DNA from: an uncultured Flavobacteriales bacterium
Lineage (GTDB): Bacteria > Bacteroidota > Bacteroidia > Flavobacteriales_D > Crocinitomicaceae
Direction of reading: 5' to 3'
NCBI GenBank assembly: GCA_905478665.1
Contig: CAJQJL010000114.1
Span: forward strand, 1 to 64,000
DNA length: 64,000 nt
The notes beneath the pieces were generated by a model. That model saw nothing but the letters and a program-made list of their open reading frames with translations, was not told where the DNA came from and did not search any database. The position numbers and the translations under genes were made by a program. Shown piece by piece: positions 1 to 64,000 of this stretch; positions within the stretch are counted from its first letter, which is position 1, and every line of letters starts with the position of its first letter.

Positions 1-7
1 TCAACGA

Positions 8-120
<113 letters not shown>

Positions 121-125
121 CTTTT

Positions 126-158
126 AACCCTCATTCCTTTTGGAGTGAGGGTTTTTTG
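126..158 (+). terminator. Rho-independent terminator of the rRNA operon
   Basis: AACCCTCAtTCC-tttt-GGAgTGAGGGTT followed by a T run. Confidence 0.85.
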
Positions 159-242
159 TTTTACAAGACCTCAACAAATTTTGTAGCTCAGGCTCTTGGA
201 ACTAGAGAACCAACCTTTGCCATTAAAAGTTTCACTCCTTCT

Positions 243-287
243 GTGGGAGAGTATCCCGATAGTTAACTAGACAAGCGCCGCTTTTAA
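243..287 (+). other. possible degenerate remnant of a 5S rRNA 3' end
   Basis: Two 11-nt blocks identical to the upstream 5S 3' end in the same order (GTGGGAGAGTA at 99/243; GCCGCTTTTAA at 117/277), separated by 16 extra nt. Confidence 0.35.
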
Positions 288-471
288 TGGGTCAAGCAAT
301 AGGTTGTTTTCTAGACATAGCCTACTCAGAAACAAGATTGCATCTAACAGTGCCAAACCTTTCCAGATCGTCGGGTTAGTCTTCAATGGCTTCGCTAATC
401 TTGATGAGAAATTAAGTCAATAATATGATCAAGAACTTAGTTGAGAATAAAGCGAGTAATTGATAGGAGGT

Positions 472-1521
472 CTATTTTCTTTTGAATTTACCGCGATCCA
501 AGCTGAATGTAAATGTACTTCCTACTCCTGGGGTACTTCTGGCGTTGATAGTTTGACCATGAGCTTCAACAATATGTTTTGCAATTGCCAGCCCCAGTCC
601 TGATCCTCCTTCATGACGGTTTCTACTTTTTTCTACGCGGTAAAACCGCTCGAACAACCTTGGTATTTCTGATTCAGCAATTCCAAGACCATTGTCAGAG
701 ACCTCTACCGTTACAATATCATCCATTGTGTAGAAGCGAACTTCGGTTTGGCCATTTTCATTTCCATAAGAAATTGAGTTACCAATTAGGTTTGACAAAA
801 CTTGCCCGATCTTACTTTTGTCCGCTGAAACAATTACGGGATCAAAATTTTTGGCAAATTTGAATGTGATGTTTTTGTCTTTTGCCCGAACTTCCAAAGC
901 TTCAAATGATTCCTCAACCAATTCTTTGATATCAAAAGATGTGATGTTCAGATCAAGCTTATTCACCTCCATCTTCGTGAGTTGATCCAGATCTTCCAAG
1001 ATAGCTGTCATACGATCAGTTGCTTTAGATGCTCTTTCGAGAAATTTCCGGTTCACATTTTCATCTTCCAATCCGCCATCTAGTAAAGTCAGAATATATC
1101 CTTGAATAGAAAATACAGGGGTTTTCAATTCATGAGCCAGATTCCCTAAAAATTCACGCCTAAACTCTTCCTGTTCTTTCAGTTTTGAAATTTCTGCATT
1201 TCGTTCTTCCGTCCAACGCTGAGTCTCAATTTCTGCCTTCTCAATAACATCATCTCCTAGACTGAAATCATCTGAATAACTATGGTTAAACTTTCCCTTT
1301 CTAATTGATCGATAGAGAACTTTGAGTTTTTCAGTAATAAATTGTTTAATAAAGAAATGGAAAATCACGTATGTACTTAGTCCAACGATTAGAGGGACTA
1401 ACAGAATTAAAAGCGTATCAATAGTGAAAAATAGCCGCGCAACGAGCAGTACAGTCAACGTCAATATGCTTATCAACGCACTCCCTCCTAGTAATATATA
1501 TATTGGCTTTAGATTTCTCAA
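472..1521 (-). CDS. sensor histidine kinase (PhoR-like)
   Basis: Two N-terminal TM segments, HisKA motif 'FLGNLAHELKTPVFSIQGY', HATPase motifs 'NLIGNSISYG', 'DNGLGI', 'GSGLGLAIAKHIVEAHG'. Confidence 0.93.
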   Translation of the reverse strand: MRNLKPIYILLGGSALISILTLTVLLVARLFFTIDTLLILLVPLIVGLSTYVIFHFFIKQFITEKLKVLYRSIRKGKFNHSYSDDFSLGDDVIEKAEIETQRWTEERNAEISKLKEQEEFRREFLGNLAHELKTPVFSIQGYILTLLDGGLEDENVNRKFLERASKATDRMTAILEDLDQLTKMEVNKLDLNITSFDIKELVEESFEALEVRAKDKNITFKFAKNFDPVIVSADKSKIGQVLSNLIGNSISYGNENGQTEVRFYTMDDIVTVEVSDNGLGIAESEIPRLFERFYRVEKSRNRHEGGSGLGLAIAKHIVEAHGQTINARSTPGVGSTFTFSLDRGKFKRK

Positions 1522-2201
1522 AACTCGTTAAACGTATATCCGACTCCTTTAATAGTACGAATATAACTATTACCAAGTTTTTCTCTTAGTTTTCTAATGT
1601 GTACATCAATTGTTCTAGTACCCACAACAGCTTCATCTCCCCAAACTATGCTCAGTATCTGGTCTCGTGTAAATACTTTACCAGGTTTACCCGCTAGTAA
1701 TTCTAGAAGCTCAAATTCCTTTTTTGGAAGAATCATTCTTTTTCCCTTAGCTTCCACAAGGTATTTCTCTCTGTCAATATGAATTTCTGCTTCTGAGCTT
1801 ACTGTCGTTTCCGTTTTTTGTCGGCGAAGGAGAGATTCAACTTTACTTATTAATAGGCGTGGTCGAATTGGTTTAGCGATATAATCATCTGCTCCTGCTT
1901 CGTAACCTGCAATTTGAGAGTAATCTTCAGCACGAGATGTTAAGAAAGTTATAATGGGTTGTTTTAGGTTTAAGTCTTTCCGTAGAATTTGACAAGCTTC
2001 AATGCCATCCATCTGAGGCATCATTACATCTAAAAATATTAATGAAGGACTAATTTCTTTCGCCAACTTAATACCATCCAAAGCGTTATCAGCTGTAAAC
2101 ACTCTGTACCCTTCTTTTTTTAGATTATACGACAAGAAATCTAGGATATCATGTTCGTCATCTACCAAAAGAATGGAATGGCTGCTATTTGCTGAATTCA
2201 T
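1518..2201 (-). CDS. OmpR/PhoB-family response regulator (PhoB-like)
   Basis: REC domain (ILLVDDE, FLDVMMPQMDGIE, KPIRP) plus winged-helix C-terminus (TIDVHIRKLREKLG...IRTIKGVGYTF); overlaps the kinase gene. Confidence 0.93.
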   Translation of the reverse strand: MNSANSSHSILLVDDEHDILDFLSYNLKKEGYRVFTADNALDGIKLAKEISPSLIFLDVMMPQMDGIEACQILRKDLNLKQPIITFLTSRAEDYSQIAGYEAGADDYIAKPIRPRLLISKVESLLRRQKTETTVSSEAEIHIDREKYLVEAKGKRMILPKKEFELLELLAGKPGKVFTRDQILSIVWGDEAVVGTRTIDVHIRKLREKLGNSYIRTIKGVGYTFNEF

Positions 2202-2367
2202 GTTTTACGGTTTTACACATTTACTTAATACAAAATTAGGAACTACATGTAAGAACAGGGTTAGCAGAAATTTACACTTAGGTTATCTTTTGATCGCTGA
2301 TGTTATGTCATTGTTATGAAATGTCGATTTCAAGGAGCCGTTTGGAGCTCTAATAGGAAGTGTTCTC

Positions 2368-2391
2368 TTAACAACTTAACATACGGTTAAT
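2368..2391 (+). promoter_or_regulatory. possible Pho-box-like TTAA repeats between phoB-like gene and lipoprotein gene
   Basis: TTAAC at 2368 and 2376, TTAAT at 2387 (last pair 11 bp apart); -7-like GATATTTG at 2446-2453. Confidence 0.3.
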
Positions 2392-2479
2392 CTAATCATG
2401 ACATAATCATAAGCATTCGGAAAGTTTTGAATCATCTATTGATCGGATATTTGTACCAAGAAAATTTAATAAGAAAAAG

Positions 2480-3790
2480 ATGAAAACAAACAAAATGAAA
2501 CTAAGTGTGATGTTGATGGCAGCATCATTAGTATTAGGAACAGTTTCTTGTAAGAAGAAGGGATGTACGGATCCAACAGCTACTAACTATAGCAGTGAAG
2601 CAGACAAAGACGATGGGACTTGCGAGTTTGAAACTGTAATTGATGATGGAACAGTATCAAAGTCGGGTACAATTACAGCTGACGAAACATGGACAGCAGA
2701 CAATATCTATATATTGTCAGGAAAGGTTGTTGTAGACAATGGTGCTACTCTGACAATTATGCCAGGAACTATTGTAAAAGGAGCAGAAGGTACTGGAGCG
2801 AATGCTTCAGCATTAGTAATTGCACAAGGAGCTAAAATCAGTGCTTGTGGAACAGCTACTCAACCAATTATTTTCACTTCTGTTTTAGATAATATTACAG
2901 TAGGACAATTAACAGGAACAAACCTAGATGAAACTGATCAAGGTAAATGGGGAGGAATCCTTGTATTAGGAAATGCACCTATTTCAGCTGCAGATGGAGA
3001 TGTTTTGTCTCAAGTTGAAGGTATTCCAGTAACTGATACATATGGAGCATTTGGTGGTTCAGATGCTGCTGATAATTCTGGTTCTATGTGTTACGTTTCA
3101 ATTCGCCATGGTGGAGCGCTGATCGGAGCAGGAAATGAAATCAATGGATTAACGCTTGGTGGAGTAGGGACAGGAACTTCTATTTCAAATATTGAAGTTG
3201 TTGCCAACCTTGATGATGGAATTGAGTTCTTCGGTGGTACTGTTAATGTTACGAATGTAATGATCGGATTCCAAGGAGATGACGGTGTAGATATTGACAT
3301 GAACTATGCAGGGACAGTAGATAATTTTGTAGTGATCAATGGAACAAACTCAGACGAAGCTTTGGAAGTTGACGGACCTGAAGGATCAACATATACAACT
3401 GGAATGTTCACCTTGAATAATGGAACTGTTTATACTTATGGTGGAACAGTTGCAAACGGAGATTTCAAATCTAAAGCACAAGGAACAGTGAATAATGTGA
3501 GTTTGGGAACTGCGAAAATTCGTGCTTCTTACCAGAATAATTGTATGGATCCTAAGACAGATTCTTACACACATTTGACAGATGCTTCTCCAACATTATC
3601 GTTTACTTCAACTGCTTTCACAGCCGTTAGCGTTTATACGGCTTCCCAGGATGATGCAGGAGTGAATAGTTGTACTGTTTTTCCAGCGGATCAAACAGCT
3701 GCTGAATCGGTTATGACATCAGGGACAGCGTCGGGAGCAACAACATCTGGTTTCGGTTGGACTTGGACTTCAATTAAAGGAAAACTCTAA
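2480..3790 (+). CDS. lipoprotein with predicted parallel beta-helix fold
   Basis: Lipobox-like 'LVLGTVSCKKK', 'GCTDPTATNYSSEADKDDGTCEFE' motif, repetitive beta-helix-like sequence. Confidence 0.75.
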   Translation: MKTNKMKLSVMLMAASLVLGTVSCKKKGCTDPTATNYSSEADKDDGTCEFETVIDDGTVSKSGTITADETWTADNIYILSGKVVVDNGATLTIMPGTIVKGAEGTGANASALVIAQGAKISACGTATQPIIFTSVLDNITVGQLTGTNLDETDQGKWGGILVLGNAPISAADGDVLSQVEGIPVTDTYGAFGGSDAADNSGSMCYVSIRHGGALIGAGNEINGLTLGGVGTGTSISNIEVVANLDDGIEFFGGTVNVTNVMIGFQGDDGVDIDMNYAGTVDNFVVINGTNSDEALEVDGPEGSTYTTGMFTLNNGTVYTYGGTVANGDFKSKAQGTVNNVSLGTAKIRASYQNNCMDPKTDSYTHLTDASPTLSFTSTAFTAVSVYTASQDDAGVNSCTVFPADQTAAESVMTSGTASGATTSGFGWTWTSIKGKL

Positions 3791-3823
3791 GTGCTGAAGA
3801 ACTTATATATCAAACAACTAAAT

Positions 3824-3858
3824 GAAATGTCTGTCGGGAAAACCTCGACAGGCATTTC
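3824..3858 (+). other. strong intercistronic hairpin without T-tract
   Basis: GAAATGTCTGTCGGG...CTCGACAGGCATTTC, 15 contiguous pairs including G-U, between the lipoprotein stop and the TonB receptor start. Confidence 0.7.
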
Positions 3859-3878
3859 GCATAAATAAAGAATTCGAA

Positions 3879-6815
3879 ATGTTCAAAACAATCTTAACGC
3901 TCGTAGTTTGCTTAATCGGACTAAAGAGCTTTGCGCAAGGAGTCATCCGTGGAAATGTAACAGATGAAAATAGCAGTCAGCCAATTCCTTTTGCTAAAGT
4001 GAAAGTCGAAGGGCAGAATGTAGGTGCAAATACTGATTTTGATGGCGAGTATTCGATTAAAATTGCTCCCGGTTCCTATACGTTGATCTTCTCAATGTCT
4101 GGAGAAGGTTATATCGACAAAAAGGAAAATGTTGTGGTAAGTGGTGATGGTATCATCGTGTTGGATATTATTTTGGGTAAAAGCAAAGAAGTTCAGAACC
4201 TAACTGAAATGAAGGCGGTAGCACAAAAGACAGAAGGTGCGAAGACGGTTGCCGCTGATGATGCGCGAAGACGTGATGAGCAAGGTTCAACAGAGGGAGT
4301 AACTGACGAACAAATGAAGGAACGCGGTGTGACAACTGCAGTAGAAGCAGTTCAAATGGCACCAGGTCTTTCGGTAGAAGATGGAAAGAGCGTCTATGTA
4401 CGTGGACTTGGAGATCGTTATACAAAGACAATATTGAACGGGATGGAAATTCCAGGATTGGATCCAGATCGAAATTCTGTACAGATGGATATCTTTCCGG
4501 CCGCTGTTATTGATAACATCACAGTATACAAGACGTTTATCCCAAAGTTTGCCGGTGATTTTACAGGAGGTTTGGTCGATATAACAACCAAAGATTTCCC
4601 TGCTGAACGAACATTTTATGTAAAAGCCGGTTTGGGATATAACACGGAGGCAACGTTTAATAAAGATTACATTTCATACCAAGGTGGAGCATTGGACTTT
4701 TTAGGGTTCGACGATGGTACACGAGCATTACCTGTTCGCGAAACAGATAAATTCCCAGATCCAGTTTTAGGTGATCCAGTTTTGGAAACTCGCACGCGAG
4801 CGTTCAGCGATATTATGGCGGCCGAGAAATCATCAAATTTTCTTGATCAAAACTATGCAATTGCGTACGGAGATCGATTTCAGCGAGATAGAAAAGGAAA
4901 GGAAAAATTGACATATGGATACAATGTTGTCTTGAACTATCGAAATACACATCGTTATTATGATTCAGTACAATTTAATGAATATCGTAAGGATCCTGAC
5001 TTGACGGAAACAAACATGTTTAGAGACCGATCGTCAGTAGGTTCGTTGGCAGAAAACAATGTGATGTGGACAGCTTTAATAGGTCAATCTGTAAAAATAA
5101 AGAGGAGTAAAATTTCACTCTCGTTATTTCATACGCAGAATGGTATGTCATCAGCTTCGATGCTTCGTCAGGAGAACAGCGAAAGTAATCCAGCGATTCT
5201 TGTAAAACAAAGTTTACAATATACCCAACGATCAGTTTCGAATTTGAATTTGAATGGTCGACATTTTCTAGATACTCTTGGGAAATGGAAATTGGATTGG
5301 AAACTAAGTCCTACCTATTCCCTCATCAAAGATCCAGATATTCGATCAACAGTTCTGGAGGAATTGGATTTCCCAGGGCCTGATGGTGAAGTGATTTATG
5401 GACTTACACAAAGTGTCGGTGCAGAGATCAGAAGAATTTACCGTTACCTAAATGAGTACAACGTAAGTGGTCGTTTTGATTTGTCTTATTCCTTTAACCA
5501 ATGGGATTCTCTAAAAAGTGAGTTGTCATTTGGAGCGCTGAACACCTATAAAAACAGAAACTTTGAAGTGTACGATTATGTCTTCAATGTAGAGAATCCT
5601 GATGGATTTAGTCAAGACCCAGATTGGTATTTCCAAGAGGAGAATATTTGGACTGCTGAATCAGATTCTGGAACATATGCAATTGGAGAACGTCAATTGG
5701 CGAATTCGTTCAAGGCATCTCAAAATGTAACAGGAGCCTACATTATGAATGAGCTTCCACTAACAAAAAGTTTTAAGGCTACCTACGGTGTTCGCGCAGA
5801 GAAGGTGTTAAACCGTTATACTGGGCAGAACAACTTGGGAAGCACCAAGTATGATAACGAGGTTGTTCTCGATGAGCTAAGTATTTTACCATCTGTGAAT
5901 TTGGTGTACAAGTTTGAAAAGAAAAAGGATAGCATACACTATGCGAGATTTACGAATATTCGTGGAGCCTATGCAACTACGGTAGCACGTCCATCATTCA
6001 AGGAAAAGTCTATTTCGCAAATTTATGATCCAATTCAGGGACGTCGATACAATGGGAACATTGACCTGAAGCAAACGACGGTTCACAATGTAGATTTAAG
6101 ATGGGAGTATTTCTACGGAAGAACGGAACTGATTTCAGCGAGCGTATTCTACAAACGATTTATTGATCCAATTGAAGTAGTTGCCAACGTTGCTGCTCCG
6201 AATGAAGTGCAACCTGTAAACTCAGGTGTGGCAGATCTATATGGTGCTGAACTTGAACTTCGAAAGGCGATCGGTTTCAACAAGAAGAATAAAGAGCATT
6301 TGCATTTTGTTGCCGGTGCAAACTTCACGTATGTTCTATCGCAAATTGACATGAATAAGGTGAAAACTGTCGTGGGAGGTGTAGAGTATACAGAGAAAGA
6401 ATTGCGAGAGTTGAATGCAAGAGAGGGAGAAACCATTTCAAACTACCGACCGATGTATGGACAATCACCGTACATTATCAATGCTTTCTTGACGTTTAGA
6501 AATGATTCACTTGGCTTGTCAATGAATTTGAGCTATAACGTACAAGGGAAAAAGTTAGCGGTTATTGGTGTAGGAAGTTTACCTGACGTTTATGAACAGC
6601 CGTTCCATAGTTTGAACTTCAAAGTATCAAAATCAATTGGAAAGGAACAACGTTGGAAAGCAAGTTTAACAGCTAAAAATCTTCTATTGAATGCAAAACA
6701 ACGGTACTATGAGTCTTATGGTACAGATAGTCAGATTTATGATTATTTCTACCAAGGGATGAACATCACTGGTTCGGTTTCCTATTTATTGACAGGGAAA
6801 AAGAAAAAAAAATAA
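3879..6815 (+). CDS. TonB-dependent outer membrane receptor with N-terminal carboxypeptidase-regulatory-like domain
   Basis: Signal peptide MFKTILTLVVCLIGLKSFAQ, CarboxypepD_reg-like 'GNVTDENSSQPIPFAKVKVEG', plug motif 'VYVRGLGDRYTKTILNGMEIP', beta-barrel C-terminus. Start moved from the ORF-track start at 3822. Confidence 0.92.
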   Translation: MFKTILTLVVCLIGLKSFAQGVIRGNVTDENSSQPIPFAKVKVEGQNVGANTDFDGEYSIKIAPGSYTLIFSMSGEGYIDKKENVVVSGDGIIVLDIILGKSKEVQNLTEMKAVAQKTEGAKTVAADDARRRDEQGSTEGVTDEQMKERGVTTAVEAVQMAPGLSVEDGKSVYVRGLGDRYTKTILNGMEIPGLDPDRNSVQMDIFPAAVIDNITVYKTFIPKFAGDFTGGLVDITTKDFPAERTFYVKAGLGYNTEATFNKDYISYQGGALDFLGFDDGTRALPVRETDKFPDPVLGDPVLETRTRAFSDIMAAEKSSNFLDQNYAIAYGDRFQRDRKGKEKLTYGYNVVLNYRNTHRYYDSVQFNEYRKDPDLTETNMFRDRSSVGSLAENNVMWTALIGQSVKIKRSKISLSLFHTQNGMSSASMLRQENSESNPAILVKQSLQYTQRSVSNLNLNGRHFLDTLGKWKLDWKLSPTYSLIKDPDIRSTVLEELDFPGPDGEVIYGLTQSVGAEIRRIYRYLNEYNVSGRFDLSYSFNQWDSLKSELSFGALNTYKNRNFEVYDYVFNVENPDGFSQDPDWYFQEENIWTAESDSGTYAIGERQLANSFKASQNVTGAYIMNELPLTKSFKATYGVRAEKVLNRYTGQNNLGSTKYDNEVVLDELSILPSVNLVYKFEKKKDSIHYARFTNIRGAYATTVARPSFKEKSISQIYDPIQGRRYNGNIDLKQTTVHNVDLRWEYFYGRTELISASVFYKRFIDPIEVVANVAAPNEVQPVNSGVADLYGAELELRKAIGFNKKNKEHLHFVAGANFTYVLSQIDMNKVKTVVGGVEYTEKELRELNAREGETISNYRPMYGQSPYIINAFLTFRNDSLGLSMNLSYNVQGKKLAVIGVGSLPDVYEQPFHSLNFKVSKSIGKEQRWKASLTAKNLLLNAKQRYYESYGTDSQIYDYFYQGMNITGSVSYLLTGKKKKK

Positions 6816-6831
6816 TTTAGTTAAAATCAGA

Positions 6832-6862
6832 AGTTGGGAGGCTGATTCAGTCTCCCTTTTTT
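6832..6862 (+). terminator. Rho-independent terminator after TonB receptor
   Basis: GGGAGgCTGATTCAGtCTCCC followed by TTTTTTATTTT. Confidence 0.7.
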
Positions 6863-7538
6863 ATTTTGGATAAACGAATTTATAGCCAACTCCTTTGACT
6901 GTTTTAATATAATCATCGCCTATTTTTTCGCGGAGTTTGCGAATATGAACATCAATTGTGCGGTCACCAACGATTACCCCAGTGCCCCAAACCGTTTCGA
7001 GAATAAAGTTACGATCAAAAACTTTTTCTGGGCTAGAAGCTAGGAGAGAGAGCAATTCAAATTCCTTTCTTGGAAACTGAATATTTTGTCCATCCTTAAT
7101 TACCAGGTAACGCTCTCGGTCAATTACAAGATTATGCGAATCATCTTGTTGTTCAGCTGTTGAGGAATCTGATGACCTCCTCAATATTGCCCTTATTCTA
7201 CTTGAAAGGACTTTTGGTTTTATAGGTTTTGAGACATAATCATCCGCTCCAGCATCAAACCCAGCTATTTGACTATAATCTTCACTTCGCGCGGTTAAAA
7301 AACAAACGCGTATGTTTTTAGTAATGGAGTTTGCTCTCAGTTTTTCACAGACTTCAATGCCGTCCATCTCTGGCATCATGACATCAAGTAATATCAAATC
7401 TGGAACCTTATCCGTAGCAATGGATATTCCTAATTTACCACTTGAAGCAGTGTATATTGTATAACCTTCGTTCTTCAGGTTATAACCTAAAATATCACGA
7501 ATATCCTCTTCGTCATCAATAATTAAAATGGATTCCAT
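6861..7538 (-). CDS. OmpR/PhoB-family response regulator, paralogue of 1518..2201
   Basis: Shares 'VMMP.MDGIE', 'FLT.R.EDYSQIAG..AGADDY..KPI.P', 'RTIDVHIRKLREKIG' with the first regulator; no adjacent kinase. Confidence 0.92.
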   Translation of the reverse strand: MESILIIDDEEDIRDILGYNLKNEGYTIYTASSGKLGISIATDKVPDLILLDVMMPEMDGIEVCEKLRANSITKNIRVCFLTARSEDYSQIAGFDAGADDYVSKPIKPKVLSSRIRAILRRSSDSSTAEQQDDSHNLVIDRERYLVIKDGQNIQFPRKEFELLSLLASSPEKVFDRNFILETVWGTGVIVGDRTIDVHIRKLREKIGDDYIKTVKGVGYKFVYPK

Positions 7539-7687
7539 GCTTCTATTTTAAGTTTTTACTATTGAATTCTTGGCGAAAGATAAAGATAATCTTGGAATCT
7601 TAATTTCTTCATTTTAAATATTTGAGAATGATTACTAAACCGTTTTACCAAGAAAAATGCTCCAATTCTCAATAAAATCAAGTAGTT

Positions 7688-7695
7688 ATGTTTGC
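7688..7695 (+). promoter_or_regulatory. Bacteroidetes -7-like element (TATGTTTG)
   Basis: Exact TAnnTTTG match in an intergenic region; no clear -33 TTTG. Confidence 0.35.
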
Positions 7696-7840
7696 ATAGT
7701 AATCCGAATTCCTGACAAATATTTATATAATGCTTCCTTTTCTAAAAAAGGAGCAAAGGAAAAAAAAGAATGAAATATTAAGATTATGTAAATTCATATG
7801 TTAACTTCGTGATGTAGTAGTAGGTTAGGTTGATTAGTGT

Positions 7841-7886
7841 AATGGGAGCCTTGAACGCCAGTTCATAGCTCCCATTCTTTTTTATA
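7841..7886 (+). terminator. orphan + strand intrinsic terminator
   Basis: AATGGGAGC-ct-TGAAC-gcca-GTTCA-ta-GCTCCCATT followed by CTTTTTTTA; no + strand CDS upstream. Confidence 0.75.
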
Positions 7887-9024
7887 TCAAGTGTAAAAGA
7901 TGCCCAATGTAACCTAACAGTGCACCTCCAGCAATAATCCACATTGCATTCAATTTGATCGGGCCAAATGTAAAGAAGATGCCAAATCCAGCAATAGCTG
8001 CTGTTTGCCAATTACCGACAGATTCTTGACCCATGTTAAATAAAACGGCGAGCATGATGCCTACTGCGGCAATATTTACGGAGTCAAGAAACCCACTTAA
8101 AAACTTGGATTTTCTCATTCTTGGAATAAGTGGATTCAATAAAAGAACAAATAGAAATGACGGAAGGAAGATCCCTACAGTCGCGGCAAGTGCTCCCCAA
8201 ACTCCACCCAATTGGAACCCAATGAATGTTGCGGTAGAAAGAACTGGTCCAGGTGTAAATTGTCCAACTGCTATTGCATCCATCAATTCTTGACGACTGA
8301 GTAATCCTGTTTCCACTAACTCTGCATCCAAGTACGCAAAAAGGACATATCCGCTACCGTATAATATCAGCCCTACTTTTAGAAATTTCCAAAAAATAGT
8401 TGACGTAAGCGCTTTTGTTGTAAATACTGCTGGAGCCTGAACTAACAAAAATGGAATTAAGTTCATTTTTTCTGTCTTCATCGAGTTTTTCGTGTAGAAA
8501 TAGAATGCACCTAGCAAACCTGCGCCCAGTAGAACAAAAACTTCATTCGTGTTTGGAAGTATACTGACAATAACTACCAATGCCCCAAGTATACCAAGTT
8601 CAACACTTTTTAAGGCTTTTTTACCTAATTTGTAAATAGCTCCAGCGATCACTGCAAGAACGGCTGGTTTTATCCCTACTATTAGTGGAGCAACGTCAGG
8701 CAAAGAGCCATAAGAGACGTATAGCCAAGCTAGAATTCCAGTTATTAATACTGCTGGAAAAATAAAGCTAATACCCGCAATAAACAATCCTAATACACCA
8801 CCCCGCTCATGACCACAATGCATAGTCATTTCTGTAGAGTTTGGCCCTGGAATTAAATTTGTTGCACCCATTAAATCCAGAAAATGTTGTCTGTCAATCC
8901 ATTTTCTTTTTTGAACGATTTCTTGTTCCATCATCGCTACGTGTGCTGCTGGGCCTCCAAAAGCGAAAGAACCTAACTTCAAAAACACAAGTGCAATTTC
9001 CTTTAGATGTTTTCTTTTTTTCAT
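7882..9024 (-). CDS. chrA: chromate transporter (CHR family, two-domain)
   Basis: 'LGSFAFGGPAAHVAMMEQEIV', 'NLIPGPNSTEMTMHCGHERGG', 'GQFTPGPVLSTATFIGFQLGG' typical of CHR domains. Confidence 0.9.
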   Translation of the reverse strand: MKKRKHLKEIALVFLKLGSFAFGGPAAHVAMMEQEIVQKRKWIDRQHFLDLMGATNLIPGPNSTEMTMHCGHERGGVLGLFIAGISFIFPAVLITGILAWLYVSYGSLPDVAPLIVGIKPAVLAVIAGAIYKLGKKALKSVELGILGALVVIVSILPNTNEVFVLLGAGLLGAFYFYTKNSMKTEKMNLIPFLLVQAPAVFTTKALTSTIFWKFLKVGLILYGSGYVLFAYLDAELVETGLLSRQELMDAIAVGQFTPGPVLSTATFIGFQLGGVWGALAATVGIFLPSFLFVLLLNPLIPRMRKSKFLSGFLDSVNIAAVGIMLAVLFNMGQESVGNWQTAAIAGFGIFFTFGPIKLNAMWIIAGGALLGYIGHLLHLI

Positions 9025-9030
9025 AGTCGT

Positions 9031-9056
9031 AAAAAAGGGGGCATTGCGCCCCCTTC
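9031..9056 (-). terminator. Rho-independent terminator between Na/Pi cotransporter and chrA
   Basis: On minus strand GGGGGC-gcaat-GCCCCC followed by TTTTTT. Confidence 0.75.
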
Positions 9057-9076
9057 AGTATTTGTTGAGAACTTAC

Positions 9077-11479
9077 TTACTCTCTGTTTTTATCAGCTAC
9101 ATGCTCTGACACATTAATTATGTGATCACCTACTTTTTCAAGTGAAGAGAACAGATTGCTGTAGATCAACGCATTGTCAGTGTTTTCACCAGAACCAATT
9201 AAAGTAAGGTGTTCAGATCTTAATTGATCTCTAAGCTGGTTAATTTCTCTTTCTTTTGCAACAGCATCTTCAATTGAAATAGAACCGTATTCTGAGTTAA
9301 GATTTGCATTCATAATTTCAAATGCTTCATCAATAACATCGATCATTTTGTTCAAACCATTACGCTGTTCAGGAGTAAAGTAAATCTTGTTACTGTCCTT
9401 TCTCTCCAATGTTTTACCGATTTGATAGAAGATATCTCCAATTCGTTCGAGGTCTGTTGTTATGTTCAACATTCCACGCATACGTGTTGACGCCTCCATA
9501 CTCATTTCCAATCGAGCAGTTTGCCCAAGATAATCTGCAATCTCAACTTCTACACGATCCGTAATCTCCTCATACTTTTCAATTTTACCGAGCATTTTAT
9601 TTTTCTCTTTTCGGTCAGCTGAATTAATATAAGTTCGTGCAAATTGATTCATTTTAGAAGTGGTCTTACCAAACTTGGCAACCTCCTTCTTTGCTTCAAG
9701 AATACACAACTCTGCTGTTGATCCAAGAGGTCCGTCTATAAAATCCAATTTGAATTCTTCATCAGATTCTCCCTTAGACTTCACGGTTTTTTCTGCAATT
9801 TTAACGAGTTGCGGAACAAACCAGATTAACAGAAGAACATTAATCGTATTGAAGGCGGTATGGAAAAGAGCGATGGCTGTAGCAGCAACTGCCGCGTCAG
9901 TATAAGGATCTCCCGTAACAATTCCAGCCAACCCCTTCAGGAACAGATGGAATATTAGGAGCATCCAGGTGACCCCAATAATGTTAAACATAGAGTGGAT
10001 TCTGGCAGAACGCTTAGCGTGAACATTTGCAATTAGAGAGGCTAGCTCAGCCGTAATTGTTGTACCAATATTTTCTCCCAATACCATCGCACAAGCAACA
10101 TCAAAAGGAATTGTTCCCGCTGCAACCATGGCCAATGTCAATGCCATCGCTGCCGATGAAGATTGAATTACAACAGTTACCAACGCTCCTAGGAGTACAA
10201 ACATAACAGGCCCGTACCAAGCGTTCTTAAAGTCGACGAAGAACTGAACAATTGATGAGTCCGCATCCAAAGAAGGAACGGCATGTTTTAGTTCGTCTAA
10301 TCCCATAAATAATATACAGAATCCGAAGATCGCAGTAACCCATGCTCTAGCTTTTCCTTTAGAGATGAACAGTAAAGGAGCTGAGAGAGCCAAAATCATA
10401 AATGCATAACTAGAGATGCTTAACTTGAAACCTAATAGAACGATAATCCATGCTGTGATAGTTGTACCGATGTTTGCTCCCATCATTACTCCAGCAGACT
10501 GACGAAGGGTCATCAATCCTGCATTTACAAAACTTACGGTCATTACGGTTGTAACAGAAGATGACTGCACGATAGATGTGATTCCAAAACCAGTAAATAC
10601 TCCTTTGACACGATTCGATGTCATTGATCCGAGCATAGATCGAAGTTTACTTCCAGCAGCTTGCTGAAGACCTTCACTCATAAGTTTCATTCCAAAGATA
10701 AAGAAGGCTAGCGCACCAAGAAGAATTAGAAGCTTGGCAACACCCCAACCACGTTCGGTTTTACCTTTGGCCTTAGTTGACCATACCATTCGTGTTTTAT
10801 CTTCCTTCAATTTTTCAGTACCTCCACTTGGAGCAAATCCAAGGGCGAATTCGTACTTATCAGCGCCGTTAAGGTTCTTAATTTCTATTTTTTTGTCGAG
10901 GATAGAAATAGGCTCAGAATATTCCCAGTCTCCACCTGTAATACCATGCTTACTACGTCTCTTTGCAATGTCGTTTTGGTACTTAACAATTAATTGAATA
11001 TCTCTATCCTTTAGATTGTGCGCAACTTCATAGTCAATACTCCATGTTAGTTTTGCACTTTCTGGTCCGCCTTTAGCAATAAAATTTTCGAAGAGGTGCA
11101 TTCCTAAAGTATGAAACTCTTGCACTTCAGTCCATTCGTTGTTTACACCTATTTGCCAGTCGAAAAATAGGTTCTCATCAAGGCTGTCTATTACAATAGA
11201 AGTTGAATCAGAAGGAAAGGACTTCGTGTAGCTCCATTCTTTTGTTCCATTCAAACGATAGCGAATTTTTGCTTTTTCACCCGAAACACTCGATACCCAA
11301 TTTAAAGTAACCTCACCTACTTTGGTAGGTTCATTCGTGTCATCCTTATAATTTTTAAATAGTTCTGCGTTTAGCTTCGTAAATGAAGAGCTTACCGCAT
11401 TGGTGTCTTGGTCTTGACTGAAACCACTAAAAGCGAATGCCAGAAGGATTAAAGTTAGTACATGGAATTTCTTAAACAT
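9077..11479 (-). CDS. Na/Pi cotransporter family protein with N-terminal extracytoplasmic region and C-terminal PhoU-like domain
   Basis: 'FGMKLMSEGLQ', 'GFGITSIVQSSSVTTVM...GANIGTTITAW', 'VIQSSSAAMALTLAM...GENIGTTITAE' repeats; C-terminal PhoU-like helices. Start set to MFKKFH; the ORF track starts at 11524. Confidence 0.93.
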   Translation of the reverse strand: MFKKFHVLTLILLAFAFSGFSQDQDTNAVSSSFTKLNAELFKNYKDDTNEPTKVGEVTLNWVSSVSGEKAKIRYRLNGTKEWSYTKSFPSDSTSIVIDSLDENLFFDWQIGVNNEWTEVQEFHTLGMHLFENFIAKGGPESAKLTWSIDYEVAHNLKDRDIQLIVKYQNDIAKRRSKHGITGGDWEYSEPISILDKKIEIKNLNGADKYEFALGFAPSGGTEKLKEDKTRMVWSTKAKGKTERGWGVAKLLILLGALAFFIFGMKLMSEGLQQAAGSKLRSMLGSMTSNRVKGVFTGFGITSIVQSSSVTTVMTVSFVNAGLMTLRQSAGVMMGANIGTTITAWIIVLLGFKLSISSYAFMILALSAPLLFISKGKARAWVTAIFGFCILFMGLDELKHAVPSLDADSSIVQFFVDFKNAWYGPVMFVLLGALVTVVIQSSSAAMALTLAMVAAGTIPFDVACAMVLGENIGTTITAELASLIANVHAKRSARIHSMFNIIGVTWMLLIFHLFLKGLAGIVTGDPYTDAAVAATAIALFHTAFNTINVLLLIWFVPQLVKIAEKTVKSKGESDEEFKLDFIDGPLGSTAELCILEAKKEVAKFGKTTSKMNQFARTYINSADRKEKNKMLGKIEKYEEITDRVEVEIADYLGQTARLEMSMEASTRMRGMLNITTDLERIGDIFYQIGKTLERKDSNKIYFTPEQRNGLNKMIDVIDEAFEIMNANLNSEYGSISIEDAVAKEREINQLRDQLRSEHLTLIGSGENTDNALIYSNLFSSLEKVGDHIINVSEHVADKNRE

Positions 11480-11549
11480 GAGCGTTTCGATTAAATACAA
11501 TTTTGGTGCGAATTTATGGCACAAAAATCAATTAGAAGCATTTTCTATG

Positions 11550-11626
11550 TTAAGGAAAGGTTATCAAATAATCCACAAGTTAAGCTTTTGTTAACTCTGC
11601 ATGTCTCATGTTAATTGTGTGTTAAA
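11550..11626. promoter_or_regulatory. candidate Pho-box array (11-bp-spaced TTAA direct repeats)
   Basis: TTAAG 11550 / TTATC 11561; TTAAG 11580 / TTAAC 11591; TTAAT 11611 / TTAAA 11622, each pair 11 bp apart; -7-like CATATTTG at 11633-11640 a further 11 bp downstream. Confidence 0.5.
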
Positions 11627-11663
11627 TCGAAGCATATTTGCACCAGAAATTAAACAAAACAAA

Positions 11664-12893
11664 ATGAACAAATCTATTTTAATTACCTGTTTTTTAATGG
11701 TTTCCATGGCAGGTTTTTCGCAAGAAAAGATCTCAACAAAGTTTGGGAAAGGTCTTTACAACGTAATCTCAGCAGACAGCTCATGGAGCATGAAGTTCGG
11801 TGTTCGATTTCAGTCGTTGTATGTCGGAGGTGTATCAATTAACGACACTGCTGGTTTCGGACTAGGAACGAATCAATTCCTAATTCGTCGTGCACGTTTG
11901 AAGTTTGGAGGGTTCGCATTTAGTCCAAAATTGAAGTACAAAATTGAGTTAGGTCTTTCGAATAGAGATTTGGGTAAAGTAGACTCAAGAAACAATTTCG
12001 CGCCAAAAATGATATTAGATGCGGTATTAAAATGGAACTTCTATCACAATTTTGAACTATGGGCGGGTCAAACAAAACTACCAGGTAATAGAGAGCGTGT
12101 TGTTTCTTCGGCAAATATGCAATTTGTAGATCGTTCATTGTTAAATAGTAATTATAATATCGACCGTGATATCGGTGTGCAATTACGTCACAACTTTACT
12201 ATCGGTAAGAATTTTGTAATTCGTGAAGCTATTGCTGTTTCACAGGGAGAAGGACGTAACTTGGTTCAAACGAACCTTGGAGGTCTTCAGTATACTGGAC
12301 GGTTGGAATTTTTACCAATGGGCAAGTTTTCGGGTAAAGGAGACTATATTATGTCGGATGTGAAGCGAGAGGAAAAGCCGAAATTAGCGATTGGCGTTAC
12401 GTATGACTACAATGATAGAGCAGTTAAGAATAAGAGCAATCAAGGTAGCTATATGATGTATGATAGAGATGGAGATGGAGATGATGACAGTTATTTTCAA
12501 TCAAACGTATCTACAATTTTTGCAGACTTGATGTTCAAGTGGAAAGGTTTCTCATTAATGGGTGAATATGCATTGAGAGATGCGGATGCGATTGAGCCAT
12601 CAGCCCTTGCAGATAACGGAGACACACTTACTGGACTTGTAAAAGTTGGAAGTGGATTGAATATTTGCGCAGGATATTTATTCAAGAAGAACTGGGAAGT
12701 AGCATTGAGGTATACGCAAATTACTCCAGAAGCGATAACAGGATCAAGCGCTCATCAGCAATATGGTTTGGGAATTTCTCGATACATCGTTGGACACGCG
12801 CTCAAGGTACAAGCAGATGTTAACTACCTAACAACTGAAGGATCTTCTGACAGCGGTTTGATGTATCGACTGCAGATAGACATACATTTCTAA
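11664..12893 (+). CDS. phosphate-selective porin O/P family outer membrane protein
   Basis: Signal peptide MNKSILITCFLMVSMAGFSQ, 'FGVRFQSLYVGG...NQFLIRRARLKFGGFAFSPKLKYKIELGLSNRD', OprP-like barrel. Start refined from the ORF track. Confidence 0.85.
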   Translation: MNKSILITCFLMVSMAGFSQEKISTKFGKGLYNVISADSSWSMKFGVRFQSLYVGGVSINDTAGFGLGTNQFLIRRARLKFGGFAFSPKLKYKIELGLSNRDLGKVDSRNNFAPKMILDAVLKWNFYHNFELWAGQTKLPGNRERVVSSANMQFVDRSLLNSNYNIDRDIGVQLRHNFTIGKNFVIREAIAVSQGEGRNLVQTNLGGLQYTGRLEFLPMGKFSGKGDYIMSDVKREEKPKLAIGVTYDYNDRAVKNKSNQGSYMMYDRDGDGDDDSYFQSNVSTIFADLMFKWKGFSLMGEYALRDADAIEPSALADNGDTLTGLVKVGSGLNICAGYLFKKNWEVALRYTQITPEAITGSSAHQQYGLGISRYIVGHALKVQADVNYLTTEGSSDSGLMYRLQIDIHF

Positions 12894-12914
12894 GATAGAA
12901 AAGTGTAATAATTA

Positions 12915-12946
12915 AAAAATGCCATGGAAAACCATGGCATTTTTTG
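12915..12946. terminator. bidirectional intrinsic terminator
   Basis: AAAAAATGCCATGG-aaaa-CCATGGCATTTTTT. Confidence 0.85.
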
Positions 12947-12968
12947 GTTTATGGATTAAGCAGTCCAA

Positions 12969-13298
12969 TCACTTTGGAAAGGAATTTCCACCATCATCGT
13001 TTACTTCAATCTTACAATCAGGAAATTTCGCATAAACAAATCGAGCAATTTCTTTCATGTCCTCATCGGAGGTAAAACTTGTTTTTATTGAAATTTCTTT
13101 GGTGAGTTGACCATTATAAAGTTCCCACTCAGTATTACTTAATACACCTACAATTTCTCCATTCTTAAGAATGTTCCAGTTTTCAAGTGAATACCCTTTT
13201 TCGCTTATCTCTTCGGCGCTCATTATCAATTTTTCAGTTCCGCAAGAAACCAGAAATAATGAAATCGAAATTATCAGTGTTTGTGTCAAGTTTTTCAT
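12969..13298 (-). CDS. small hypothetical lipoprotein
   Basis: MKNLTQTLIISISLFLVSCG lipoprotein signal; start refined. Confidence 0.6.
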   Translation of the reverse strand: MKNLTQTLIISISLFLVSCGTEKLIMSAEEISEKGYSLENWNILKNGEIVGVLSNTEWELYNGQLTKEISIKTSFTSDEDMKEIARFVYAKFPDCKIEVNDDGGNSFPK

Positions 13299-13413
13299 GA
13301 GATCAAAATTAGATACTCTGAAGTGGATACATGTTAACAGAGAATTATTAGTACGATATGATTTCATGAAGAATGTTGATTTTTTTCACGATTGATTGAG
13401 GCGGCACTCAGAA

Positions 13414-13444
13414 TTTGATGGCATTTTTTTTGTACTTACATTTG
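13414..13444 (+). promoter_or_regulatory. Bacteroidetes sigma-A-type promoter
   Basis: TTTG (13414-13417)-N19-TACATTTG (13437-13444), an exact match to TTTG-N19-TAnnTTTG. Confidence 0.6.
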
Positions 13445-13495
13445 TAACGAACCGTATTTTCTATTGTTACTGGTTCAATGGCTTAAACTCAATTT

Positions 13496-14185
13496 ATGAA
13501 AACAAAAATCCTACTCGTTGAAGATGATGCAAGCTTAGGCTTCATTATCTCAGATCAACTAAAATCTGATGGCTATAGCGTAACCCTATGTACAGATGGC
13601 GCTGAAGGGTTTCAACGTTTTAATGAGGACACTTTTCACATGTGCATCTTTGACGTGATGATGCCTAAAAAAGACGGTTTCTCATTGGCAAAGGATATTC
13701 GTAAAATTGATTCTAACATTCCTATTTTATTTTTATCGGCAAAATCAAATGATGAGGATAAAGTTGAAGGATTTAAGTCGGGAGGAGATGACTATTTGAC
13801 AAAACCTTTCAATGTTGAAGAACTGCAGCTCAGAGTTGCAGCAATGTTGAGACGCATCAATATCCAACCAGAGGCTAAGGATGAAACGGTTTTTCAAATT
13901 GGCGAATATGCATTTGACACGGTTAACTTTAATTTGAAACACCCAAACTTTGAGAAGAACCTGACAAAAAAGGAAGCACAGATTTTAAAAATATTGTGCA
14001 AATTCATGAATCAGGTAGTAGCACGTGAAATTGTGCTGAATGGGGTTTGGGGTCAGGACGATTATTTTGTCGGTAGAAGTCTTGATGTCTTTATCACGAA
14101 GCTGAGAAAGTACTTGAAAGAAGACGACCGAATCCAAATTGCAAATATTCATGGAATAGGGTTTAAACTGGAAATTCAGGATTAG
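13496..14185 (+). CDS. OmpR-family response regulator (RprY-like)
   Basis: REC domain 'KILLVEDDASLGFIISDQLKSDGY', 'FDVMMPKKDGF', winged-helix DNA-binding end; no adjacent kinase. Confidence 0.88.
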   Translation: MKTKILLVEDDASLGFIISDQLKSDGYSVTLCTDGAEGFQRFNEDTFHMCIFDVMMPKKDGFSLAKDIRKIDSNIPILFLSAKSNDEDKVEGFKSGGDDYLTKPFNVEELQLRVAAMLRRINIQPEAKDETVFQIGEYAFDTVNFNLKHPNFEKNLTKKEAQILKILCKFMNQVVAREIVLNGVWGQDDYFVGRSLDVFITKLRKYLKEDDRIQIANIHGIGFKLEIQD

Positions 14186-14865
14186 TGCAAACATTCATTC
14201 TACATCTAGAAACAGCAACAAAAGTGTGTTCAGTTGCTCTTTCAAATAACGGTAAGCTTATCGCGCAGAAGGAATCTCAAGAGGATGGCTATGCGCACGG
14301 TGAAAATTTGAATCTCTTTATTGAGGATGTGTTGGCTCAGGCTGGAATTTCAGCGAAAGAGTTGTCAGCAGTATCACTTGCTTCTGGTCCAGGTTCGTAT
14401 ACAGGTTTAAGAATTGGGGCAGCAACAGCAAAGGCATTATGTTATGCCTTGGGAATACCGTTAATTGCAATTGATGCCCTCACAAGCTTGAGTGCATTGG
14501 CTAGAACGAAATATCCTAATCAGAATTTGTGTGCTGTGATTGATGCACGTCGAATGGAGGTTTACAATCTAATACTTGACAGCAATGACGTTCCATTCAA
14601 GAAGATCTCAGCAGATATCATTGATTATGATTCTTATTCTGAACACGAACCCTTTGTTTGTTTTGGCGACGGTGCTGAGAAATTGATGGATCTCTGGCAG
14701 GACAAAAATTGCTCATTTGATCTGAGCATTAAATCTTCCGCTAAAGGACAGGTTGAATTGGCCTTTCAAAAATTTGAACAATCAGAATTTGAAGATGTCG
14801 CCTATTGGGAGCCATTTTATTTGAAAGATTTTATCGCTGGCAAGAAGTCAACTTCAGTAAAGTGA
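14185..14865 (+). CDS. tsaB: tRNA threonylcarbamoyladenosine biosynthesis protein TsaB
   Basis: 'ILHLETATKVCSVALSNNGKLI', 'SLASGPGSYTGLRIGAATAKALCYALGIPLIAIDAL'; GTG start overlapping the upstream stop. Confidence 0.93.
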   Translation: MQTFILHLETATKVCSVALSNNGKLIAQKESQEDGYAHGENLNLFIEDVLAQAGISAKELSAVSLASGPGSYTGLRIGAATAKALCYALGIPLIAIDALTSLSALARTKYPNQNLCAVIDARRMEVYNLILDSNDVPFKKISADIIDYDSYSEHEPFVCFGDGAEKLMDLWQDKNCSFDLSIKSSAKGQVELAFQKFEQSEFEDVAYWEPFYLKDFIAGKKSTSVK

Positions 14866-15588
14866 TTCTAAAAACTGTTCTTCAGTTCCCTTGCTAATAG
14901 CATTCAAAAAAGCAGATCCGATAATGGCACCATCGGCAACTTCGTAAACGTTTTCAACGTCACGTCTTGTTTTAATTCCAAAGCCAATGAAAAGTGGTGT
15001 AGTGCTGCACAATTCTTTTATTCGTTTGAATAATTTTTTATCCATACTAAGATCATTTTTTGATCCAGTAGTAGAATTGGATGAGACTAAATAGACAAAA
15101 CTCTTTCTACATAATTTCGCGATTCGTTGAATTCGTTCGTCATCCGTTTTTGGAGTAATTAAAAAACATGGATAGACTTTATATTTTTCAAATAGGGATT
15201 GATAAAAACGTTCGTAGATCTCTAAACTCATGTCGGGTAGAATTACGGTTTGAACCTTTACTTCTTGGCATTTCTTTAAAAATAGTTCCAGGCCGAATGC
15301 GATCACGGGATTTACATACCCCATCATAACAATTGGGATATTCATCTTACGCATACTGAGTTGTTCAAAGAGAATCTCCAGGTTCATTCCATTTTTTAGC
15401 GCTATCCGACTGGTTTCTTGAATCATTGGCCCATCTGCCATCGGGTCTGAAAATGGTATGCCAACTTCAATGAAATCGACTCCTTGTGTTGAGAGCACCG
15501 AAATTTGATCATTTAAACTTTCTACGTTTGGGTAGCCAGCTGTAGTAAAGATGCTTAGTTGCTTATGTTTTTTTACAAATACATTCAT
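14854..15588 (-). CDS. trpA: tryptophan synthase alpha chain
   Basis: 'FTTAGYPNVESL', 'VDFIEVGIPFSDPMADGPMIQ', 'GFGIKTRRDV'. Confidence 0.95.
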   Translation of the reverse strand: MNVFVKKHKQLSIFTTAGYPNVESLNDQISVLSTQGVDFIEVGIPFSDPMADGPMIQETSRIALKNGMNLEILFEQLSMRKMNIPIVMMGYVNPVIAFGLELFLKKCQEVKVQTVILPDMSLEIYERFYQSLFEKYKVYPCFLITPKTDDERIQRIAKLCRKSFVYLVSSNSTTGSKNDLSMDKKLFKRIKELCSTTPLFIGFGIKTRRDVENVYEVADGAIIGSAFLNAISKGTEEQFLESLY

Positions 15589-15590
15589 TG

Positions 15591-16781
15591 CTAGAAATAT
15601 TGCTTATACGTTGCCATGTCCTTGTCTCCTCTCCCTGATAAATTAACAACAACTATATCCGATTTAAACAGTTCGATTTTATCCAAGGCAGCAAGCGCAT
15701 GGGCACTTTCTAGCGCAGGGATAATTCCCTCTGTCTTTGTTAACTCTCGCGCCGCAAATAATGCTTCTTCATCCGTAACGGAAGTTGCTTTCGTTCTCCC
15801 CTCCTTGATTGAGTGAGCATGCAATGGACCTATTCCTGGATAGTCTAACCCTGCTGAAATGGAATATGGTTCAATAATTTGTCCATGTGCATTCTGCATT
15901 AGTAGCGTCATACTTCCATGAATGACACCTTGGCTCCCAAGCATTGAGGTTGCTGCTGAGGCACCGCTTTTAAGACCTTTTCCAGCGGCTTCTACAGCGA
16001 TTAATTCCACTGTCTCTTCTTCGTAGAAATGATAAAATGCACCTGCTGCATTGCTCCCACCTCCAACACATGCGATCACTTTTGTAGGGAGTTCATTTCC
16101 TGTTTTTTCAAGAAGTTGAATGCGCATTTCTTCAGAAATAATGGATTGAAAATCAGTAACAATCATCGGGTAGGGGTGAGGTCCGACAACACTTCCAATG
16201 AGGTAATAAGCATCAGGATGGTTAATCCAATAACGGATTGCTTCGTTTGTCGCATCTTTCAGGGTTTTACTTCCGCTTTTAGCAGGTATAACCTCCGCAC
16301 CTAAAAATTTCATCCGTTGAACGTTGGGAGCTTGTCTTTCAATGTCAATTTCTCCCATGTACACAATACATTTCAAATTCATCAACGCGCTAGCTGTAGC
16401 GGTCGCGACGCCGTGTTGACCTGCTCCTGTTTCAGCGACAACGGTTGTTTTACCCATTTTTTTTGCGAGTAATATTTGTCCCAAGGCATTGTTTATTTTG
16501 TGAGCACCAGTATGATTCAAATCTTCTCGTTTCAGATAAATGGAACAGGAGTGTTTAATACTTAATTTCTCAGAATAGTAGAGAGGAGTGGGTCGACCTA
16601 CGTAGTCTTTTAAGAGAGTTATATATTCTTCCTTAAAAGAAGGAGTGTCTTTAACCTGCAAATAGAATTTTTCCAGTTCTTCGATGTTTGGACGAAGTAG
16701 TTCGGGGACAAACGCACCTCCATACTCGCCATAAAACCCCATTTCATCGGGTCGAGTGTGTTTAGTTGTTCTTAATTCCAT
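15591..16781 (-). CDS. trpB: tryptophan synthase beta chain
   Basis: '[13 protein letters not shown]', '[20 protein letters not shown]', '[15 protein letters not shown]', '[10 protein letters not shown]'. Confidence 0.97.
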
Positions 16782-17361
16782 CTATAAAGTGCTTAATGAG
16801 TTTTACGTTTTTGTTGCCAGGTCCAATTTCAAAACCACTGTTAATATCAACTCCTGCAAAGGCTGAATTTTCGATTTTACGAATTCGTTCAATGGAAGAA
16901 TGAGTGATGCCACCGCTTAAAAAGAAAGGTGTTGAGAGCTTGTATTGGTTCAAAATTTTCCAGTTGAATTGTTGTCCAGATCCTCCGTGCTTGGCTGTTT
17001 TCGTATCGAACAAGTAATAATCAGCAGTTCCTTCATAGTTGTGTAGAGAGTTGAAATTGAATTTTTCAGACACGCCAAATGCCTTTATTACGGTAATTCT
17101 ATATCGCAATATTGCGATATTGTTTGGCGATTCATTTCCATGCAATTGAACGGCGTCTAACTGATCACGTTCAATTATTTCCAAAATCTTTTCAGGGGAT
17201 TCATTTACAAAAACGCCAACACGTTTCGCGCCGCTATTTTTAGGTGGATTACTGACAAACCTAGGTGATTTTGAGTAGTAGATAAACCCAACGAAATCAC
17301 TGATTTTGGAGATAGAGTCAATCTGTTCTGGAATTCGAAGTCCGCAAACTTTTATCAACAT
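16762..17361 (-). CDS. trpF: phosphoribosylanthranilate isomerase
   Basis: 'LIKVCGLR', '[10 protein letters not shown]', 'FLSGGI', '[16 protein letters not shown]'. Confidence 0.93.
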
Positions 17362-18149
17362 ACCTTAAGAATTTTGGATGGATTAATTGATTGAATAAAC
17401 TCAGAAGGCCTCTCCATTTTTAATATGCTCTCACCAATTAGCGCACCTTTGTATCCAACTTTTGACAGATGAAGTAGATCTGAGCGGTCGCGAATCCCTG
17501 ATTCTGAAATGCAAAGTATATCATTGGGAAGAAAGTCGAATAGGTTAATTGACGCGCTAAGATCTGTTTTTTGCAAGTGAAGGTTCCTATTGTTGACACC
17601 AATCAGATCCACCTGATCGTTGATTTTTGCCAAGTTCTTCCGATCATGACATTCCATGAGGACTTCAAGTCCCAGTTGCTGTGCCATAATAGTCAAGTGC
17701 AATGCTTCTTCTTTACTCAGTACCTCAGCAATAAGCAATATAGCATCAGCACCTATTGCTTTTGATTCAAAAAGTTGAAATTCGTCAACAATGAATTCTT
17801 TGCGTAAAATGGGGATAGAAACGGCTCCCCTTAACTCAACTAGATCATTTGTTGACCCTCCAAAAAAGGTGGAATCAGTGAGACAAGATATTCCAGCTAC
17901 ATTCGCTTGGGCGTATTTAGTGCCAAGGTCAGTGACATTGATGTTCATATTGATCTTTCCTGCACTGGGCGACTTTCGCTTGATTTCTGCTATGATTCCA
18001 AATTCTTGTTCTTCAATTTTTTGTCGCAAAGAATAGGTTTCTCGGTCGAAATAGGGTGAGTTTTCGAAGTCGCGATAGGTGAATTTTTCCCTGAGCAATT
18101 GTACTTCTTTCCGTTTTTGCTCGATGATGGTATCCAATATTGTTTTCAT
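17355..18149 (-). CDS. trpC: indole-3-glycerol phosphate synthase
   Basis: 'IIAEIKRKSPSAGKI', 'ISCLTDSTFFGGS', 'LRKEFIVDEFQLFESKAIGADAILLIAE', 'IGVNNRNL'. Confidence 0.95.
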   Translation of the reverse strand: MKTILDTIIEQKRKEVQLLREKFTYRDFENSPYFDRETYSLRQKIEEQEFGIIAEIKRKSPSAGKINMNINVTDLGTKYAQANVAGISCLTDSTFFGGSTNDLVELRGAVSIPILRKEFIVDEFQLFESKAIGADAILLIAEVLSKEEALHLTIMAQQLGLEVLMECHDRKNLAKINDQVDLIGVNNRNLHLQKTDLSASINLFDFLPNDILCISESGIRDRSDLLHLSKVGYKGALIGESILKMERPSEFIQSINPSKILKVC

Positions 18150-18151
18150 AC

Positions 18152-19129
18152 TTATTTCTTTAGGAGTTTACGTGCTTCGCCGCTTTTAATGAAGTTTTGT
18201 GCCAATTGAAATAGTTCATTTAGTTCTTTTTCGGGTTCAAATAGCTGAAGCGCAATTGCGACATTGGCACTGACAACATGGTTGTGTGCTTCGGTTCCTT
18301 TCCCACTAAGAATTGCACGGACGATATCCGACGCTTCCCGAACTGAGTTTCCAGAAAAGAGACTTGAAGGGTTGATTTTTTTTACATTGAATGAATTATA
18401 GTCAACAATGGTATCAACATGCTTACCAAAAATGCGTGTGCTATCCGTTAACGTAATCTCATCGTAACAATCTAATCCGTAGACGACGCGAAAGTCGGTA
18501 CGTTCATCCTTAAGAAGGTGCTGATAGATTTTAGCTAACTCAAGTGAATACGTCCCCGTAAGTTGATACTTTGGTTGCACTGGGTTTACGAGTGGACCAA
18601 GGTTGTTGAAGATTGTTCGAACCCCAAGGTTTGCTCTGATTCCACCAACTTTTTTTAATGTAGGATGAAAAAGAGGGGCATGTAAAAAACAAATATTGTT
18701 GGTCTCCAAACTTCGATTCAATTCGTCGGTATCTTTACTAAATGGAAAGCCAAGTTCTTCCAGTACGTTAGATGATCCACACATAGAACTCACACCATAA
18801 TTTCCGTGCTTGATAACACGTTTACCCATGGCAGCCATAATCAAAGCTGAGGTCGTCGATATGTTGAATGTATTTTTCCCGTCCCCACCTGTTCCACACA
18901 AATCAATGGCTTCTGAAGCATCAATTTTAGGTGCCAAACTCAGTTCGAGAAGCGCCTGCCGAAAGCCTTTCAGTTCTTCCAGCGCAACACCACGCATTTG
19001 AATTCCAACAAGGATACCGCTTACGGTTTCATTTGATAGACGATCTTCCGCAACAGAATGTATAAAATCACTTGCTTCTTCGAATGAAAGAGCCATTTTT
19101 GCGATTGTTTTTTCAAGTAAAAAATTCAT
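18152..19129 (-). CDS. trpD: anthranilate phosphoribosyltransferase
   Basis: 'LCGTGGDGKNTFNISTTSALIMAAMGKRVIKHGNYGVSSMCGSSNVLEELG'. Confidence 0.95.
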   Translation of the reverse strand: MNFLLEKTIAKMALSFEEASDFIHSVAEDRLSNETVSGILVGIQMRGVALEELKGFRQALLELSLAPKIDASEAIDLCGTGGDGKNTFNISTTSALIMAAMGKRVIKHGNYGVSSMCGSSNVLEELGFPFSKDTDELNRSLETNNICFLHAPLFHPTLKKVGGIRANLGVRTIFNNLGPLVNPVQPKYQLTGTYSLELAKIYQHLLKDERTDFRVVYGLDCYDEITLTDSTRIFGKHVDTIVDYNSFNVKKINPSSLFSGNSVREASDIVRAILSGKGTEAHNHVVSANVAIALQLFEPEKELNELFQLAQNFIKSGEARKLLKK

Positions 19130-19133
19130 CTTT

Positions 19134-19712
19134 TTAATTTTTCGGAGTGATTGATTGAATCCAGTTCTGAATCATAGTTCTACCGTGTGGAGTTAGAATC
19201 GATTCTGGGTGGAACTGTACGCCTGTGATTGGTAAGTCGGCGTGTTGCAAAGCCATAATTTCCTTAGTGGAAGAGCGAGCCGTTACTTCAAGCACGGGAG
19301 AAATGTTTTGATCAACGGACCAGCTATGATATCTGCCAACCTCAAATTTTTCAGGAATTGAATCGAATAGGTAGTTCGTTGAAAAATGTGTAATCATACT
19401 CGATTTTCCATGGTATACATCATCTTGTCTAATCAGTTCGCATCCGAAATATTCTGAAATTGCCTGATGTCCTAAACAAACTCCCAAAATGGGTTTCTGC
19501 GTGTGGTAGATATCGATAATCTTCATTAGGTCTCCAGCTTCGGAAGGAACCCCAGGTCCAGGAGAGAGGAGTATTCCATCTGCGTCTATTAATTCTGTAT
19601 AATCAACCTTGTCATTGCGGAAGATGATAACTTCTCCCGAACAACTTTCTTCAACGTAGCGAGCCAAATTGTAGACGAAGGAATCGTAGTTATCAATGAT
19701 TATTAATTTCAT
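19134..19712 (-). CDS. trpG: anthranilate synthase component II (glutamine amidotransferase)
   Basis: 'IIDNYDSFVYNLARYVEE', 'LSPGPGVPSEAG', 'GVCLGHQAISEYFG', 'GVQFHPESILTPHG'. Confidence 0.95.
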   Translation of the reverse strand: MKLIIIDNYDSFVYNLARYVEESCSGEVIIFRNDKVDYTELIDADGILLSPGPGVPSEAGDLMKIIDIYHTQKPILGVCLGHQAISEYFGCELIRQDDVYHGKSSMITHFSTNYLFDSIPEKFEVGRYHSWSVDQNISPVLEVTARSSTKEIMALQHADLPITGVQFHPESILTPHGRTMIQNWIQSITPKN

Positions 19713-21127
19713 GAGAGGTGTTGTTTTTTTGAAGGTTGAAACTGAAGGCTGGTCGCTTGAATGGCTTTCCGAATTGCACGCAATTTATGATGAACTTCCT
19801 GCACTTCTCGATCAGGCTCAGAGTCGATAACGATTCCAGCACCTGCCCTGTAGTGGAGCGTGTTGTTTTGACTTAAAATACTCCTGATGACAATAGCCAT
19901 ATTGAGATTTGACTTTGCTGTCAACTGTCCAATGGCTCCACCATAAAAAGATCGGGGAGCATCTTCCAGTTGGTCGATCAGTTCAAGCGCCCTTGGTTTT
20001 GGTGTCCCCGATAATGTTCCAGCGGGAAACGAGTTGCACAGTGCTTCGAAGTTGTTTTGCTCTTTTAAATTGCCAACGACCTTTGATACAAGGTGAGTTA
20101 CGTGGCTGAAGCTTTGTACTTCTTTGTACGATTCGAGTTGAATTTCAGTACAGTTCCGACTGAGATCGTTCCGTGCTAAATCAACAAGCATTGTGTGTTC
20201 TGCATTTTCCTTTTCATCTTTTAGGAGGAACTCTAATTGTTGATCATCTGTTTCTTTAATTCCCGTTTTCGGAACAGTTCCCGCAATGGGGTGAATTTCT
20301 GCTCGACCATTCTTTATGACTAATTGAGCCTCGGGTGAAGAGCCAAACACGCGGTAGTTTTCGAAATCAAAATAAAAAAGATAGGGTGATGGATTTAGTT
20401 GACGTAAGTGCCGATATACCTGAAAGTCATCACCAAAAAATGACTGCTCGAAAGCATTGGACAGAACGAGTTGGAAAACATTTCCTTGTCTGCAATGCTC
20501 TATTCCCTGAGTGACCTTCTTGCGAAATGTTTCGTCTGAGAATAAGGCGCGTTCATTTCCGAAAAGTTCAAAAGGTAAGTTGAGTGCATTCTCCGTTTGG
20601 ATGAGGTCTTGAATTCCCCGTATGAAAAAGGTTTTGTCAGTGCTGTTTTCTAGGATGAATCCTTCGCTAGTGAAATGATCAATGACTATCACGTACCGAA
20701 AAATGAACAGATGAAGAAGTGGTAGCTCATCCTTCGTTTTTGGAGATTCCAAATGCGTCTCGTCTTGTTGGGTGAATTCAAATCCTAACCTCCCGAAAAA
20801 ACCATTGAACGATGATTCGACCTCCTTGGTTGAGCTATCAAAATTGTAGGAATTGAGAACTTCCTGAACCTGCGAACTATGAGATTTATTGGATGCCAAC
20901 TCTATTTCTCGTGTATGTCCAAGTTCTTGGATTGAGAGGGTTGTGTTGTTTCGTTGTACCTCTACAATGGGTTCTAACCCGATATAGGATTTACTGTTTT
21001 GTCTAGAGTGGTAATCATTACTTTCCAAAAGACAGGTTTTGCGGTAGACGTTGCGAAGTGCCATGTATAGCTTCACAGGGGTGTGGGTATCTGCGTTAAA
21101 TGTGGTTATGCGAGTATGTATATTCAT
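19709..21127 (-). CDS. trpE: anthranilate synthase component I
   Basis: Chorismate-binding motifs 'CRQGNVFQLVLSNAFEQ', 'PIAGTVPKTG', 'LVDLARNDLSRNC', 'SFPAGTLSGTPKPRALELIDQLE'. Confidence 0.95.
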   Translation of the reverse strand: MNIHTRITTFNADTHTPVKLYMALRNVYRKTCLLESNDYHSRQNSKSYIGLEPIVEVQRNNTTLSIQELGHTREIELASNKSHSSQVQEVLNSYNFDSSTKEVESSFNGFFGRLGFEFTQQDETHLESPKTKDELPLLHLFIFRYVIVIDHFTSEGFILENSTDKTFFIRGIQDLIQTENALNLPFELFGNERALFSDETFRKKVTQGIEHCRQGNVFQLVLSNAFEQSFFGDDFQVYRHLRQLNPSPYLFYFDFENYRVFGSSPEAQLVIKNGRAEIHPIAGTVPKTGIKETDDQQLEFLLKDEKENAEHTMLVDLARNDLSRNCTEIQLESYKEVQSFSHVTHLVSKVVGNLKEQNNFEALCNSFPAGTLSGTPKPRALELIDQLEDAPRSFYGGAIGQLTAKSNLNMAIVIRSILSQNNTLHYRAGAGIVIDSEPDREVQEVHHKLRAIRKAIQATSLQFQPSKKQHLS

Positions 21128-21156
21128 TTCTAGGGTGTTTCAAAAAAGTATGGGTA

Positions 21157-21190
21157 TAAAAAAACGGCTTGTCTGGTGTGACAAGCCGTT
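21157..21190 (-). terminator. trp operon attenuator terminator
   Basis: Minus strand AACGGCTTGTC-acacca-GACAAGCCGTTTTTTTATA: perfect 11-bp stem plus T7, lying between leader ORF and trpE start (21127). Confidence 0.9.
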
Positions 21191-21215
21191 CTATGAATAG
21201 GTTTCAAAATTCAAA

Positions 21216-21284
21216 CTAACGCCAGGTACACCAACTATTTGTTGAGTACCACTGCCAATTTGTATTTGTAACGCGTATCTTCAT
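21216..21284 (-). CDS. trpL: trp leader peptide MKIRVTNTNWQWYSTNSWCTWR
   Basis: 23-codon ORF on minus strand with 4 TGG codons (10, 12, 18, 21), 26 nt upstream of the attenuator hairpin. Confidence 0.85.
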   Translation of the reverse strand: MKIRVTNTNWQWYSTNSWCTWR

Positions 21285-21301
21285 TTTGTGCGATTGCGGT
21301 A

Positions 21302-21334
21302 CAAAGGTTGATAATAATTTTTGATTTCAACAAA
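21302..21334 (-). promoter_or_regulatory. trp operon promoter
   Basis: Minus strand TTTG ... N21 ... AACCTTTG (7/8 to TAnnTTTG), about 18 nt upstream of the leader ATG. Confidence 0.55.
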
Positions 21335-21439
21335 TAAAATTTCAAACATTTTGGGTTTACCTACGGTAAAGAAATTTCGCGAGAACATTTTTTTAGGATG
21401 ATTAGGAATTGAATAAAATAATTTGAAAGATTTGTCCAC

Positions 21440-21505
21440 ATGAAAATGCAAAAAACACATTCAAGCTTTTTTTACTGGTATGGATCACCATGCTTCAGGA
21501 GATGA
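21440..21505 (+). CDS. aromatic amino-acid leader peptide MKMQKTHSSFFYWYGSPCFRR
   Basis: 22-codon ORF with consecutive Phe-Phe-Tyr-Trp-Tyr codons (TTT TTT TAC TGG TAT), followed by a terminator hairpin and the shikimate operon. Confidence 0.82.
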   Translation: MKMQKTHSSFFYWYGSPCFRR

Positions 21506-21524
21506 TATGCGCTAACTATACGTG

Positions 21525-21554
21525 AAAAGGTCTCCATATGGGGACTTTTTTTTT
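21525..21554 (+). terminator. attenuator terminator of the aromatic operon
   Basis: GGTCTCC-atat-GGGGACT (one G-U in core), extended by A/T pairs, followed by T-run; located before the 92-aa ORF and aroF-like gene. Confidence 0.8.
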
Positions 21555-21571
21555 GCATGAGAAATTGAAAA

Positions 21572-21850
21572 ATGGTAATAGAAATTAATGAATTGGGATT
21601 GATTGGAGGTATTGAAGAGATTGACGTCCACCGTTTGAGACTTGAGAGAATTGATGTTGTGAGTCAAGCCAATATTTCTGAAAATGCCGAGATTATTCGG
21701 GTTGACTTGACAGATTACAAAGAACAATTGAATACCTTTAAGCTACTGTTAGAGGATCAAGAAATGGAGCGTATTTACAAGTTCATTGAATGCGCAAATA
21801 CCAAGGATAGAAAGACAAACAGTGAACTAAAGATAATTGCCAAGAAATGA
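21572..21850 (+). CDS. small conserved-unknown protein, first gene of aromatic operon
   Basis: 92-aa ORF, its end overlapping the start of the next gene (21847); no family recognised. Confidence 0.6.
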   Translation: MVIEINELGLIGGIEEIDVHRLRLERIDVVSQANISENAEIIRVDLTDYKEQLNTFKLLLEDQEMERIYKFIECANTKDRKTNSELKIIAKK

Positions 21851-22923
21851 GTTTAGTCAACGAATTTGAACGCCCGATAATTATCGCAGGGCCCTGCAGT
21901 GCAGAGACTGAGGAACAAGTGATGGAAACAGCTATGCAGCTTAAGGCTGGAGGGAAAACGAGTATGTTCCGTGCGGGAATCTGGAAGCCGAGAACTCGAC
22001 CGAATTCGTTTGAGGGAATCGGAGAAGTAGGCCTTAATTGGTTGGTCAATGCTGGAAAAGCATCTGGCTTGAAAACGACAACAGAGGTTGCCAACGCGAA
22101 GCATGTTGAGTTGGCCTTGAAAGCAGGAGTAGACACGCTTTGGATCGGCGCAAGAACAACTGTGAATCCGTTTACAGTACAAGAGATAGCAGACGCATTG
22201 GAGGGGTCGAACATTCCCGTTCTAATCAAAAATCCTGTTAATCCAGATCTACAGTTGTGGTTGGGTGCTTTCGAGCGTTTTGAAAAAGCAGGATTGAATG
22301 ATTTAACAGCAATTCATAGAGGATTTTCCGTGTACAATCACGTTAAATACAGAAACGTTCCTAGTTGGGAAATTCCCATTGCGCTCAAAGAAAAACGACC
22401 AAACACGCCTGTTATTTGCGACCCAAGTCATATTACTGGAAATCGAACGTTGCTGCATGAGGTTAGTCAAAAGGCCTTGGATTTGAACTTTGAAGGGCTG
22501 ATGTTGGAAGTACATCCAGACCCTGATAATGCTTGGTCTGATGCAGCTCAACAAGTTACTCCTCAAGGCTTGAATGAAATTTTAGACACCCTAATTTTGC
22601 GTTCACATGAAGTCTCTAGTGATGTTGCGTCATTGATTAATGTTGTACGCACCAAGGTGGGGGATTTAGATGATCGCATTTTCGATTTGTTGAGTGAACG
22701 AATGAAATTAAGCGAAGAAGTTGGACGACTGAAACGTGAAAATAATATTACAATTCTCCAACAGGAGCATTGGAGACACATCATCAATCATCGTCTAGAC
22801 ACGAGCGGAGAACATCATCTCACACGGAAGTTCGTTCGAAAATTAATGGATGCAATTCATCAGGAATCCATTCGTCACCAAACTGCTGTAATGAATCCGC
22901 AAGGAAAAAAGGGCGATGAATAA
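21847..22923 (+). CDS. bifunctional 3-deoxy-7-phosphoheptulonate synthase / chorismate mutase
   Basis: 'IIAGPCSAETEEQV', 'MFRAGIWKPRTRPNSFEGIG', 'PVICDPSHITGNR', C-terminal chorismate mutase helix 'DLDDRIFDLLSERMKLSEEVGRLKRENN'. Confidence 0.95.
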   Translation: MSLVNEFERPIIIAGPCSAETEEQVMETAMQLKAGGKTSMFRAGIWKPRTRPNSFEGIGEVGLNWLVNAGKASGLKTTTEVANAKHVELALKAGVDTLWIGARTTVNPFTVQEIADALEGSNIPVLIKNPVNPDLQLWLGAFERFEKAGLNDLTAIHRGFSVYNHVKYRNVPSWEIPIALKEKRPNTPVICDPSHITGNRTLLHEVSQKALDLNFEGLMLEVHPDPDNAWSDAAQQVTPQGLNEILDTLILRSHEVSSDVASLINVVRTKVGDLDDRIFDLLSERMKLSEEVGRLKRENNITILQQEHWRHIINHRLDTSGEHHLTRKFVRKLMDAIHQESIRHQTAVMNPQGKKGDE

Positions 22924-24172
22924 GATGATTCAAGATAGCTTCCTTTCTGGAAAAGTCAGAATTCCTAGTTCCAAAAGTGATGGGCAAAGAGCACTGTTAT
23001 GTGCTGCGCTCTGTAATGGAGAAAGCGTTATCACCAATTCAGGGGACAGTGATGATGAGCTAGCCATGTTGAAAAACATTGAAAAATTGGGCGCGAAAAT
23101 TGAGCGATTAAATCCAAACCAATTAGTCGTAACGGGAGCACCGCAATTCCTTGATGGAACGACGCTAGACTGTGGAGAAAGTGGCTTAGGTTTACGACTT
23201 TTAACGAGTGTCGTCTCTACCTTTGCTGGGACAAAAAGAATTATTGGGCACGGCTCTGTATTGAAGCGACAGCACACATTTTTTGCAGATTTCTTGTCAT
23301 CGATGGGGGTTGAGTTTCTTGCGAAAGAAAATAGACTTCCCTTTGAGATGAATGGAAAATTGACTCCAGGGAATTATTCAGTTGATGGGAGCCAATCTTC
23401 TCAATACACTTCTGGATTGATCATGGCCTTTGCTTTCTTAACGGAAGATACGATCTTGACGGTTGAAAATTTGAATAGCAAGCCTTATGTTGCGATGACG
23501 CTAAAGACGTTGAAGTCATTTGGAATTGAGATTGAGCAAGAGAATTTTGAGCAGTTTACGATAAGAGGTGGACAAGAGTATTCACCAACAAATTACAACG
23601 TTGAAAGCGATTGGAGTTCAGCCAGCTATTGGTTGGCAGCTTCAGCAATTGGACATTCAGTAAAGCTTGAAGGACTCAATATTGATAGTTCGCAAGCCGA
23701 TATTGGAATGTTAGAAGCGTTGGAAATCGCAAATTGTCAGGTAACAATTAACGAAGGATCGATAACGGTTGATGGATCGAATCGAACTCCGTTTATATTC
23801 GACGCAACAGACTGTCCAGATTTGTTTCCTGCCTTAGTTTGTTTGGCGGTGTATTGTGAAGGAACGACAATCATAAAAGGCCTTAAACGCTTAGCGAATA
23901 AGGAAAGTGATCGCGGAATTGCTTTGCAAGAAGAGTTTGAAAAATTAGGTGTGAAGATTGAGCTCCGAGGAAATGAAATGCATGTTCATGGAGTTGGATA
24001 CTTGCACAATGGAAAGGTAGACGCACACAATGATCACAGAATAGCAATGTGTTTAGCGATTGCAGGTTCAAAAATTAATGGTGGTTTAACGCTAGCTGGA
24101 GCAGAGTCGGTGAGTAAAAGTTATCCTGGATTTTGGGAAGATTTTGATGCCCTAATTAAAGACGATCAGTAA
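22916..24172 (+). CDS. aroA: 3-phosphoshikimate 1-carboxyvinyltransferase
   Basis: 'GKVRIPSSKSDGQRALLCAAL', 'LDCGESGLGLRLLTSV', 'KESDRGIALQEEFEKLG', 'AHNDHRIAMCLAIAG'. Confidence 0.93.
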   Translation: MNKMIQDSFLSGKVRIPSSKSDGQRALLCAALCNGESVITNSGDSDDELAMLKNIEKLGAKIERLNPNQLVVTGAPQFLDGTTLDCGESGLGLRLLTSVVSTFAGTKRIIGHGSVLKRQHTFFADFLSSMGVEFLAKENRLPFEMNGKLTPGNYSVDGSQSSQYTSGLIMAFAFLTEDTILTVENLNSKPYVAMTLKTLKSFGIEIEQENFEQFTIRGGQEYSPTNYNVESDWSSASYWLAASAIGHSVKLEGLNIDSSQADIGMLEALEIANCQVTINEGSITVDGSNRTPFIFDATDCPDLFPALVCLAVYCEGTTIIKGLKRLANKESDRGIALQEEFEKLGVKIELRGNEMHVHGVGYLHNGKVDAHNDHRIAMCLAIAGSKINGGLTLAGAESVSKSYPGFWEDFDALIKDDQ

Positions 24173-25130
24173 AGGTCAGGAAGGTGTGCTCATTCTTCTG
24201 TCGCAGAATAAATTTTTCCAGTTGTTCCAACGAATAGAGCGTACACGCTTTTGGATGACCGATCACCACAAAATCATTTGCTTTATTTTTGTTCAAGGCA
24301 CTGTTTAAGGATTTGGCGAAATAACCATCCATCGACACAGAAAGTCGACTCGAAGTCGTTAATCGTTTGCTGCGTTCACCTTTAGTGCTAATAGGAAATC
24401 CATTACCGAGTGGCTTGTGGCGAGAAGGAATAAGTCTTCCCCATCCATAAAGTTGCCAGAAGAAGAATGGAGAATATGTATGAGCAGCAATGGGCAATTC
24501 AAGAAAACTTCCTTTTTCTGCAGGTACGCACAAATCATTTTCAAAGTAATACGACTCGTTCGATTTTACTTTTTTGAAATCATATGAATACACTTCACTC
24601 TCATTAAATCCACCAGGAAAAACGGTTGAATCAATTTTGATTCCAGTTTCCAGAAAAGCCTCTTTCACATGCGAAAATGGTTGTAAACACCATCCGCCCG
24701 CACGATAACTGTGAATTTTTTGCCCTGTGATTTTGAATAATGCTGATGCGTATCGTCTGAAAATGGATTCGGCATCTTCTTTTGAAAAATCAATCAATTT
24801 GTACCGATTTACAGGAAATTTCCATTTCCCATTTTCAAAGGTCGCATCTTCCCAATGCGGGTGAATGTGCAATTGACAATCGTTTCCTTGTTCAACGAGA
24901 GCTTCAATTTGAGCACTGATTGCTTCAAAATCGGATTGCAATTCAGAATGTTTTGCTTTGAGTTTTTCAAGTTTGACGAGATAACCTGCGTCAATGAAGT
25001 AGGTCATCCTTGCTCTCGTGCGTTGGGTGATCTCCATAAGCTTCCTAGTAGGCTCAAGGATGCATTTCTCAGCACTTCCGGAAGTGTTACCGAAGAAAAG
25101 TTCATAGTCCAATGTGAGAAAGATGTTCAA
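24156..25130 (-). CDS. polysaccharide deacetylase-like family protein
   Basis: 'FLTLDYELFFG', 'MTYFIDAGYLVKL', 'QLHIHPHWEDA', 'IHSYRAGGWCLQPF'. Confidence 0.7.
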   Translation of the reverse strand: MNIFLTLDYELFFGNTSGSAEKCILEPTRKLMEITQRTRARMTYFIDAGYLVKLEKLKAKHSELQSDFEAISAQIEALVEQGNDCQLHIHPHWEDATFENGKWKFPVNRYKLIDFSKEDAESIFRRYASALFKITGQKIHSYRAGGWCLQPFSHVKEAFLETGIKIDSTVFPGGFNESEVYSYDFKKVKSNESYYFENDLCVPAEKGSFLELPIAAHTYSPFFFWQLYGWGRLIPSRHKPLGNGFPISTKGERSKRLTTSSRLSVSMDGYFAKSLNSALNKNKANDFVVIGHPKACTLYSLEQLEKFILRQKNEHTFLTFTDRL

Positions 25131-25231
25131 CCCAATGCAATTTGTACAAACTTAACGAGAATTTTGTTCAACACCGTAACCTCGAAGGGAAGTCTCGTTA
25201 CATTGAGGTAGTAACTTGAAAACAATAAATT

Positions 25232-26125
25232 ATGAAAACGACACTTCTCACCATAGCAGCGACTTGCGCTCTTCTCATGTTCAGCTTTACAACAGCTAAG
25301 AAACCTTCAATGAAAACAGCTTTGAAAGCGCTCGAAGGATTCTGTAATTATGTCCCCAGTGGTAATTCTGTTGTGAATGGTGATACTGCCTCTGTCCAGG
25401 CATTTTACATGAGTTCAGGAGAAATCACCAATTTGCAATACAAAGAGTTCTTGTATGAATTGGAAAAAAATGGAGAAATGGAAAAATTAAAAATTGCGGC
25501 TATTGATTCGCTCGGATGGCGCACTGAATTTAGTTATAATGAACGGTATTCGGATTATTATCATAGGCACCCAGCTTACGCTGGATATCCAGTAGTTAAT
25601 GTTTCGAAGGAAGGAGCTGAACTTTTCTGTGAATGGTTGTCGCAGAAATACGATAGTCTTTCTAATGGCGAGTTAAAATTAAGTTTTCGTCTACCAACTC
25701 ATGCTGAATGGATGCGTGCTGCGAGAGGTGGAAACCACAATTCAGTATATACTTGGGGCGGTCCATTTTTACGTAATGCTAAAGGAAACTATCTAGCTAA
25801 TTTTATGGCATTAGGAGCCGAAAATATCACTAAAAATAGTGAGACGGGAGAGTTGGAAGTTGTGAGTAACCTTACTATAAGTGTAGCTGGAGATGCAAAC
25901 GACGTCACAGCTCCTGTTTTATCATACAGCCCAAATGATTACGGAATTCACAACATGAATGGAAACGTTGCTGAAATGATTTCGGATGGTGATTACGCAG
26001 TTGGTGGTGATTGGCTGTCTCCTGGATACGATATCCGCAATGAGAGTATTAAACCTTTCACTCAACCAAACCCAACGGTGGGATTTCGTGTAGTCGCAAC
26101 TTACATTTCAACCAATAATAAGTAG
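25232..26125 (+). CDS. formylglycine-generating-enzyme (SUMF1)-like protein, GldJ/GldK-like
   Basis: 'FYMSSGEITNLQYKEFLYEL', 'PVVNVSKEGAELFCEWLSQK', 'FRLPTHAEWMRAARGG', 'MNGNVAEMISDG...GGDWLSPGYD', 'VGFRVV'. Confidence 0.85.
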   Translation: MKTTLLTIAATCALLMFSFTTAKKPSMKTALKALEGFCNYVPSGNSVVNGDTASVQAFYMSSGEITNLQYKEFLYELEKNGEMEKLKIAAIDSLGWRTEFSYNERYSDYYHRHPAYAGYPVVNVSKEGAELFCEWLSQKYDSLSNGELKLSFRLPTHAEWMRAARGGNHNSVYTWGGPFLRNAKGNYLANFMALGAENITKNSETGELEVVSNLTISVAGDANDVTAPVLSYSPNDYGIHNMNGNVAEMISDGDYAVGGDWLSPGYDIRNESIKPFTQPNPTVGFRVVATYISTNNK

Positions 26126-26147
26126 TGTTTATTTTAGTGTGAGTGAA

Positions 26148-26177
26148 AGCCCTCTTGAATTTTCAAGAGGGCTTTTT
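26148..26177. terminator. intrinsic terminator
   Basis: AGCCCTCTTGaattttCAAGAGGGCTTTTTG. Confidence 0.85.
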
Positions 26178-26179
26178 GT

Positions 26180-26788
26180 TTAGCTCCCTGAAAAGTTCAG
26201 GACGAGTGCAATGTTGTGGTATTTGACATTTCTGAACGCTGTTTCTTCCATCATTTCGGAAACTCCAAAAGAGTAACGAAGCTCTGGAGAAATGCCCAGT
26301 TTAAAGAGTGGGATATCTAAACCAACTCCCACATCTATCGCGATATCTCTATTGGTAAAGGTCATCGACCCACTTTTTACAGGAACTCTTACGTTGGGAC
26401 CTGCAATCAAGTAAGGACTAAATCGACCTTTCAGGAACTTATACTTTAGATGTCCAATAAACTCTACATTGAGTGGATTCATCTTATAGCTTACTCCGTC
26501 GCGCTCAATTTTAGTTGCGTTGAACGAAAGTTCCATTTTAGGAGCGACGGAAAGGTGACTACCTAATCGGAAGTTGGAGATCACGCCAAAGCGATATCCG
26601 AGCCCGTTTGTTATGTCTGAGAAATTTCGGTCTTCCGCTCTGAAGGAGAGATTTGAACGGTTGATTCCTGCACTGAATCCGAAAGTTGCGAACTTCGGTT
26701 TTACTTCTGCTTCTTTTTTACTTTTTTCTTGCCCGAAGGACGGTGTAAGCACCATCGCGAATAAGGCAAATACGACGACTTTTTTCAT
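26180..26788 (-). CDS. outer membrane beta-barrel protein (PorT-like)
   Basis: Signal peptide, 'FGFSAGINRSNLSFR', repeated beta-strand pattern. Confidence 0.7.
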   Translation of the reverse strand: MKKVVVFALFAMVLTPSFGQEKSKKEAEVKPKFATFGFSAGINRSNLSFRAEDRNFSDITNGLGYRFGVISNFRLGSHLSVAPKMELSFNATKIERDGVSYKMNPLNVEFIGHLKYKFLKGRFSPYLIAGPNVRVPVKSGSMTFTNRDIAIDVGVGLDIPLFKLGISPELRYSFGVSEMMEETAFRNVKYHNIALVLNFSGS

Positions 26789-26986
26789 GGTTTATTCTAT
26801 TTTGTGCCTTTGCTGAAGTTTATGAAGTTGGGCTTCGGCGAAAGCACTGGTTAGGTAGTCGTCTATTTCATGATGCTGGTTTTTGGGATGTCTTACTATA
26901 ACGCAAAGAAAGCGCTGTTTATTTCAAGTCATCTCCTTGGCTAAGCGCATTCTATTTGCAATCTTTGTGACTCAAAACAACAATAG

Positions 26987-27379
26987 ATGACATTAAAAGA
27001 TACAATTGGAGCAGTGGCAAAATTTCACGATGCTTTTGGAATTGATAACAACTTCGAACCAACAGTAGAGCTTTCGGATGCAGATAAAATGCTTCGCTAC
27101 AAGTTAATGCGTGAGGAGAATGAGGAATATCTTGAGGCAGCTCAAAATGGTGACATGATTGAAGTTGCTGACGCCTTAGGAGATATGCTGTATATTTTGT
27201 GCGGAACGATTCTAAAGCACGGTATGCAGGATAAAATAGCTGAGGTATTTGAAGAGATTCAGCGTTCGAACATGAGCAAATTGGACAAAGACGGAAATGC
27301 AATTTACCGTGAAGATGGAAAAGTGCTAAAATCTGATCAGTATTTTAAGCCAGACATCAAAGCAATTTTGGAAAATTGA
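26987..27379 (+). CDS. MazG-like nucleoside triphosphate pyrophosphohydrolase family protein
   Basis: 'LMREENEEYLEAAQNGDMIEVADALGDMLYILCGT' MazG-like EExxE...D motif. Confidence 0.8.
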   Translation: MTLKDTIGAVAKFHDAFGIDNNFEPTVELSDADKMLRYKLMREENEEYLEAAQNGDMIEVADALGDMLYILCGTILKHGMQDKIAEVFEEIQRSNMSKLDKDGNAIYREDGKVLKSDQYFKPDIKAILEN

Positions 27380-27801
27380 AGCGGTTCAATCTTCGCGTAT
27401 ATGGAATCATCATCAATGAACAAGATGAGGTGCTCGTTTCTGATGAACGACGATTTGGTAAGTCATTTACCAAATTTCCTGGTGGAGGTTTAAAATGGGG
27501 GGAAGGACTCAAAGACTGTATCCGAAGAGAAATTCGTGAAGAATTAGGTCTTAATTCTGTAATTGGAGAGCTGTTTTACTTCAATGATTTTTTCCAACAA
27601 TCGGCATTTCGAGAGGAGGATCAATTAATGAGTTTCTATTTTCGTGTTGATTCAATTGCCTTTGATGAAATTCCAACTTCAGATCATGAAGTTCCATTGA
27701 GTGTTGATGGAGAGGAATTTAGATGGATCAAAAGAGAGTTACTCTCGCCAGATCATTTCACCTTTCCTGTTGATAAGCTTGTTGCAGAAAAATTGTGCTA
27801 G
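27376..27801 (+). CDS. NUDIX hydrolase
   Basis: Nudix box 'GGGLKWGEGLKDCIRREIREELGL'; TTG start overlapping the upstream gene. Confidence 0.88.
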   Translation: MKRFNLRVYGIIINEQDEVLVSDERRFGKSFTKFPGGGLKWGEGLKDCIRREIREELGLNSVIGELFYFNDFFQQSAFREEDQLMSFYFRVDSIAFDEIPTSDHEVPLSVDGEEFRWIKRELLSPDHFTFPVDKLVAEKLC

Positions 27802-28988
27802 TCCTTATCTGCAGGAAACGATTTTGGTTCAATAGCCTCATATTTTTTTGGAAAAAATTTTCTAAGAACAGCCGTATAGTAGTTATAAGGTTTGTGACTC
27901 AAGCTCATCGAAGTTCTCTTATAGACTGATTTATCCTCAAAAGTGCCGTTTTCATCACGCGGATGTTCCTCCATGAAATTTTTATCCATTAATGCTGTTG
28001 AATCTTTCATCTCCAGTGGATATTCTGGCGGAGAAAGAAAAATCAAATTACCCACCTGCGAATAATTAATGTCTCCCGTCGGCTCAGGAAGTATTATTTT
28101 TCCTAATTCCTTTTCAATCTGTTTGGTAACAGCTTTCCCAAATTTATGGACAGTTCTGCTCAGTCCACCTTCAAAGAGGTTGATAAAACCGTCACGAAAT
28201 GTGTTTTTATTCTCAATTTTTTCGTCCTTGTGAAAGATGGCGCTCACTCTTTCCTTAATAAACGTTGAGTCATTGTACGAAAGAGGCATGTTGGGAACTG
28301 CATCTTCTGGATTGATCAATGAAAAACTCATTCCAGCTTCACAAAAAAGTGCGTTATATTCACGTATAAACTCAACATTCCCAGCCATTGGTTGTGCAAA
28401 TGTATACACCTTGAATTTGTTCTTTGAGCTAATTTTATTTTTTGCAGAATGTTCAAGATATGCACGTGTCATAATCGCAAGCGCGCCTCCTTGGCTATGA
28501 CCTGTTAGAATAATATTCGTAATTCCTTGTTTGTTGAGCTTGTCAATCTGATTGAGAACATCGCCGTGCAAATAGGCTATCCCTAAGGTGTAACCACTGT
28601 GTACGTTAGAAGAGGTGTCATTGCCGAATTTGTATTCAAACTCTTCATCATTGATAGTGATTGTTCCCTCAATGGGAATCATTTCTGAGTAGATATTTTC
28701 TAACCAGCTGGATTTTTTATCCGTAGATCCGCGAAAGTTAAGAACGCCGATTTCCCCTTTCGTATAGACTTGAAACTTGTTGTCCATACCAACAACAGGT
28801 GAAGAGTAAATTCGCTTATATCCCTTCGGAATAATTTCTTTGTCATCATTGTAAAGCTTTAGGTATGTATAGCTATTACACAAGGCAATCATTTCATGTG
28901 CTTCAACAGGATCAAACCCGCTAGATAATTGCCCGATGGAGATGTAAGGCAACAGAAAAATCAATGAAATAGTCAGGAGAAACTTCAT
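27798..28988 (-). CDS. lipase (class 3)-like family protein
   Basis: 'NIILTGHSQGGALAIMTRAYL' GHSQGG nucleophile elbow; 'VYTFAQPMAGNVEF'. Confidence 0.85.
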   Translation of the reverse strand: MKFLLTISLIFLLPYISIGQLSSGFDPVEAHEMIALCNSYTYLKLYNDDKEIIPKGYKRIYSSPVVGMDNKFQVYTKGEIGVLNFRGSTDKKSSWLENIYSEMIPIEGTITINDEEFEYKFGNDTSSNVHSGYTLGIAYLHGDVLNQIDKLNKQGITNIILTGHSQGGALAIMTRAYLEHSAKNKISSKNKFKVYTFAQPMAGNVEFIREYNALFCEAGMSFSLINPEDAVPNMPLSYNDSTFIKERVSAIFHKDEKIENKNTFRDGFINLFEGGLSRTVHKFGKAVTKQIEKELGKIILPEPTGDINYSQVGNLIFLSPPEYPLEMKDSTALMDKNFMEEHPRDENGTFEDKSVYKRTSMSLSHKPYNYYTAVLRKFFPKKYEAIEPKSFPADKD

Positions 28989-29073
28989 AGAATTTGTTTT
29001 TGGAGGTATATTGATAACGAAGAATAATTGGGTTTTATTCTGAAATCATGGAGCATAATGCAATATCAACACC

Positions 29074-30078
29074 TTACTTGCACAATTCGTCAATCGTTTC
29101 TTTAAGTCCCCGTTCGCCGAGTGCATATGATTTAGAATAATAGAGGCATGCATTGTCGATATCCCCCATGTTTTTATACACTGCGCCCATAAGGTAATAG
29201 ATTCCCAACCTGTTTTCCGTCAATTTTTCGCCCTTTTGCAAGGTGGATAAAGCCTTCTCTGATTCGCCTTTATTGGCGAAAGAATAAGCGAGTTCATAAT
29301 AGGGCTGATAGTTTAAGCTATCTGTTTCAATACATCGCTGCAGATAGTCAATGGACAGCTTGTATTCTCCTTTCTGTTGATAGAGCAGTCCTAAATTAAA
29401 AAGAACCAAACTACTTTTCTCATCGATCTCTAAGGCTTTGTTGAAAGCTTCTAAAGCAATTTCGCGGTCATTGTTGTTCATAGCTGCAATTCCTTTATCT
29501 CTGGCCTTTTCAAACTTGGACAAATTAGATAAAGGTTTTTTATCGAGCTTTACGAGCATTAATCCGTTCATCTCGGCAATAAAAGCGACATATTTTCCAT
29601 CGGGAGAAATGGCAGGACTGTGATAGACCTCTCCACCAGAAACCATTTCAAATACTACCTCTCCTTTGTGTTTAATGGTGATGCCCGATTGTAGACCGTA
29701 CTGTTCGATTTTTGCTTCAGTGTTTTCATTTGTACTAATCAAAAGACTTTCAATCGACCGGTCGAGTTCAAATGAGCCTATTAGTGTGGAATCAGCAAGT
29801 TCGAAAATTGCTTTTGGATTGTACCCAATAGCCCAATCTCTCCATACAGTTTCTACAAGCACTACTTTGTTCAAATCGAAAATTTTCCACGTATCACGTA
29901 TATTGAAATAGATTTTTTTTGAGTCTTCAGACCAGATCGGAAAGTAATCAATACCGAATGGGACAACAAGACCAATTTTGGCATCAATCCGATCCAGTTC
30001 TTCACTCACATTGCGTGCATACTGTCCATTAACATTGTATGCAGTAAGAATGGCGCAAATGATTAAAAAATGTTTCAT
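29074..30078 (-). CDS. TPR-repeat protein with WD40-like (PD40) segment
   Basis: 'SPDGKYVAFIAEMNG' and TPR units 'EIALEAFNKALEIDEKSSLVLFNLGLLYQQKGEYKLSIDYLQRCIE'. Confidence 0.75.
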   Translation of the reverse strand: MKHFLIICAILTAYNVNGQYARNVSEELDRIDAKIGLVVPFGIDYFPIWSEDSKKIYFNIRDTWKIFDLNKVVLVETVWRDWAIGYNPKAIFELADSTLIGSFELDRSIESLLISTNENTEAKIEQYGLQSGITIKHKGEVVFEMVSGGEVYHSPAISPDGKYVAFIAEMNGLMLVKLDKKPLSNLSKFEKARDKGIAAMNNNDREIALEAFNKALEIDEKSSLVLFNLGLLYQQKGEYKLSIDYLQRCIETDSLNYQPYYELAYSFANKGESEKALSTLQKGEKLTENRLGIYYLMGAVYKNMGDIDNACLYYSKSYALGERGLKETIDELCK

Positions 30079-30109
30079 AGCAAGAATGGAATCGATTGTT
30101 GAGAAAGAC

Positions 30110-30436
30110 CTATTTCAATTTCTCATTTTCTTTGTGTCGGGTAGCATCTCGTTTTGTCTTCTTCTTAAGATTTTTGAGCATCGCTTCTTCTAGGTCAATG
30201 CCTGTTTGATTTGCGAGACAGATCAACACGAAAAAGACGTCAGCCAGTTCCTCCCCGAGGTCCTTGTTTTTATCACTTTCCTTTTCGCTTTGTTCACCGT
30301 AACGGCGCGCCATAATTCGTGCGACCTCTCCAACTTCCTCCATGAGCATTGCCGTATTAGTAAGCTCATCAAAGTAACGGACGCCATATTCTTTAATCCA
30401 GTCATCAACGATTTTTTGCGCTGCTTTTATCTCCAT
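30110..30436 (-). CDS. MazG-family nucleotide pyrophosphohydrolase
   Basis: 'LMEEVGEVARIMARRYGEQ...DLGEELADVFFVLICLANQTGIDLEEAM'. Confidence 0.9.
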   Translation of the reverse strand: MEIKAAQKIVDDWIKEYGVRYFDELTNTAMLMEEVGEVARIMARRYGEQSEKESDKNKDLGEELADVFFVLICLANQTGIDLEEAMLKNLKKKTKRDATRHKENEKLK

Positions 30437-30438
30437 AA

Positions 30439-31215
30439 TTACTTCTTTTTAGGAGCGATGTAGAAGCTAAGTCCCAAAGCATGGAAGTTCATTCTATCAG
30501 CAATTCCAAAACCAAAGGAATAGTCTAATTGCAGATTGTCACGAAGCAACCAGGTCAATCCAGCGTCAAAATTTAAACTGAGTTGATCCTCGTGAAAGTC
30601 GTCAACATCTGTGATTGTACTGTATACTTCTGCAAAGATGCCAAGACGTTCTGTCATGCTGTGAGAATAGTTCAGTGTGAAAAATACATTTCGCATCATG
30701 AAGTTATTGTCGATAGATCCGAAAGAGTATATTTCGTAACCAAGATTGTAACTAAGACCATTCTTGTCATTTATTTGGTGATTCACTGCTAGCGAGAAGA
30801 CTCCGCCTCGTTGTCCACTTTTCCAACTATCCGCACCGGTAGACATGACACCATGCGCGATAAAACCAATCTGTGTTTTCTTCTCGGGCTTGTTTAAGAG
30901 CTGTGCCTTAAAACCAAGTTGTAAATTGGAGAAGGATGCCTCAACCTTCGTAAATGATTTTCTGAAGCTTAAACCATTCACCATTCGGATTTCAAAACCC
31001 TTACCTAAACCAATTCTGAAAAGATTCATCGGCAGTTGAAATACGCCACTTGTAGCGCCGTCATCTCTCGAAAATTGCATCCCTGTTTCCAACTGAAATA
31101 CACCCTTGTCAACCGAAGTCGGACCTGTTGTCTGTGTCGGGCGATCAGTACAAATACTCTGTCCAAAAGCTGTGAGTGTGGACAATAAGCTAATCAGGAT
31201 GATGCAAAATTTCAT
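30439..31215 (-). CDS. transporter-like outer membrane protein (phenol meta-pathway-type fold)
   Basis: 'ICTDRPTQTTGPTSVDKGVFQLETGMQF', barrel-like strands. Confidence 0.7.
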   Translation of the reverse strand: MKFCIILISLLSTLTAFGQSICTDRPTQTTGPTSVDKGVFQLETGMQFSRDDGATSGVFQLPMNLFRIGLGKGFEIRMVNGLSFRKSFTKVEASFSNLQLGFKAQLLNKPEKKTQIGFIAHGVMSTGADSWKSGQRGGVFSLAVNHQINDKNGLSYNLGYEIYSFGSIDNNFMMRNVFFTLNYSHSMTERLGIFAEVYSTITDVDDFHEDQLSLNFDAGLTWLLRDNLQLDYSFGFGIADRMNFHALGLSFYIAPKKK

Positions 31216-31251
31216 AGTGTGGTTATTTTGGTGACAACAAGTTAATCAAAA

Positions 31252-31704
31252 TTATTCTCTACTTTTCGAATCGATCCAAATGCTTACGGGGCCGTCGTTG
31301 ACGAGTGCGACTTTCATATTCGCTCCGAATTCTCCCGTTGCTACTTTTGCTTCACTCGTGATTTTCAATCTTTCAACAAAATAAGTATACAGGGGAATAG
31401 CAACTTCTGGACGCGCTGCATTGATATAACTTGGGCGATTACCTTTCTTCGTAGATGCGTGCAGGGTGAATTGGCTTATGACTAGGAACTCTCCGTTGAC
31501 TTCTGAATAAGAAAGATTCATTTTTCCATCTGCATCGTTAAAGATTCGCAGACCACAAATCTTTTGAATTAACCAATTCGCATCTTCCTCAGTGTCGTCG
31601 TGTCCAATTCCTAGCAGTACAACCATTCCTTTGGAAATTTCTCCAGCGATTTTCTCATCAATCGTCACAGAAGCTTCACCAGAACGTTGAATCAGCACTC
31701 TCAT
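31252..31704 (-). CDS. dtd: D-aminoacyl-tRNA deacylase
   Basis: 'MRVLIQRSGEASVTID', 'LLGIGHDDTEEDANWLIQKICGLRIFND', 'VISQFTLHASTKKGNRPSYINAARPE', 'GEFGANMKVALVNDGPVSIWIDSK'. Confidence 0.95.
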   Translation of the reverse strand: MRVLIQRSGEASVTIDEKIAGEISKGMVVLLGIGHDDTEEDANWLIQKICGLRIFNDADGKMNLSYSEVNGEFLVISQFTLHASTKKGNRPSYINAARPEVAIPLYTYFVERLKITSEAKVATGEFGANMKVALVNDGPVSIWIDSKSRE

Positions 31705-32651
31705 CCGTAGATGTTTTTACGGTGAATATCATTGGCATCTTCTTCCATCAATTGCATATAAGTTGCATAACGACTTTCATCAATTTCACCAGATTCTACA
31801 GCCTCTTTTACAGCGCAATGTGGTTCATTTATATGTTGACAGTTATTGAATTTACATTTGTCCAGCATTGCCCGCATTTCGGGAAAATAATGAGAAATAA
31901 CAGCTTTGTCTAAATCAACTACGCCAAAAGCACGAATACCTGGTGTATCAATGATATAGCCGCCCGAAGCTAGTTTATGCATTTCAGCAAAAGTAGTCGT
32001 ATGTTGTCCCTGCTTATGCGCCTTGGATATTTCACCAATTTTCAATTGGAAATTAGGGTCAAGAGAATTGACGAGAGTGCTTTTTCCAACACCACTATGA
32101 CCTGAAATCATTACCTGCTTATTGTTGATTTCTGCTTTTAAAAAATCAATATTTTCTTTGTTCGTTGCAGAAATTTTGTGCGTGGGATATCCAATCCGCT
32201 CATACATATGTGCCAAGGCATCAATATATTCCAGATCGTCCTCTGTGCACGTGTCAATCTTGTTAAACAAAATGGTCGTTGGAATTCTAAAGGATTCAGC
32301 TGACACCAAGAAACGGTCAATAAAAGCAAGATGTGTTTCTGGAGAGTGAATCGTCACCAACAAGTACGCTTGATCTATGTTTGCAGCTAAAATCTGTTGT
32401 TGTTTACTAAGGTTTGTGGACTTTCGAACGATATAATTCCTGCGTTTTTCAAAATCTGAAATGAGTCGATTCCCCTCTTCATCAATGGTGTCATTTAGTA
32501 AAACCACGTCACCCACAGCAATAGGGTTGGTAGTTTTAAGACCATCAAGACGCAACTTACCTCGAATACGGCATTTGACCAATGAGCCATCTTCCAATTC
32601 AACGTCGTACCACTTTCCTGTGGATTTCAGAACTATTCCCTTTTCGAACAC
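31701..32651 (-). CDS. rsgA: ribosome small subunit-dependent GTPase A
   Basis: 'LFNKIDT', 'SGHSGVGKSTLVNSL', 'IDTPGIRAFG', zinc motif 'CKFNNCQHINEPHCAVKEAV'. Confidence 0.95.
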   Translation of the reverse strand: MFEKGIVLKSTGKWYDVELEDGSLVKCRIRGKLRLDGLKTTNPIAVGDVVLLNDTIDEEGNRLISDFEKRRNYIVRKSTNLSKQQQILAANIDQAYLLVTIHSPETHLAFIDRFLVSAESFRIPTTILFNKIDTCTEDDLEYIDALAHMYERIGYPTHKISATNKENIDFLKAEINNKQVMISGHSGVGKSTLVNSLDPNFQLKIGEISKAHKQGQHTTTFAEMHKLASGGYIIDTPGIRAFGVVDLDKAVISHYFPEMRAMLDKCKFNNCQHINEPHCAVKEAVESGEIDESRYATYMQLMEEDANDIHRKNIYG

Positions 32652-32717
32652 GGTGTAAAGTTAATGATGTATCGGAAATAATGGTAGCCTTCTCGTTAAT
32701 GTACTTCTTAAAAGAAA

Positions 32718-33788
32718 TTAGTGCTCTACATGGAAAAATCCATGCACCGTTTCCTCGTTCTCTTGATTGTCTGTATACTCAATGAGGTAATAGTAGACAC
32801 CATCACTCACATCTTTAGGATTCCAGTTAAAGATGACCTCTTCGGTCTCGAACATGACATTGCCCCATCTATTGAAGATAACACAATGTAATTTTTCTAT
32901 TCCGTGGTTTTGAACAGGAGTAAACAGATCATTAACCCCATCACCATTTGCCGTCACAACATTTGGAAGGATTAATTCTGGAGCGGGAACATCATAACTA
33001 GAACCGTCACAGGCACAGCACGTTGATCCCCAATCTGGATCATAATTATCTGGAATTGCTAACGATCCGAATGTACTATACTCTTCTGTAATTGTCTCTA
33101 GAGTTAAAGGGCCACTACTTTCATCAAATTTCCAATAAGCCGTCAGGTCAGATCCATCCAATGATGGACAGTTTTTACTTTCATTTAATTCAGGATCCGT
33201 TAGCCCGATATCCCAAATTTTAAGAACGGAAATGGTACCACTAAACGTACTGTTGTAAATTGGGTCTTGTCCGATCCAGATGTCATGGAAGGCAGTAACA
33301 GAAGGATTTCCAAAAACAATGGTTGTTCCTATGGAGCTTCCGTCCACGTAGAACGTTAGTTGCGATCCACTTCTACTTATCGCAACATGATGGCATTCAC
33401 CATTGAGGATTTCACCTGCGAAAGTTCCATTGTTGGGGATGGAATAATTTACACCATACATCTGTACGGCCAATGTTTTTGGTCCACCACTGAAGTCTTC
33501 GTCAAAAAAGAAAATCGTTCCCGCGTTAGTCGCATTCCTGTTCGAAAAAATCACTGGATATAAAGAGGTGTTAGAGACTTCACCATTTATCCATGCTTCA
33601 AAAGTGAAATTTCCTGATCCAATGTTATTTAATGCCTGACTCGTAGATGTAAGGTGTTGACCACCGCCGTCAAAGGTTACGCATCCAGAATTTTGCCCAA
33701 CTACGAGATTGGAGCAGAGAAGCAGAAGAAAAATAAGCTGATATTTCTGGTAACGTTTTATTGACGTTAGGGGCATGGAAGTTGACAA
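32718..33788 (-). CDS. LamG-type domain protein with gliding-motility-associated (CHU_C-like) C-terminus
   Basis: Concanavalin/LamG-like 'NFTFEAWINGE...HHVAISRSGSQLTFYVDG'; C-term 'LPNVVTANGDGVNDLFTP...VIFNRWGNVMFE...WNPKDVSDGVYYYLIEYTD'. Confidence 0.85.
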   Translation of the reverse strand: MSTSMPLTSIKRYQKYQLIFLLLLCSNLVVGQNSGCVTFDGGGQHLTSTSQALNNIGSGNFTFEAWINGEVSNTSLYPVIFSNRNATNAGTIFFFDEDFSGGPKTLAVQMYGVNYSIPNNGTFAGEILNGECHHVAISRSGSQLTFYVDGSSIGTTIVFGNPSVTAFHDIWIGQDPIYNSTFSGTISVLKIWDIGLTDPELNESKNCPSLDGSDLTAYWKFDESSGPLTLETITEEYSTFGSLAIPDNYDPDWGSTCCACDGSSYDVPAPELILPNVVTANGDGVNDLFTPVQNHGIEKLHCVIFNRWGNVMFETEEVIFNWNPKDVSDGVYYYLIEYTDNQENEETVHGFFHVEH

Positions 33789-33899
33789 TTCGATTTACAG
33801 TATTAAGTTAATGTTAACTAATATATGATTTATCAACCATATCAAGCAAATATTGACCCATATTCATTGCCGATAAGCACCTTTTATGATGGAATGGGT

Positions 33900-34574
33900 C
33901 TAGTGAGGGGTTGACATCCGTTTTCTTATCAACTTAAGTGACCAATACACCATATTCAGGAAAATTCCCATAAAAATAGTTACCCCCCATGTTCTCGGAT
34001 GATCAAATGGGTGAAGAAAACGATCGCTCACATCGTAGATAATTCCAGACGGATGATGTACAATGTCCCAACTGTTCCAACGAAGGTAGCGCCCTAAGTA
34101 AATTCCAAAACTTGACAGGAAAAGGAATGCAGTTGACAAAATGGAAGTCCATGTCGAACTCATTTTTTTCTGCATCAGTTTCTCAATATCCCAAAGACTG
34201 AGCATCCCGAACACTAACCCAACCCATGCGAATGATAAGATGAGAATTAAATCAAACCAAATGGGCATTGATGAGTTTGCATTGAGGTGAAACAAATCTG
34301 TTAAAATGTAGGGTGCATTCGGAAAGAACAGGAGCCAAAAGAAGAGAAGTAGAACGATTGTCCGCTTCTTGTTCTGAATTTCTGGTTTCAACATGACAAG
34401 GCTACTTAAGGCCCATGGAATAAACGCCAAAAATAGATTCCAGTTTAGAAAAAGAAACATTTTCGTATCCGTGTAGGAGTAGCGGTAAATGGAAAAGAAA
34501 AAACACAAGATGCATGAGACTCCTAAGAAAATAGTTTCATTAAGGCGGTTGCCTTTTTTGAGGGAAGTTAACAT
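33900..34574 (-). CDS. DUF1361-like membrane protein
   Basis: Multiple TM helices, 'FLNWNLFLAFIPWALS', 'FPNAPYILTDLFHL', 'SFGIYLGRYLRWNSWDI'. Confidence 0.8.
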   Translation of the reverse strand: MLTSLKKGNRLNETIFLGVSCILCFFFSIYRYSYTDTKMFLFLNWNLFLAFIPWALSSLVMLKPEIQNKKRTIVLLLFFWLLFFPNAPYILTDLFHLNANSSMPIWFDLILILSFAWVGLVFGMLSLWDIEKLMQKKMSSTWTSILSTAFLFLSSFGIYLGRYLRWNSWDIVHHPSGIIYDVSDRFLHPFDHPRTWGVTIFMGIFLNMVYWSLKLIRKRMSTPH

Positions 34575-34945
34575 AGCTCAATAAGTTTAGGAATGAAAAT
34601 AAGACAGCCAATGGTGAGTGCCGTAATTGCGCCAATTAGGACTGCGCCAGCAGCAAGATCCTTTATCTTTTTAATTGTTGAATGTCGTTCTGGTGAAATG
34701 AAGTCTGCAATGTTTTCAATGGAAGTGTTAATGAGTTCAAGGATAAATACAAAACCAATTGCAAAGACGATCGCGATCCATTCAAATGTGGAAATCTCGA
34801 GTAGAAAGCCTAAAACAATGACGGCAATCGCTGCGATGAGGTGTAATAGTGCATTGTGTTCTTCCTTAATGAGTGTTCGGAGTCCGCTAAAGGCGTAGCT
34901 AAAACTTTTGATACGTTTAGAAATTGAGAATGGTTGATTTTTCAT
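34568..34945 (-). CDS. diacylglycerol kinase family protein
   Basis: 'SFSYAFSGLRTLIKEEHNALLHLIAA', 'FVFILELINTSIENIADFISPE', 'IKDLAAGAVLIGA'. Confidence 0.88.
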   Translation of the reverse strand: MKNQPFSISKRIKSFSYAFSGLRTLIKEEHNALLHLIAAIAVIVLGFLLEISTFEWIAIVFAIGFVFILELINTSIENIADFISPERHSTIKKIKDLAAGAVLIGAITALTIGCLIFIPKLIELC

Positions 34946-35038
34946 ACGCGGCAGTTATACCGTGTTGAACGCAGGGATATCATAGAAAGTATATAGCCGA
35001 TAAGGATTTAAGTTTTTTTGGGAAATCTAGGATGTAGA

Positions 35039-37342
35039 TTAATCACATAAGGCGCAAAATGCACGCTTGATTTTGTGATTCCGAAGAATTTGAAATTCCT
35101 CGTTGATCCATTGACACCATTGTTCGCGATCGAGTTCGGCGGCTTTTTCATGAATGGCAATGTACTTAGGCTCATCCGTACTCAAATTGTACTTAGTTAG
35201 AGTATGTGCCAAAATAAACGTGGCTTCAGTATCCAATTTATCGGCGTCGAACATAGGAATGAGAAACTTGTTTGTCAGGTCATATCGGCTCCATTTATTG
35301 AAAAACTTAACGAGGTTTTTGGTGTCTTCAATGGGCAAATTTGCATCTGTGAAGTATTCGACGATAAAGTTGAAAGACTTATTTATTCCAGGGGCATCAT
35401 TTGTATGACCATAATATTGAAGGAAGGTAAGTTGTATGTTCAACATTAATTCTGGAGGAATGTTCTCATGAATGAGTCTTTCTACCTTCGTTGGGTGTAA
35501 TACATTCGAAAGGCGTTTGGCCGAAATGTCCCATGTCTTTAATAATTTAACACCAGTTAGTGCATATAAATGTAGCAAGTTTGATAAAGCAGTGGGAGAA
35601 AGATCTTTTTCCCGTTGGAGCCAGCTGTTGATAAATTCAGCGGACTTATAAATGTCGTGATCATAACAACGTGATAAAAGTGCGGCGGCATTTTGCACAA
35701 GTTCGGGATGTGCTTTGAATGCATCAAAAACATATCCGCTCAATAATAACTCGGGGTCAATAGACTCTACTTTGTACATCTCATACATTGCCTTGTTCGC
35801 CAAGTTCCAATTTCCAGTCGCCAGCGCAGTACGAAGGCTCAATTCGGTCTTGGCTTTAAGCGAGGTAGATGTTGATATCTCTCCGTAATAATTGATGTTT
35901 GCAGTTGATTTCCGCTGATCGAAAAGTAAAGAATCCCAATAAAGAGTTGTGTCTCCGGCTGCGATTAAATCTCTAAGTTCTCGCTTCGGAATGAGTGTAA
36001 GACTATCTGCAAACAAGTAGTTCAACTGGAAGTACATTTTTGCCCAGTTTTCATACGTTTCGATGGTAATTGGGATACCTTTAGTTTTTAATTGCCCAGT
36101 CAAATGTCTCTTAATGGTCTCTCCGCGCGACTCATGTAAACTGATGTTCTTGAGAGAATCACCTTCAATGGAACTATAGCTGACAATATTAATGGAATGC
36201 ACCTTTCCCGTACCCTTCTCGCGAATCTTTGGGTAATTAATGGGAGTGATAATATTCGTTTTGAAATTGTAGTGCAATTCTTCAGATGCAATAACCCCCT
36301 TATGGATCAGAGAAACATTCTTCGGATCGTATGGTACGGGATCGAAAGGGCGCAATTCATAATTTTTTGAAGGGGCGTTAGCCGGCACTAGGTATTTACA
36401 TTTCAATCCATTTTTGATCACTACGATGGAAGGTAAATATTTCTTGTGATTGAACGATTCTGGAATTTTTCCAAGGTTTGCAATTAAGCGGTATTCACTA
36501 AGTGCTTCGTTGCTATCCAATAACTCTTTTCTATACCGAGGTTGTATGAGAACACCGTCATACACAGGAGATAGATCCAGCTGATTTGGTTGGCCACATT
36601 CCAATTGTTCCTTAGTTATTAAGTCAACTGCCAGACCATCTTTGGGACCAGAAAAAATACGTTTGAAATACGCAAGATCATGGTAGTAGAGCTTCGCCTG
36701 ACCGTCCTCAATCACAACGCTATTACAAACGTTTGTTAGGATGTTTACTAAGTTCTTAAAGAGTCCATCGCAGTCTTGTTGTTGCGCGCGAAGACCAAAA
36801 GCATTGTTGGATAACTGCCCTTCGATACGAACACCCAATTTGCCAAATACCTGCGTCGCGTACACAATCTTTTTTTTTGACTGCGTTTTAAAACCAAAAT
36901 CACCGTAGACATATTCAGGGTCAATCATATTGGCATAATGACCGGGTGATTTTTTCCACTGCATAAACATTTTCTTTGCCAATTCTGCTACTTCCTTTTT
37001 GCGCAAAGGGAATTCTTGTTTTTCTGAGTATAGGATGTTTTCACCAATAATTTCAAAATCTTTGCTTCCACTTTTTCGCACGCGCTTTGCCGGTGTCGCC
37101 AAACTGCCTTTTTTCTCATCGTGACTGAGCATATCATATTTTGCCATGTAAGTGCTGTGCAAGTAAGCGGCTTTTTGTAAGACATCATGTTCTATGAGTG
37201 CTGGCAATCCAAGTGAGATCCGTAGTTCATTTACATGGTTCGCCAATTCAGTACGAAGTTGTGCTTTGTTAGCCTCCGACAATTGAGAAAAGCCAAATAA
37301 ATGAATGAAAAGGAATAGTAAAAAGAGGCTTTTTCGAAACAT
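35039..37342 (-). CDS. CAP (SCP-like) domain protein with large C-terminal region of unknown function
   Basis: 'ELANHVNELRISLGLPALIEHDVLQKAAYLHSTYMAKYDMLSHDE...WKKSPGHYANMIDPEYVYGDFGF'. Confidence 0.75.
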   Translation of the reverse strand: MFRKSLFLLFLFIHLFGFSQLSEANKAQLRTELANHVNELRISLGLPALIEHDVLQKAAYLHSTYMAKYDMLSHDEKKGSLATPAKRVRKSGSKDFEIIGENILYSEKQEFPLRKKEVAELAKKMFMQWKKSPGHYANMIDPEYVYGDFGFKTQSKKKIVYATQVFGKLGVRIEGQLSNNAFGLRAQQQDCDGLFKNLVNILTNVCNSVVIEDGQAKLYYHDLAYFKRIFSGPKDGLAVDLITKEQLECGQPNQLDLSPVYDGVLIQPRYRKELLDSNEALSEYRLIANLGKIPESFNHKKYLPSIVVIKNGLKCKYLVPANAPSKNYELRPFDPVPYDPKNVSLIHKGVIASEELHYNFKTNIITPINYPKIREKGTGKVHSINIVSYSSIEGDSLKNISLHESRGETIKRHLTGQLKTKGIPITIETYENWAKMYFQLNYLFADSLTLIPKRELRDLIAAGDTTLYWDSLLFDQRKSTANINYYGEISTSTSLKAKTELSLRTALATGNWNLANKAMYEMYKVESIDPELLLSGYVFDAFKAHPELVQNAAALLSRCYDHDIYKSAEFINSWLQREKDLSPTALSNLLHLYALTGVKLLKTWDISAKRLSNVLHPTKVERLIHENIPPELMLNIQLTFLQYYGHTNDAPGINKSFNFIVEYFTDANLPIEDTKNLVKFFNKWSRYDLTNKFLIPMFDADKLDTEATFILAHTLTKYNLSTDEPKYIAIHEKAAELDREQWCQWINEEFQILRNHKIKRAFCALCD

Positions 37343-37424
37343 ATCTGTAAATGCATCTTAAATATAAGAAATACTGTGAACAGTGAGTTGCCAGCGTAGA
37401 TAAACCCGATTAAATAGAGGGGCA

Positions 37425-37798
37425 CTATCGATGCAGGTTTTCCAAACTTTCGATAAGTGTTTCATTCTCTACAATGTAGGCGTCATTGGCATGTTTTGCA
37501 GTAGACTTTACAAACTCAAAAGGATGATTGTCATCTGTTCCTGTGAACACATCAATGTGATTTCCTTTTATAGCTCCACCGGTATCTCCGGCGAAAAAGT
37601 AGCCGTCGTGAAGAAATAGTGTGCTGTCTGAAATTCTGATTGTGTAACGTGCGCATAATATTCCGTTGCCCAAAGAGAGTATTTATTCAGCTCGGAAAGA
37701 TTTGTGGGAGATGTGAGATTCATTGAATCAACCTGAGCGTCAGTTGCAGAAGCAAATAACAAAAGGAAAATGGATTGTATTATTCGGCGGTGGTTCAT
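37425..37798 (-). pseudogene. frameshifted/internally deleted 3D-domain protein
   Basis: Frame 1 carries signal peptide and 'LWATEYYAH'; frame 2 carries 'FLHDGYFFAGDTGGAIKGNHIDVFTG'; the halves overlap in different frames. Confidence 0.6.
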
Positions 37799-37920
37799 CT
37801 ACTTCTAAAGATAAAAATTAGTTGGCGGATTAGCCGTGTATATAAATTGATAAATCTTTAAATGGTGGACTCTACTGTTCTTTCAATTATCGTTAAATTC
37901 GTTGATTCAAAATTGTACAC

Positions 37921-38823
37921 ATGTCAATAGAGGTTAAAAACCTGTTCAAGTATTACGGAGACCAAGCAGCAGTGAAGGATATTTCTTTCAATGTGAACAA
38001 GGGAGAGATCGTTGGTTTTTTAGGGCCGAATGGTGCAGGGAAGTCAACGACTATGAAAGTGATCACGGGATATATTCCTGCCTCAGGAGGATCAGTGAAG
38101 GTATGTGGAATGCCTGTTTCTGTGGATTCGTTGAACACGCGTCAAGTGATTGGGTATTTGCCTGAGAATAATCCTTTGTATCTCGATATGTACGTGAAGG
38201 AATACTTGGCTTTTGTGGCGAAAATCTACAAGGTTAAAAATGTGAAGGAGCGAGTGGCTGAAATGATTCATCTAGTTGGACTTGAAGTGGAGCAAAAGAA
38301 AAAAATTGGAGCTTTATCAAAAGGTTATCGGCAGCGGGTAGGTTTAGCCCAGGCAATCATTCATGATCCAGAAGTACTTATCCTTGATGAGCCTACCTCT
38401 GGTCTTGACCCAAACCAGCTAGCCGAAATCCGAGGCCTTATAAAAACAATAGGTAAGGAGAAGACGGTAATGCTTTCAACGCACATTATGCAGGAAGTTG
38501 AAGCTATTTGTGACAGAATTGTGATTATTAATAAAGGAGAAATCGTCGCTGATGATACAGCTGCTGACCTGCAACTTGACGAGCTTCTACAGACAGTTTA
38601 TGTTGAGTTTGAAGGAGAAGTATCAAAAAGTCATTTGAAGAAAATTGCGGCTGTAAGCAAGCTAGAGCAAGTTGGGAACGGATGGCTTTTAGAGTCTAAG
38701 GAGAAGGAAGATCTCCGGAAGGAAATTTCACGATTTGCTCAAAACAACAATCTGTTGATATTGACTTTAAGAAAAGAAGAGAAATCACTCGAAGAAGTAT
38801 TTAAGAGTTTGACCAATAAGTAA
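37921..38823 (+). CDS. gldA: gliding motility-associated ABC transporter ATP-binding subunit
   Basis: Walker A 'GPNGAGKSTTMK', 'LSKGYRQRVGLAQAIIHDPEVLILDEPTSGLDPNQ', 'YLPENNPLYLDMYVKEYL' typical of GldA. Confidence 0.88.
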   Translation: MSIEVKNLFKYYGDQAAVKDISFNVNKGEIVGFLGPNGAGKSTTMKVITGYIPASGGSVKVCGMPVSVDSLNTRQVIGYLPENNPLYLDMYVKEYLAFVAKIYKVKNVKERVAEMIHLVGLEVEQKKKIGALSKGYRQRVGLAQAIIHDPEVLILDEPTSGLDPNQLAEIRGLIKTIGKEKTVMLSTHIMQEVEAICDRIVIINKGEIVADDTAADLQLDELLQTVYVEFEGEVSKSHLKKIAAVSKLEQVGNGWLLESKEKEDLRKEISRFAQNNNLLILTLRKEEKSLEEVFKSLTNK

Positions 38824-38826
38824 AAA

Positions 38827-40107
38827 ATGCCAAAGAATTTTATTGAAGAATTGCAGTGGAGAGGGATGATTCACGATATCATGCCTGGAACGGAAGAAGC
38901 ATTGATGAAGAAAATGAGTGCTGGATATGTTGGATTTGATCCAACGGCAGATTCATTGCACATCGGGAATCTCGTTCAAATTATGATTTTGGTGCATTTT
39001 CAACGTGCGGGACACAAGCCTTTTGCTTTGGTTGGTGGCGCGACAGGAATGGTTGGTGATCCATCGGGTAAATCTGCAGAGCGAAATTTGTTGGATGCTG
39101 AAACACTAGATCATAACGTGGCATGTGTCCAAGCGCAATTGGAGCAGTTTTTGGATTTTGAGAATGGCGAGAATGCAGCAGAAATGGTGAACAATTACGA
39201 TTGGTTCAAGAATATGAATTTCCTTGATTTCATTCGCGATGTTGGAAAACACATATCTGTCAATTATATGTTGGCTAAAGATTCTGTAAAGTCGCGTCTT
39301 GATACGGGGATGTCATTTACAGAGTTCTCTTACCAGTTGGTTCAGGGATATGATTTTTACTACTTGAATAAGCACAAGGATTGTATTGTTCAATTAGGCG
39401 GATCTGATCAATGGGGTAATATTGTTACAGGTACAGAACTGATTCGCCGTAAAGGTGGGGGAGAGGCTTATGCGGTTACCACACCCCTTATCAAGAAAGC
39501 CGATGGGACTAAATTCGGTAAGACGGAAAGTGGAACAGTTTGGCTTAGTCCAGAAAGAACGTCTCCTTACCAGTTCTACCAATATTGGTTGAATGCATCA
39601 GACGAAGATGCTGAGAACTTCATTAAGATTTTTACTCTTAAAGATAAAGAGGAGATTGACGCCTTAATAGCTTCACATAAAGAAGAGCCGCATATGCGTA
39701 GTTTGCAGAAAGCGTTGGCCGAAGATATCACGACACGTGTGCATGACGCTGAAGCCTTGAATACTGCAATCGCGGCAAGTAAAATTCTCTTTGGTAAATC
39801 AACAGCGGATGATTTGAAGGCGCTTTCAGAGAAGGATTTTTTCGCTGTATTTGACGGTGTTCCTCAGGCAACAGTTCCGCGTGATGAGGTCAATGCAGGT
39901 CTTGGAATTATTGATGCACTTTCAGCGAAGACTGGATTTCTTGGGTCTAATGGCGAAGCTCGAAGAGAATTGAAAGGAAATGCTATTTCTGTTAATAAAG
40001 AAAAGGTCAATGATCAATTCCAAATAACGACAGAAAGCCTCATCAATGATAAGTACGTTTTACTCGGTAAGGGAAAGAAGAACAACTATATTCTAATTGT
40101 AGAATAA
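38827..40107 (+). CDS. tyrS: tyrosyl-tRNA synthetase
   Basis: '[14 protein letters not shown]', '[22 protein letters not shown]', '[14 protein letters not shown]', '[12 protein letters not shown]'. Confidence 0.96.
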
Positions 40108-40108
40108 A

Positions 40109-43100
40109 TTACTCCTTCACGATACGAATTTGACCTTTCTCACCTTGGTCTAAACGCAAGATGTATGTTCCTGATGACAGGCTTTCAACACTGATGACTT
40201 GTTTCGAATCAAGACTTCCTTGAAGGAGAATTCTTCCTGAAGCATCATGAATAGCATAGTTAGTTCCCAACAGTTCTTCCTTACTTTGAATCTTAATACT
40301 ACCCATCGTCGGGTTTGGATAAACTGTGAGTCCAGAAGTATTCAACTCGTCCAGTCCAATTGTTGAAATCAAGGTACATGTACTTGTTTCGATACATCCT
40401 CCCAAGTCAATAATGACAGCATAATTTCCATTAACCGTCGGCGCAAAGGTTTGATTTGTTTCTCCGCTGATAGGAGCATTCCCGTTGTCACAATCTACCC
40501 ATTGGTAAGTTGCTCCAGCTTGCTGTGCGGTTAAAACATTACCCGATTCAGTTACCGTTGCATTTGGAATCGGATCAACTGTCAGATTGGTCGTAACATT
40601 ACTATCACAACCCGCTGAAGCAGTTAAGTTCGAAATATGTGTTTCGTCTACGGTGATGTTTGTAGAAATGGTACCGTCAGGATACGTATAATCCTCACCA
40701 GAACAAATATTCAAATTTTCAGTAACATCAATCGCCGATACAACGGTCAAATTTGTGACTATTGTTGAGTCGCAACCGTTAATTGTTAATAGCGTAGATG
40801 AATTTGATTCATCAGCAGTAATGTTACTCGATAAGGTTCCATCTGGGTAGGTGTAATCTGCACCTACACAAACTTCTACAGATTGCGTCAAGTTGTAAGA
40901 GGGGGCTAGTGTAACGTTTGTAACAACTATAGAATCACAGCCAGTTACCGCAGTAAGATTGCTCGTATGAGAGGTGTTTCCTGTTATGGTCTCCGAGAAT
41001 CCATCGGGGTAAGTAATGGTTGCGCCTGAACAAGCCATTACACCTTCTGAACTGTTGTAAGCAACATTCATTGTGACAGTTGTAACGATAACTGAATCGC
41101 AACCAGCTACAGATGTTAAATTGGAAGTATGCGACGTATTTGCTGTAATCGTCTCACTAAATCCATCGGGGTAAATAAATGTTGTACCATCACATGCAGT
41201 GGCACTTTCTGTAATGCTGTAATTTGCATCCATCGTCACGTTTGTCACCACAATTGAGTCACAGCCCTGAGTTGACAATAGGTTTGAGGTATGTGAAGTG
41301 TTTCCAGTAATTGTTTCTGTAAATCCATCTGGATAAACAACACTCGTATTTTCGCACGCTGAAATATTTTCAGAGGTATTGAATGCCGTCACCATCGTTA
41401 CGTTTGTAACAATTATTGAGTCGCAATTGTTTGTCGTTGTTAAATTGGAAGAATGTGAAGTGTTCGCCGTAATTGTTTCACTGAACCCGTCAGGATAAGT
41501 ATAGTTGCTACCGCTGCACACAGAGACGTTTTCAGAATTATTATATGCTGCAAACACGGTCACGTTCGTTACAATAGTTGAGTCGCAGCCAACACCTGTT
41601 GTTAAGTTAGACGTGTGCGCGGTGTTACCAGTGATTGTTTCTGAAAACCCATCTGGATAGACATATGTGTCGCCGTTGCACGCATTTACATTTTCAGAAA
41701 AACTATACGCTTGATTTGCCGTTACGTTGGTAACAATAATTGAATCACATCCCGCCACAGTAAGAAGGTTTGAAGTATGCGAAGTGTTTGAAGTAATCGT
41801 TTCAGAGAATCCATCAGGATAGGTAAATGCTGTATTCTCACATGCATTCACATTCTCTGATAAGTTGTACGCTGGGTTTACTGTTATTGTTTCCGATTCC
41901 AGAGGACTGTCACATCCATTTAATGTATATACAACCGAGTAGGTAGTTGTGGATGATGGTGTGACATTAATTGAAGCTGTGATATCTCCGCCAGGTGACC
42001 AAAGGTAAGTTCCTCCCCCTACAGCAGGTGTCGCTGTTAATGTAGTGCTTTGTCCTTCACAAATATTACCTGAAGAACTAACGGCAACACTTGGGCCAAC
42101 TCCAACAGTTACCGTACTTGTTGCGCTACTAGTACATCCTAGATATGAATAAGTCACAGTGTATGTTGTGCTTGAACCTGGATTTACATCGATGCTAGCT
42201 GTTGTTTCCCCACTAGGAGACCACAGGAAGGTTCCACCAGCAGCCGAAGGCACAGCAGTGAGTGTTTCTGGCCCCCCGCCACAAATAGAGGCATCATTCA
42301 CAGAGACTGTTGCGCCGTTGGTAACCTCAATGTCCAAATCTTGCGTTGTACATCCAATCGCGTTGCACGCCTGCAATGACACAGTGTATGTTCCAGGACT
42401 TGGCCAACAAATATTAAGAGGGTCTTGATCTGTAGAGGTTGGAGTACTAGAGCCAGGGAAAGTCCAGTTCCATGAAGTTGGTCCATTCGTACTGTTGTCA
42501 ACAAAGTCAATACAGCCAGAACCGCAAAGGGTTGTGCTGGACGGTGTCATCCATGCTACTGGAGCTGATGTTGCTGGCTCATACCACTGCGCAATATAAT
42601 TCATTGGATTCCCCTCAGCTTGTGTATATGCTCCGCCTGCAAAGAAAATTCCATTCCATGTGGTTGCCGATTTCACATACTCATCTATACCAGAAGCATC
42701 AAAGCCAAGTCCCATGGCAGACCAGCTTGTTCCATCCCATTTGGCTATTTTATTCGCGGGTGTTCCCCCTGCATTCGTGAAGTATCCTCCAGCTATAATG
42801 TCTCCATTATATTCATGAATCGCACGGCAGTATTCATTGAGGCCCGTTCCTAGCGGAGTCCAATTGGAACCATCGTACATTGCGACCCCCCCCATATTGT
42901 AATCTTCAGCTGCGGCATCTCCATCCCATAATTCGGGAAATTCGCCGCCCATATATAAGTTGCCGTCATTTGGATTTACGTACAAGACACGAACGCTTTC
43001 ATTGACTCCACCAACTAAATCAACACCACTGTTTCCACCAGCCCATCCACCAGTAGATGGGTCATATTTTACCACACCATCACTCGGTGAATTTCCGCCC

Positions 43101-43666
43101 ACATTGTTGAAATCGCCGCCAACCCATAGTTCGCCTTCAAATTCAGTCATGCATCGAATGTCATTACCAAAACTACCGATTGGCCCAACGGACTCCCATG
43201 CGGTTCCATTCCATTTTGCTATTCGAGCGATTGGTGCACCATCCGATTGTGTGAAATCACCTCCAATTACTAATTCATTGTTCCAAACTGTGCATGTGAG
43301 AACATCATTATTTACACCGTTACCAAGAGGAGTCCAAGAAACACCGTCCCAAACTGCTACCCCATTACACCCTACACAAGGTTGCTGAACATTCCAAAAA
43401 TCTCCGACGACTACTAATTTTCCGTCCCAAACGACACCTGCCCTTGCAACGATTCCTACTCCGCCACCTAGACAGTTCCACGACGCTCCATCCCACTCAG
43501 CAACTCTATTACAAGGATTGTTGAAGCTACCAAGGTTAATCAGTTTTCCATTCCAAGTCAGCATTCCGTGGCTACTGTTGTTAGTGCCACCACCAACATC
43601 TTGCCATGATTGTGCAAATGAGTTTATACCAATAAAAAGAGAGATAAAGAGAATAAGCGTTTTCAT
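40109..43666 (-). CDS. large secreted repeat protein with T9SS type A C-terminal sorting domain
   Basis: Signal peptide; kelch-like 'AKWDGTSWSAMG' repeats; PKD-like 'SWNWTFPGSSTP'; eight 54-55 aa repeats; C-term 'LTVYPNPTMGSIKIQSKE...SSGTYILRL'. Start refined. Confidence 0.88.
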   Translation of the reverse strand: MKTLILFISLFIGINSFAQSWQDVGGGTNNSSHGMLTWNGKLINLGSFNNPCNRVAEWDGASWNCLGGGVGIVARAGVVWDGKLVVVGDFWNVQQPCVGCNGVAVWDGVSWTPLGNGVNNDVLTCTVWNNELVIGGDFTQSDGAPIARIAKWNGTAWESVGPIGSFGNDIRCMTEFEGELWVGGDFNNVGGNSPSDGVVKYDPSTGGWAGGNSGVDLVGGVNESVRVLYVNPNDGNLYMGGEFPELWDGDAAAEDYNMGGVAMYDGSNWTPLGTGLNEYCRAIHEYNGDIIAGGYFTNAGGTPANKIAKWDGTSWSAMGLGFDASGIDEYVKSATTWNGIFFAGGAYTQAEGNPMNYIAQWYEPATSAPVAWMTPSSTTLCGSGCIDFVDNSTNGPTSWNWTFPGSSTPTSTDQDPLNICWPSPGTYTVSLQACNAIGCTTQDLDIEVTNGATVSVNDASICGGGPETLTAVPSAAGGTFLWSPSGETTASIDVNPGSSTTYTVTYSYLGCTSSATSTVTVGVGPSVAVSSSGNICEGQSTTLTATPAVGGGTYLWSPGGDITASINVTPSSTTTYSVVYTLNGCDSPLESETITVNPAYNLSENVNACENTAFTYPDGFSETITSNTSHTSNLLTVAGCDSIIVTNVTANQAYSFSENVNACNGDTYVYPDGFSETITGNTAHTSNLTTGVGCDSTIVTNVTVFAAYNNSENVSVCSGSNYTYPDGFSETITANTSHSSNLTTTNNCDSIIVTNVTMVTAFNTSENISACENTSVVYPDGFTETITGNTSHTSNLLSTQGCDSIVVTNVTMDANYSITESATACDGTTFIYPDGFSETITANTSHTSNLTSVAGCDSVIVTTVTMNVAYNSSEGVMACSGATITYPDGFSETITGNTSHTSNLTAVTGCDSIVVTNVTLAPSYNLTQSVEVCVGADYTYPDGTLSSNITADESNSSTLLTINGCDSTIVTNLTVVSAIDVTENLNICSGEDYTYPDGTISTNITVDETHISNLTASAGCDSNVTTNLTVDPIPNATVTESGNVLTAQQAGATYQWVDCDNGNAPISGETNQTFAPTVNGNYAVIIDLGGCIETSTCTLISTIGLDELNTSGLTVYPNPTMGSIKIQSKEELLGTNYAIHDASGRILLQGSLDSKQVISVESLSSGTYILRLDQGEKGQIRIVKE
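40565..41866 (-). repeat. eight tandem 54/55-aa repeats (about 162-bp period)
   Basis: Repeat unit like 'NxSENVxACxxxxxTYPDGFSETITxNTSHTSNLTxxxGCDSxIVTNVTxxxxY'; 434 codons in total. Confidence 0.9.
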
Positions 43667-43758
43667 AGTCGGTCGGATTTGCATTCCTCAATTTAAATGA
43701 TTCAAGAAATGTTGTCTACGACAACAACGCTAAAACCATTGGGAAAGGTTGTCTCGCT

Positions 43759-44490
43759 TTAGTAATTGATTTCCCAAAGGAATAGCCCATGGGCTGGAAC
43801 AGAGGTAGAGGCTGCCTGCCGATCTTTTGCCTCTAAGATTTCATTTATTTGTTCAGAAGCTATTTTACCATGGCCAACATCAATCAACGTCCCTACTGTA
43901 GCCCGAACCATGTTGCGTAAAAAACGATCTGCGACAATTTCAAAATAGATTGCATCTTCCGTGATTATCCACTCTGCCTTTTTCACATCGCAAATGTTCG
44001 TCTTTACATCCGTATGTAATTTGGATAAAGAAGTAAAGTCTTTTTTTCCGACAAGCAGTTTTGCTGCCTCATTCATTTTTGAGAAATCGAGTGCTTGGGG
44101 AACGTACCAGCTATGCTTCTGTTTGAATGGATTCTTATTCTGATGAATGAAATACCTGTACGTACGCTGCGTTGCATCGAAGCGCGCATGCGAATCAGCG
44201 CTTACGGGCACGGCTTTGTTAAAGACAATAGAATTGGGGAGCATTCGATTGAGTTTGAATACAAACTTCTCTGTATCTTCAATTTCAGGTAGATCAACAT
44301 GCAAAATATAATGCCTGGCATGCACGCCTGTATCGGTGCGGCCGCAACCGACCACTTTTACGGGAGTATTAGAATATAATTTCGAGAGGGCATCTTCGAT
44401 AACCTCTTGTACGGAAATCTCATTGGTTTGACGCTGCCATCCAAAGAAATCTGTTCCGTCGTATGCGAGTTCTAAAAAATACCGCTGCAT
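43759..44490 (-). CDS. truA: tRNA pseudouridine synthase A
   Basis: 'LELAYDGTDFFGWQRQ', 'GCGRTDTGVHARHYILHVD', 'FDATQRTYRYFI', 'FLRNMVRATVGTLIDVG'. Confidence 0.95.
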   Translation of the reverse strand: MQRYFLELAYDGTDFFGWQRQTNEISVQEVIEDALSKLYSNTPVKVVGCGRTDTGVHARHYILHVDLPEIEDTEKFVFKLNRMLPNSIVFNKAVPVSADSHARFDATQRTYRYFIHQNKNPFKQKHSWYVPQALDFSKMNEAAKLLVGKKDFTSLSKLHTDVKTNICDVKKAEWIITEDAIYFEIVADRFLRNMVRATVGTLIDVGHGKIASEQINEILEAKDRQAASTSVPAHGLFLWEINY

Positions 44491-44540
44491 TTATCGAGGT
44501 GCTATTTCACTTAGCGTTGTCCTGCCAATTAATTCTGAGC

Positions 44541-45920
44541 TTATTTTGTTGGAATGGTAAAACCTGTCATATCATATTCGTAAATATCGATACTTGATTT
44601 TTGTCCTACAATCTCATAACCTGATATATAAGCCTTGTTTATTGCCTTGTCGTAAGTGAAGTGCGTATCGTTGTTCACAGAGTTGATTCCGTTACCAAGA
44701 TTAATTGGCGTACCCCAAGAATCTCCAAGGTTTTCTACAACATAAACATCCAATCCGCCCATTCCAATGTGTCCATCAGAACTAAAGAATAAATACCTTC
44801 CATCTGCAGAAATGTACGGAGTGGTTTCTCTTCCTTTCGTGTTTATTGTCATTGGAAGTACCTTGGCATTCCCCCAAGATTTTCCTTCCTTGTGAGCCAC
44901 GTAGATATCTGTAGAACTCTTATCACCTTTTCTGTCAGAAACAAAGTACATCGTGTTTCCATCAGCAGTCAATGTTGCTGAACCTTCGAAAAAAGAAGTG
45001 TTGATTGTTTTGTTTTTGATCGTCCTAGGTGAATTCCATGTTCCCTTATCACTCATTTTTAATTCACAAAGATCAGATCCGCGTGTTGTTGTTTTCGCAT
45101 CTGTTGCTGTTGAATTCAACGTCATGACTCCGTATAGACCGTCAGGTGAAATATAGTTCAAAGCATCAAACCCGTCAGAGTTTATCTTTCCAAGCTTATT
45201 GGTGATATCGTCCCATTCCTTCAGTTCGTCATCCCAAGTAGCTCTGTATACATCCTCGAAGAATACCTGATCATCAGGATTCATTCCCCCACCAGTAGTA
45301 TTGCTTCTTCTCGATACGAAATAAATAGTTTTTCCACCGTCAACAACAATTGCGTTGTAATCGTCGTAACCAGAATTTACGTCACCAACCAAACGCTTTT
45401 TTATAAACTTAGGTTCTTTAGCTAGCTGTTCTTTGGCAAATGCACATTCTTCAATGTGGTGTTCTACCATTAATGTTTTTGCACGTGGCGCAGACAGATT
45501 TTCATTGGCATGTTGATAATTTACAAGCGCTGAATCTATGATTCCCAATCGATGGTATGTAACTGCTAAAGTGAAATAGACTTCCTTATTCACTTTGTCG
45601 TCACCAAGACTCACTGCATTTTTTGCATACTTGAGTGCATAACCATAGTTGTTCATTTTATAATGACACTTACTTATCCAGTAAGCCGCACGCCAACTGT
45701 TTGGGTCTTTAACTCCAGCCTCTCTGAATTTAATAAGTGCATCTTTTATTTTTCCTTCTCCGTAAAGTGTTTTTCCTTCTTCGATAAAGTAAACGGCAGC
45801 AGATTTGTCAACCAAACTTGTTGTTGAGTCAGTAGGTGCAGGATTATCGTTAAAGCCATACACAGTTCCTATAAATAGGAGGAAAGTGATCGATAACACT
45901 GATTGAATTAGCTTGTTCAT
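44541..45920 (-). CDS. TPR and PD40 repeat protein
   Basis: TPR region plus 'SATLTADGNTMYFVSDRKGDKSSTDIYVAHKEG', 'TPYISADGRYLFFSSDGHIGMGGLDVYVVE'. Confidence 0.85.
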   Translation of the reverse strand: MNKLIQSVLSITFLLFIGTVYGFNDNPAPTDSTTSLVDKSAAVYFIEEGKTLYGEGKIKDALIKFREAGVKDPNSWRAAYWISKCHYKMNNYGYALKYAKNAVSLGDDKVNKEVYFTLAVTYHRLGIIDSALVNYQHANENLSAPRAKTLMVEHHIEECAFAKEQLAKEPKFIKKRLVGDVNSGYDDYNAIVVDGGKTIYFVSRRSNTTGGGMNPDDQVFFEDVYRATWDDELKEWDDITNKLGKINSDGFDALNYISPDGLYGVMTLNSTATDAKTTTRGSDLCELKMSDKGTWNSPRTIKNKTINTSFFEGSATLTADGNTMYFVSDRKGDKSSTDIYVAHKEGKSWGNAKVLPMTINTKGRETTPYISADGRYLFFSSDGHIGMGGLDVYVVENLGDSWGTPINLGNGINSVNNDTHFTYDKAINKAYISGYEIVGQKSSIDIYEYDMTGFTIPTK

Positions 45921-46007
45921 GTTGTTGGTTTTATGTTTATGCGCCTTACGATAGCAAAAGTTATGCAAAAGAAAATAAAAATCACTGATTTCCTTTAAAT
46001 TCCTTGT

Positions 46008-46856
46008 TTAGTTGTCCACTTTTTTTGAATGTACATTGGATTTTAAGTCAACTAAATCATCCATTGCGATAGTTGAGGCAACAACAGCAACAATGGGTGC
46101 AGCTGAAGCGCAAATCCAAAGAACAAGATTCAACAAGAAGCGACCGATAACAGCCATAGGCTCTTCTGAAAAAGTTGACCAATTAAAAAGCGCTCCTAAA
46201 TCCAGTGGAACCAAAATCAGCAATGAATATACACATCCAATCGCGATGGCCAGACCTCTATTCCTTCTAACAAAGTGGATACTCTCATCTATATTTAATC
46301 TTCTTCGCTCATTAATATAGTCCAAAAAGGCAAAGCCATAATAGAAGAAACCAATGATGAAAGTCAAATAGAAAACAGGAGATGATTTGGGGTTCTCCCA
46401 ACCTAGAAAAGACACGACGAAGATAATGACGAAAAAGAAATATTCCCACATCAAGTTCCGAACAACGATACGCATCGCTCGCTTAACATCGTGAACCAAT
46501 TGACGGAAATCCCAAGGATACGTGTTGCCTGTCAGAATTTTTTCCGTTTTCATGCTCAAGTGCGAGATCAAAGGGGAAAGAATGACGACAACTAGGTACT
46601 TCGCGAATTTCATCAGAAGAATGGCAATCGCAATTTCGAGCATCAGATAGATGAGGTACCAAACGATTTCGTTCATGTTCTCTGCCTTAGGCGGAACATA
46701 ATCCTTTTGAATCATTGCACCTATTTTATAGATGATGATCATAAGAATGGCTGGAGCGATAAGGTACCAGTAAAATTTATGTTCAATAATAAATTTTACA
46801 GCCTTGTAATAAGACCTCATTCCAAAAAAGAAATTCCGAATAAATTTCATATTCAA
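46008..46856 (-). CDS. EI24 domain / CysZ-like membrane protein
   Basis: Multi-TM, 'GMRSYYKAVKFIIEHKFYWYLIAPAIL', 'FYYGFAFLDYINERRRLNIDESIHFVRRNRGLAIAIG'. Confidence 0.75.
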   Translation of the reverse strand: MNMKFIRNFFFGMRSYYKAVKFIIEHKFYWYLIAPAILMIIIYKIGAMIQKDYVPPKAENMNEIVWYLIYLMLEIAIAILLMKFAKYLVVVILSPLISHLSMKTEKILTGNTYPWDFRQLVHDVKRAMRIVVRNLMWEYFFFVIIFVVSFLGWENPKSSPVFYLTFIIGFFYYGFAFLDYINERRRLNIDESIHFVRRNRGLAIAIGCVYSLLILVPLDLGALFNWSTFSEEPMAVIGRFLLNLVLWICASAAPIVAVVASTIAMDDLVDLKSNVHSKKVDN

Positions 46857-46929
46857 AAGTAATCAAAGGAATTTCAAAACGGTTAATTCGCAAGGCTTTT
46901 GTATCTTTGGCTTTTGCATTTTTTTAATC

Positions 46930-48303
46930 TTGAAGGGACAAGACACTATGAATTTTAGCAGTTTAACAGCAATTTCTCCGGTCGACGGAAGATATCAGAG
47001 TAAGACAAGTGAATTACAACCGTATTTTTCGGAGTTCGGATTGATAAAGTACCGTGTAATAGTTGAAGTGGAATACTTTATCGCTATGGTAGAAAGTGGG
47101 GTGATGCCTCTGTCTGATTTTCCAAAGGAAAAGTATGCTGCTTTGCGCGCAATCTATAGTTCGTTTTCTGAAGAAGATGCATTGGAAATCAAAGACACTG
47201 AGAAAATCACGAATCATGATGTGAAGGCTGTAGAGTATTTTGTGAAGGACAAAATGACGGCACTTGGATTGGAGAAATACCTTGAGTTTGTACATTTCGG
47301 TTTAACTTCTCAGGATATTAATAATACTTCTATTCCGCTTTCATTGAAAGAGGCGATAGAGAAAGAATATTTACCATTGCTTGATCAGTTAATTGGGAAG
47401 CTTGAAGACTATAGCAAAGAATGGAAGGATATTCCAATGTTGGCACGAACGCATGGTCAGCCTGCTTCGCCAACACGTTTAGGGAAAGAGATTCAAGTAT
47501 TTGTGGAGCGTTTGAATATACAACGTGCTCAATTGACTGCAATTCCTTATTCAGCGAAGTTTGGAGGAGCAACAGGGAACTTCAATGCGCATTTCGTCGC
47601 TTTTGGTTCAGGAGATTGGGTAGGTTTTGCAAACAACTTTGTAAATGATGTTCTTGGATTATCGAGAAGTCAAACGACAACTCAAGTAGAACACTATGAT
47701 AACCTTGCATCTCTTTTTGATGCGATGAAACGAATCAACACCATCATCTTGGATTTGGACCGCGATATGTGGACATACATTTCCATGGAATACTTCAAGC
47801 AAAAGTTGAAAGAAGGAGAGGTTGGGTCTTCTGCTATGCCTCACAAGGTGAATCCAATTGATTTTGAAAACTCAGAAGGGAATATTGGAATTGCGAATGC
47901 CATTTATGAGCATCTTTCGATCAAACTTCCAGTTTCACGGCTCCAACGAGATTTAACAGATTCAACAGTGTTGAGAACAATAGGTTTGCCTATAGCACAT
48001 ACATTTATCGCGTTTAAATCAACAATAAAGGGACTTGATAAATTGCTGTTAAACGAACAAGCATTTGATGCTGACCTAGAAAGTAACTGGGCTGTTGTTG
48101 CAGAGGCGATTCAGACGATTTTACGAAGAGAAGGCTATCCAAAACCATACGAGGCATTGAAGGGCTTGACACGAAAAAATGAAGCCGTTACGAAAGAAAC
48201 AGTGCATAATTTCGTTGATACATTGGATATTTCTTCTGATCTTAAGGAAGAATTAAAGAAAATAACACCTCAGAACTATACAGGAATTCAGCTGGTTTCT
48301 TAA
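46930..48303 (+). CDS. purB: adenylosuccinate lyase
   Basis: 'SPVDGRYQSKTSEL', 'EKITNHDVKAVEYFVK', 'FGLTSQDINNTSIPL', 'MLARTHGQPASPTRLGKE', 'GSSAMPHKVNPIDFENSEGN'. Promoter-like TATCTTTG at 46902. Confidence 0.96.
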   Translation: MKGQDTMNFSSLTAISPVDGRYQSKTSELQPYFSEFGLIKYRVIVEVEYFIAMVESGVMPLSDFPKEKYAALRAIYSSFSEEDALEIKDTEKITNHDVKAVEYFVKDKMTALGLEKYLEFVHFGLTSQDINNTSIPLSLKEAIEKEYLPLLDQLIGKLEDYSKEWKDIPMLARTHGQPASPTRLGKEIQVFVERLNIQRAQLTAIPYSAKFGGATGNFNAHFVAFGSGDWVGFANNFVNDVLGLSRSQTTTQVEHYDNLASLFDAMKRINTIILDLDRDMWTYISMEYFKQKLKEGEVGSSAMPHKVNPIDFENSEGNIGIANAIYEHLSIKLPVSRLQRDLTDSTVLRTIGLPIAHTFIAFKSTIKGLDKLLLNEQAFDADLESNWAVVAEAIQTILRREGYPKPYEALKGLTRKNEAVTKETVHNFVDTLDISSDLKEELKKITPQNYTGIQLVS

Positions 48304-48343
48304 ACTGGATCACTCTTTGATAGCGAAAGGCGAACCTCATTTT

Positions 48344-49915
48344 ATGAAATATTGTTTTGTCCTTTTTATTACATTTTGTCTACAGCATACTGTGGATGCA
48401 CAGTCGTATACGATTGAGTGGAGTGAAATGGAACGAAGTAAAGGAAAGCTTATCTATTTACTTCCAAACAAAGCAAATGAGTTTTTCGCATTGCGCTGGA
48501 CAGGTGGTCGTCTTTTAGGAAGCTATCAGGTTTCGAAGCATGAAAATTTAAAATTGACTGGATCGGGAAGAATTCGCTTGATCGCTGAAGAAAGCATGGC
48601 CAATTTTGAAGGAGCGCGTGTCATCGGAGGCAAATTCGTTGTGTTTCTTTCTGATCGTCGAGAAGGGAAGAACCATTTTTACATGCAGGAGTACGATGAT
48701 GAATTAAAGCCAGTGGCTGAGCCGATAAAATTGGCGTCCTATAGTTTGGATAGAAAGCGCGCAAAGGGTTGGTTCGACGTCAAACTTTCTGCGAACAAGA
48801 AATACTTCGGTGTTGTTTGGGAGGTTCCTGGCCGGAAGGAGGAGCGTGATTTATACGGATTTAAGATTTACGACAATGAACTGAATCTGATAAACGATGG
48901 AGAATATCCGCTTCCATTTGATCCAAACCTTTCGGTAATTCATTCACATCACATTTCGAATTCTGGCGACTATTTCTTGTCACTAACGGAATATGAAGAA
49001 GGGGAAAAGAGGACCTTTTTAAGGAATAGACTGAATTACAAAGCATTGCACATTTACCATATTGCGGAAGATGGTTTGCAAGATTATACACTTGACCTTG
49101 ATGGAAAGCGGGTTGAAGCAATGGCAATGACCTCTGATGATAAAGGAGTGTTTACGATTACTGGAATTTATGGAAAGATGAAGGAAAGTGGAGTTTCTGG
49201 GGTATTCCATCAACGTGTAGATTTGAATACAGAACAAAAACTCGACGAGGGCTTCAAAGAGTTTTCAGATGAATTTATTGTACAGGGTTGGACAGATCGA
49301 GAGAAAAAGCGCCAGGAACGTAGAGAAGACCGTGGTAAAGAGGACGCGCAATTGTACAACTATAAAATGCGAGAAGCGACAATTCTGGATGACGGAAGCA
49401 TAGTTGGTACCATGGAACAGTATTATGTTCAAGTACGTACCTATACTGATACACGCAGTGGGCAAACTTCAAGCACCTATTACTATTATTACAACGACAT
49501 AATAGCCTACAAGATTAACGCAGAAGGTGCCTTTGATTGGGTGGAGAAAGTCCGTAAATATCAAGTGTCAACTAATGATGGCGGGCCGTTTAGTAGCTAC
49601 GAGAGTTTTGTCGATAATGGAAAAGTTTATTTCATTTTCAATGACAATGTTAGAAATTACAGTGAAGATGGTGAGTTCAGTGACAATGATAAGCTCTATA
49701 CTGCGAACTATGGTCGAAGAAAGAACGTCGTTGCACTTGCTGAAATTGACATGGAAACTGGAGAAATGAAACGAAGAACGTTTTTCGATCGTACTGAAAT
49801 CGATGCTCTAGCTGTACCGAAGTTGTTCGATGTCAACTATTCCACAGGTGAAATGATTCTCTATTCAATATGGGGAAGAAAGGAGAAAATAGGCGTTTTA
49901 CGCTTTAAAAAATAA
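48344..49915 (+). CDS. hypothetical secreted protein
   Basis: Signal peptide MKYCFVLFITFCLQHTVDAQ; long beta-rich protein; start refined. Confidence 0.65.
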   Translation: MKYCFVLFITFCLQHTVDAQSYTIEWSEMERSKGKLIYLLPNKANEFFALRWTGGRLLGSYQVSKHENLKLTGSGRIRLIAEESMANFEGARVIGGKFVVFLSDRREGKNHFYMQEYDDELKPVAEPIKLASYSLDRKRAKGWFDVKLSANKKYFGVVWEVPGRKEERDLYGFKIYDNELNLINDGEYPLPFDPNLSVIHSHHISNSGDYFLSLTEYEEGEKRTFLRNRLNYKALHIYHIAEDGLQDYTLDLDGKRVEAMAMTSDDKGVFTITGIYGKMKESGVSGVFHQRVDLNTEQKLDEGFKEFSDEFIVQGWTDREKKRQERREDRGKEDAQLYNYKMREATILDDGSIVGTMEQYYVQVRTYTDTRSGQTSSTYYYYYNDIIAYKINAEGAFDWVEKVRKYQVSTNDGGPFSSYESFVDNGKVYFIFNDNVRNYSEDGEFSDNDKLYTANYGRRKNVVALAEIDMETGEMKRRTFFDRTEIDALAVPKLFDVNYSTGEMILYSIWGRKEKIGVLRFKK

Positions 49916-49942
49916 GAAAGGTCAATGCTTTGCTGTTGGTAA

Positions 49943-50176
49943 CTAGCTGACTATCTTTCGTTTCAAGTCTTCCTTTTCCTCTTTCGTAAAGCTATATTTA
50001 CTCAAATGAGTGAAACGTTTTTTAAGGAGCCGATCAATTGCCTTGCTGTCCTTGAAGTACCTTCGGCAGTCCTTACACAATGAGAGGTGCATACGCATAC
50101 CCACACGATCTTTCAGCGAAAGTCTCACAAAAGACGACCGTTCAATGTCTTGCGTTGTATCTTCACAGTTTTTCAT
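49943..50176 (-). CDS. zinc-finger (zf-HC2-like) anti-sigma factor
   Basis: 'MRMHLSLCKDCRRYFKDSKAIDRLL' HxxxCxxC-type motif; ATGA overlap with the sigma factor gene. Confidence 0.75.
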   Translation of the reverse strand: MKNCEDTTQDIERSSFVRLSLKDRVGMRMHLSLCKDCRRYFKDSKAIDRLLKKRFTHLSKYSFTKEEKEDLKRKIVS

Positions 50177-50730
50177 CGTGCTAATTTGTTTTGAAGGCAA
50201 TCACGTAATAACAGTTTTGTGCGGTGGATGATAACCCAAAGATTAGAAGGGGTGATGTCAAAATCATTACAAATTTGCTCACTTTCTTTTTCTTCCAAGT
50301 ACTTTGAACTCACAATACCATTCCATTTTTCTGGTAAAGTATCGAGGCATTCTTTTAATTCCTGCATGCTTTCTTCATGACTAAGCTCTTGCTCAATATT
50401 TCTTACACCAGTATCTCCTCCACGCTTGTCCAAAAGCCAATGACGTTGATCATCGTTTTGGTCAAAAAAGTTAGAGATAGGATCGGTATATCGCGTTTCT
50501 GCTTTTCTCCAATGATCGATGATTTTACGGTTTAATATACTCGTCAACCATGTGCGCAGCTTACTCCGTTTTTCAAACGAATCTAGTTTTGTCAGCGCAG
50601 ATACAAAAGTATCTTGAACAAGGTCTTTAGCAAGATCAAGATCACGCAATTTAGACATCGCAAAGGACAGCAGATAGTCGCCATGATTTTCTACGAGCAG
50701 CTCAGGATTTATTTCTTCGTTCTCAGACAT
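50173..50730 (-). CDS. ECF-type RNA polymerase sigma factor
   Basis: 'DLAKDLVQDTFVSALTKLDSFEKRSKLRTWLTSILNRKIIDHWRK' region 2; region 4 'LPEKWNGIVSSKYLEEKESEQICNDFDITPSNLWVIIHRTKLLLRDCL'. Confidence 0.9.
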   Translation of the reverse strand: MSENEEINPELLVENHGDYLLSFAMSKLRDLDLAKDLVQDTFVSALTKLDSFEKRSKLRTWLTSILNRKIIDHWRKAETRYTDPISNFFDQNDDQRHWLLDKRGGDTGVRNIEQELSHEESMQELKECLDTLPEKWNGIVSSKYLEEKESEQICNDFDITPSNLWVIIHRTKLLLRDCLQNKLAR

Positions 50731-52340
50731 TAGTTGCGAATGTATTTCTTTTTAAAGCGTTTAACAAAGGTGAAAAGCAGCAAGAGAACAGAGACAAATC
50801 CTAGGCTACGTCCAAGGATATTTCCATACCTAGTGTAGAAGGTCTGTTTACTATTCAGGTTCACCTCTTGACGTATGGACGCAGAAACCCACCATTTCGT
50901 TGGTTGCAATACATCACCTCGCTGATTAATAAAACAGCTAATTCCAGTATTTGCAGATCGAACAACAGATCTTCTGTTTTCGATTGCCCGTAAACGCGAG
51001 AAATTCATATGCTGCTTGTAGCCAGGTGTGTCTCCCCACCATCCATCATTGGTTGCCACACAAATAAGTTCAGCTCCCTTTCTACATTGTCCAGTTACCC
51101 ATTCGCCATAAACAGATTCATAACAAATCACAGGAGCGAAACTAAATTTATTGGTTTTCAATAGCATTGGTTCCTTTTCTACACCTAAAGAACCAGAGGG
51201 GCCTCCAGATTGAATGGACCAATCTTCCAGAAATGGGAAGATATCAGAAAATGGAACGATTTCGGCTCCAGGAACAAGCTTTGATTTATGAACGAAGCTT
51301 GGTATGTTATCTTCATTGATAAGTACAGATGTATTGTAATGCTCAATAAATCCTGGTCCGCTATTAAGAGGGAAAGAAGCGCGTGAGTGTTTTTTTGGAT
51401 AGATGTGCATAGTTGAAGCACCAATGTACCAAGGTATGTCGTGAAGCCTTTTCTTTTCTCTTGTCAGGTAATGAAAGAAGGGAAGCTGTGTTAATTCTTG
51501 TTCGAAAAAAGAGGCACTTATTGCCGTTTCTGGCGCAACGATTAAACCAGTGTTGCTGGTTACTTTCGAATCAGCCAGCTCAACAAGCTTTTTAAGCTGG
51601 TTTTCAAGCCCTCCTGCGACGAATTTCTCATTGTATGGATCAATATTAGGTTGAAGAACTACAACCTCTAGAGGTCGCGATTCCTCTTCATACGTATAAT
51701 ACATTGAAAGAGAGATGATCAAAGGGACCAGAAGGAAAATTCCAGCAATCCAAATGAGCGGAGTTTGAATCCTCCAAGATTCCTTTTTGAAATATACATT
51801 CTGGATGATGCGATAGATCAAAAGGTTAATAACTAAGATCCAGAGTGTGCCTCCTAGAATACCTGTGTATGAATACCACTGAACCCAAGAAGGAACAATG
51901 CTGAAATAGTTACCCATGCTCAGCCATGTCCACGACATTTCCCAATTATGGTGAAAATGTTCGAAGGCAATCCAATAAATAGGGAGTGAAATGTATCCTT
52001 CCTTTTTTCCTATATATTTTTTAGTCAGGTGAAAGCAGTAGAACGCTATTGTCATCAGCAAGCTATTCAGAATAATAGCCAATGAGGCACCACCAAGACT
52101 TGCATTCCAAACCCACCAAGTGGATCCTAAATTAAATACAAAGAAAGTTAGGTAAGCGTGAATAAGAACTTTGCTGGATCGATAGTTGTTATTGAGAATA
52201 GAGTCTTCAACCAGAAGTAATGGAATCCAAGCAACGAAAATTATTGGAATTAGGCTTCCCGAAAAAGGAAAGGCTATTGACATCAGTATTCCTGAAAGAA
52301 AACTGAATAAATAACGGTGTTTTTTGGCCATTTTGCTCAC
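50730..52340 (-). CDS. lnt: apolipoprotein N-acyltransferase
   Basis: Multi-TM N-terminus; nitrilase-like 'VVVLQPNIDPYNEKF', 'LIVAPETAI', 'KSKLVPGAEIVPF', 'PVICYESVYGEW', 'TNDGWWGDTPGYKQHMNFSRLRAIENRRSVVRSANTGIS'. Confidence 0.93.
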   Translation of the reverse strand: MSKMAKKHRYLFSFLSGILMSIAFPFSGSLIPIIFVAWIPLLLVEDSILNNNYRSSKVLIHAYLTFFVFNLGSTWWVWNASLGGASLAIILNSLLMTIAFYCFHLTKKYIGKKEGYISLPIYWIAFEHFHHNWEMSWTWLSMGNYFSIVPSWVQWYSYTGILGGTLWILVINLLIYRIIQNVYFKKESWRIQTPLIWIAGIFLLVPLIISLSMYYTYEEESRPLEVVVLQPNIDPYNEKFVAGGLENQLKKLVELADSKVTSNTGLIVAPETAISASFFEQELTQLPFFHYLTREKKRLHDIPWYIGASTMHIYPKKHSRASFPLNSGPGFIEHYNTSVLINEDNIPSFVHKSKLVPGAEIVPFSDIFPFLEDWSIQSGGPSGSLGVEKEPMLLKTNKFSFAPVICYESVYGEWVTGQCRKGAELICVATNDGWWGDTPGYKQHMNFSRLRAIENRRSVVRSANTGISCFINQRGDVLQPTKWWVSASIRQEVNLNSKQTFYTRYGNILGRSLGFVSVLLLLFTFVKRFKKKYIRN

Positions 52341-52386
52341 AGCATAAAATTAGCCTAAAATTTTTATCAATAAGTGGAAAGTTGAA

Positions 52387-52941
52387 CTATTCCTGAGATT
52401 CTAGGTTTTGTTTTAGATTGTCTAATCCTTTTTGGAGATCAGGACCTAACTCGCTATCCATGTCTATGAATAAAAAGAAGAAATTCCAAGGCCAGGGTGT
52501 ATTGCCTTCAAAGCCCCAAGTTATTTTTGTTTTAGCATCGCCAAGTGCTTCTGTTGTTATATAGGCACCACCAGTCATTTCCCATGGGCGTGTGAAGCGT
52601 AATTCAAAGTCGACACGTTTACCATCTTCAATTTTCATTATTTCCTGTTCACCAGCACCTACATCTTCTACTTTACTATCCCATTTATAGATAGCGCCAA
52701 CAGATCCATCTTCACCGCTGTATGTTTGTTTGACATTTGGATCCATTGCCTGCCAAACAGCGAATTCATCTTGACTACGCAGGTAGCGAACATAATCGAA
52801 GGCATCAGCGTTACTCACTGCGACTTCTACAGTTCTATACACGTGATAATCTTTCTTGACAAACAGAGCGATTATAAATACTAATGCGGTAATGGTAATT
52901 AGGAGAATACCAAGCTTCTTTAAGAATTTCATAGTCAGCAT
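52387..52941 (-). CDS. SRPBCC family protein
   Basis: TM anchor plus 'AFDYVRYLRSQDEFAVWQAMDP...TKITWGFEGNTPWPWNFFFLFID'. Confidence 0.8.
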   Translation of the reverse strand: MLTMKFLKKLGILLITITALVFIIALFVKKDYHVYRTVEVAVSNADAFDYVRYLRSQDEFAVWQAMDPNVKQTYSGEDGSVGAIYKWDSKVEDVGAGEQEIMKIEDGKRVDFELRFTRPWEMTGGAYITTEALGDAKTKITWGFEGNTPWPWNFFFLFIDMDSELGPDLQKGLDNLKQNLESQE

Positions 52942-52971
52942 TTTTTAAGGTAGCATACTAAATGTAAGAAA

Positions 52972-53006
52972 AAAGAAAAAAGGGCTGGTATTTACCAGCC
53001 CTTAAT
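52972..53006 (-). terminator. Rho-independent terminator
   Basis: Minus strand AAGGGCTGGTA-aa-TACCAGCCCTTTTTTC. Confidence 0.85.
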
Positions 53007-53029
53007 TATCATAGAGGGTTGTCTATCTT

Positions 53030-55636
53030 TTATTCGAAGATAATTGTCATCTCGACACGTCTGTTTTTCTGACGCCCTTCAGCTGTTCCGTTGTCAGCGA
53101 TTGGATCTGTTTCACCGAAGTAAAGCGTTGACAATCGACTCGCATCAATTCCTTTCGAAATCATGAACTTCTTCACAGATTCAGCACGCTTCTTCGATAG
53201 AATGAGGTTGCTTTGCGCAGGACCTACGTTATCCGTATGACCAGCAATCTGAAGTTTCCATTCTGGCTTCTTCACCAATACGTCAGCAAGTTCACTCAAT
53301 GATGGAAGAGATTCATCCTTGATAATGTCCTTACCTGTCTCGAACTCAAGGTTTTCAAATGCCGTATTCAAGATTTCTTGAACAGACTCCTCAATCTCAG
53401 GACAACCTTCGTTAGCTACTGGACCTGGTGTGTTTGGACACTTATCATCTTTATCCAATACGCCATCCTCATCAGTATCTTGGTAAGGACAACCTTCGTT
53501 AGCACGAGGTCCTGCTAAGTACGGACACTTATCATCCTTATCCAATAGACCATCGCCGTCAGTATCTGGCCAAGGACATCCATTGTTTTCCTTAGGTCCA
53601 GCTTCTGTAGGACACTCATCAATAAAGTCGAATAGACCATCACCGTCTGTATCAGGACAACCATTGTTGATTTCTGGACCTGGTACATCTGGACATGCAT
53701 CGTCGGAATCTTTCGTTCCATCGCCGTCTCTATCTGGACAACCGTTGAACTTCGCTAAACCTGCATCATCTGGACAATCATCTTTCTTGTCGATAATGCT
53801 ATCGTTGTCACGGTCTGGACAACCGTTGAATGCAATTGAACCAAAGTCCTCTGGACATGCATCATCTTTGTCTGGAATGCTATCCTTATCCGTATCAGGA
53901 CAACCATTGAATTCTGGAATACCAGGATCGTTTGGACAGTGATCATCAATATCTTTAATACCATCACGATCCGTATCAGGACATCCTCTGAATTCCCACA
54001 AACCTTGAACAACAAGACATTCGTCAAGTTTGTCTGAAACAAGGTCACCGTCAATATCACTTGGGTGAACATAAAGAATTGGTAGTCTCAATCCAGCGTA
54101 CACTTCAGCACCTCTAACTTTTCCAGAGGCAAATAGGGTACGGAAATCAGTAACTCCTACAGTAAGTGGCCCTAAACGTGCTCCAAGTCCTGCCTTAAAT
54201 CCAGAATACTTATTGTATGAAAGTGGAATTCCAACTCCAGCCCAAGCATAGTCGAAGCTTGGAGTGACAGAAACTTGATTTGGAACCCGCACACGGTGTG
54301 GGTTTTTTCTATTTTGAACATTTACAACACCCGTTACGTTTACATATACCCACTTCCAAATATTGTAATCGAACTGGAGGCTGATAGATGTTGGCAATTG
54401 CATGAAGAAAGTGTTTTCATTTGAACTTCCCGAAGTAATTCCATTTCCAGGTATTGCGATAAGTGAATCAATTGACTCATCTATATCAACTAAAGATCCG
54501 TCGCCATCAAAAGCAGCTCTAAAGTCGAAATTAGCAGAGTTAACACTAAAATCCTGACTGATTCCACCTTTTTGAAATTTCATTCCACCAATATCAAGAA
54601 CAGATAGGCCCGCACGAATTTTGTACTTCTCCTTATCACGTCTCCAAATATTTGTTTCTCCATCCATGTCGTACTTATACTCTTTCCAGTCAGGACGCCA
54701 TTCGTAAACAAATCCAATATCACCACCAATTCCAAACTTGGAAGCACTTTGGAAAGGATCAAATTTGTAGCCCTCATTCCCCATTTCGTCTAGTAGACCT
54801 GTTGAGTGACCGTAAGCGAAGTCTCCTGAAACACTTGAATAAGTACTGTCATTTAAGACGTTGTAGTCAAAATTGTCTGTATGAATGTAAGCGGCAGATA
54901 TTCCAGAGAGCCACTTTAATTTAACTCCAGCTTTCATGAAATGTTCTCCATCATCCTTTAATACTTGTGAGTACATAATTCCATATTCAATCCATGACAT
55001 ATGGTTCATGTTCAACAACTCTTCATTGAAAGTTTGATTATAGAGGGATGGTCCATAGTTCACAGCGTCTGAAGAATCACTTAAGAAATCATTCTCCAAC
55101 AAAAAAGCGAACTTAGGATCGATATCATCCACGTTTGTTATTGACCTAAATTTAGCAGCGAAACCAACGGCTATTTTTGGGTTAATGTGGAACATGAAAT
55201 TCAATACGTCCAATTGAACATTGTTATATAGACCAACTGTTTTTGTGGAATTTAAATCATTATAATTTCGAGTAAATACAGCATCATTAAAAGATGAGTC
55301 TGGATTTGCTGCCCAGTCATTGTACTGGTTAGAAGCCCCAGGAGCGTAGTATGTATTCAGCTCATTCGATGGGTTAACATCAGGGAGAAAAGATTTTTTC
55401 CACCACTTTGGCATTTGCTTAGTGTCAAGATAACCCGCATTTGTATACGTGTTAAAATTGAAACTTCCAAGATTGATATCAACCTTAAATCGTCCATCCA
55501 CAAAACTTGCTGGATTCAAGTCAGTTCCCATGACACCAGCGTAGTTACTGCTGTGTACTCCGAGATAACTTTGTGAATAACTAATCGTAGAAAAGCCAAT
55601 GAAGGCCAGCGCTACTAATCGCTTGAGAGAGTTCAT
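53030..55636 (-). CDS. OmpA-family protein with DUF5723-like barrel and thrombospondin type 3 repeats
   Basis: N-terminal 'YLGVHSSNYAGVMGTDLNPASFVDGRF', TSP3 'DTDGDGLLDKDDKCP', C-term OmpA 'LQIAGHTDNVGPAQSNLILSKKRAESVKKFMISKGI'. Start refined. Confidence 0.9.
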   Translation of the reverse strand: MNSLKRLVALAFIGFSTISYSQSYLGVHSSNYAGVMGTDLNPASFVDGRFKVDINLGSFNFNTYTNAGYLDTKQMPKWWKKSFLPDVNPSNELNTYYAPGASNQYNDWAANPDSSFNDAVFTRNYNDLNSTKTVGLYNNVQLDVLNFMFHINPKIAVGFAAKFRSITNVDDIDPKFAFLLENDFLSDSSDAVNYGPSLYNQTFNEELLNMNHMSWIEYGIMYSQVLKDDGEHFMKAGVKLKWLSGISAAYIHTDNFDYNVLNDSTYSSVSGDFAYGHSTGLLDEMGNEGYKFDPFQSASKFGIGGDIGFVYEWRPDWKEYKYDMDGETNIWRRDKEKYKIRAGLSVLDIGGMKFQKGGISQDFSVNSANFDFRAAFDGDGSLVDIDESIDSLIAIPGNGITSGSSNENTFFMQLPTSISLQFDYNIWKWVYVNVTGVVNVQNRKNPHRVRVPNQVSVTPSFDYAWAGVGIPLSYNKYSGFKAGLGARLGPLTVGVTDFRTLFASGKVRGAEVYAGLRLPILYVHPSDIDGDLVSDKLDECLVVQGLWEFRGCPDTDRDGIKDIDDHCPNDPGIPEFNGCPDTDKDSIPDKDDACPEDFGSIAFNGCPDRDNDSIIDKKDDCPDDAGLAKFNGCPDRDGDGTKDSDDACPDVPGPEINNGCPDTDGDGLFDFIDECPTEAGPKENNGCPWPDTDGDGLLDKDDKCPYLAGPRANEGCPYQDTDEDGVLDKDDKCPNTPGPVANEGCPEIEESVQEILNTAFENLEFETGKDIIKDESLPSLSELADVLVKKPEWKLQIAGHTDNVGPAQSNLILSKKRAESVKKFMISKGIDASRLSTLYFGETDPIADNGTAEGRQKNRRVEMTIIFE
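53398..54065 (-). repeat. TSP3 calcium-binding repeat coding region
   Basis: About nine degenerate 'GCPDTDxDGxxDxDDxCPxxxG' units. Confidence 0.85.
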
Positions 55637-55652
55637 AAAGAGTAGTTTTAGT

Positions 55653-57803
55653 TTATTCAAAATATTGAACAATGTACTGGTCAACAACTGTGGTAACAAC
55701 CCTTGTATTTCCTTCAGAGTTTACCTTTACCTTTGTTTGCCCTTCAATAGGCTTGTGTGTCAACCGTTCACCATCCAATCCATACAAATATACATTATTC
55801 TCCAAACCGTCAATAATTGCAATGGTTGTTTTTCCCGAATTGGAGGTTTCAACGAACACATCTGCCACTTCATTGAAGGGTAAACTGATTTCGCTAAATG
55901 ATATTCCCTCAGCATTTAACAGGTGAATTTCGTTTGCACTTTGGATGATTATTGTCGGTTTTTTAGCGTCAGACTGAATACCTAACAATTTTGCCCGTGT
56001 GAAAGACTTGTAATCGAATTTGAGACCTTTTTGATTGATTTTGATGAGTTTATTGTTCTCAAGACCGTATTGAAAAAGTTCGTTCGGTACTTTGGAAGAA
56101 ATGCATGCTACTGATAATGGGAACTCACGGTGCACCTTGCTGTTATCAAGGTTGTACATGACGAAAGATTGGTCGTTGGCAAATCCTGCAAAAAGCGTTT
56201 TTTGACTTGCCCAGACATCAATCTTGCGGGTAACCTTTATGGATGATTTAATCACATTTAGTTCACGACCTCTTGCGTCGTAGTGGACAATTTCATTCTT
56301 TTCATTGGCAATTAGGAAATAGCTTTTGCCTTTCCAACGATAGAATTTTACTTGATTGATTGCTTCGTCTTCCAGTGCTATTGGAAAGCCAGAAACTGGA
56401 CTCCCGCTCATGTTCCATAGATGAATTTTATCAACGGTGTTCACAAGCACGAATTTCTCGCCATTTTGATGCAGGTCAATTATCTCTAGGGTGCCAAGTG
56501 TTTTGCTCTCGATGCTTTTTGTCCAGTCAACCTTTCCGTTTTTGAAGCGAACGAGTTCTCCCTTTTTGCCTAAAGCAACTAGGTTTCCTTCGGAGCCAAA
56601 TGTTACAAAGTCCACTACGTCGAAGCCGCAATTCATTGCGATTGATTCTTTTTCGTTTTTAGGTCCTGCCGTTTCACGAAGAATACCCATTTGAGTTTCT
56701 AAAAGTTTGCCACGGTAGACCGCTTTTGAATAGGAATGCTCTTTTGTAATAATTCTTTCTGAAACGGATTGAGGCAGGGAACCGTAAATCTTGTTTCGAA
56801 CCGCCTTGTTGAGAGCGATGGTGTTTCCCAATTTAAAATCAGCAATGACCTTGTCACAGACATCTTCGCTTTCGGATAAAATGACCAAGTCTTCAATATA
56901 TTTGACATAGTACGAAGCTCCTGAAGAAGGGAAATCACGCGTCAATTGTTGGTTGAACTTAACAACATCTTGCGTTTGATTCAAGTCATTCAAAATAAGA
57001 ATGGGATCCTGTCCGCCAATGTAATCGCAAATGAGAACTGTGGCTCCTTGATAATCCAATTCGAGAAATCCATTCAGCATCCACTTGAACATTGGACCGT
57101 TTGCAAACGTACTGTCGAGCGTGGCGTAATAATCGCGTTCAAGAAAATGGTAATTACTGAAATTCTTGGTCACTACATTGGAAAAGACTACTTCGTCTTT
57201 CACTTGATTTCCTTGTTTTATTTCGTCGTTATAAGTAATGTAGTCAATTCTTCCTCCATCTTTAAAGTAGATATCGGAAATAGAGAGGGCAGATGAATTA
57301 CTGTCAAAATGTACAATTGACGCACTGGATTTTTTGTCGTAGAGGTATGTTGATGAAGCGGTTTCGGGTTTAAGTAGTTCACCTCTACTCATATAGAGTC
57401 CTTTTTTGTAGAAACGTCCTTGATAAGTACCATATGTGAATGATCCCGATTCTATTACTGGACGAATTTCTGTTGAGGAAAACAATTGTTCAATGTCTTT
57501 TTTTGTCCAATTTGTAGCTTTCTTGAGCAGTAGGTGTGCCTGGTTAGCACTCACATATCCCGTTTCATACATTTCTGGATTTAGACTCCGAACAATATCC
57601 GCAGTTGGGGCATTCATGAAATCGTTCAACTGATCAATGTCCACTTCATCAGGACGATTAATGATTAAGATTTTTTCATCAGAATTGCCAAACAGGTCGT
57701 CTGGAGAGTAGTTGTTATTCTCATTCAGGATATCTAGCCCTACATAGCCGATCCAGCCGAGACTGGCCAAAATGGTAATCCACAAAAGAACTTTGTTGAG
57801 CAT
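55653..57803 (-). CDS. hypothetical protein (DUF3352-like / WD40-like C-terminal region)
   Basis: N-terminal TM; long protein with 'DYIGGQDPILILNDLNQTQD'; start refined. Confidence 0.6.
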   Translation of the reverse strand: MLNKVLLWITILASLGWIGYVGLDILNENNNYSPDDLFGNSDEKILIINRPDEVDIDQLNDFMNAPTADIVRSLNPEMYETGYVSANQAHLLLKKATNWTKKDIEQLFSSTEIRPVIESGSFTYGTYQGRFYKKGLYMSRGELLKPETASSTYLYDKKSSASIVHFDSNSSALSISDIYFKDGGRIDYITYNDEIKQGNQVKDEVVFSNVVTKNFSNYHFLERDYYATLDSTFANGPMFKWMLNGFLELDYQGATVLICDYIGGQDPILILNDLNQTQDVVKFNQQLTRDFPSSGASYYVKYIEDLVILSESEDVCDKVIADFKLGNTIALNKAVRNKIYGSLPQSVSERIITKEHSYSKAVYRGKLLETQMGILRETAGPKNEKESIAMNCGFDVVDFVTFGSEGNLVALGKKGELVRFKNGKVDWTKSIESKTLGTLEIIDLHQNGEKFVLVNTVDKIHLWNMSGSPVSGFPIALEDEAINQVKFYRWKGKSYFLIANEKNEIVHYDARGRELNVIKSSIKVTRKIDVWASQKTLFAGFANDQSFVMYNLDNSKVHREFPLSVACISSKVPNELFQYGLENNKLIKINQKGLKFDYKSFTRAKLLGIQSDAKKPTIIIQSANEIHLLNAEGISFSEISLPFNEVADVFVETSNSGKTTIAIIDGLENNVYLYGLDGERLTHKPIEGQTKVKVNSEGNTRVVTTVVDQYIVQYFE

Positions 57804-57884
57804 TGATAGAGTCTTTGACTCAAAATTAGTGAGAATGAGCACTAAAAGTGCGGAGCGGTGCTTTAGAAATCAACAATGGTTTGT

Positions 57885-58511
57885 TTACTCAAAAAGAGAG
57901 CCTTGTTCGGGAGGAAGAAGGGTGAATGATTGACGATGATATTTACAATCACCATGTTGACGGATGCCATTCCGATGCTTCTTCGTTGGATACCCTTTAT
58001 TACTCTTCCAGTCGTAGAAAGGGAACTCAAGATGAATTTTTTCCATGTAGTCGTCTCGATATGTTTTTGCCAGAATGGATGCAGCCGCAATGGATAAGTA
58101 TTTTCCATCTCCTTTGATAATGCACTCATGTGCAATTCCGCTATATGGATTAAAACGATTGCCATCAATTAACAGCATATCTGGACTTTCTTTGAGTTGA
58201 TCCACCGCTCTATGCATCGCCGTAAAACTTGCGTTTAAAATGTTTATATGATCGATTTCATCCTCGAAAACAAAAGCGACCCCAAAAGCGATGGCTTCTT
58301 TTTCGATTATTGGGCGCAGTTTTTTTCGAACAGACTCCGTTAATTTTTTCGAATCGTTGAGAAGTTCATTACTGAAGTCTTTAGGTAAAATAACGGCAGC
58401 GGCAACCACAGGGCCTGCTAGACAGCCTCTTCCTGCTTCATCGCAACCCGCTTCGATGGCATTCCAATTTTTATAAGACAAAAGCGAACTCATAGAAAGT
58501 AAATTTGGCAA
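57885..58511 (-). CDS. rnhB: ribonuclease HII
   Basis: '[24 protein letters not shown]', '[13 protein letters not shown]', '[26 protein letters not shown]'. Confidence 0.95.
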
Positions 58512-58583
58512 AAAAATTGTAGTTTAGCCCAATGTGAGATACAACTTTTTTGATTGTGTCCCGTCTTATATAAAATTGGAAAG

Positions 58584-58958
58584 ATGAAAAAGATATTTTT
58601 TACACTTATTGTTTTAGTTGGCTTTGCCACAGTTGGATTTTCTCAAGACAGAGGAACCATTGCAAATACTGAGGGAAAAGAGCAGTTAATGAGCAGTAAA
58701 GTTTCAGGTGAGTACACCTTTACATTGCCTTCAAATGTTACAAACGAAATGGTGACAAAGAATGCGAGCTATTACCCAAGTTATTTCACTGTAAACTTTG
58801 ACAATGCTTCTAAAACAGCAAATATTTCAATGGTGAACAATGAAGCTAAGTCTCGCTACGTTATTGCTCGTTTTTTGAGTGCTTGCGGTGTGAAAGAAGT
58901 TGAAATTGATGGGAAGAATGTGCCTGTTCACGTATTCATTGAAGAGTACTTGAAATAG
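58584..58958 (+). CDS. small secreted hypothetical protein
   Basis: Signal peptide MKKIFFTLIVLVGFATVGFSQ. Confidence 0.6.
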   Translation: MKKIFFTLIVLVGFATVGFSQDRGTIANTEGKEQLMSSKVSGEYTFTLPSNVTNEMVTKNASYYPSYFTVNFDNASKTANISMVNNEAKSRYVIARFLSACGVKEVEIDGKNVPVHVFIEEYLK

Positions 58959-58979
58959 GAATCAAGATATTATTTTGGG

Positions 58980-59007
58980 AGCCGACTTGAAAAAGTCGGC
59001 TTTTTTT
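58980..59007 (+). terminator. Rho-independent terminator
   Basis: AGCCGACTTgaaaAAGTCGGCTTTTTTT. Confidence 0.85.
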
Positions 59008-59071
59008 ATGATCAAAGTCACGGGTTTTTTCTTTTCTTCTTGCGATATTTGCCGCAACCAAAATTAAAAAA

Positions 59072-59539
59072 ATGAAAAAAGTATTGTTATTTGCTGTTCT
59101 TGCAACATCACTTGTAGCGTGTGCACAGAAGTCTGAAAAACTGGGGAAAAGTTATGGTCCAGTTAAGGTGAATGTAGAAGAAGCGATTTCCGTTGAGGAG
59201 ATGTTGAAAGCTTACGAAGGGCAAACAGAAGAAATGGAATTTACCTTTGAGGGAACTTTGATCGAAATTTGTTCGAAGGCTGGTTGCTGGGTGAATATTG
59301 ATAAAGGAAACGGAGAAACATTTATGGTTCGTTTCAAGGATCACTTTACTATTCCACCAAAAACATCAGCTAACACTGAAGCTTATTTGCACGGTGTGGC
59401 TTTTTGGGATACTGTATCTGTTGAGATGCTTCAGCATTTTGCAGAGGACGCAGGTAAGAGCCCTGAAGAAATTGCAAAAATAACAGAACCAAAATACGAG
59501 CTTGGATTTACTGCGGATGGGATTACACTGAAGAAGTAA
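59072..59539 (+). CDS. DUF4920-like lipoprotein
   Basis: Lipobox 'ATSLVACAQ', 'FTFEGTLIEICSKAGCWVNIDKGNGETFMVRFKDHFTIP'. Confidence 0.8.
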   Translation: MKKVLLFAVLATSLVACAQKSEKLGKSYGPVKVNVEEAISVEEMLKAYEGQTEEMEFTFEGTLIEICSKAGCWVNIDKGNGETFMVRFKDHFTIPPKTSANTEAYLHGVAFWDTVSVEMLQHFAEDAGKSPEEIAKITEPKYELGFTADGITLKK

Positions 59540-59573
59540 AACCAGTTAAGCCAATTATCTGAAGCGACGTTCC

Positions 59574-60695
59574 CTAAGGTTCGTCGCTTTTTTCTTCTAA
59601 GATATTTTCGTCGCTCGTTGGTGGCACGATTTCCACAGTCCCAGTTTCATCATTTTTCAGCTTTTCCTTGATTGAAGCATCTAGGAGGAAGCCTAGAAGA
59701 ATTGAAATGACAACGTACGCCCCAAAGTAGTAGAGTCCAAAGAGTACTTTTGAATCCATTTCAACGCCTGGACTCATGTTTGAGAAACTTAAAAACGCAA
59801 GGAATGCCCCTACTACAAATACATCTGCCATACTCCACTTAGCGATATATGACAAAACCTTACGCAGCCTTTTTAATCCGCGAACAGGGAAAATGAGTAT
59901 GAATAGGGTGAAAAGAAGTTTCACCGTTGGAATAATTACCGAAAACGTTCCGATGGCAATTGCGACGGGCTTGTTGTCTGCTTTCCAAAGAAGGGAGATG
60001 ACATCCATGATTCCCTTATTCTGATAATAGAAATAAGTATATCCTGGGAATACCTTGTCAAAACCGACATTCTCATCTGCATTTTCTTTCAGATAACCCT
60101 GTCCTTCAGCTACGAGTTCTTTTGCTCCTTTAGCCCATTCTTCACCATAAACAGGTACATATTTGATGTAGTCAGCAATGTCACTTACTTCTCCCATGTA
60201 GTCCACTATTTCTTCAAAATAGGGGATGTCGTTCGGGTGTACATATACTTTGATGGTCATGTCTTTTTTATAAGCAGACATTTCCAATATGGGATTCATA
60301 ACTCCCTGAACCAGTAAGGCAAGCCCAATAAAAGAAAGCGCCATAGTTAGTCCATAGAATAGTCGTTTCCGTGCGTAAATAACCATCATTGCAACAAAGA
60401 AGATTGTGCAGACAAACAGAAGGAAATAACCAAATTTGAGTGCGTTTTGATAGTGTTCCTCTCCTTTTGTTACAGCTGCTTCAAACTTCACTTTCTTCTC
60501 TTCCCAAGCCGTTTCACTGAATACCCAATCTCTGAATGAAAGGAGTCGATCATTGAAATTGAGAACCTTGATGATTTCGTCCTTCTCCACTTTAAATTGC
60601 TCCGATTCTTCCACACTTTTGGAAATAAGTACAAAGGCAGCAATTAAAAAAATGACGCCTAGTATCAGACCAGGTAGACTATAGATTTTTTTCAT
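59574..60695 (-). CDS. paraquat-inducible protein A family membrane protein
   Basis: 'LSYIAKWSMADVFVVGAFLAFLSFSNMSPGVEMDSKVLFGLYYFGAYVVISILLG'. Confidence 0.8.
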   Translation of the reverse strand: MKKIYSLPGLILGVIFLIAAFVLISKSVEESEQFKVEKDEIIKVLNFNDRLLSFRDWVFSETAWEEKKVKFEAAVTKGEEHYQNALKFGYFLLFVCTIFFVAMMVIYARKRLFYGLTMALSFIGLALLVQGVMNPILEMSAYKKDMTIKVYVHPNDIPYFEEIVDYMGEVSDIADYIKYVPVYGEEWAKGAKELVAEGQGYLKENADENVGFDKVFPGYTYFYYQNKGIMDVISLLWKADNKPVAIAIGTFSVIIPTVKLLFTLFILIFPVRGLKRLRKVLSYIAKWSMADVFVVGAFLAFLSFSNMSPGVEMDSKVLFGLYYFGAYVVISILLGFLLDASIKEKLKNDETGTVEIVPPTSDENILEEKSDEP

Positions 60696-60769
60696 AGCGG
60701 TTCAAATGTTTCTCCTAAAATAAGGAAATTCAGTAAAGAGGTTTAAATGAAGGAATCATTCTAAAACAT

Positions 60770-60803
60770 AAAAAAAGCCCCGACAAATTGCTAGGGCTTC
60801 AAA
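60770..60803 (-). terminator. Rho-independent terminator
   Basis: Minus strand AGCCCtagcaatttgtcgGGGCTTTTTTTA. Confidence 0.7.
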
Positions 60804-60822
60804 TGTATAGCGCAACTATTTT

Positions 60823-62613
60823 TTAGAAACAGTAATCGTTTGCTTCAATGAGTTTAGTTGCAATAAGCTGTCTTGCTTCTTTTGAATTGAAAGGCTCCGT
60901 CTTTGTGAAACGCTTCATTCCCATAAGCATCATGCGCTGTTCATCGCCTTCGGCAAATGAATTTATTGCATCTTTTCCAGCCTTATTGATTTTATCTGCG
61001 ACATCATAGAAATACGTTTTTGCCATCGCGATTTGCGCTTGACAATTCTCTTCCCCTTTAAGCTCGATCATTTGTTGAACTCTCAACAATACCGATTCTG
61101 CCATGTAGGTGTAGATCGACATGTCTGCGATGTTCATGAGTACTTCCTGCTCTTTGCTTAATGATTGCATTAATTTTTGAACGGCTGATCCAGCAACCAT
61201 TAGAATGGTCTTTTTAAAGCCCTTGAGGTACATTTGCTCATTGGCCAAGATTCCTTCTGGTTTATCACCAAATTCTGGTATACTCATCAGTTCATTTGCA
61301 ACCTGCATAGCTGGTCCCATGAGGTCTAATTCACCTTTCAAAGCTCTTTTTAGAACCATATCAACTGTCAAAAGTCGATTGATTTCATTTGTACCCTCAA
61401 AAATTCGATTGATTCGCGCATCGCGGTATGCTCTTTCCACAGAAGATTCAGCTGAATATCCCATTCCACCGAATACCTGAACTGCTTCATCAACAACGTA
61501 ATCCAGTACTTCTGAACCAGCGACCTTGAGGATCGCACATTCAGGCGCAAATTGCTCAATTCCTTTCAATGTTGCTGTTCCTTTATCCATTCCCTCGTTT
61601 ACATATCCAGCAATTGCATCGTCGATATTTTGTCCAGCACGATAAGTTGCTGATTCAACAACAAATGTTTGGATGGCCTGTTCTGCAAGCTTGAAACGAA
61701 TCGCGCCATATTTAGAGATTACACGTCCAAATTGTTCTCTTTCGTTGGCGTAATTTACAGATGCTATGATTGCTTGCTTTGCACCTCCCATAACTCCTGC
61801 TGCGAGTTTGATTCTACCAATGTTCAGAATGTTCAGAGCGATTTTGAACCCGTTTTCGCGTTCTGAAAGTAGATTCTCGACTGGAACTTTGACGTTGTTA
61901 AAGAATACCTGTCGTGTTGAAGATCCTTTAATCCCCATTTTCTTTTCCTCAGGATTTAATGTGATTCCTTCACTGTCTGCTTCTACTAGGAATGCGGTCA
62001 GTTTTTCGTCATCGTCAATTTTTGCAAAAACGGTGAACATATTTGCAAAGCCAGCATTGGTGATCCACATTTTTTGACCTGTAATCAAATAGTGCTTTCC
62101 GTCTTCTGATAATACGGCCTTTGTTTTTCCAGAATTTGCGTCAGAACCCGCCCCTGGTTCAGTTAGACAATAGGCAGCTTTCCATTCTCCTGTTGCTAAT
62201 TTTGGAATGTATTTCTTCTTTTGCTCATCATTTCCATAATAGAGGAGAGGTAAGGTGCCAATCCCCGTGTGAGCTCCGTATGCAACGGAAAAGGAATAAC
62301 CTGCCGCCAAACGTTCAGTGGCAAGCAAGGAAGTTTTAAAGTCAACACCCATTCCGCCCAAATCTTCGGGTACTGACATACCTAATAATCCAAGTTCTCC
62401 AGCCTTTTCCATTATTGCAGGCATCAATCCTTCTTCCATGGAATCAATGCGGTCAATGATTGGAATAATTTCGGTTTGAATAAAATCATCGCACATGCTG
62501 GCAATCATTTGTTGTTCCTCTGTCCAGTTTTCGGGGATGAAAATTTCTGATGGAGCAGTGTCTCGTATGATAAACTCTCCTCCTTTAATTGGTTTTTGAT
62601 CTTCTGTAGACAT
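60823..62613 (-). CDS. acyl-CoA dehydrogenase family protein
   Basis: 'AYCLTEPGAGSDANSGKT', 'YLITGQKMWITNAGFANMFTVFAKI', 'VQVFGGMGYSAESSVERAYRDARINRIFEGTNEINRLL'. Confidence 0.95.
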   Translation of the reverse strand: MSTEDQKPIKGGEFIIRDTAPSEIFIPENWTEEQQMIASMCDDFIQTEIIPIIDRIDSMEEGLMPAIMEKAGELGLLGMSVPEDLGGMGVDFKTSLLATERLAAGYSFSVAYGAHTGIGTLPLLYYGNDEQKKKYIPKLATGEWKAAYCLTEPGAGSDANSGKTKAVLSEDGKHYLITGQKMWITNAGFANMFTVFAKIDDDEKLTAFLVEADSEGITLNPEEKKMGIKGSSTRQVFFNNVKVPVENLLSERENGFKIALNILNIGRIKLAAGVMGGAKQAIIASVNYANEREQFGRVISKYGAIRFKLAEQAIQTFVVESATYRAGQNIDDAIAGYVNEGMDKGTATLKGIEQFAPECAILKVAGSEVLDYVVDEAVQVFGGMGYSAESSVERAYRDARINRIFEGTNEINRLLTVDMVLKRALKGELDLMGPAMQVANELMSIPEFGDKPEGILANEQMYLKGFKKTILMVAGSAVQKLMQSLSKEQEVLMNIADMSIYTYMAESVLLRVQQMIELKGEENCQAQIAMAKTYFYDVADKINKAGKDAINSFAEGDEQRMMLMGMKRFTKTEPFNSKEARQLIATKLIEANDYCF

Positions 62614-62736
62614 TCTTTTTCGTAAAGTTGAATAATACTGCTAAGTTACTAAAATAATATATATTATGCATGCATATTATATCAGTTTTTTTCTCCTCTT
62701 TATGAAAAGTAGTAATTTAGTGTAAGTTACAAAACT

Positions 62737-63774
62737 ATGAACAAGGTCGTTTTCCTCTTTTTGATGCTAATTTTCTTTTCTTGCGATTCTCAGACGCAGA
62801 ACGTTGATGTTCTACAAAGTTTAGAGATTCAAGGTCTTGAAAAGATGAATGGTCTGAGTTTAGTTTCAATGAACAAATTCTTAGATGCTTCGGAGGTTCC
62901 ACACATTCTTGAATCTAACGCGAACTGGACCTCGGTGATTCCATTTGCCTTTCTTCCATCTCACGATGCTCCAGGCTTAGTTTTTGACAGTGAATGGCAG
63001 TGGAAGGGTGAACGAATTGAAGGAGCGAAGAATACAATTCAGTTGATGCATGAGAATGGTTTATCTGTAATGTTGAAGCCCCAAATTTGGGTGGGGCGGG
63101 GTGTTTTTACGGGTAAAATTAACATGCAGAACGAACACGACTGGAAACAGCTTGAGGAAGAATATGGTGATTACATTCTGACTTTTGCAAAGTTGGCAGA
63201 AAAGGAAAAAGTCGAGATGATTTGTATAGGAACGGAGATGCATGAATTTGCAGTGCAGCGGGCAGATTTTTGGAAGTCGTTAATTAAAGAAATACGCGAA
63301 ATTTATTCTGGGAAGTTGACCTACGCTGAGAATTGGGATTGTTACTCGGAGGTTTCCTTTTGGACAGATTTAGACTTTATCGGCATAGATGCCTATTTTC
63401 CGATCGCTGATGGCAACAATCCTTCGGAGAGCAAATTACGCGAAGCATGGGAAAAGTTGGAATCTGAATTTTCAGCATTTTCGACGCATGTGGATATGCA
63501 AATCGTTTTTACGGAATACGGTTATCGAAGTATAGCAAATTGCGCTGAGGCCCCATGGAATTATAAAACGGAGAGTAAGATTAGTGAGCGGGCACAGGAA
63601 CGGGCACTATCGGCCTTATACAATGCTATTTGGGACAAGCCATATTTTGCTGGTGGCTTTCTGTGGAAATGGTATCCAGATCATAAAAAGGCAGGGGGTA
63701 GCAAGAACGACATGTTTACTGTTCAAAATAAAGCAGCTGAGAAACTTGTCCGAGAAATTTACGGTGGCAACTAG
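62737..63774 (+). CDS. glycoside hydrolase-like TIM-barrel lipoprotein (GH113-like)
   Basis: Lipobox 'MLIFFSCDSQ', 'VMLKPQIWVGRGVFTGKI', 'MICIGTEMHEF', 'LDFIGIDAYFPI', 'IVFTEYGYRSI'. Confidence 0.8.
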   Translation: MNKVVFLFLMLIFFSCDSQTQNVDVLQSLEIQGLEKMNGLSLVSMNKFLDASEVPHILESNANWTSVIPFAFLPSHDAPGLVFDSEWQWKGERIEGAKNTIQLMHENGLSVMLKPQIWVGRGVFTGKINMQNEHDWKQLEEEYGDYILTFAKLAEKEKVEMICIGTEMHEFAVQRADFWKSLIKEIREIYSGKLTYAENWDCYSEVSFWTDLDFIGIDAYFPIADGNNPSESKLREAWEKLESEFSAFSTHVDMQIVFTEYGYRSIANCAEAPWNYKTESKISERAQERALSALYNAIWDKPYFAGGFLWKWYPDHKKAGGSKNDMFTVQNKAAEKLVREIYGGN

Positions 63775-64000
63775 TTATTTGGAAATCTCCATCTTCAATC
63801 GCTTCCCTTTCACTTTTTCGTTTTTTATTCGTTTCAAGAGCGAATGAATTGAGTTACGAGAAATGGCCACGTAAGCGGCACGATCCTGGACTGTTATTAA
63901 TCCGATTTCCTCCTTTGAAAGTTCTCCCTTTTTAAATAAAAAACCGACGAGGTCTATCTTGTTGATCTTGTCTTTTTTTCCACCACTGAAATAGAGCGTA
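63775..64000 (-). CDS. C-terminal fragment of DEAD-box RNA helicase with DbpA RNA-binding domain (truncated by window edge)
   Basis: Translation of minus strand: TLYFSGGKKDKINKIDLVGFLFKKGELSKEEIGLITVQDRAAYVAISRNSIHSLLKRIKNEKVKGKRLKMEISK*. Confidence 0.8.
   Translation of the reverse strand, partial: TLYFSGGKKDKINKIDLVGFLFKKGELSKEEIGLITVQDRAAYVAISRNSIHSLLKRIKNEKVKGKRLKMEISK

Follow-up and report, generated by a model that had tools for sequence, protein, structure and literature searches.

A predicted leader-peptide attenuator with mixed aromatic codons at the shared aromatic-pathway operon of Crocinitomicaceae

The operon for the entry step of aromatic amino acid synthesis in an uncultured Crocinitomicaceae bacterium is very probably controlled by a ribosome-mediated transcription attenuator of the trp/pheL type. 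The element lies on the plus strand of the 64,000-nucleotide stretch of DNA that was analyzed (the window), ahead of a gene for DAHP synthase fused to chorismate mutase, and its sequence, compared with those of its relatives, argues that it is a real and conserved attenuator. Leader attenuation of trp, pheA and pheST is textbook knowledge, as is the control of DAHP synthase by the repressors TyrR and TrpR and by allostery.

Leaders, terminators and operons in the window

The features on which the analysis rests are as follows.

14854-21127, minus strand: trp operon trpE, trpG, trpD, trpC, trpF, trpB, trpA (trpE by Pfam, the other genes named from their sequences)
21158-21192, minus strand: trp-side intrinsic terminator, AGAACGGCTTGTC-acacca-GACAAGCCGTT plus T-run (sequence, relatives)
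21216-21284, minus strand: trp-side leader ORF, MKIRVTNTNWQWYSTNSWCTWR, with four Trp (sequence; ORF rarity; inside a sub-threshold Bacteroid-trp match)
21419-21434, plus strand: possible Bacteroidota-type -7 promoter element, TTTG motifs just 5' of the leader ATG (sequence only)
21440-21505, plus strand: aro-side leader ORF, MKMQKTHSSFFYWYGSPCFRR (sequence; ORF rarity; counterparts in 27 other genomes)
21498-21503, plus strand: predicted antiterminator 5' segment GGAGAU, overlapping the last leader codons and the first stop base (folding, duplex tests)
21525-21554, plus strand: aro-side intrinsic terminator, 5' arm 21525-21535, loop ATAT, 3' arm 21540-21549, T-run to 21554
21572-21850, plus strand: 92-aa ORF, first gene after the terminator, its stop overlapping the DAHP synthase start (ATGA)
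21847-22923, plus strand: DAHP synthase fused to AroQ-type chorismate mutase (Pfam PF00793 and PF01817)
22916-24172, plus strand: aroA, EPSP synthase (Pfam PF00275)

The aro-side leader runs from an ATG at 21440 to a TGA stop at 21503-21505 and, like leaders of the trpL/pheL type, is a short ORF with clustered end-product codons, the candidate sensing codons being TTT TTT TAC TGG TAT (FFYWY) at 21467-21481. The 15-mer that encodes FFYWY occurs a single time in the whole assembly. The window contains 912 ATG-started ORFs of 10-35 aa, a set in which the aro-side leader is listed twice because of an internal ATG. Only this leader and the divergent trp leader contain at least five consecutive aromatic codons or at least four Trp codons, and a run of at least five aromatics including Trp arose in just 0.2% of dinucleotide shuffles of the intergenic region. 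To judge from these sequence statistics, the anatomy of the leader is not a chance assembly. The -7 promoter element upstream is assigned tentatively; TAnnTTTG lies at most 30 nt upstream of 8 of the 28 aro leaders described below, against a background of 1.5%.

Between the leader ORF and the first structural gene, again as in trpL/pheL systems, stands an intrinsic terminator, AAAAGGTCTCC-ATAT-GGGGACTTTT followed by a T-run, of about -12 kcal/mol. A consensus terminator scan listed no site at 21525-21554, which we treat as a limit of the scan because the 10-bp stem and nine T are plain in the sequence. The first-pass annotation had located the leader ORF, the FFYWY codons, the stop, the terminator, GGAGA and TCTCC correctly, and had the terminator followed by DAHP synthase/chorismate mutase and aroA; both genes stand, but the first gene 3' of the terminator is the 92-aa ORF that it missed, for which no homologue was found in the fetched relatives, Pfam or NCBIfam.

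Also overlooked at that stage was the trp operon's own attenuator (minus strand, 21158-21284). Its leader and strong terminator precede trpE, the head of trpEGDCFBA, and since they occupy the same 444-bp intergenic region as the aro leader, the two attenuators stand back to back. A GGCTTGTC-type terminator is present on the trp side in most relatives. Rfam family RF01692 (Bacteroid-trp) matches 21180-21304 on the minus strand at 34.8 bits, under the cut-off of 49, and the trp-side leaders of three relatives (L006, L021, L033) score above that cut-off, so that the trp-side leader of the window is a diverged relative rather than a filed member of the family.

Conservation and alternative RNA pairings

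The same anatomy, consisting of a short ORF with a Trp or aromatic cluster, a terminator and an antiterminator segment at the stop codon, recurs in 27 other Crocinitomicaceae genomes, 5' of the orthologous gene for DAHP synthase-chorismate mutase, giving 28 aro leaders with that of the window. As with trpL/pheL-type leaders, the arrangement is kept in relatives while the sequences have become very different. The aromatic clusters include NFDFW (G075), TWFW (G135), NWLW (G038), NWQW (G099, G138), FWWWF (G079, G009), YWFWF (G157), FFWFW (G139) and NFYFFWY (G042). An absence of aromatic-rich ORFs and terminators from orthologous regions, which would have counted against the original proposal, was thus not what we found. 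In all 28 leaders the terminator stem follows the last Trp codon by 46-55 nt, and the divergent trpE is kept in every one of these genomes except G091; where the gene has moved away from trpE, relatives mostly showed no aro leader.

The alternative pairing at the heart of the predicted switch involves GGAGA (21498-21502) and TCTCC (21531-21535), and is one pair longer than had been noted: GGAGAU (21498-21503) with GUCUCC (21530-21535). When the window's leader transcript was folded from the edge of a ribosome stalled at the first Phe, the Trp or the last Tyr codon, this pairing had a probability of about 1 in the state before the 3' arm emerges, and with the ribosome placed at the stop it was lost. 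A stall at either Tyr codon would leave GGAGA exposed; one at the Phe codon close to the ORF's 3' end (21494) would not, because that codon lies too near GGAGA. The full terminator is thermodynamically favored in every ribosome state, and the switch must therefore depend on kinetics.

Among the relatives, the duplex between the leader (the stretch between ribosome edge and terminator) and the 5' arm of the terminator is stronger than in dinucleotide shuffles, with a mean z of -0.94 and a combined z of -5.0 over 28 leaders that are not all independent. The pairing segment starts at most 4 nt from the end of the stop codon in 20 of 28 leaders, where 8.0 were expected; weighted by cluster, the figure is 5.5 of 9 against 2.6 expected, a value reached in 1 of 300 shuffles. 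A stricter comparison, in which each leader's own segment was set against those of other clusters by swapping arms, gave a weak result (P = 0.085), and no convincing antiterminator was seen in L118, L154, L169 or L138. A terminator-excluding antiterminator hidden by a ribosome at the stop codon, as in trpL/pheL, is thus found in the window and supported across the relatives, weakly in the strictest control. The GGAGA/TCTCC switch proposed by the first-pass annotation, and the attenuator reading built on it, gain support from the shared anatomy in 28 genomes, the position of the pairing at the stop codon and the folding of ribosome states.

Two explanations that dispense with a ribosome sensor were considered. 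The terminator could end another transcript and the ORF be spurious, a reading to which the failure of the terminator scan lends something; but the arrangement recurs in 28 genomes with fixed geometry, such ORFs are rare in the window, and the upstream neighbor is the divergent trpE, so that no same-strand gene stands upstream to be terminated. We regard it as strongly disfavored and highly improbable. Equally improbable is a metabolite- or tRNA-binding element, such as a T-box, a riboswitch or a TRAP-like site. Terminator/antiterminator pairs do occur in those systems too, yet what is conserved in this short intergenic sequence is the ORF itself, and no described RNA family, T-boxes and riboswitches included, was matched at cut-off in the region. 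Membership of the aro leader in an Rfam family was likewise rejected, no family scoring above its cut-off: Bacteroid-trp (RF01692) had no plus-strand match in the window, and Phe_leader (RF01859) reached 22.7 bits (E 0.35) against a gathering cut-off of 55.

For the favored attenuator we infer translation, stalling and termination in vivo from these elements and pairings, in the following sequence. RNA polymerase would start just 5' of the leader ORF with a ribosome following behind it. Where charged Phe-, Tyr- or Trp-tRNA is scarce, the ribosome would stall in FFYWY and cover nothing past about 21495, leaving GGAGAU to pair with GUCUCC; this antiterminator would preclude the terminator, and the 92-aa ORF, DAHP synthase-chorismate mutase and aroA would be transcribed. 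With ample charged tRNA the ribosome would reach the stop at 21503 and cover GGAGAU, the terminator would form and transcription would end. Because the trp operon has a Trp-only attenuator of its own, Trp shortage should open both directions; Phe shortage, and perhaps that of Tyr, should open the shared-pathway side only.

In Bacteroidales, Pontibacter and Nafulsella, too, aromatic leaders precede DAHP synthase-chorismate mutase operons that often include pheA. At some loci a single pheA or DAHP synthase operon is preceded by tandem aromatic leaders, every leader having a terminator of its own (L208, 5' of pheA in G153, and L051, L052, L053, L060, L061, L062 and L065); in a Pontibacter example a YYSYYYF leader is followed by an FYYYYFY leader. 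G007 (L223, with L173 entered alongside) showed neither an aro leader nor a terminator next to trpE; its pheA-operon leader includes a Trp codon (HFYWYM), which would fit a shift of sensing from one operon to the other. Record CP034120.1 (L042), titled Glaciecola amylolytica and by that name a gammaproteobacterium, holds the same Bacteroidota locus, near-Fluviicola in sequence, and is probably a mislabelled genome.

Amino acids sensed at the shared step

Trp is the only residue present in all 28 aro leaders, most of which have two or three; Phe occurs in 19 of 28, and Tyr codons are about half as numerous as Phe codons. The leaders form three classes, each in keeping with the operon that it precedes. 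Trp and Phe plus Tyr account, respectively, for 17.6% and 5.0% of codons in trpE leaders (the Trp class), 11.4% and 13.4% in aro leaders (Trp with Phe/Tyr), and 1.9% and 27.3% in pheA-operon leaders (Phe/Tyr). The aro class is intermediate, as expected of a sensor for the shared pathway, and Trp is its constant part. Of the five codons in the window's sensing stretch, four are Phe or Tyr and one is Trp, and by sequence the window, G075 and G042 represent the Phe/Tyr-rich end of a mostly Trp-led family. The leader closest in style to that of the window is the FYFFWY leader of G042, where prephenate dehydratase (pheA) sits between leader and DAHP synthase. The proposal that this attenuator integrates all three aromatic amino acids is thus supported only in part: Trp codons occur throughout, and Phe and Tyr codons, abundant as they are in the window, vary across the family. 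Of the amino acids that are really sensed, the codons point to Trp most firmly, to Phe as likely and to Tyr as uncertain.

The distribution of pathway enzymes was surveyed alongside. Across the genus, just 4 of 34 genomes had a detectable prephenate dehydratase (PF00800), and of 39 genomes tested in the family 2 had a prephenate dehydrogenase (PF02153), one of these matches scoring below cut-off. Despite their scarcity, DAHP synthase retains its fused chorismate mutase domain, perhaps for an allosteric role. A separate TIGR01361-type DAHP synthase is encoded by most genomes of the genus; in G091 (L216, 1264-2262) its gene has a KdsC-like phosphatase and an epimerase/CBS protein as neighbors, an odd setting for an enzyme of aromatic synthesis. 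Family searches of the window's assembly, which is 89% complete, found neither a prephenate dehydratase nor a second PF00793 protein. That Phe/Tyr content of the leader tracks possession of prephenate dehydratase was entertained and rejected: a raw Mann-Whitney test gave p = 0.015, and about five phylogenetically independent pairs gave no signal.

Two narrower readings keep the attenuator and restrict what it senses. One makes it a sensor of Trp only, with Phe and Tyr as tolerated aromatic drift around a conserved Trp in an operon that follows the adjacent trp operon. The universal presence of Trp fits this, as do the sensing stretches that lack Phe and Tyr (G141, G107, G156, G140), the divergent orientation of the aro operon to trpE, and the 30 of 34 genomes of the genus without detectable prephenate dehydratase, in which Trp would be the main aromatic product. 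Against it, the window has four Phe/Tyr codons to one Trp, G042 combines FYFFWY with pheA itself in the operon, and Phe plus Tyr are more frequent in aro than in trp leaders; on balance we consider it rather unlikely. The other has the attenuator answer to Phe, and to Trp, without answering to Tyr. The presence of a codon does not prove that its amino acid is sensed, since Tyr availability has no effect on the Phe-Tyr-Phe leader aroR of Corynebacterium glutamicum, which lies 5' of aroF as the Phe-responsive control of a DAHP synthase operon (Neshat et al. 2014, summarized in PMC11802643). The window's genome also has a gene of the phenylalanine-hydroxylase family, by which Tyr can come from Phe, so that Tyr shortage would follow Phe shortage. 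This reading is a tentative possibility, and is opposed by the location of both Tyr codons where a stall would free GGAGA.

The reading that one leader ORF senses all three aromatics at the common entry step is plausible while falling somewhat short of probable. It would place this sensor back to back with a Trp-only trp attenuator and alongside the Phe/Tyr leaders of pheA in relatives, the codons being re-tuned between lineages as operon and pathway content changes, with no need for a repressor.

Relation to known attenuators and significance

As in E. coli trpL and pheL (pheA), the element combines a short ORF of cognate codons with an antiterminator and a terminator that exclude each other, and termination is favored once a ribosome reaches the stop codon. 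It differs in mixing Phe, Tyr and Trp codons, in acting on DAHP synthase, the first shared step, and on aroA instead of on a terminal branch, in an antiterminator segment that overlaps the stop codon, and in that no Shine-Dalgarno sequence was seen at the aro-side leader. The E. coli ilvGMEDA leader carries codons for several end products of a branched pathway, and resembles the aro leader in serving several end products from one peptide, the pathway there being branched-chain and here aromatic. The ilvGMEDA operon is listed as attenuated (PMC1183508). C. glutamicum aroR is likewise an attenuator with aromatic codons at a DAHP synthase operon, but belongs to another phylum, has no Trp codon reported and is not paired with a trp attenuator. 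Bacteroid-trp describes a Bacteroidota leader before trp genes, to which the divergent minus-strand leader is related and which the plus-strand aro leader does not match. In Flavobacterium psychrophilum, of the same class (Flavobacteriia), putative leader-peptide attenuation before amino acid operons was inferred from transcript structure, and the main text names no aromatic shared-pathway leader (PMC9723704); no Bacteroidota aromatic leader appears in the main text of Naville and Gautheret's survey of premature terminators (2010). The open-access literature yielded nothing specific on aromatic leaders of Bacteroidota, and in it we found no description of an all-three-aromatic leader at the shared step or of a divergent attenuator pair, which, given that coverage, is weak evidence of novelty. 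The class of mechanism is long known; the mixed sensor and the paired divergent layout appear undescribed.

Leader-peptide attenuation appears to operate throughout a bacterial family, both at the shared step of aromatic synthesis and at each branch, with codon content that matches the operon. Which starvation opens which operon, and whether leader codons reveal the specificity of the sensor, can be tested, and the 28 sequence-diverged leaders provide material on how sensor codons evolve when branches of a pathway are lost. If the aro leader does sense all three amino acids, three classes of leader would control a branched pathway with no repressor protein needed.
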